The notes beneath the pieces were generated by a model. That model saw only the letters and a list, made by a program, of their open reading frames with translations, was not told the DNA's origin and ran no database searches. DNA of 25,180 nt, taken from the IMG/VR virus record IMGVR_UViG_3300042887_000262, positions 1 through 25,180 of that record; one strand, 5' to 3'. Numbering within the stretch: position 1 is the stretch's first letter; every line of letters starts with the position of its first letter. The position numbers and the translations under genes were made by a program. Below, in pieces: positions 1-25,180 of the stretch. The DNA is from a virus.

Positions 1-1
1 G

Positions 2-2503
2 ATGCGTGTGTCGGAAGCGCAAGCGCTGATTGACACCGACTTTGAGTACGGCCAACAGCCTACCAAGTGGGAATCCATTTCGCTGCAAAACAGCCGCCAA
101 AGCGCGTACTACATTCCACAGCAGCCGCTGGTAATTTCAGCCATCACTGGCGCTGGAACCACAACTGTCACCATCACCGGCACGTTTGTTATCCCCGCCA
201 ACACGCTGATTTACATCCAGAATGCAACGGACGCTAACGCAAACGGCTGGTGGTACACCGCTGCCGGTGGCACAAACACAATGACCGTGTTGACGACCAC
301 TGCAACTGGCTCTGGGTCGCTGTACAACGCCGCTCTGACCTATGTGTATCGCGGTTACTTTTACTCGGGCTGCGGCATTCAGCTTGCCACCAGCGCATTC
401 ACCACTGACGGCAGCTCCACGGTTACTGTGATAACAACAAGCCCACATGGTTTGTCGTTGAACGCACTGATCTACGTAACCGGCACAACAAGCTCCGGAA
501 CAAGTGTGAATGGTGCGTTTGTTGTTACAGGTACTCCTACTTCCAACACATTTACGTTCACCAACACGAACGGCACAGTAGCCGCTGCGGCCATCACCAA
601 CTCGGCGGGCATAACCAACTTGTTTGCCCGCCCTGCTGGTTATGTTGAATCGCGTTCGTTTGATGGCGGCGTAGCCTTCTCGGCTGGCGCTGTGGTGCCA
701 AACAGTCAGATGATCCGTCAGACTCGCCGGTATTTCCGTTACCAGTCCGGCAAAGGCATCCAGTTTTCAACTGGCACATCTCTGTGCCCACCGGTGTTCA
801 CCACCAGCATTACATCGTCTGGCACCACAGCAACCGTGACCACGCGCTTTGCGCACAACTTGGCGGCTGGTTGCACGGTGCAGGTTTCTGGCGCAGAGCA
901 AGGCGCGTATAACGGCTCCTTTGTCGTGGCTACTGTACCCTCGCCAACGACATTCACCTACACAATGTCCGATGCTCCCGGCGTCACTCCAGCCACAGGC
1001 TTTTTTATCAAAGTCAACGTGACCAACTGGTATGGTTCCAGCAACCGGATTGGTTTCATGGATCAGCAAAACGGCTTGTTCTTTGAATACGACGGGCAAA
1101 TGCTCTACGCCGTATGGCGTAACAGTATCAACCAGATCAACGGCACGGTTGCTGTTACAACGGGCAGCAGTCAGGTGGTTGGCACTGGAACTACGTTTGC
1201 CGCCCAGTTGAAGCCGGGCGACTTTGTTGTGCTTCGCGGCCAGACTTACCGTGTGACGAGCATTACTAGCAGCACCAACATGTACATCAGCCCCGAGTAT
1301 CGCGGCTCCACAATCGCAGGCGCTTTGCTGTCCAAAACCATCGACGTTCGTGTACCAAGAACGCAGTGGGCAGATCGTCTGGATGGTACTGGTCCTTCTG
1401 GTTATACGCTGGACTTGACCAAGATGCAGATGTGGTACATCGACTATTCTTGGTACGGTGCTGGTTTCATTCGTTGGGGCTTGCGCGTTGCCAAAGGCCA
1501 AATTGCCTATGTGTATCAGCAACAGAACAACAACCTGCGGTTTGAAGCCTACATGCGTTCGGGCAACATGGCGGCTCACTATGAGTCAAACGGCATCACG
1601 CCAGCCACGTTCCTGACGGCCTCGCTTCCATCGGCAACGACCACTGGTGGTGTCATCAACGTGGCGGATACCTCCGGTTTTGCACCGGCTGGCACTGTTC
1701 GTCTTCAGGCCGCTGCTGTGGGTGGGGCTGTTGAGCACATTAGCTATTCTTCAAAAACAGCCACCACCCTGACGATTGCAACCCGCGCTGTAACAGGCGG
1801 CGCGGCGGCGGCAACAACCTTTACTTACAGCGCCACAGCCCCCGTACAGGTTGAATACGCCACACCTGATACCAATGCCTCTCTGGCGCACTGGGGTTCT
1901 TCGGTCATCATGGATGGCCGATACGACGATGACAAATCGCTGATTTTCAACTACGGTACAACCACCGCGATTACTACGACCAACACAAACCCGATTGTGA
2001 TTTTGGCAATCCGTTTGGCCCCCGCAGTGGATAACGGTACGACTGGTTTGTTGGGTGTAAAAGAGATCATCAACCGCTCTCAGTTGCAGTTGGAGTCGCT
2101 GGGTCTGTACACCACGGGTACTGGCTACTTGATTAACCTGATCTTGAACGGCTTTGCTTCCGGGTCAATGTCTGGTAGCTTTATCGCGCCAATTCAGCAA
2201 GCCAACGGTATTACCTCCTCGCTGGCGCAAGTTGCGACAAACACCAACGCAGTTACCGTTACCGGTGGCGAGTCTGTGTTTGCTGCTTACTCCAACACTT
2301 CTGGTAACACCACGCTGGACTTGTCGATTGTGCGTGACTTGGGCAACTCAATCTTGGGCGGCGGAACAACCAACACTGTACCCACTACGCAGTCAGGCTT
2401 CTACCCAGACGGCCCCGACATTCTGTACATCGTGGCTACGCCGCTGACATCAACAAGCTCGACCATTGTGGCCCGCTTGAACTGGAAAGAAGCGCAGGCT
2501 TGA
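2..2503 (+). CDS. Large fiber-like virion structural protein (start may lie upstream)
   Basis: The protein is 833 residues from the first visible ATG. That ATG is the second base of the window, so a further upstream start cannot be excluded. The N-terminus carries the DTDFEYG..PTKWE motif (residues 11-23), which I recall from large structural proteins of marine and freshwater phages. Two beta-sandwich modules of the FCCH-like type seen in phage proteins (pattern TVTV..PHGL...NG.F.V....TFT) lie at about residues 137-190 and 267-335. A third beta module is at about 380-440. A conserved patch with DYSWYGAG and EAYMRSGNM lies at about 470-530, and the end (YPDGPDILYIVAT, then ARLNWKEAQA) also matches that family. 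The protein is rich in Thr, Ser, Gly and Ala, with no transmembrane segment. A role as a tail fiber or other exposed virion part is inferred. The coding call is secure; the exact position in the particle is not. Confidence 0.82.
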   Translation: MRVSEAQALIDTDFEYGQQPTKWESISLQNSRQSAYYIPQQPLVISAITGAGTTTVTITGTFVIPANTLIYIQNATDANANGWWYTAAGGTNTMTVLTTTATGSGSLYNAALTYVYRGYFYSGCGIQLATSAFTTDGSSTVTVITTSPHGLSLNALIYVTGTTSSGTSVNGAFVVTGTPTSNTFTFTNTNGTVAAAAITNSAGITNLFARPAGYVESRSFDGGVAFSAGAVVPNSQMIRQTRRYFRYQSGKGIQFSTGTSLCPPVFTTSITSSGTTATVTTRFAHNLAAGCTVQVSGAEQGAYNGSFVVATVPSPTTFTYTMSDAPGVTPATGFFIKVNVTNWYGSSNRIGFMDQQNGLFFEYDGQMLYAVWRNSINQINGTVAVTTGSSQVVGTGTTFAAQLKPGDFVVLRGQTYRVTSITSSTNMYISPEYRGSTIAGALLSKTIDVRVPRTQWADRLDGTGPSGYTLDLTKMQMWYIDYSWYGAGFIRWGLRVAKGQIAYVYQQQNNNLRFEAYMRSGNMAAHYESNGITPATFLTASLPSATTTGGVINVADTSGFAPAGTVRLQAAAVGGAVEHISYSSKTATTLTIATRAVTGGAAAATTFTYSATAPVQVEYATPDTNASLAHWGSSVIMDGRYDDDKSLIFNYGTTTAITTTNTNPIVILAIRLAPAVDNGTTGLLGVKEIINRSQLQLESLGLYTTGTGYLINLILNGFASGSMSGSFIAPIQQANGITSSLAQVATNTNAVTVTGGESVFAAYSNTSGNTTLDLSIVRDLGNSILGGGTTNTVPTTQSGFYPDGPDILYIVATPLTSTSSTIVARLNWKEAQA

Positions 2504-2504
2504 T

Positions 2505-2768
2505 ATGGCTACAGCAAAGAAAAAAGGCCCCTCCCTTGCTGTCGGTCGTGGCGAAAAGCTCCCCGTATCCAAGGGCGCGGGGTTGACCGCCAAAGGCCGT
2601 GCCAAGTACAACGCTGCAACGGGCAGTAACCTCAAGGCTCCACAGCCGCAGGGCGGTCCTCGTAAGGACTCGTTCTGCGCCCGCATGTCTGGTATGCCCG
2701 GTCCGATGAAAGATGAGAAGGGCCAACCCACCCGCAAAGCTGCGGCGTTGAAACGATGGAAGTGTTAA
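2505..2768 (+). CDS. Small basic phage protein, DUF6321-like
   Basis: An 87-residue Lys-rich protein starts one base after the stop of the large structural gene (TGATATG junction). The core reads GLTAKGRAKYNAATGSNLKAP, then a basic stretch with SFCARMSGMPGPMKDEKG and PTRKAAALKRW. This matches my memory of the DUF6321 family, common in cyanophages, pelagiphages and environmental phages; the family has no known function. It has no signal peptide, membrane segment or catalytic motif. It ends in Cys (RWKC), as do two of the next three gene products. It lies among late genes, so a virion or assembly role is possible but unproven. The domain name is from memory and should be checked against Pfam. 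Confidence 0.8.
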   Translation: MATAKKKGPSLAVGRGEKLPVSKGAGLTAKGRAKYNAATGSNLKAPQPQGGPRKDSFCARMSGMPGPMKDEKGQPTRKAAALKRWKC

Positions 2769-2771
2769 GTC

Positions 2772-3017
2772 ATGGAAATGATGTTGTGGAACGCGGCACT
2801 CAGCGCGATTGTGGCCATCATGGGCTTTTTCCTTAAGGGTAAGTTCGATGAGCTTGACCGCCTGAGTATCCTGCTCAACAGGACTCGGGAAGAGGTGGCG
2901 CGTGACCACATTACGCGTTCTGAGTTCCGGGCCGACATGGCTCAATTGCTTGACCGGTTTGACCGGATCGAGCGTAAGATTGACAACTTGCGAGGCATCA
3001 ATGCCCAGCACGAGTAA
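2772..3017 (+). CDS. Small membrane-anchored coiled-coil protein
   Basis: An 81-residue protein. Residues about 3-21 form one hydrophobic span (WNAALSAIVAIMGFFLKG), followed by a charged helical region (about 22-78) with heptad-like spacing of Leu, Ile and Phe (FDELDRLSILLNRTREEV, then FRADMAQLLDRFDRIERKID). The likely topology is an N-terminal membrane anchor with a soluble coiled coil. Similar short proteins occur in many tailed phages and are labelled hypothetical or holin/spanin-like, but this one sits more than 10 kb from the holin and endolysin, so lysis is not a safe call. The stop lies 17 bases inside the next gene, which suggests translational coupling. ATG 2778 is an alternative start that removes two residues. 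Confidence 0.75.
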   Translation: MEMMLWNAALSAIVAIMGFFLKGKFDELDRLSILLNRTREEVARDHITRSEFRADMAQLLDRFDRIERKIDNLRGINAQHE

Positions 3018-3450
3018 AAAGCAGCACAACTTCATGGCGGCGGTGGCTAATAACCCGTCGTTTGCCAAGAAAGCAGGCGTTCCACAGTCCGTGGGCAAAG
3101 AGTTTTCTAACGCGGACAAGGGCCGCACATTTTCAAAAGGTGGCGATATGAAAAAAGGTTACGCAGACGGTGGCATGGCTATGGTCAACAAGGGCGGCAA
3201 AATGGTTCCTAGTTTTGCTGCTGACGGCAAAGGCAAAATGGCCAAAGGTGGCAAGGTCCATGACGATGCCAAAATGGACAAAGGCATGATGCAGAAGGCC
3301 GTGAACAAACACGAAGGTCGTTTGCATAAGGGCGCAGAAATGACCAAGCTGGCTAAGGGCGGTTCCGCTTCTGCCCGTGCTGATGGTGTTGCCAAAAAAG
3401 GCAAAACCAAAGGTATGCAAGTCAAAATGGCCGGTGGTGGCAAGTGCTAA
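3001..3450 (+). CDS. Lys/Gly/Met-rich small protein with a conserved N-terminus
   Basis: A 149-residue protein. I chose ATG 3001 because the following residues (PSTSKKQHNFMAAVANNP, then FAKKAGVPQSVGKEF) are a compact conserved-looking block I recall from other environmental phages, resembling DUF3008-type sequences. The in-frame extension back to 2902 merely shadows the upstream gene. After about residue 45 the sequence is low-complexity, with repeated GG, KGGK, MAKGGK and YADGG, a high Lys and Met content, and an ADGVAKKGKT motif near the C-terminus. It ends GGGKC. It overlaps the previous gene by 17 bases. Strongly basic; a DNA- or virion-associated role is only a guess. No known function. 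Confidence 0.8.
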   Translation: MPSTSKKQHNFMAAVANNPSFAKKAGVPQSVGKEFSNADKGRTFSKGGDMKKGYADGGMAMVNKGGKMVPSFAADGKGKMAKGGKVHDDAKMDKGMMQKAVNKHEGRLHKGAEMTKLAKGGSASARADGVAKKGKTKGMQVKMAGGGKC

Positions 3451-3460
3451 GGAAAAGAGC

Positions 3461-3745
3461 ATGAAAAAATACAATCAAGGTGGTATCTATACCGCTGAAA
3501 TGGGGAAACCCCCACAGGATATTGATGGCGCTTCTGCCACCAAATCTCCGGCTCCCAAAAAGACCCCAGCGCCTAAAAAGCCTGCTCCCAAAGACTCAGT
3601 CTTTCGTGAAGGTATGCCTGTCCCTCAAGATATCGACGGCGGGTCCGCAAGCAAGCCCAAGAGAATGGCCAGTGGCGGCAGCGTATTCCGCGCAGGGGCT
3701 GACGGCATTGCTTCCAAGGGCAAAACTCGCTGCAAGGTGTGCTGA
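3461..3745 (+). CDS. Small basic protein with PQDIDG duplication and ADGIASKGKT motif
   Basis: A 94-residue protein starting at ATG 3461, with a good Shine-Dalgarno sequence (AAGGAAAAG) about 6 bases upstream. The longer frame open from 3377 only shadows the preceding gene. It contains a YNQGG start, two near-identical blocks PQDIDGASA and PQDIDGGSA (residues 18-26 and 55-63), a PAPKK-rich linker between them, then ASGGSVFR and ADGIASKGKT, and it ends RCKVC. The protein is basic and probably disordered. The ADG-KGKT motif is shared with the gene before it and with the 59-residue gene at 5670. No function is known. Confidence 0.78.
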   Translation: MKKYNQGGIYTAEMGKPPQDIDGASATKSPAPKKTPAPKKPAPKDSVFREGMPVPQDIDGGSASKPKRMASGGSVFRAGADGIASKGKTRCKVC

Positions 3746-3746
3746 C

Positions 3747-4022
3747 ATGATGGCCAGCCGCGGTATGGGGGCCGTAGCCCCTAGCAAAATGCCCAAGGCC
3801 AAGAAAACGGCCCGTAGGGACGATACTGACTTCACGCAATATGCTGAGGGCGGTAAAGTCAACGCGGCTGGTAACTACACCAAGCCCAGCCTGCGCAAGC
3901 GGATTGTGAGCCAAGTTAAAGCGGCTGCAACGCAGGGCACCGGGGCAGGCCAATGGTCAGCCAGAAAAGCGCAGCTCGTGGCTAAGAAATATAAAGCCGC
4001 AGGTGGCGGGTACAGAGACTGA
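3747..4022 (+). CDS. Small basic protein resembling the N-terminal half of DUF5872
   Basis: A 91-residue basic protein starting one base after the previous stop (TGACATG). Residues about 31-37 are QYAEGGK, carrying the YAxGG motif found in several neighbours. Residues about 42-91 (AGNYTKPSLRKRI ... GQWSARKAQLVAKKYKAAGGGY) look like the first half of the DUF5872 domain, which I recall from cellular and large-DNA-virus proteins; that family has no known biochemical role. The gene directly downstream resembles the second half, so the two may form one two-chain unit. ATG 3750 is an alternative start. The upstream in-frame extension to 3480 is a shadow of the previous gene. Confidence 0.8.
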   Translation: MMASRGMGAVAPSKMPKAKKTARRDDTDFTQYAEGGKVNAAGNYTKPSLRKRIVSQVKAAATQGTGAGQWSARKAQLVAKKYKAAGGGYRD

Positions 4023-4023
4023 T

Positions 4024-4257
4024 ATGAAAGCGCCGCAGCAATCACTCAAGGACTGGGGCGACCAGAAATGGAGAACCAAAAGTGGAAAACCGTCTAGTAA
4101 AACAGGTGAGCGATACCTTCCAGAAGCTGCGATTAAAAGTCTCAGCCCTGCTGAGTACGCTGCTACAACGCGTGCGAAGCGTGCGGGCAAAAAAGCCGGG
4201 AAGCAATTCGTAGCCCAACCACCAAAAGTGGCTGCCAAAACAGCAAAATACAGATAA
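4024..4257 (+). CDS. Small basic protein resembling the C-terminal half of DUF5872
   Basis: A 77-residue strongly basic protein starting two bases after the previous stop (TGATATG). The conserved-looking core is SLKDWGDQKWRTKSGKPSS, followed by RYLPEAAIKSLSPAEYAATT and KKAGKQF. This matches my memory of the second half of DUF5872-like proteins, in which it follows a GQWSARKAQL half in the same chain. Here the halves are separate adjacent genes in different frames. A GTG at 4003 would add seven residues inside the upstream gene, but ATG 4024 gives the tight junction seen elsewhere in this block. Function unknown. Confidence 0.8.
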   Translation: MKAPQQSLKDWGDQKWRTKSGKPSSKTGERYLPEAAIKSLSPAEYAATTRAKRAGKKAGKQFVAQPPKVAAKTAKYR

Positions 4258-4271
4258 TCAAAGGAACCAAA

Positions 4272-4565
4272 ATGAACCTCAATACCGTTTTGATGTGCGC
4301 TCAAGCAACTGCACGCCAGCAACTGGCCGCATTGGGTTGCGTTGGCGACGATGTCCAAGCCCTGATTGATGAGCTGACCCCTGCTCCTGTGGCTGAAGAA
4401 GCCCCTGTGGTTGAAGAAGCCCCTGTGGTTGAAGAAGCCCCTGTGGTTGAAGAAGCCCCTGCGGTTGAAGAAGCTGCTCCGGTAGTCGAAGAAGCTGTTC
4501 CGGTAGTCGAAGAAGCTGTTCCGGTAGTTGAAGAAGCCCCAGCTCCCGCCCCTGAAGAGGAATAA
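4272..4565 (+). CDS. Acidic PVVEEA-repeat protein
   Basis: A 97-residue protein with AAAGGAACCAAA just before ATG 4272 as ribosome binding site. Residues 1-37 are a short helical-looking head (MCAQATARQQLAAL ... VQALIDELTP). From residue 38 the chain is almost entirely acidic repeats, five of six residues (APVVEE type) then three of seven (AAPVVEE / AVPVVEE), ending APAPAPEEE. It is very acidic and probably extended or disordered. It follows a run of Lys-rich basic proteins, so a charge-based partner role is conceivable but not shown. A minus-strand frame (4301-4657) is open here only because of the repeat. Confidence 0.82.
   Translation: MNLNTVLMCAQATARQQLAALGCVGDDVQALIDELTPAPVAEEAPVVEEAPVVEEAPVVEEAPAVEEAAPVVEEAVPVVEEAVPVVEEAPAPAPEEE
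4383..4535 (+). repeat. In-frame tandem repeat encoding PVVEEA units
   Basis: Five 18-base units (4383, 4401, 4419, 4437, 4455), of which 4401-4454 are three identical GCCCCTGTGGTTGAAGAA copies, followed by three 21-base units (4473, 4494, 4515) of the type GCTGTTCCGGTAGTCGAAGA(A). The near-identity of neighbours and the change of unit length suggest recent expansion by slippage or recombination. All units keep the reading frame. Confidence 0.93.
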
Positions 4566-4568
4566 TCT

Positions 4569-5270
4569 ATGGCCACCTCCGGCGTCGCTACATTCAACAT
4601 GGACCTCTCGGAAATCGTAGAGGAAGCGTTCGAGCGTGCGGGTTCGGAGCTACGCACAGGTTACGACTTGAGGACCGCTCGACGTTCGCTTAACTTGCTG
4701 TTCGCAGACTGGGCGAACCGTGGTGTCAACATGTGGACTTTTGAGCAAGGCTCAATCACGTTGGTTCCGGGCACTGCTACGTACGATCTTCCTGACGATA
4801 CTGTTGATCTGCTTGAACATGTCATCCGCACGGGCGCGGGTAATGCCTCTACTCAAGCGGACTTGACCATCACTCGTATCAGTGTCTCAACGTATGCCAC
4901 TATTCCAAATAAGCTCCAACAAGCCCGACCAATTCAGGTTTGGATCGAACGCTTGCAACCCGCTCCACGCATCACTGTCTGGCCTGTTCCTGACAATTCT
5001 CAGACGTACACTTTTGTGTATTGGCGTCTGCGTCGTATTGATGATGCTGGGAGTGGTGTGAACACGATGGATGTGCCATTTCGGTTCTTGCCTTGCATGG
5101 TGGCAGGCTTAGCCTATTACTTGGCGATGAAGGTCCCGAATGGCGCGGGGCGTCTTGGTGTCCTCAAGGCTCAGTATGATGAGGCATGGCAGCTTGCTTC
5201 TGAAGAAGACCGTGAGAAGGCTGCGATTCGCTTTGTGCCGCGCCAGCAGTACATTGGGGGCACTCGGTAA
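4569..5270 (+). CDS. Putative head-to-tail adaptor/connector protein (P22 gp4-like type)
   Basis: A 233-residue protein with a GAGG Shine-Dalgarno sequence inside the end of the preceding gene. The N-terminal helical part (DLSEIVEEAFERAGSELRTG, then ARRSLNLLFADWANRGVNMW) recalls P22 gp4-type adaptors, which dock under the portal and join it to the tail. A beta-rich centre follows (VPGTATYDLPDD; IERLQPAPRITVWPVPD; YTFVYWRLRR). The C-terminal helices (FRFLPCMVAGLAYYLAMK ... LKAQYDEAWQLASEEDREKA) have the pattern common to such proteins. The length is normal for the family. A second adaptor-like protein is encoded at 6126; the two could be adaptor and stopper. The stop overlaps the next ATG by one base. 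Assignment to the connector class is probable; the exact role is inferred. Confidence 0.78.
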   Translation: MATSGVATFNMDLSEIVEEAFERAGSELRTGYDLRTARRSLNLLFADWANRGVNMWTFEQGSITLVPGTATYDLPDDTVDLLEHVIRTGAGNASTQADLTITRISVSTYATIPNKLQQARPIQVWIERLQPAPRITVWPVPDNSQTYTFVYWRLRRIDDAGSGVNTMDVPFRFLPCMVAGLAYYLAMKVPNGAGRLGVLKAQYDEAWQLASEEDREKAAIRFVPRQQYIGGTR

Positions 5271-5659
5271 TGAGTAACCGCTTTGCGTCTGCAAAGAACT
5301 CGATCGCTGAGTGCGATCGGTGTGGCCAGAGGTTTAGGCTGACGCAGCTGCGCACGGAGATCATTAAGACCAAGCGGTACAACCTTTTGGTCTGTAGCGA
5401 GTGCTGGGACCCAGATCATCCACAGCTTCAGTTGGGCATGTATCCTGTAGATGACCCACAGGCGGTGCGTAACCCTCGTCCAGACCGTAGCTATGAAGTT
5501 TCAGGGCTGCTGGACGATGGTTATTTAGGTGGTGGTAGCCGAATCTTTCAATGGGGCTGGAATCCTGTTGGTGGATCAAGCAGTTTCGATGCAGCTTTGA
5601 CGCCGAATAACTTGGCAATGAGCGTGCAAATTGGTACAGTAACGATAGTGACGACATAA
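5270..5659 (+). CDS. Small zinc-ribbon protein of the neck gene cluster
   Basis: A 129-residue protein in a TAATG one-base overlap with the adaptor gene. Cys15-x2-Cys18 and Cys42-x2-Cys45 form two knuckles of a treble-clef or zinc-ribbon-like fold (ECDRCGQRFRLTQLR ... VCSECWDPDHPQLQLG). Asp47 and His50 follow the second knuckle. Next come a conserved-looking YPVDDPQAVRNPRPD block and IFQWGWNPVGGSS. The C-terminus (about 100-129) is beta-rich and polar. I recall this family in environmental phages beside adaptor genes, always without a function. It could be structural (metal-stabilised) or nucleic-acid binding; position favours a neck or head role. Confidence 0.82.
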   Translation: MSNRFASAKNSIAECDRCGQRFRLTQLRTEIIKTKRYNLLVCSECWDPDHPQLQLGMYPVDDPQAVRNPRPDRSYEVSGLLDDGYLGGGSRIFQWGWNPVGGSSSFDAALTPNNLAMSVQIGTVTIVTT

Positions 5660-5664
5660 GGAGG
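5657..5664 (+). promoter_or_regulatory. Strong Shine-Dalgarno sequence
   Basis: TAAGGAGG lies 5 bases before ATG 5670 and includes the stop codon of the zinc-ribbon gene. It supports the 59-residue gene below, which would be easy to miss because of its size. Confidence 0.85.
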
Positions 5665-5669
5665 CCATC

Positions 5670-5849
5670 ATGGCTTACAAATCAGCAGCAGACGGCGTCG
5701 CCTCCAAAGGCAAAACCCACGCCAAAGTTATGGCCAACGATGGTCCTACCGCACCCAACCCTCGTGGTGGTAAAAAGAGCGCCGGTGTAACGGGTCAAGC
5801 CATGCGTGCCGTTGGTCGCAACATGGCTCGCGCTAACAACCAGAAGTGA
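5670..5849 (+). CDS. 59-residue basic protein with ADGVASKGKT motif
   Basis: A complete small gene of 59 codons plus TGA, supported by the near-perfect Shine-Dalgarno sequence and by its fit between two genes. The protein starts MAYKSAADGVASKGKTHAKV, continues with a Pro/Gly/Lys segment (TAPNPRGGKK), and ends in a basic helix-like tail (GQAMRAVGRNMARANNQK). The ADG-V-A-S-KGKT motif is shared with the genes at 3001 and 3461. Basic and without membrane segments or catalytic motifs. Function unknown; a virion or nucleic-acid-associated role is a guess. Confidence 0.8.
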   Translation: MAYKSAADGVASKGKTHAKVMANDGPTAPNPRGGKKSAGVTGQAMRAVGRNMARANNQK

Positions 5850-5856
5850 GGTCATC

Positions 5857-6129
5857 ATGGCTACCTTTAGCAAAAAAATGATGGGCAAAGAAGTTGGTGA
5901 CGCCGAGGTCTACGCCGCGCCCCACACAATGGATGGCAAGCCTACTACTGGCCAAACTCCAAAGGCTCCGTACGCTACGGAAAAAGCCGCGAAAGATGTG
6001 AGCTTGACCGACCCTGTGCCTAATGGTGTTAGCTACGGCAGGTCTGGCGAACCCAAGACAACTGGTATCAAGATGCGTGGTACTGGCGCGGCTACCAAAG
6101 GCGTAATGTCCCGAGGCCCAATGGCATGA
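5857..6129 (+). CDS. Small conserved phage protein ending GAATKGVMSRGPMA
   Basis: A 90-residue protein starting at ATG 5857, with GAGG 5 bases upstream at the previous stop. The frame extends back to 5806, but that part shadows the 59-residue gene. The C-terminus, KTTGIKMRGTGAATKGVMSRGPMA in two overlapping blocks, looks conserved in environmental phages I remember. The N-terminus is KKMMGKEVGDAEVYA, and the middle is rich in Pro, Thr and Lys and probably disordered. It overlaps the adaptor gene at 6126 by four bases (ATGA), so the two are probably translated in a coupled way. No known function. Confidence 0.8.
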   Translation: MATFSKKMMGKEVGDAEVYAAPHTMDGKPTTGQTPKAPYATEKAAKDVSLTDPVPNGVSYGRSGEPKTTGIKMRGTGAATKGVMSRGPMA

Positions 6130-6821
6130 ACTACACCGGGTTGTTCAACGCTATCCAGACCTACACGGAAAATCAATTTCCGGTTGTGTATTTGGCTGAT
6201 GGGTCGACTGTGTCTGCAAATACGCAGATCGACACTTTTATCAGGCAGGCTGAGCAGCGTATATACAACTCGATGCAGTTCCCCTCTGTCCGTAAGAACG
6301 TGACAGGCGTGGTATCTACGGCGACTCCGTACCTGTCTTCGCCTGACGACTTCTTGGCGGTGTATTCCTTGGCGGTTGTGGATGCTTCTGGCAACTACGT
6401 GTACTTGCTGAACAAGGATGTGAACTTCATCCGTGAGGCGTACCCTAACCCCTCCAGCACAGGTGTGCCCAAGTATTACGCACTGTTTGGACCCACGGTA
6501 TCAGGTAGCACCATCTCGACTGAGCTGTCGTTTATTCTTGGCCCCAAGCCAGACGCAAACTACACGGCTGAGCTGCACTATTACTACTACCCTGAGTCCA
6601 TCGTGACAGCCGTCAACACATGGCTGGGTGACAACTTCGACACTGTGCTGCTGTATGGCTCGCTGGTTGAGGCGTACACCTTCATGAAGGGTGAGACGGA
6701 TATGCTCGCGGTCTACGACGGTAAGTACAAAGAAGCACTTGCTCTGGCCAAACGTCTGGCTGATGGTATGGAGCGTCAGGATGCGTACAGGTCTGGTCAA
6801 TATAGACAGGCGGTGACCTGA
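6126..6821 (+). CDS. Putative phage adaptor protein (SU10-type family)
   Basis: A 231-residue protein with an ATGA overlap with the previous gene. It matches the pattern of the SU10 adaptor family, head-to-tail connectors of short-tailed phages. Visible elements are an N-terminal helix with TQIDTFIRQAEQRIYNSM, a beta domain (KNVTGVVSTATPYLSSPDDF ... YVYLLNKDVNFIREAYP), GVPKYYALFG, a strand pair (LSFILGPKPDANYTAELHYYY), and a C-terminal helical part (TWLGDNFDTVLLYGSLVEAY, then FMKGETDM and YKEALALAKRLADGMERQDA). The length is typical. The overall architecture resembles the protein at 4569, so the phage may carry two stacked connector rings. The stop overlaps the next start by one base. Confidence 0.85.
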   Translation: MNYTGLFNAIQTYTENQFPVVYLADGSTVSANTQIDTFIRQAEQRIYNSMQFPSVRKNVTGVVSTATPYLSSPDDFLAVYSLAVVDASGNYVYLLNKDVNFIREAYPNPSSTGVPKYYALFGPTVSGSTISTELSFILGPKPDANYTAELHYYYYPESIVTAVNTWLGDNFDTVLLYGSLVEAYTFMKGETDMLAVYDGKYKEALALAKRLADGMERQDAYRSGQYRQAVT

Positions 6822-7264
6822 TGGCTTTCACAGGAAATTATTCGTGCAATTCGTTCAAAACGGGCATGATGAACGGCGTGTTCGACCTCACATCTGGGCA
6901 AATCAGGATTGCCCTGTATAACAACACGGCAACGCTTAATGCAAGTACCGCGTCTTATCTTGACGCGGTGGGTCCGAGCAAGGGTGAGATTGTTGGAACG
7001 CCGGGCTATACCGCAGGTGGCCAAACTTTGACTGTTACTCAAGTACCCACAACGGGGGGTTCAGGTACCACGGTTTACGTGTCGTTTGGAAATGTATCGT
7101 GGACTGGTGCGTTCACAGTCCGTGGCGCTTTGATCTACCAAAATAGCGTGGACAAGCCCGCCATATGCGTGCTGGATTTTGGGGCAGACAAGTCTTCGTC
7201 TACCACGTTCACCGTACAATTCCCCGCAGTTTCAAACACCTCAGCTATCATAAGGATTGCATAA
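6821..7264 (+). CDS. Beta-rich virion protein, copy 1 of a paralogous pair
   Basis: A 147-residue protein in a TGATG overlap with the adaptor gene; AGGCGG 7 bases upstream is the likely ribosome binding site. It is beta-rich with a strong match to the protein at 7466. Shared blocks are YTAGGxxxxVT, PTTGG, an aromatic strand segment, GALIYQNS versus VLIYNSTQSN, VLDFG versus VHTFG, and an end of the type TFTVQFP ... AIIRIA. I recall the family as widespread and uncharacterised in environmental phages. A decoration, tail-tip or fiber-base role is inferred from position between adaptors and fibers. No catalytic motif. Confidence 0.82.
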   Translation: MAFTGNYSCNSFKTGMMNGVFDLTSGQIRIALYNNTATLNASTASYLDAVGPSKGEIVGTPGYTAGGQTLTVTQVPTTGGSGTTVYVSFGNVSWTGAFTVRGALIYQNSVDKPAICVLDFGADKSSSTTFTVQFPAVSNTSAIIRIA

Positions 7265-7455
7265 TGCTAGTAACCACAACCAAAGGCGAGATGGACGACT
7301 CCCTGCTTGAAAAGCGTGAGGGTTCCGTTGATAATGACAATGAGCTGACCGTCTGGACAGAATATTGGCTGGACAACGAATTGGTGCATCGTTCTGTGCA
7401 TGTTCAGCTAAAAAAGAACGTGTTCGCTGATGGCATAGCCGCAGACATCGTGTAA
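7264..7455 (+). CDS. 63-residue acidic protein between the paralogous pair
   Basis: Starts in a TAATG one-base overlap with the previous gene. It begins MLVTTTKGEMDDSLLEKREG, then DNDNELTVWTEYWLDNELVH and RSVHVQLKK. It is small, acidic in the first half and probably mixed alpha/beta, with no membrane segment. The in-frame extension to 7165 only shadows the upstream gene. Its fixed place between two paralogues suggests it travels or folds with them, possibly as an assembly partner; that is inference. I recall similar short proteins in related phages but no function. Confidence 0.78.
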   Translation: MLVTTTKGEMDDSLLEKREGSVDNDNELTVWTEYWLDNELVHRSVHVQLKKNVFADGIAADIV

Positions 7456-7465
7456 AGGAAAAATC

Positions 7466-7921
7466 ATGGCAAACACACAAGCAATGTGTACCTCGTTTAA
7501 GGGTGAAATCTTGACGGGCACGCACAACTTTGGCGCAGCACCTATTCGCGCTGCTTCTACTGCGGACACGTTCAAGGCGGCGTTGTTCTTGGCTTCGGCC
7601 ACTTATAACGCTACCACCACGGCGTACAGCACCACAGGTGAAGTTACTGGCACGGGCTACACTGCTGGTGGCATCAACGTCACTAACGCAACCGCGCCTA
7701 CGACTGGTGGTACAACTGGCTACTGGACTCCTTCAGCCAGCTTGGTGTACACCACTGTGACTTTGACCACCGCGTTTGATGCTGTGTTGATTTACAACAG
7801 CACTCAGTCAAACAAAGCTGTCAGCGTCCACACGTTCGGTTCTCAGACCGTGACTGCCGGTACGTTCACATTGACTATGCCTACCAACGGTGCTGGTACC
7901 GCGCTGATCAATATCGCTTAA
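7466..7921 (+). CDS. Beta-rich virion protein, copy 2 of a paralogous pair
   Basis: A 151-residue protein preceded by AAAGGAAAAATC as ribosome binding site. It aligns by eye along its whole length with the 147-residue protein at 6821 (YTAGG, PTTGG, LIYNS, TFGS, TFTLTMP, ending GTALINIA). Thr, Ala and Ser are abundant, and the chain looks like an all-beta sandwich. Divergence is large, so the duplication is old. Two versions could form different rings or bind different partners. Virion location is inferred from family occurrence and neighbours. Confidence 0.82.
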   Translation: MANTQAMCTSFKGEILTGTHNFGAAPIRAASTADTFKAALFLASATYNATTTAYSTTGEVTGTGYTAGGINVTNATAPTTGGTTGYWTPSASLVYTTVTLTTAFDAVLIYNSTQSNKAVSVHTFGSQTVTAGTFTLTMPTNGAGTALINIA

Positions 7922-7946
7922 TCTTTACACCGGATAGGGGAGGGCC

Positions 7947-10900
7947 ATGTTTGGTATAGCCCCGTTTTCCGGTGTCCCGTTTTCCACACTTCCGTCCGGC
8001 GCTGGCAACGTCACGGTTGCGGCTACGGGCGTTTCCGCCACGGGCTCCGTTGGGTCTGTAGCGGACTCGACTACCGTCGCTGAAAACGGCGTTTCCGCCA
8101 CAGGCTCGGTCGGCACACTCACTCCCTCATCGTCTTCGACGGTCGCTCTTACTGGCCGCACTGGTACGGGTTCTGTTGGGACGCTTACCCCTTCCTCGTC
8201 TTCCAACGTAGCGCTTACTGGGGTCACAGCCACGGGCTCCGTAGGCAGCGTAGGAAAATCGCTCACAGTTGCTGAAAACGGCAATAGCGCCACGGGTTCT
8301 GTTGGGTCAGTCACGCCCTCGCTTACGGTTGCAGAAAACGGCAATACAGCCACAGGCTCCGTAGGGTCAGTCACACCCTCCCGTACGGTAGCCATCTCAG
8401 GGGTTTCGGCTACTGGCTCCGTTGGGTCGGTAACACCCTCGCTTACGGTTGCTGAAAACGGCGTTACAGCTACGGGTTCAGTCGGGTCAGTTACGTCTTC
8501 GCGGACGATCGCTGAGAATGGTAATACAGCTACTGGCTCCGTTGGGTCGGTAACACCCTCGCTCACAATCGCTGAAAACGGCGTTACAGCTACGGGTTCT
8601 GTTGGCCAGCTGGTTGGAGCGCCCCCACTCACAGGTGTCACTTCGGGCTTTGGGTGGGGCTCTCCGGGCTGGGGCTATGGTGGCTGGGGCGGTACGTCTT
8701 CCGCTGGTGTTGTTACGCCTGTCATCACAAAAGGCGCTGCGCTCACTGGAGTCTCAGCTACAGGCTCTGTTGGCACTCTTGGAGTTGGCAACCGTACGGT
8801 GGGCCTTTCGGGCGTCTCAGCTACTGGCTCCGTTGGTACGCTTGGTGTTGGCGCACGGTCGTTTGCTATTACTGGGGTTTCAGCTACAGGTTCCGTTGGT
8901 TCCGTTGGTAAATCAATCACGATCGCAGAGACAGGCAACACAGCTACGGGCTCCGTTGGGTCAGTTACGTCTTCACGCACAGTTGCTGAAAATGGCAACA
9001 CGGCCACTGGCTCTGTAGGCTCTGTTACCACATCGCGGACTGTCGCAATCACTGGGGTCACAGCCACAGGTTCTGTAGGAACAGTAGCGCCTTCGCTCAC
9101 AGTTGCTGAAAACGGCGTTACGGCCACGGGCTCAGTCGGGTCTGTAACATCCTCGCGCACGATTGCTGAGAATGGCAATACAGCAACAGGCTCCGTAGGG
9201 TCAGTTACATCCTCCCGCACAGTAGGCATCTCCGGAAACACAGCCACGGGCTCCGTAGGGTCTGTGAGCTATACACAAGCACTCACAGGTGTCACTTCGG
9301 GCTTTGGTTGGGGCTCTCCGGGCTGGGGTTACGGAGGTTGGGGCGGCACATCTTCCGTTGGTGTACTCACGCCCGTAATCGCCTATCAAGTCGCAATTAC
9401 CGGAGTCACGGGCACGGGCTCCGTTGGCGCTGTCGGCTCCAGCCGCACTGTTGGACTCACGAGCGTCTCAGCTACGGGTTCCGTCGGCACGTTGGCGGTT
9501 GGAGGGCGGTCAATAGCCCTTTCAGGGGTCTCAGCCACAGGCTCCGCCGGTACGGTTTTGGCGTTTACATCCGAGCAGGAAAACGGCGTCATTGCCACAG
9601 GCAACGTCGGCACAGTTGGTGTTACCCGTACAAACGCACTGTCGGGCGTCCTTGCAGGCTACGGCTGGGGCTTCCCCGGCTGGGGCCTTGGTGGCTGGGG
9701 CGGAACATCCCCTGTTGGTATCGTTACACCGTCTGTTGCTCCGGCCTTATCTGGTGTTACTGGCACGGGCTCTGCTGGCACTGTTGGTTCAAGCCGTACC
9801 GTTGGCCTTTCTGGTGTTACGGCCACGGGTGTTGTAGGGAATGTCTCTCGGGAAGTTTCGCAGCCGCTTACGGGGGTCACCTCCAGCTACGGTTGGGGCA
9901 CTGGCGCATGGGGCGCGGTTCCTTGGGGCGGTGGGCCAAACATTGTCGGTACCGTTACACCTACGCTGGCTAAAGCGGCTACGGGCAATACAGCTACAGG
10001 TTCCGTTGGCACGGTTGGTGTTGGTGAGCGAGCTCTCGCACTGACAGGCGTTTACTCTGGCTACGGCTGGGGCGATCTTGGCTGGGGCATAAGCGCGTGG
10101 GGAGGCGGCTCTCCCGTTGGTACTGTTGGTTCCAGTCGAACAGTTGCACTCACAGGTGTTACTGGTACAGGCTCTGTTGGCTCTGTTAGCGCTAGCCGTA
10201 CCGTCGGGCTTTCAGGGAATACGGCTACAGGAGTCGTTGGTACAGTCGTACGAACGATTGTGGAATCGCTCACAGGTGTTACTTCTAGCTATGGTTGGGG
10301 TGTAGGCGGCTGGGGTTCAAGCCCTTGGGGTGGTGGGCCAAACATTGTCGGTACCGTTACACCTAGTGTGGCAAAAAATGCTTCCGGGAACACAGCCACA
10401 GGCACTATAGGCTCTGTTAGTACAAGCCGAACAGTCGGGTTGTCGGGTGTCACAGCTACGGGCTCCGTTGGTACCGTTACTGCTGATTTTCCCGTTACCG
10501 TCGCTATCAGTGGTGTTACAGCTAGTGGCTTTGTCAACTCCCTGCTGGCCTCGATCAACATCTGGACGCTGATTGATGACTCTGAAGACGCCAACTGGCA
10601 GAACATTACTGACACACAGACGGCCAACTGGACAGCAATCGACGGCTCTCAATCCGCAGGCTGGACCCCCATTGTGGACAGTCAGGCTGCTGGGTGGCAA
10701 AATATAAGTAATCCACAAACAGCTGGTTGGACTTCCGTTGATGATGCGCAGGCCGCAGCATGGGCTGCGATCCAAAATGCGCAGGGTGGTGGGTGGCAAC
10801 CGGTGGACACAAACCAGACTCCGGGCTGGGCGCCTATCAGCGGTACTCAGGGCGCGGGATGGCAGAATATCCCATCACAGCAGGCTCCGGGATGGGTAGA

Positions 10901-10955
10901 CGAGGATACGGATGAGCCCGCCGATTGGGTTTTGGTGAACACGGATATGACATAA
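7947..10955 (+). CDS. Long repeat fiber-like protein with GWG inserts and Trp-repeat tail
   Basis: A 1002-residue protein with a strong AGGGGAGG Shine-Dalgarno sequence just upstream. After about 20 residues it consists of about 31 imperfect repeats of 17-21 residues with the core G-(V/N)-(S/T)-A-T-G-S-V-G-(S/T)-(V/L). Six further repeats carry a Gly/Trp-rich expansion (for example FGWGSPGWGYGGWGG) in place of the ATGS turn. From Trp873 to the end the chain switches to an 11-residue Trp period. There is no known enzymatic motif. The regular short repeats suggest a beta-solenoid or similar elongated rod, as in phage fibers, and the next three genes are also fiber-like. The mature length and whether it trimerises cannot be told. 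A tail-fiber role is inferred. Confidence 0.85.
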   Translation: MFGIAPFSGVPFSTLPSGAGNVTVAATGVSATGSVGSVADSTTVAENGVSATGSVGTLTPSSSSTVALTGRTGTGSVGTLTPSSSSNVALTGVTATGSVGSVGKSLTVAENGNSATGSVGSVTPSLTVAENGNTATGSVGSVTPSRTVAISGVSATGSVGSVTPSLTVAENGVTATGSVGSVTSSRTIAENGNTATGSVGSVTPSLTIAENGVTATGSVGQLVGAPPLTGVTSGFGWGSPGWGYGGWGGTSSAGVVTPVITKGAALTGVSATGSVGTLGVGNRTVGLSGVSATGSVGTLGVGARSFAITGVSATGSVGSVGKSITIAETGNTATGSVGSVTSSRTVAENGNTATGSVGSVTTSRTVAITGVTATGSVGTVAPSLTVAENGVTATGSVGSVTSSRTIAENGNTATGSVGSVTSSRTVGISGNTATGSVGSVSYTQALTGVTSGFGWGSPGWGYGGWGGTSSVGVLTPVIAYQVAITGVTGTGSVGAVGSSRTVGLTSVSATGSVGTLAVGGRSIALSGVSATGSAGTVLAFTSEQENGVIATGNVGTVGVTRTNALSGVLAGYGWGFPGWGLGGWGGTSPVGIVTPSVAPALSGVTGTGSAGTVGSSRTVGLSGVTATGVVGNVSREVSQPLTGVTSSYGWGTGAWGAVPWGGGPNIVGTVTPTLAKAATGNTATGSVGTVGVGERALALTGVYSGYGWGDLGWGISAWGGGSPVGTVGSSRTVALTGVTGTGSVGSVSASRTVGLSGNTATGVVGTVVRTIVESLTGVTSSYGWGVGGWGSSPWGGGPNIVGTVTPSVAKNASGNTATGTIGSVSTSRTVGLSGVTATGSVGTVTADFPVTVAISGVTASGFVNSLLASINIWTLIDDSEDANWQNITDTQTANWTAIDGSQSAGWTPIVDSQAAGWQNISNPQTAGWTSVDDAQAAAWAAIQNAQGGGWQPVDTNQTPGWAPISGTQGAGWQNIPSQQAPGWVDEDTDEPADWVLVNTDMT
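8007..10562 (+). repeat. Protein-level repeat array with GSVG cores and six GWG blocks
   Basis: About 31 copies of the GVTATGSVGSV-type core by my count. Six Gly/Trp blocks lie at about 8628-8700, 9282-9354, 9659-9708, 9868-9939, 10056-10112 and 10269-10340. The repeats are strongly alike at protein level, but the codons for the same residues vary between copies (GGCTCCGTTGGG, GGTTCTGTTGGG, GGCTCCGTAGGC and others). Blocks 1 and 2 are almost identical in DNA over their first 40 bases, which points to a later duplication or gene conversion. Confidence 0.9.
10563..10952 (+). repeat. 33-base (11-residue) Trp repeat array
   Basis: Eleven full units and one partial unit start with Trp and have the pattern W-x2-(I/V)-x3-Q-x2-(G/N/A), for example WTPIVDSQAAG, WQNISNPQTAG and WAPISGTQGAG. 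The spacing is exactly 11 residues from Trp873 to the final WVLVNTDMT. The DNA of the units is diverged, so the array is constrained at protein level rather than newly expanded. Confidence 0.92.
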
Positions 10956-10962
10956 GGTAAAC

Positions 10963-11721
10963 ATGGCATTCGTTCTTGCAGATCGCGTACAGGAAACGAC
11001 AACCACTACCGGTACAGGTACGGTTACGCTTCTTGGCGCGGTGACTGGGTTTCAGTCATTCTCTGCCATAGGTAACACAAATACCACGTACTACACTATC
11101 GCTGGCCAGACTGGCGCTGAATGGGAAGTGGGTATCGGCACCTACACCTCCGCTGGCACTACGCTGGCTCGCACAACTGTGCTGGCTTCCAGCAACGCGG
11201 GTTCACTTGTCACGTTTTCAGCTGGCACCAAGAACGTATTTGTGACGTATGCTGCAAAGCGGGCTCTGTACTCCAACGGCCCGATCACCACAAACGCTAC
11301 GTACTACCCCACGTTCACTTCAACAAACACCGTTGGGACGCAGGAAATTTCAACCGCGACTGTGCTCACGTTTAACCCCAGCACGGGGGCGCTGACTTCC
11401 ACAACTCATGTCTCTAGCTCTGACGAACGGCTAAAAACCAATTGGCGTGACCTGCCGCCCGACTTCCTTGCCCAGCTTGCTCAAGTCAAGCATGGCACTT
11501 ATGATCGTCTGGACTGTGACGTAACCCAAGACGGCGTGTCTGCACAGTCGCTGCAACAACTTCTTCCCTACTCGGTCATTTCCGACCGCGAAGGGTTTAT
11601 GTCCGTAAACTATGGGAATGCTGCGTTGGTCTCCGCAGTAGAATTAGCCAAGTTAGCGGTGGCCCAAGAAGCCCGTATTGCCAAACTTGAGGCGATGGTG
11701 GCACAATTGACAAAAAGGTAA
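10963..11721 (+). CDS. Tail fiber protein with C-terminal S74 intramolecular chaperone domain
   Basis: A 252-residue protein. Residues about 1-100 are a beta-rich block (VQETTTTTGTGTVTLLG ... GTKNVFVTYAAKRAL) that I recall at the N-terminus of many environmental phage fibers. Residues about 150-252 form a peptidase S74 domain: SSDERLKTN, then DGVSAQSLQQLLP, VNYGNAALVSAVELAKL and a final coiled-coil-like RIAKLEAMVAQLTKR. Ser153 and Lys158 are in the S-D-x-R-L-K spacing of the self-cleaving dyad known from endosialidase-type chaperones. Such domains trimerise the fiber and then cut themselves off. Here the fiber part is short, so the mature product would be about 150 residues if cleavage occurs before Ser153. 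Confidence 0.88.
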   Translation: MAFVLADRVQETTTTTGTGTVTLLGAVTGFQSFSAIGNTNTTYYTIAGQTGAEWEVGIGTYTSAGTTLARTTVLASSNAGSLVTFSAGTKNVFVTYAAKRALYSNGPITTNATYYPTFTSTNTVGTQEISTATVLTFNPSTGALTSTTHVSSSDERLKTNWRDLPPDFLAQLAQVKHGTYDRLDCDVTQDGVSAQSLQQLLPYSVISDREGFMSVNYGNAALVSAVELAKLAVAQEARIAKLEAMVAQLTKR

Positions 11722-11727
11722 CATACT

Positions 11728-12459
11728 ATGGCAAGTACATACTCAACCAACTTAGCACTTGAACTGATTGGTACCGGTGACCAAGCAGGCTCTTGGGGCA
11801 CGTCCACGAACACCAACCTTGGGACGTTGGTCGAACAGGCCATCTCGGGGTACGTCACTCAGGCGATCACTGATGGCGCGGACACAGTCATCACCATCCC
11901 CAACGGCTCAACGGGCGTTGCCCGGAACATGTTCATTGAGTGTACGGGGGCTTTGACCGCTGCGCGAAACTTAATTGTCCCAGCCAACCGCAAGCTGTAC
12001 TTCATCTTCAATAACACTTCTGGCGGTTTTGCAGTCACTGTAAAAGTAAGTGGCCAGACTGGTGTCTCAGTGCCTAACGGCAGAAAAATTATTTTGGTTA
12101 GCAACGGTACAGACGTAGTTGTGGCTGAAAACTATATTGCTTCGCTGACACTTGGCGCGGCTCTCCCGGTTGCTTCTGGGGGCTCAGGAGCGACGACATT
12201 CACTTCTGCGGGCATTCTTCGCGGAAACGGAACAAGTGCCATTTCTGTTGCTTCTGCTGCGGACATTGTTTCAGCCATCAGCACCACCGCCGTGGCAAAC
12301 GCCACAAACGCCACAAAGATTCTCAACGCTGGCGGGTGGAACGTAACACCGACGGGCACCAAGTTGTATTTCAATTACAACGGAACGAACGTAGGGTCTC
12401 TTGATTCTTCCGGTAACTTCATCGTCTCGGGTACCGTGACGTCCACTGGTACACCTTAA
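11728..12459 (+). CDS. Tail fiber-like protein
   Basis: A 243-residue protein starting six bases after the previous stop region, with AAAAAGG as ribosome binding site. The N-terminus ASTYSTNLALELIGTGDQAG, then WGTSTNTNLGTLVEQAISG, is a family signature of fiber proteins in environmental phages. A beta-rich centre follows (TVITIPNG; RNLIVPANRKLYFIFNN; VSVPNGRKIILVSNG), then the linker LPVASGGSGATTFTSAGIL and RGNGTSAISV. The C-terminus (GTKLYFNYNGTNVGSLDSSG) resembles stretches that often precede an S74 domain, but none follows here. It may bind or extend the fiber next to it. Receptor-binding or shaft role inferred. Confidence 0.82.
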   Translation: MASTYSTNLALELIGTGDQAGSWGTSTNTNLGTLVEQAISGYVTQAITDGADTVITIPNGSTGVARNMFIECTGALTAARNLIVPANRKLYFIFNNTSGGFAVTVKVSGQTGVSVPNGRKIILVSNGTDVVVAENYIASLTLGAALPVASGGSGATTFTSAGILRGNGTSAISVASAADIVSAISTTAVANATNATKILNAGGWNVTPTGTKLYFNYNGTNVGSLDSSGNFIVSGTVTSTGTP

Positions 12460-12471
12460 TAGGAGCAACAA

Positions 12472-13257
12472 ATGCCATCAACGCTTAATAACACAGGTGT
12501 ATTGTTTAACGACGGCACGCAACAGAGCACTGCGTACGTAGGCCTAAAGTATCAAGTTTTTTCAGCTTCTGGCACTTTTACCGTTCCAACAGGCATTACC
12601 GCTGTAACCGTACAGCTTTGGGCTGGCGGTGGGGGCGGCAGGGGTGGAGGACCAGATGTTGGCGGAACTCTTGGAAGTACTGGGTATACCAGTGCAACAG
12701 TTACAGTAACGTCCGGTGCCTCCATTTCTGTGACTGTTGGGGCTGGGGGCAATGGTAGCGCAGGGTCAACGGGCACTCCAGCTAACGGGTCTACAGGCGG
12801 AACAACCTCGTTTGGGTCTCTTGTATCTATTACTGGCGGTGGCGGTGGCGGCACAGGTGCGGCATCCACGGTAACTACGTCCGGGCTTGTTGGAGGTTTA
12901 GCTGTAGCTAACGGCTCTAGCAATGGCACTAGTGGCGTAGGTTATGTTTACGGCTGTAGCGTTTTCCCCGGTGGTGGCGGGGGCGGGGGCGGCTGGTCTG
13001 GCGGCGGTGGTGGCGGTGGTAGTTTTGTTTCTTCGGCTGGCGGTGGTGGTGGTGGTGTGCCCAATTCAGGGTTTAACCAAACGGCTGGTACAAACGGGAC
13101 CAATGGCACTGCCACTCAACCCGCTGCTGGTGGTGCTGGCGGTAACAATGCTGGCGGAAGCACAGGAGGGACTGGCGGCGCTGGTGGTGGCGGCGCCTAC
13201 AGCGCCGGTGGCGGTGGTGGTGGCGGCGGTGCTGGTGCTGTTGTTGTGTCATGGTAA
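12472..13257 (+). CDS. Glycine-rich tail fiber/adhesin protein
   Basis: A 261-residue protein with AGGAG seven bases before the ATG. Residues 1-30 (LNNTGVLFNDGTQQSTAY) are a short fiber attachment-like segment. Residues about 30-50 (SASGTFTVPTGITAVTVQLW) begin a glycine-rich domain of the type found in phage fibers. From residue 51 the chain holds many runs of five to eight Gly separated by short variable loops (GGGGGRGGG; ITGGGGGGTG; PGGGGGGGGWSGGGGGGGS). T-even-like gp38 adhesins use stacked polyglycine helices with variable loops for receptor binding, which this pattern resembles. A receptor-binding role is inferred from that analogy. The last residues VVVSW close the domain. Confidence 0.83.
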   Translation: MPSTLNNTGVLFNDGTQQSTAYVGLKYQVFSASGTFTVPTGITAVTVQLWAGGGGGRGGGPDVGGTLGSTGYTSATVTVTSGASISVTVGAGGNGSAGSTGTPANGSTGGTTSFGSLVSITGGGGGGTGAASTVTTSGLVGGLAVANGSSNGTSGVGYVYGCSVFPGGGGGGGGWSGGGGGGGSFVSSAGGGGGGVPNSGFNQTAGTNGTNGTATQPAAGGAGGNNAGGSTGGTGGAGGGGAYSAGGGGGGGGAGAVVVSW

Positions 13258-13258
13258 T

Positions 13259-13262
13259 GGAG
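13259..13262 (+). promoter_or_regulatory. Shine-Dalgarno sequence that decides the start of the next gene
   Basis: GGAG is followed by six bases (AACAAA) and ATG 13269, the same layout as AGGAGCAACAAATG upstream of 12472. It favours ATG 13269 over the in-frame ATGs at 13251 and 13257, which lie inside or on the stop of the glycine-rich gene. Confidence 0.65.
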
Positions 13263-13268
13263 AACAAA

Positions 13269-13583
13269 ATGCAAGCTCTTATTTCCCCAAATGAAATGTC
13301 TCCCCATGTTGTGTCGTGGACGTACAACATCAAAACAAAAATTTGGGAGCCTGTTTTTGAAGACGTTCCTGATTCTTGGCGCGTAGCGCAGGTGCAAGAA
13401 GATTCTTTTGAAGTTGCGCCTCCCTTGTTTTGGACAGATTGTGCAAACGATGTTGTGGCCGATGAGTGGTATTACCAAGAATCAACCGGCGCTATTTTGC
13501 CCATCCCGGCACCTGCACCAATCCCAGACACAATGCCTGCTGCGGCTGATCAGCCTTCGGTAAGCGGAGCGCAGACACTGTGA
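13269..13583 (+). CDS. Small fiber-associated protein of unknown function
   Basis: A 104-residue acidic protein from ATG 13269; starts at 13251 or 13257 would add six or four residues. Visible features are VVSWTYNIKTKIWEPVFEDV, then SWRVAQVQEDSFEVAPPLFW, TDCANDVVADEWYY and a Pro/Ala tail (LPIPAPAPIPDTMPAA). The FEVAPPLFW..C.NDVVAD.WYY motif recurs in small proteins next to phage tail fiber genes as I recall them, some of them tagged as tail fiber assembly-like. A role in fiber assembly is therefore possible. It overlaps the cupin gene by four bases (GTGA), which suggests coupled translation. Confidence 0.78.
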   Translation: MQALISPNEMSPHVVSWTYNIKTKIWEPVFEDVPDSWRVAQVQEDSFEVAPPLFWTDCANDVVADEWYYQESTGAILPIPAPAPIPDTMPAAADQPSVSGAQTL

Positions 13584-13861
13584 CAACACACGCTGCGCCG
13601 CAGTACATAGTCACACAAGACGGTATCGTGCTGAATGTTTTTCACCCCCACAAGGGTGAGGGCATCCCAAAGCATTCGCACCCTTACTCGCATCTGACCA
13701 TGTGCCATGCAGGCAGCATCATCGTGCGCAAAGAAGGTCGTGAGTTGGTGATGACTAGAGACACGCAGCCTGTGAACTTGGTTGCTGGTGAATGGCACGA
13801 AATCGAGGCGCTGGAAGACGGCACAGTGTTTGTGAACGTCTTTGCTGAAGGTAAAACTTAA
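13580..13861 (+). CDS. Small cupin-like protein 1
   Basis: A 93-residue protein with a GTG start in a GTGA overlap with the previous stop. It shows a cupin-type metal motif: His32-x-His34 and His38 (KHSHPYSHLT), then CHAGSIIVRKEG and His73 in AGEWHEIEALEDGTVFVNVF. This is the size of one conserved beta-barrel domain. Cupins bind a metal ion or sugar-like ligands and range from enzymes to non-catalytic binding proteins, so no reaction can be assigned. It follows the fiber genes, and a second, different cupin lies at 18444. A function in modifying or binding glycans of the virion or host is only a guess. Confidence 0.8.
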   Translation: MTTHAAPQYIVTQDGIVLNVFHPHKGEGIPKHSHPYSHLTMCHAGSIIVRKEGRELVMTRDTQPVNLVAGEWHEIEALEDGTVFVNVFAEGKT

Positions 13862-13870
13862 GAGATTTCT

Positions 13871-14317
13871 ATGCTGGCCGAACTTGCCGCCGCTAACGCT
13901 GCTTTCGCAGTCATCAAAGGCGCGCTAAACAACGGCAAGGAGTTGTCTGCGCTTGGCTCGCGGGTGTTCGACTACTTCGACAACAAGGCGATCATCCAAG
14001 AGAGGGCCACCAAAAAGGGTGGCGGCAGCGACATGGAAGAATTCATGGCGCTGGAGCAACTGAACGCGCAAGAAGTGGAACTGCGTGAACGGATGGTCTA
14101 CGAAGGCAGACCCGGCATGTGGCAAGACTGGCAGAAATTTCAAGCCGCTGCTGCCCGTAGGCGCAGGGAAGCCAAGGAAGAAGCCGCCAGAGAAGCAAAG
14201 AGGCGGCAAAAGCAGCTTGAGGACATGGTTGAATACATCGCCATTGGATTGGGAGTAATCGTCCTTGCTGGCCTTCTGGTAGGCGGCATCGTTCTTTACA
14301 TGAAGCACCTGCGATGA
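13871..14317 (+). CDS. Tail-anchored membrane protein with charged helix
   Basis: A 148-residue protein. Residues 1-40 (LAELAAANAAFAVIKGALNN) are helical and Ala-rich. Residues about 54-120 are a long charged helix (MEEFMALEQLNAQEVELRER, then RRRREAKEEAAREAKRRQKQ), with a conserved-looking RPGMWQDWQKFQ in the middle. One membrane span lies at about 122-143 (YIAIGLGVIVLAGLLVGGIV), leaving a short tail. I recall homologues in marine phages next to holin and endolysin genes, without function. It could be an antiholin or spanin-like factor. The AAGAGA site upstream is weak. An ATGA overlap links it to the next gene. Confidence 0.8.
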   Translation: MLAELAAANAAFAVIKGALNNGKELSALGSRVFDYFDNKAIIQERATKKGGGSDMEEFMALEQLNAQEVELRERMVYEGRPGMWQDWQKFQAAAARRRREAKEEAAREAKRRQKQLEDMVEYIAIGLGVIVLAGLLVGGIVLYMKHLR

Positions 14318-14922
14318 GTGAAAAGCCTGAGTCCATCATTGACAAAGTTCTTGGGTATGTAGACAGCCCGTTCAAGCTGTTTGCCATCCTTGTGATGGGT
14401 GTGGTGGCCTTTGCCGGGTACTTCCTGTGGCAGAACCAGACTTTCATGTTTGACGCTTACAAGGAATCGAAGAAGCTGCCCGAGATCAACGCTGCAAGGG
14501 CCGATGATGCCAGTTCCATGCTGCTCAAAAAGACGGGCGCAACCGTGGTGGCGGTGTTCAAGGTCAACCCGCTGTTCAACAGCCGGGTGCTATACAAAGC
14601 CTATACCAAGGACGGGCGCGACAAGACGATTGAAGACATTGATGTGGGGCTGTTCAGCCAGAACTCTGCCAACAACGCAGATGTGGTCAAGCTGATGACC
14701 AACGAGATTCCCTGCGGCGACTACCGCTATGCTCAGTCCGAGGTGGGGCTTTGGTACTTGGAAAAGGGCGTGACGTTCACTTGCCGGGTCAGCGTACCGC
14801 CAGACAGCCACCGTTTTGTTGGACAGGTCACAGTCGGATGGGCAGAGCCACCGACAGACATTCAACAGGTAAAATTCATGCTGGAGATCGCCAGCGCAAT
14901 GCTCACTAAAAGGGGAAATTGA
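14314..14922 (+). CDS. Membrane-anchored protein with soluble C-terminal domain
   Basis: A 202-residue protein in an ATGA overlap with the preceding gene. One membrane span lies at about residues 20-39 (FKLFAILVMGVVAFAGYFLW), followed by a helix (MFDAYKESKKLPEIN) and a compact alpha/beta domain of about 130 residues. The later part, YLEKGVTFTCRVSVPP, then RFVGQVTVGW and QQVKFMLEIASAMLTKR, has the strand-helix pattern of GAF-like folds, but no ligand residues can be named. The likely topology is an N-terminal anchor with the domain either periplasmic or cytoplasmic. It sits directly before the holin, so it may regulate or assist lysis. Function not known. Confidence 0.8.
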   Translation: MSEKPESIIDKVLGYVDSPFKLFAILVMGVVAFAGYFLWQNQTFMFDAYKESKKLPEINAARADDASSMLLKKTGATVVAVFKVNPLFNSRVLYKAYTKDGRDKTIEDIDVGLFSQNSANNADVVKLMTNEIPCGDYRYAQSEVGLWYLEKGVTFTCRVSVPPDSHRFVGQVTVGWAEPPTDIQQVKFMLEIASAMLTKRGN

Positions 14923-14923
14923 T

Positions 14924-15415
14924 ATGGATTGGCTTAAACAAATCGCACCTACTATCGCTACCGCAATGGGTGGCCCACTAGCGGGTATGGCTGTGTCGGC
15001 CATCTCCAAAGCCATCGGTGTTGACCCTGACAAGGTGGGAGACATGATCTCCAACAACAAGCTGTCAGCCGAGCAGATCGCACAAGTCAAGATTGCCGAA
15101 ATTGAACTTCAAAAGCAAGCGCAGGAACTGGGCCTGAACTTTGAAAAGCTGGAGGTCGAGGACCGCAAGTCAGCGCGGGAGATGCAAGCAACCACTCGCA
15201 GCTTGATGCCACCCATCTTGGCTGGCGCAGTCACCATCGGCTTTTTCGGCATCATGGTGATGATGTTCTTCAACCAGATCGACAGCAGCAACCCGGCCAT
15301 CTTAATGATGCTGGGCAGCTTGGGTACGGCATGGACTGGCATCATCGCTTACTATTTCGGCTCCAGCGCGGGCTCGCAGGCCAAGACTGACATTCTCTCA
15401 AGGACAGCAAAATGA
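14924..15415 (+). CDS. Holin, 3TM family
   Basis: A 163-residue protein with AAAAGGGGA upstream as ribosome binding site. It fits the 3TM holin family (GTA_holin_3TM type). A hydrophobic N-terminal segment (about 8-33, IATAMGGPLAGMAVSAISKA) is followed by a charged helix (residues about 48-88, IAEIELQKQAQELGLNFEKL, then EDRKSAREMQ) and two membrane spans at about 94-116 and 122-146. The family signature GSLGTAWTGIIAYYFGSSAG is present. Holins form pores in the inner membrane and time the release of endolysin. The ATGA overlap with the endolysin gene and its position agree. Confidence 0.9.
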   Translation: MDWLKQIAPTIATAMGGPLAGMAVSAISKAIGVDPDKVGDMISNNKLSAEQIAQVKIAEIELQKQAQELGLNFEKLEVEDRKSAREMQATTRSLMPPILAGAVTIGFFGIMVMMFFNQIDSSNPAILMMLGSLGTAWTGIIAYYFGSSAGSQAKTDILSRTAK

Positions 15416-15924
15416 AAGACAACTTTGACGCAGCCTTAAAGGCCATCCTTCACCACGAAGGCGGGTTTGTAAATCATCCATCTGACCCCGGCGGTATGAC
15501 CAACCTTGGCGTAACCAAGAAGGTTTGGGAAGAGTGGGTTGGTCACGATGTGGATGAGAAGGCTATGCGTGCCCTGACTCCTGAGATCGTTGGCCCCATG
15601 TACAAGGCCAAATACTGGGACAAGATCAAGGGTGACGACCTGCCAGAAGGCGTGGACTACTGCGTGTTTGACGCTGCTGTGAACAGCGGTCCGGGCCGTG
15701 CTGCCAAGTGGTTGCAGTCCTGTGTTGGAGTTGAGCCTGATGGTGGTATCGGCCCAAAAACGCTGGCGGCTGTAGCCAAGTTTGATTCCTCCGATCTGGT
15801 TGAGGACTACGCTAAACGACGCCTGTCCTTCTTGATGGATTTGCCGCATTGGGGTACATTTGGCAAAGGCTGGGGCCGTCGCGTGGCGGAGGTACAAACC
15901 GTAGCCTCATCCATGACTGCGTGA
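15412..15924 (+). CDS. Endolysin, glycosyl hydrolase family 108 muramidase
   Basis: A 170-residue protein of normal family size. The N-terminal GH108 domain shows ILHHEGGFVNHPSDPGGMTN with the catalytic Glu16 of the EGG motif, then LGVTKKVWEEW. The C-terminal half is the PG_binding_3-type domain (YCVFDAAVNSGPGRAAKWLQ, then DGGIGPKTLAAV). The enzyme cleaves the glycan strands of peptidoglycan once the holin opens the inner membrane. No signal peptide is seen, which fits holin-dependent export. AAGGA lies seven bases upstream of the ATG, and the gene overlaps the holin by four bases. Confidence 0.94.
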   Translation: MKDNFDAALKAILHHEGGFVNHPSDPGGMTNLGVTKKVWEEWVGHDVDEKAMRALTPEIVGPMYKAKYWDKIKGDDLPEGVDYCVFDAAVNSGPGRAAKWLQSCVGVEPDGGIGPKTLAAVAKFDSSDLVEDYAKRRLSFLMDLPHWGTFGKGWGRRVAEVQTVASSMTA

Positions 15925-15931
15925 GAAACCC

Positions 15932-18085
15932 ATGCCACTACAAAAACTTGCCCTCAAAGCTGGTGTAAACCGGGAAAATACATCCTATGCCAATGAGGGC
16001 GGGTGGTATGAGGCGGAGAAGATTCGCTTTCGTTCTGGACAGCCTGAGAAGCTCGGTGGGTGGGTAAGAGACACTGGTGCTGTTTCACCCAACGTATCCA
16101 CGGTTGCTAACTATGGGGTGGCATACGCAACCACAATGCCGACTCCTCCGTCCGGCACGCTTTGGGGGTATTGCCGGTCAATGTGGAATTGGGTCACGCT
16201 GGCTGGACAGAACTTGCTGTCTTTTGGGACCAACCTGAAGTTCTACATTCAAAACGGTGTCAACGGTGCGTACTATGACGTTACGCCTATCCGCAAAACT
16301 AGCACGGCGGTGGCCAACGCCTTTACCACCATCAACCTTTCTAGTGTAGTGACGGTGAATGATCCCGCGCACGGCGCTCAAGCAGGGGACTTCGTTACGA
16401 TTACGGCGACTTCTGGCACGGTCAATGGCATCCTTGCGGCAACGATGGGTACTACAGCTGCGCCTGTGATGTACCAGATCATGTCCACAAACTTGACCAC
16501 TAACTCGTACGAGATTACGGTTGCGACTGCGGCCACGTCTTCGGGTACATCGGCTGTGACTGCAACGTTTACCTACGAAATCACTACTGGTAACGACATC
16601 TATTCCGTAGCTACGGGCTGGGGTGCTGGTGGCTGGGGCGGTGTGACAACTGGGTACCCAAGCACAGGCTGGGGGTTGGCAGCGGCGGCTGGCGGTGTTG
16701 GAGTAGGACTGCGCTTTTGGAGTGAGTCAAACTTTGGTGAGAACTTGATTTTTAACCCCAACGGCGGTGGTATCTACTTGTGGGCGGTCAACGTGGCACC
16801 CACCATATACGACCGTGCTCAACTGCTTGTGGCCAGCGGCTCGGTCACGGTAAAGAATGGCGCGGGGTCAGGCTCTACAACGGTGTCGATTGATGCAACT
16901 TGTCCGTCCGCGGCCAACTACATTATGGTGTCCGATGCCTCACGGTTCATCATTGCATTTGGTGCCAACGACCCCACGGGTGTATACGCTACAACCGTGC
17001 TGGACCCTATGCAGATTCGTTGGTCCGATCAGGAAAGTTTTGCTACTTGGACGCCCGCGATTACCAACCAAGCGGGTGACTACCGACTGAGCCATGGCTC
17101 AGCTATCTATACAGCCATCCAGTCTCGCCAAGAAATTGTGGTGTTCACCGACAGCGCTGTGTATTCGATGCAGTACCTCGGCGCTCCGTACGTCTGGGGC
17201 TTCCAATTGCTGGAAGACAACATTTCAATCATCGGCCCCAATGCGGTGACAGTCGCGTCCAACGTGGTCTATTGGATGGGTATGGACAAGTTTTATGTCT
17301 ACACCGGTCGCGTTCAGTCTATGCCTTGCACGTTGCGGGAGTATGTTTTTAGCGATATTGAGCTTGGCCAAGGATTCCAAGTCAACTCCGGCACCAACGA
17401 GGGCTACAGCGAAGTCTGGTGGACATACTGTTCCAGCGGTTCTACTGTCCTTAACCGATACGTGATCTTCGATTACTTGGACAACGTCTGGTACTACGGC
17501 ACATGGAACAACTACGAGGGTGTCCCTCAAGGCCGTACTGCGTGGCTAGACAGTTCTTTACGTAGCTTCCCTATGGCATCGACCTATGGTGCGCCTACGA
17601 CTACAACCTCACGTACCCAAGGCAGTACCACGCTGGTCTACCACGAGAACGGTACGAACGACGGGGCCAACGCTACTACGACACCGATCGTCTCCTACAT
17701 ACAGTCCTCGGACTTTGACATCGGGGATGGCCATAACTATGGCTTTGTCTGGCGTTTGATTCCTGACCTGACTTTTGATGGGTCAAACACCAGCGGGTTG
17801 ACTAGCCCATACCCCAGCGCAAACTTCACTGTGCGTCCACGCACGTTCCCCGGTGCCAACTACGGTAACTCAAACAACCCCGCTGTAACCAGCGCTCAGA
17901 ACTACGCTGGCCAACGAACCTATGCTGTGCAGCAGTTCACCGAGCAGGTCTATGTACGCATCCGTGGGCGTCAGATGGCGTTTAAGGTTAGCTCCGGGGT
18001 GCTCAACTCTGCCACCGAGGGGCTTGGTGTGCAGTGGCAGTTGGGCGTTCCCCGTATTGATGTTCGACCAGACGGGCGGAGGTAA
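15932..18085 (+). CDS. Putative tail nozzle protein (P22 gp10/T7 gp12-like class)
   Basis: A 717-residue protein. The N-terminus (LKAGVNRENTSYANEGGWYE, then AEKIRFRSGQPEKLGGW) is the signature of nozzle or stabilisation-type proteins of short-tailed phages. The body is beta-rich and probably a beta-propeller. A FCCH-like beta module is inserted at about residues 135-215 (VVTVNDPAHGAQAGDFVTIT). A GWG-rich stretch follows at about 229-249 (GWGAGGWGGVTTGYPSTGWG). Later blocks are IRWSDQESFATWTP, RQEIVVFTDSAVYSMQYLG, YRF-like strands and the C-terminal FTEQVYVRIRGRQMAFKVSS with RIDVRPDGRR. The protein would close the tail below the adaptors at 4569 and 6126. Upstream SD is weak (GAGAAACCC). Confidence 0.84.
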   Translation: MPLQKLALKAGVNRENTSYANEGGWYEAEKIRFRSGQPEKLGGWVRDTGAVSPNVSTVANYGVAYATTMPTPPSGTLWGYCRSMWNWVTLAGQNLLSFGTNLKFYIQNGVNGAYYDVTPIRKTSTAVANAFTTINLSSVVTVNDPAHGAQAGDFVTITATSGTVNGILAATMGTTAAPVMYQIMSTNLTTNSYEITVATAATSSGTSAVTATFTYEITTGNDIYSVATGWGAGGWGGVTTGYPSTGWGLAAAAGGVGVGLRFWSESNFGENLIFNPNGGGIYLWAVNVAPTIYDRAQLLVASGSVTVKNGAGSGSTTVSIDATCPSAANYIMVSDASRFIIAFGANDPTGVYATTVLDPMQIRWSDQESFATWTPAITNQAGDYRLSHGSAIYTAIQSRQEIVVFTDSAVYSMQYLGAPYVWGFQLLEDNISIIGPNAVTVASNVVYWMGMDKFYVYTGRVQSMPCTLREYVFSDIELGQGFQVNSGTNEGYSEVWWTYCSSGSTVLNRYVIFDYLDNVWYYGTWNNYEGVPQGRTAWLDSSLRSFPMASTYGAPTTTTSRTQGSTTLVYHENGTNDGANATTTPIVSYIQSSDFDIGDGHNYGFVWRLIPDLTFDGSNTSGLTSPYPSANFTVRPRTFPGANYGNSNNPAVTSAQNYAGQRTYAVQQFTEQVYVRIRGRQMAFKVSSGVLNSATEGLGVQWQLGVPRIDVRPDGRR

Positions 18086-18087
18086 GT

Positions 18088-18411
18088 ATGGCTGCAAAAG
18101 GTGTAACAGCTCCACGACTCCCCGCTGCCCCAAATGCGTACAACGCGCAGTTCATAGACTCGACGCTAAACATTCTCCGCCAGTATTTCAACCTATTGGA
18201 CAGCCCCGGCCCCGTCGTTGTAGCTACTCAGCGAAGAAGCTCAACAGATGTCATAGCGGCGATCAGTTGTGCTCAACTTAGTCAGACGACCGGAGCACCG
18301 GTAATCAGTATGCCGACAGACGCAGATTTTGCCAATTTACGTTCTGGTGATATCTATATGGACACGTCTGGCGGGGCGGCAACAAGCTACCCGCTGAGGA
18401 TCAAGGCGTGA
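18088..18411 (+). CDS. Small conserved phage protein following the nozzle gene
   Basis: A 107-residue protein with GGAGGT overlapping the upstream stop as a strong Shine-Dalgarno sequence. The N-terminus GVTAPRLPAAPNAYNAQFID, then LNILRQYFNLLDSPG, is a helix-rich patch that I recall in many environmental phages at this position beside the nozzle. The C-terminal half (VISMPTDADFANLRSGDIYM, DTSGG) is beta-rich. No catalytic or membrane motif. It could be a partner of the nozzle or of the fiber ring; unproven. A 32-base spacer without a hairpin separates it from the next gene. Confidence 0.8.
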   Translation: MAAKGVTAPRLPAAPNAYNAQFIDSTLNILRQYFNLLDSPGPVVVATQRRSSTDVIAAISCAQLSQTTGAPVISMPTDADFANLRSGDIYMDTSGGAATSYPLRIKA

Positions 18412-18443
18412 TACGATTCGTCAACTTTTAGGCTGAGGCACGC

Positions 18444-18794
18444 ATGGACATAACCGCCGTCAGGAATGACCCCGCTTACAGACAAATTGATCTGGAATAT
18501 GTCGAGTTTGCTGAGGCTGACGACATCTGGGTCCGCGCTTACTCTATTCCGAAGGCTAAGACAGTTTTATCCCAGCACGTCCACACCCATGACCACATCA
18601 CGCTGGTTTCACGTGGAACAGTCGAGGCTTGGCAAGATGGCGAGTGGTTTGGGGAATTCAATGCCCCCGCAATAATCAAAATTTCCGCGGGTAAGAAACA
18701 CGCTTTCCGTGCGTTGACAGACGATGTAGCCTTGTGCTGCCTACACAACCTTCGCGGCACAGGGCTAGAGTCGCCAGAAATTAAGGAGTTTTAA
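18444..18794 (+). CDS. Small cupin-like protein 2
   Basis: A 116-residue protein with GAGG about 8 bases before the ATG. The cupin-type metal motif is clear: His45, His47, His49 and His51 in QHVHTHDHITLVSRGTVEA, then AGKKHAFRALTDDVALCC with His86, and His101 near the end (LHNLRG). The barrel strands read KAKTVLSQH, TVEAWQDGEW and APAIIKISAG. It is distinct from the cupin at 13580 in length and motif spacing. Ligand and reaction cannot be assigned. Its place between the nozzle-side gene and the ejection-type genes suggests it is a late gene. Confidence 0.83.
   Translation: MDITAVRNDPAYRQIDLEYVEFAEADDIWVRAYSIPKAKTVLSQHVHTHDHITLVSRGTVEAWQDGEWFGEFNAPAIIKISAGKKHAFRALTDDVALCCLHNLRGTGLESPEIKEF
18783..18788 (+). 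promoter_or_regulatory. Strong Shine-Dalgarno sequence
   Basis: AAGGAG lies inside the last codons of the cupin gene, 7 bases before ATG 18796. It supports that start and strong translation of the Ala-rich gene. Confidence 0.8.
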
Positions 18795-18795
18795 T

Positions 18796-20364
18796 ATGCC
18801 ATTTTTATTTGTTGCCGAAGTTGTTGCCGCTGAAGTTGCCGCCGCAGCAGCAGCCGAAGCCGCAGCAGTTGCAGCCGCCGAAATTGCCGCCACTGAAGCC
18901 GCTACCGTTGCCGCCGCCGAAGCCGCCGCTACTCAAGCTGCCCAAGCTACCACTGCTGAGTCTCTTAATCTCGCTGCACAACAAGCAGCGGCGCAAGGCG
19001 CTAATACCCAAGCCGGTATTATGGGAGCGCAGGCCGCTGGAGCTGGGCCTACTACAACGGGCATTATGGCTCAAGCCGCACCCGCTGCTGAAGCTGCTGT
19101 GGCGGTGGGTGGACCCGGCGCTGGTTCGGCTGGGACTCAGGCGGCGATGGAAGCAAGTATGCAAAGCGCTGGTGCTACGCCGGGCGGCATCGCTACAGTT
19201 CCTCAAGCCGCTGGTAGTTCAGCAGCGACCACTGCTGGCGCTTCGCCTCCCGGAACATATCAGATGCTGAGTGGGGAGACACTAAATTTTGGTAGTTCTG
19301 CCCCATCAGGTATTGTTGATGCTACTCAATCACTTCAATTGCCTCCCGGCGTTACACCCAGTGGAGCGGAGACTGCGGCTGGCTATACAACTGCGGGGCC
19401 ACCTCCTTCTGCGTTGTCAAAAGGCTGGACTGCATTCTCTGAATTCGCCAAAGCCAACCCATATACCACTGCTATGGGTACATATGTGGTAGGAAATAAG
19501 CTTGGGTTATTTGACCCTAACCAGCAAAATTTCAACAGCGACCCCTACAACGGCCCACTGAACAAGTACCGACTGTCTTCTGACTTTCAAGGACGGCAAG
19601 CCAATCCTGAAGACTACCAGTACACGCCTCGACGTTACGCTAACGGCGGTATTGCTGATGTTATGCAGGCCCCGACAAATCTAAACTTTGTGCAAGCCCA
19701 ACAGGGTATGCAAAGTCCCGCTATGCCGGGCGGCATTGCCTCGTACAAGGCTGGCGGTAGCACTTCGGCTGTGGAATATTACACAGACATGTTGGGCGGT
19801 GAACGTGAACGGCAGATCGCAGCAATGAGGACTCCCGCTGCTGGAAGCCGCGATGTGGGTATCTACCGAGACGCTGACCCAGACACTAGGTATCTGGACC
19901 CCATGTCCGCTGCACAGGTCCGTATGTCCAAGGTCAACAAGCGCGCCAATGTACAGACTCCCGGTATGAAGCGTCCTACGCCTATGGGTCAATTAAATCT
20001 TAAGCCACCCGGAACTAAGGAGGGTAGTAGTTCCCCTGATGTCGAGAGTGCAGCGCAAGGCGGCATCATGCAGGCAAGTGGCCATTTGGGTGGTTATGCT
20101 GCTGGCGGACAGCCACGGCTGCTCAAGGGTCCCGGCGATGGCATGAGCGACAACATTCCTGCCACAATTGCGAACAAGCAACCTGCCCGTTTGGCTGATG
20201 GTGAGTTTGTTGTTCCTGCTGACGTTGTGTCTCACCTTGGTAACGGCTCTACAAACGCTGGGTCTAAGAAGCTGCACGGCATGATGACCAACGTGCGTAA
20301 GGCGCGTACTGGCAACCCCAAACAAGGTAAGCAGATAAACCCCAACCGATTCATGCCCAAGTAA
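18796..20364 (+). CDS. Ala-rich candidate virion/ejection protein
   Basis: A 522-residue protein. After a short hydrophobic start (MPFLFVAEVVAAEV), residues up to about 75 are almost entirely Ala, Glu, Val and Thr, as in a long helix. The middle is Gly/Ala/Pro-rich and probably disordered, with YANGGI, MPGGIASYKAGG and YAAGGQ motifs. The C-terminal 100 residues form a conserved-looking domain (GPGDGMSDNIPATIANKQPA, then RLADGEFVVPADVVSHLGNG and KQGKQINPNRFMPK) that I recall as frequent in environmental phages. It starts the gene block leading to the large terminal genes, so an internal virion role is likely but not shown. The stop overlaps the GNAT gene by one base. Confidence 0.82.
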   Translation: MPFLFVAEVVAAEVAAAAAAEAAAVAAAEIAATEAATVAAAEAAATQAAQATTAESLNLAAQQAAAQGANTQAGIMGAQAAGAGPTTTGIMAQAAPAAEAAVAVGGPGAGSAGTQAAMEASMQSAGATPGGIATVPQAAGSSAATTAGASPPGTYQMLSGETLNFGSSAPSGIVDATQSLQLPPGVTPSGAETAAGYTTAGPPPSALSKGWTAFSEFAKANPYTTAMGTYVVGNKLGLFDPNQQNFNSDPYNGPLNKYRLSSDFQGRQANPEDYQYTPRRYANGGIADVMQAPTNLNFVQAQQGMQSPAMPGGIASYKAGGSTSAVEYYTDMLGGERERQIAAMRTPAAGSRDVGIYRDADPDTRYLDPMSAAQVRMSKVNKRANVQTPGMKRPTPMGQLNLKPPGTKEGSSSPDVESAAQGGIMQASGHLGGYAAGGQPRLLKGPGDGMSDNIPATIANKQPARLADGEFVVPADVVSHLGNGSTNAGSKKLHGMMTNVRKARTGNPKQGKQINPNRFMPK

Positions 20365-20771
20365 TGCCACTCCACTACGTACACCCAAACCACTTGCCTG
20401 CTGTATGGGATAAGGCCGCTCCGCTTTTGCAAAAGAGCATTGATATCGAGCCTGACTTCATTACGATCGAACAGGTGGAGTACGCCATCCGCACAGGTAA
20501 GATGTCTTTGCTGGTATGGAACGAGCCCGATGAAGGTATTACTGGCGCAGCGGCGGTTGAGTTTATTGACTATCCACGCTATCGTGTGGGGCACGGGACT
20601 CTTCTGGGTGGCAAGAATGTAGTAAAGCCGCATGTGCTCAAAGAGCTGTTGGCTTGGATGAAATCTAATGGAGCCACAGTAGCCCAATGCTGGTGCCGCG
20701 ATGAGCTGGTTCCGATGTACAAAAAGATGGGCATGGAAGAAACCCATCACGTAATGAGGATGAAGCTATGA
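20364..20771 (+). CDS. GNAT-like protein, possible T7 gp13 counterpart
   Basis: A 135-residue protein in a TAATG overlap with the previous gene. The order of elements suits the GNAT acetyltransferase fold: an N-terminal helix (LPAVWDKAAPLLQKSIDI), a beta strand pair (KMSLLVWNE ... GITGAAAVEFID), a central GHGTLLGGKN turn, a helix (KPHVLKELLAWMKSNGA), and the end CRDELVPMYKKMGMEETHHV, typical of GNAT C-termini. The acetyl-CoA loop is not a clear Q/R-x2-G-x-G/A, so activity is uncertain. T7 gp13 (internal virion protein A, 138 residues) is a GNAT-like protein beside ejection genes; size and position agree. ATGA overlap with the next gene. Confidence 0.8.
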   Translation: MPLHYVHPNHLPAVWDKAAPLLQKSIDIEPDFITIEQVEYAIRTGKMSLLVWNEPDEGITGAAAVEFIDYPRYRVGHGTLLGGKNVVKPHVLKELLAWMKSNGATVAQCWCRDELVPMYKKMGMEETHHVMRMKL

Positions 20772-23332
20772 TTATCGGCAACAAGTTCAACGGTTACTCT
20801 GCGGACAATCGACGCCTGTATCACTTGGGTGGCGGTGGCGGTGGTGGCCAGACCACGAGCACGTCAAACACGTCGAACATCCCTGAGTACGCACGTCCCT
20901 ACGTAGAGACGATGATGGGCGCGACACAGCGCCAGCTGTTTCAAGGCAACGAAACTGGGGACGGCGGGTTCAACATAACTGGTTTCCAGCCGTACAAGGC
21001 GTACGGCGGTACGTACAACCAACAAGGTAATCAGACTTCCTACGACCCTAGCAAATCAGTTGCTGGTTTTCAGCCGATGCAAGAGCAAGCGCAGCGGGGT
21101 ATCGCTGGAATGCAGCTGCCCGGCGAGTATGGTCGCGCCTCGCAGCAAGCTGCGTACGCAGGTATGGGCGGTATGGACGTAGCTGGCCAAGCCAACACTC
21201 AAGGCTTTCAGAATCAAGTTGGCGGGTACATGAACCCGTACATGAATCAAGTGCTGGCTCCTCAGCTTGATGAAATGCGCCGTCAGTACGGTATCACTGG
21301 CCAACAGCAATCTAGCCAAGCCACTCAAGCTGGTGCTTATGGTGGTTCGCGTGACGCGATCATGGCTGCTGAGAACAACCGTAATCTGGGCATGGCGCAG
21401 AACCAAGCAATTGGCCAAGCTTACGACAGGTCGTTCGGCGCAGCGCAGCAGCAATACAACCAGAACTTGCAAAACCAACTTGCTGGTTACGGCATGGTGG
21501 GGCAGTCTGCGAATCAGTTGGCTGGTATTGGTAACCAGATGCTCACTGGCCAACAAGGCATTTACAACATGCAGAACACTGCTGGCGCACAGCAGCAGGC
21601 ACTGGAGCAGCGGAAGATTGATCAGGCGGTTAGCGACTATGCCAACGCGCAGCAGTACCCGCTGATGCAGTTGGGCACTATGTCGAATATGCTGCGTGGC
21701 TTGCCAATGCAGGCGTCCACTACCAATCAATACGCTGCGGCTCCAAATGCCCTTACTCAAGGTATCGGCGCTGCTGGCGCTGGAGCTTCGCTTTACAACG
21801 CGATGAGACCACCGGGCGGCGCTGCTGGCGGTTTGCCTAGCGAGTTCAAGTACGCCAAGGGCGGCATCACCTCTGTGCCCCAATACAATGTCGGCGGCGA
21901 AATTGAGTCTCAACTTGAGTCGATGGACATTCAAGGTTTGATGAAGCAAGCCCAAGAGTCTTCAAGCCCCACAGTACGGGCAATGGCTAAGCGTATCTTG
22001 CGTGAGAAACAAATGGAGCAAAGCGCTGGTCAAGCCCCACAAGGCATGGCTGGTCAAGCCCCACAAGACATGGCTGGTCAAGTTCCACAAGGCATGGCTG
22101 GTGGTGGCATCATTGCATTCGCTCCCGGTGGCATTACGGGGGCTAATGAAGGTGACGTAGGGGAAGAAGAGGCGCGGATTGGTATGCAAGAACGCCTTGC
22201 TCGGCCCCCTATCACTGGTGAGGGCATTATGGGTGTGGCCCCAGCAGCTGCGCCTCCGGTTAACACTGCCCCGACTGATATTGTCATGAACGCGCAAAAC
22301 GCGCTTAAAACACAACAAGACCTTGCGAACAAGCCGATTGCGGACATCATGGCTGAACGTCAGGCACTTCGTCAATCTATGGGTGTTGGTGAAAACGTAG
22401 CCCGCGAGCAGTACCGCAATGAGCAGATGGCGGAACGTGCCAACCTGAAGGATGAAGCTGAACGTCAACGCAGTATGCGTCTGGCCCAGTTCTTTGCTAG
22501 CTGGGGCTCTACCCCCGGCTCAACGCTTGTCGCTGGTATGACTGCTTTGCAGAAATCTATTCCCGGCATGATTGACGATGCAAAGGACGCCAAGAAAGCC
22601 AAGCGTGACGCTGACAAGATCATCTTTGACCTTGATAACGCAGACCGTCTTGAGAAGATAGGCCGCATTGACGAAGCGACGGCGCTCAAAGAAAAAGCCG
22701 CTGACAACGCACAGAAGCTCAATCAGAACCTGCTTCAGTATCAGACCAGCATAGAAGGTGATAAGTCACGCTCAGAATCAGCAAGAGCGAGTGACGCGTC
22801 ACGCGCAGCTTCAGCGGAAAATGTTGCAAACATCCAAGCTCAAAGCCAGAAAACAACGGCGCAGATCACTGCGGACCGCATGGCAGCAAGTGCTAAAGAT
22901 ACCGCTGCCCGCGGTGACAGAAAGCTGGATGAAAACGAACGCGCCAATCTGCAACGTAACGTGCTGGTTGCGGAAAGAGCTTTGTCGGACACTGAGAGAG
23001 CAATTGCGGCGGAGAAAGACAAGGACTTTGCCTACAAAGCTGCTGTGACTACGGCGTCGCGGACCCAAGGGGTTACTCCAAGGGCGAGAGAAGCTGCGCG
23101 AGCAGAAATAGCCACTAAGGATGCAGCGTGGAACACTCGGATTACAAGAGCCAGAGAGGACGCTGACCTTCTCAAGAGTCAAATGAGAGAGGTCAACGCA
23201 AGGCTTAGTGCTACGCCTACTCCTTCCGCTGGCGCTGAATCGGTCAAAGTGGGAGACAAAACATACGCTAGACCTGCTGGTATGACTGATGCACAATGGA
23301 GTGATTACAAGAAATCGCAAGGGGTCAAGTAA
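20768..23332 (+). CDS. Large candidate ejection/internal virion protein
   Basis: An 854-residue protein; GAGGA lies nine bases before the ATG within the GNAT gene. The N-terminus NKFNGYSADNRRLYHLGGGG is followed by a Gln/Gly/Ala-rich region (about 30-380) with many short helices and NQ-rich stretches. YAKGGI, NVGGEI and MAGGGIIAFAPGGI motifs lie at about 360-460. A long charged coiled-coil-like region fills about 550-830, with a conserved-looking FFASWGSTPGSTLVAGM block and IPGMIDDAKDAKKAKRD. The end is SVKVGDKTYARPAGMTDAQW. It has no clear enzyme domain. Position before another very large gene suggests an ejection protein; inference only. Confidence 0.82.
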   Translation: MIIGNKFNGYSADNRRLYHLGGGGGGGQTTSTSNTSNIPEYARPYVETMMGATQRQLFQGNETGDGGFNITGFQPYKAYGGTYNQQGNQTSYDPSKSVAGFQPMQEQAQRGIAGMQLPGEYGRASQQAAYAGMGGMDVAGQANTQGFQNQVGGYMNPYMNQVLAPQLDEMRRQYGITGQQQSSQATQAGAYGGSRDAIMAAENNRNLGMAQNQAIGQAYDRSFGAAQQQYNQNLQNQLAGYGMVGQSANQLAGIGNQMLTGQQGIYNMQNTAGAQQQALEQRKIDQAVSDYANAQQYPLMQLGTMSNMLRGLPMQASTTNQYAAAPNALTQGIGAAGAGASLYNAMRPPGGAAGGLPSEFKYAKGGITSVPQYNVGGEIESQLESMDIQGLMKQAQESSSPTVRAMAKRILREKQMEQSAGQAPQGMAGQAPQDMAGQVPQGMAGGGIIAFAPGGITGANEGDVGEEEARIGMQERLARPPITGEGIMGVAPAAAPPVNTAPTDIVMNAQNALKTQQDLANKPIADIMAERQALRQSMGVGENVAREQYRNEQMAERANLKDEAERQRSMRLAQFFASWGSTPGSTLVAGMTALQKSIPGMIDDAKDAKKAKRDADKIIFDLDNADRLEKIGRIDEATALKEKAADNAQKLNQNLLQYQTSIEGDKSRSESARASDASRAASAENVANIQAQSQKTTAQITADRMAASAKDTAARGDRKLDENERANLQRNVLVAERALSDTERAIAAEKDKDFAYKAAVTTASRTQGVTPRAREAARAEIATKDAAWNTRITRAREDADLLKSQMREVNARLSATPTPSAGAESVKVGDKTYARPAGMTDAQWSDYKKSQGVK
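22028..22099 (+). repeat. Three tandem 24-base units (GQAPQGMA)
   Basis: Three copies start at 22028, 22052 and 22076, encoding GQAPQGMA, GQAPQDMA and GQVPQGMA, followed by GGGI. The copies differ by one to three bases, so the duplication is recent. The insert keeps frame and lies in a linker before a conserved GG motif. Confidence 0.9.
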
Positions 23333-25180
23333 TGAGTCCAGAAGAGTGGTTGGCCCAACAACCTAAGACAAGTCCGAGAGTTGCGCTTAGCCCTGAAGAA
23401 TGGCTAGCGCAGCAAAACCAAGCGCAGCCACAACCCACTTCCGCCACTACCCCCGCCGCCGTCGCTGCTAAGCCCGTTGCCGATGAAGAGGCTGGTGATT
23501 TTATGCGCGGGGTTGGCAACATTCCCGGTCAGCTTCAAGAAACTTTTGGTGGTGCTAAAGCATTGGCGGGTTTGCTGTCGAACAGCAAAGGCCTTATCGA
23601 GAGCGGCCTCATGTCGATGGAAGAGGGCAAGCTCAAACAGTCCACTAAGCAATCGGACTCCTTTACTGATGCGTGGACTCAAGGCATTGGCACGGTTCTT
23701 ACAGATTGGCTTCCATACCAAATTGGCTCTGGTGTAGGTAACCTTGCTGAGACTCTCGTCTTCATGGGTGTTGGCGCGCTTGCTGGTGGCGCAGCTGGCG
23801 CTGGTGTTGGGGCTGTGCCCGGTGCTTTGGCTGGCGCGGTATCAAAGCAGCTTGTCAAACAGGGAATCAAAGAGGCTTCTGAAAAAATTGCCAAAGAAAG
23901 CGGCAAGGAAGCTGCGCAGAAGTTTGTTGAGGCTGAGACCAAACGCGTTATCACTGATGCCAGCAATGAGGCCGCAAAGGCTGCGGCCAAGCAATACGCA
24001 AAGACTAGTGCTAGAGGGGCTGGCATGACCGCCGGTATGGTGACTCAGGCTGGTCTTTCTGGCGCGGGTGAAGTCACTGGGCGTGCGATTGACGAAGCTG
24101 GCGGTGACACCGACAAAGTTGATCTTGGCCGAGTTGTTCCCGCTGCTATTGTTCATGGAGTGTCAGATTACTTCATTAACAAGATTGGTCTTGACGCACT
24201 GAAAATCGGAAGTAAGAGCACGAACAACCTTGTGCTTGATGTCGCTAAGCAGATTGCTGTAACAGGTGCGAAGCAAACCCCTGCCGAATTGATACAGACT
24301 ATGGCTGAGCGCTACGGCGCAAAACTGTCACTGTCTGATGCTGAAGCGCTTAAAGAATATGTGGACGCTACCGCTGCTTCGTTTGGTATGGCTGTTGCCC
24401 CCGGCGGTGTGGGCGGTGCTCGCACGAATTTGGCAAATAAGTTTGCCAACGCAGCTAAACAAAGCACGACTGCTGAAGATCAGTTGCGGCGGGAGTCCAC
24501 CAGTGCGGCTGGCCAGACCCAAGCGCCTCCACCTCCATTGAGCGCTGATCTGATTTCCGGACTGACTCCCGCCGCTGGTGATACCGGGGCGCTGGCAAAA
24601 GTTTCTGATGACACCCTTGCTGCCCAGACTGAACTGCAAAAAACAGAAGCGGGCAAGGTAAAGACTGCTGAAGATTTATTCGCCAAAGCTGATGCAGGGG
24701 AAAAGATCAAACGCAACGATATCCACGCTGTTGGCAAAGTGGTTGGCATTGATTCGTTCCCCCAAACGGTAAAGACCAACAAAGACAAAATTGAATTTAT
24801 CCGACAGCACGTCTTAGGACAAGGAGCGCCCAATGTTGCAGGAACTGTCAATGCCCCAGCTGGAGACAGCACTCAACTTCCTACACCACCAGCAGCCAAT
24901 GCCCCCACCGGAGGGGCTACCGGAGCTAAACCAGCTGGAGTGGTTCCTACTGAGCCGAATGCTGGACCAGCTGCTACTGGAGAAGGACAGCAGCCCGCTA
25001 CAGTAACGCCAAAAGCTATCACTGATCTCAGCCCTGAATTGCAGGCGATGGTTGCTGAGCGTAGAGATGCGATTGCCCAGATCGAGATGGACGGTGGCGA
25101 CGCATCCAAGAAAAAAGAACAGCTGAATAAGTTTTTGGCCAAGCAAGGCATCACTGGAACGCTGCCCGCACGCAAGAGCA
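23332..25180 (+). CDS. N-terminal part of a very large candidate ejection protein (runs off the window)
   Basis: The frame is open from ATG 23332 (TAATG overlap) to the window end, 616 codons, with no stop. The N-terminus has the nine-residue block SPEEWLAQQ twice (residues 2-10 and 20-28), then a Pro/Ala linker. A conserved-looking EAGDFMRGVGNIPGQLQETF leads into a helical part. A glycine-zipper hydrophobic stretch lies at about 145-170 (GVGALAGGAAGAGVGAVPGA), suggesting membrane insertion. Next come a charged helix (KQGIKEASEKIAKESGKEAA) and a mixed helical region to about 360, then a Pro/Ala/Thr-rich linker. No lytic transglycosylase motif is seen in this part. Its place recalls T7 gp15/gp16-type ejected proteins; inference. 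Confidence 0.78.
   Translation, partial: MSPEEWLAQQPKTSPRVALSPEEWLAQQNQAQPQPTSATTPAAVAAKPVADEEAGDFMRGVGNIPGQLQETFGGAKALAGLLSNSKGLIESGLMSMEEGKLKQSTKQSDSFTDAWTQGIGTVLTDWLPYQIGSGVGNLAETLVFMGVGALAGGAAGAGVGAVPGALAGAVSKQLVKQGIKEASEKIAKESGKEAAQKFVEAETKRVITDASNEAAKAAAKQYAKTSARGAGMTAGMVTQAGLSGAGEVTGRAIDEAGGDTDKVDLGRVVPAAIVHGVSDYFINKIGLDALKIGSKSTNNLVLDVAKQIAVTGAKQTPAELIQTMAERYGAKLSLSDAEALKEYVDATAASFGMAVAPGGVGGARTNLANKFANAAKQSTTAEDQLRRESTSAAGQTQAPPPPLSADLISGLTPAAGDTGALAKVSDDTLAAQTELQKTEAGKVKTAEDLFAKADAGEKIKRNDIHAVGKVVGIDSFPQTVKTNKDKIEFIRQHVLGQGAPNVAGTVNAPAGDSTQLPTPPAANAPTGGATGAKPAGVVPTEPNAGPAATGEGQQPATVTPKAITDLSPELQAMVAERRDAIAQIEMDGGDASKKKEQLNKFLAKQGITGTLPARKS

Follow-up and report, generated by a model that had tools for sequence, protein, structure and literature searches.

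The open reading frame 7947-10955 (plus strand) of the 25.2-kb virus record analysed here ("the window") encodes a modular repeat protein of 1002 residues, termed REP, which belongs, as one of the larger representatives, to an unnamed family of tail-region proteins that is widespread among aquatic phages. By analogy with a known phage tail structure, we tentatively suggest that REP may be a modular virion rod, which carries several docks for trimeric fibres. The putative docks are short Gly/Trp blocks, and the number of tryptophan residues in such blocks is fixed: exactly three Trp were found in 139/139 distinct in-frame blocks among the matches listed in a scan of viral contigs. This rule of three represents a sharp regularity that needs an explanation, even without the docking claim.

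Modular architecture of the repeat protein

REP is composed of a 27-residue N-terminal cap, 31 standard units, six Gly/Trp units and a C-terminal part starting at approximately residue 870. The cap (MFGIAPFSGVPFSTL..., 7947-8027, plus strand) is kept in relatives with very different arrays. The 31 standard units comprise 20-22 residues each and follow the consensus G[VN]TATGSVGSVT.SRTVA..; a pattern identified 36 unit starts, and together with one Ser-starting unit (TSVSATGSVG, around residue 507) these account for the 31 standard and the six Gly/Trp units. At a lag of 20 the residue identity within REP amounts to 0.36, compared to a maximum of 0.17 upon shuffling, and the VGxV core is located 7 residues from the unit start in all 30 standard units measured. 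The approximately 31 GSVG-type repeats with kept spacing, which the original prediction had described, are thereby confirmed. The residues Gly, Thr, Ser, Val and Ala make up ~72% of the protein. Between the 20-residue units pS is 0.68 and pN is 0.30, and because the resulting dN/dS is ~0.22, the amino acid pattern of REP is under selection and does not merely reflect a DNA repeat. Sequence searches with the whole of REP against Pfam, PHROG and PDB returned no match.

The six Gly/Trp units are 36-38 residues long and harbour a Gly/Trp block of 16-17 residues each. All are encoded on the plus strand, at 8634-8747 (unit 1, residues 230-267; W237, W242, W247), 9288-9401 (unit 2, residues 448-485; W455, W460, W465), 9645-9752 (unit 3, residues 567-602; W574, W579, W584), 9873-9983 (unit 4, residues 643-679; W650, W655, W660), 10047-10154 (unit 5, residues 701-736; W708, W713, W718) and 10275-10385 (unit 6, residues 777-813; W784, W789, W794). 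The Trp spacing is exactly 5,5 in all six blocks. In units 1 to 6, the VGxV core lies 23, 23, 23, 24, 23 and 24 residues from the unit start, respectively, rather than 7 as in the standard units, and hence the insert of 16-17 residues occupies one constant turn. This agrees with the earlier view that the six Gly/Trp blocks replace one and the same turn. The fixed register is claimed solely for REP of the window and its near relatives in the loci L002 and L003; across distant families the register differs, and a whole unit comes after N-cap blocks. Units 1 and 2 are close copies of each other, as are units 4 and 6, and therefore the six Gly/Trp units do not reflect six independent events.

The C-terminal part of REP forms a Trp ladder (10554-10952, plus strand; residues 870-1002), which was absent from the original prediction. 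The ladder comprises 12 Trp ranging from W873 to W994, and the step between successive Trp is exactly 11 residues. In relatives of REP, ladders of 2, 3, 4, 6 or 12 Trp with 11-residue steps are found, which always end 5-8 residues short of the C-terminus. The ladder also contains the most conserved stretch of the REP family, EDANWQNI. A search of the ladder against phages yielded weak matches alone, nearly all of them Paenibacillus tape measures.

Gene neighbourhood and relatives

The window contains SU10-type adaptor, phrog_644, S74, other tail-fibre and nozzle-like stabilization genes. On the plus strand, two genes for SU10-type adaptors (Pfam family PF24175; 4569-5270 and 6126-6821) are followed by two genes for phrog_644 proteins (6821-7264 and 7466-7921), the first of which is a constant upstream neighbour of REP and the second of which lies directly upstream. 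A Peptidase_S74 tail-fibre gene (10963-11721) is located directly downstream of REP, followed on the same strand by a fibre gene with the N-terminal motif G..AGxWGxxTNxNxxxL (11728-12459) and by the gene for a nozzle-like tail protein of phrog_3287 (15932-18085), which is similar to a chain present in six copies in PDB 9nwi (E = 4e-11). The adaptor and the phrog_644 protein are each present as two diverged copies, both here and in most relatives. Two window genes are, as judged by position and by resemblance to phage DSL-LC04, those for a holin and an endolysin, the latter being predicted from sequence. Between both adaptor genes, a small Cys-motif protein is encoded (5270-5659), and in phage CRP-901, the related domain phrog_28581 forms a fusion with an array and a three-Trp block at the terminus. 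A small acidic protein contains EEAPVV-type repeats, which are encoded by near-perfect tandem repeats of 18 and 21 bp (4386-4537), and a 24-bp repeat (AGQAPQGM) is found three times at 22025-22102 within a large late protein (20768-23332).

A search of IMG/VR retrieved 49 related loci, and the gene order adaptor, phrog_644, REP, S74 and/or fibre is conserved in nearly all of them. REP of the window shares with this family the position of its gene between phrog_644 and the S74/fibre genes, the cap (an N-cap or a three-Trp cap), the array of 20-21-residue V/A-Gly type and the W-11-W ladder with EDANWQNI. The relatives start in one of two ways, either with MFGIAPFS..PFSSL or with a single three-Trp block (MATAWGAGTWGSNTWGG), and many contain one block only, as an N-terminal cap leading straight into the array, or no block. 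The array is usually of the 20-21-residue V/A-Gly type and across the family ranges from ~8 to 31 or more units; complete relatives with the array type of REP comprise ~180 to 1002 residues. In L002 and L003, the neighbouring genes are mostly 70-95% identical to those of the window, but the array gene shows 51-58% identity in the best segments and encodes 916 and 507 residues, respectively; the array is hence subject to rapid turnover. In three further loci (L041, L044 and L049), the same N-cap and a Trp ladder of the same kind at the C-terminus enclose an unrelated array of the ENxxxxDxxxxxxF type. Such an exchange of arrays between fixed ends fits a spacer role of the array.

Relatives also occur in public phage genomes, where all of them are annotated as "hypothetical protein". 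WJZ48131 of DSL-LC04 is encoded at the same gene position as REP and contains four blocks (one of them W-Y-W) and a short C-terminal ladder. The Pelagibacter phage HTVC027P produces gp68 with three blocks, encoded at a position as in the window, and gp53 of the Roseobacter phage CRP-901 combines another N-terminal domain (phrog_28581) with the same kind of array and one block at the very C-terminus, a layout that can be read as anchor, rod and dock. The three proteins resemble REP in their Gly/Val-rich, mostly VTGV-type repeats and three-Trp blocks; unlike REP, they comprise 314-376 residues with one to four blocks and lack the 20-residue GSVG regularity. The previous statement that no characterised protein shows this combination is correct as far as characterised proteins are concerned, yet uncharacterised relatives with the combination are present in public phage genomes. 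The only match to a bacterial genome, the Armatimonadetes MAG contig CAIRTT010000055.1 (L457), may originate from a misbinned phage or else hint at the host.

Three tryptophan residues per block

In an unbiased scan that did not make use of homology, viral contigs were searched for DNA encoding WGxxxWGxxxWG, which yielded at least 120 stretches with at least 146 sites. Among the matches listed, 139 sites lie in the longest open frame; all of these are distinct, all contain exactly three Trp, and none contains four or more. The corresponding DNA pattern with four-fold Trp lies in the longest frame at 7/135 sites, and was dismissed as a sign of real blocks: nearly all occurrences are out-of-frame repeats, and the seven in-frame cases look unrelated and are mostly of low complexity. 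The loci fetched by homology contain 101 distinct Gly-rich blocks with three Trp (99 at 5,5 spacing), approximately ten blocks with two Trp and none with four or more. Since the copy number of the other repeats in the block-bearing proteins is variable, the fixed three is all the more telling. In the open-access literature searched, we found no paper describing a three-Trp rule beyond the single SU10 structure, and looking for a block structure in the PDB by sequence returned none.

The carriers of the blocks were sorted by simple, rough rules of our own, according to which the 116 scan ORFs listed comprise 58 nozzle-like proteins (57 with one block), 28 array proteins (1-5 blocks each) and 30 short or truncated frames, many or most of them of the nozzle-like or array kind. 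The nozzle-like carriers mostly lack a REP-type array. In the nozzle-like protein of the window, the three-Trp loop is encoded at 16613-16678 (plus strand; W230, W235, W247); it is 5,5-spaced in more distant relatives, and the nozzle-like proteins of DSL-LC04, HTVC027P, HTVC023P, CRP-901 and Pag-Yong1 contain one 5,5-spaced block each. The phrog_3287 nozzle-like or stabilization proteins share with REP the three-Trp block, present once in relatives, but are not repeat rods. The match of the nozzle-like protein to chain Y of PDB 9nwi (Pseudomonas phage Pa223) falls outside the block, and two further classes of block-bearing proteins gave no useful match to the PDB. A nozzle-like protein of 637 residues (L220:3652, plus strand) features an N-terminal repeat stretch, followed by the tail domain and the three-Trp block. 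In a different block-bearing protein of 583 residues (L279:3741, plus strand), the Gly/Trp block is located close to the C-terminus, similar to SU10, and there is a second triple near the N-terminus, in which Asp replaces Gly (ALWDQAIWDQDLW).

The cryo-EM structure of phage SU10 revealed that Trp839, Trp847 and Trp857 in the dock loop of the nozzle protein gp17 form a pseudo-threefold star, and that each of them contacts one chain of the short tail fibre, which is a trimer (PMC9509320). The three residues were confirmed at these positions in the SU10 sequence. Similar to a REP block, the SU10 dock loop comprises three Trp in the loop of one chain, and it belongs to a phage group with SU10-type adaptor genes. 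In contrast to the Gly-rich, 5,5-spaced blocks of REP, however, its Trp are spaced by 8 and 10 residues and the loop is not Gly-rich; moreover, SU10 employs one loop per chain in a beta-propeller nozzle, and not six blocks in a repeat array. Within the window, a loop comparable to the SU10 dock is found only in the nozzle-like protein 15932-18085, separate from REP. Even there the place of the loop differs (W839 of 1005 residues in SU10, around residue 200-300 of 620-720 in the nozzle-like group), and homology between the SU10 nozzle and the nozzle-like group around the loop was not supported (hhalign probability 5%). Given this value as well as the differing spacing and place, the link to SU10 is an analogy. 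In composition, the C-terminal ladder of REP is closer to the SU10 dock loop (WSDFQEITW...) than the Gly/Trp blocks are.

Proposed docking of trimeric fibres and alternative readings

Based on this analogy, REP, which is assembled from exchangeable modules, would be part of the virion, namely of the tail of a short-tailed phage. Next to the end cap and the Trp ladder at the C-terminus, its repeat array would act as an extended spacer or rod that holds the three-Trp blocks. Each of these blocks would serve as the dock for one homotrimeric tail fibre. To this end, three equal Trp per chain would create a pseudo-threefold surface with one Trp for each fibre chain and thereby allow a trimeric fibre to bind to a single rod chain despite their differing symmetry, similar to the dock loop of the SU10 nozzle. 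The rod of the window would provide up to six docks, in addition to one in the nozzle-like protein. The modules, their register, the rule of three, the occurrence of the block in nozzle-like proteins and the gene neighbourhood were observed directly; docking, partner, rod shape and virion location of REP are what we infer here. The presence of exactly three Trp across many proteins and of one block per nozzle-like protein is indicative of a partner with threefold symmetry, for instance a trimeric fibre. A homotrimer binding to a single chain needs three equal residues, and hence each block is proposed to dock a trimeric fibre. It is more doubtful whether REP is a multi-fibre scaffold with six serial three-Trp sockets for one trimeric fibre each, such that the fibre number is changed by socket gain or loss, and whether the block serves short-tailed aquatic phages as a general, portable motif for the docking of trimers.

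The best candidate for a dock partner would be the product of the fibre gene 11728-12459. Fibre genes with the G.WG..TN.N motif are found in the loci of 40 of the 120 block matches listed, compared to 2 of 118 control contigs, and in 21 of 28 array loci among the matches listed, an enrichment that is confounded by phage lineage, since shared lineage alone could produce it. Several observations count against docking: in phage 023Pt_psg01 the candidate fibre gene is present but no block lies within the 19 kb examined, in Pag-Yong1 a block is present although the fibre is without the strict motif, some blocks contain two Trp only, and many relatives have a single N-terminal block or none. The candidate fibre gave no useful match to the PDB. 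The N-terminal fibre motif of the SU10 gp16 type, considered as a mark of the partner, was not found near block loci.

If the blocks indeed dock fibres, a 15-residue motif and a simple sequence search would indicate which phage proteins bear trimeric fibres, and how many. This would be useful in Pelagibacter phages and their freshwater relatives, the attachment machinery of which is nearly all annotated as "hypothetical protein". Docking would also provide a simple answer to the symmetry mismatch between single chain and trimer, and branched multi-fibre tails could easily evolve in this way. The portable three-Trp block common to nozzle-like proteins makes fibre mounting in these phages directly testable.

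Alternatively, REP might be a modular virion fibre or spacer, in which the blocks function as intrinsic elements of fold and assembly (caps, folding nuclei or self-association knots) and bind no other fibre. We regard this as unlikely, even if it accommodates the many relatives in which the block forms the very N-terminus and is followed by the array in a cap-like manner (MATAWGAGTWGSNTWGG...), the block at the very C-terminus of CRP-901 gp53 and the two other N- and C-terminal modules that flank unrelated arrays in L041, L044 and L049. The single block inside nozzle-like proteins, which mostly lack an array, is left unexplained, and so is the limit of three Trp. The constancy of three Trp and the occurrence in nozzle-like proteins, which favour a threefold partner, also bear on the reading, based on the initial idea, in which a beta-solenoid rod binds host glycans and its Gly/Trp loops form the surface for sugar stacking. 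Aromatic loops are able to stack on sugars, and a place among tail genes suits a role in host contact; however, no lectin or carbohydrate-binding profile matched, and three strict Trp at 5,5 spacing, conserved in nozzle-like proteins, are more easily reconciled with one fixed protein partner than with a variety of glycans. A sugar-binding surface thus seems very improbable.

A view of the array as a long, flexible and largely disordered low-complexity linker, whose register results from repeat duplication only, is improbable as well. It is in line with an AlphaFold model of residues 560-1002, which reached a mean pLDDT of 36 and is not interpretable, with the ~72% of Gly, Thr, Ser, Val and Ala, and with the size of relatives with this array type (~180 to 1002 residues). 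Shallow repeat alignments yield a low pLDDT anyway, however, and with so few related sequences available, a low pLDDT is no evidence of disorder. The array of the shorter relative L018 was modelled at ~52-70 (overall pLDDT 53) with approximately two regular, short strands per 20 residues, and the dN/dS of ~0.22 between units as well as the core offset of 7 residues, constant in the 30 units measured, also argue against a disordered linker. Of the solenoid-like rod with loops put forward initially, the fixed register and the expansion of one turn persist, and REP is probably a virion rod; given the pLDDT of 36, the solenoid fold stays a proposal. Beta-solenoid or trimeric fibre repeats (e.g., YadA-type heads) resemble REP in their short, Gly/Ala/Val-rich repeats of ~20 residues and share two strands per unit with the one weak model of the REP family (L018), but there is no Pfam or PDB match to REP at a useful score. 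Compared to PDB folds, the L018 model matched LpxD/GlmU-type left-handed helices only (best E of 0.027, E ~0.03 or worse throughout, TM-score ≤0.2), and these were rejected as meaningless. In a viral structure library, the L018 model matched other unnamed Caudovirales proteins.
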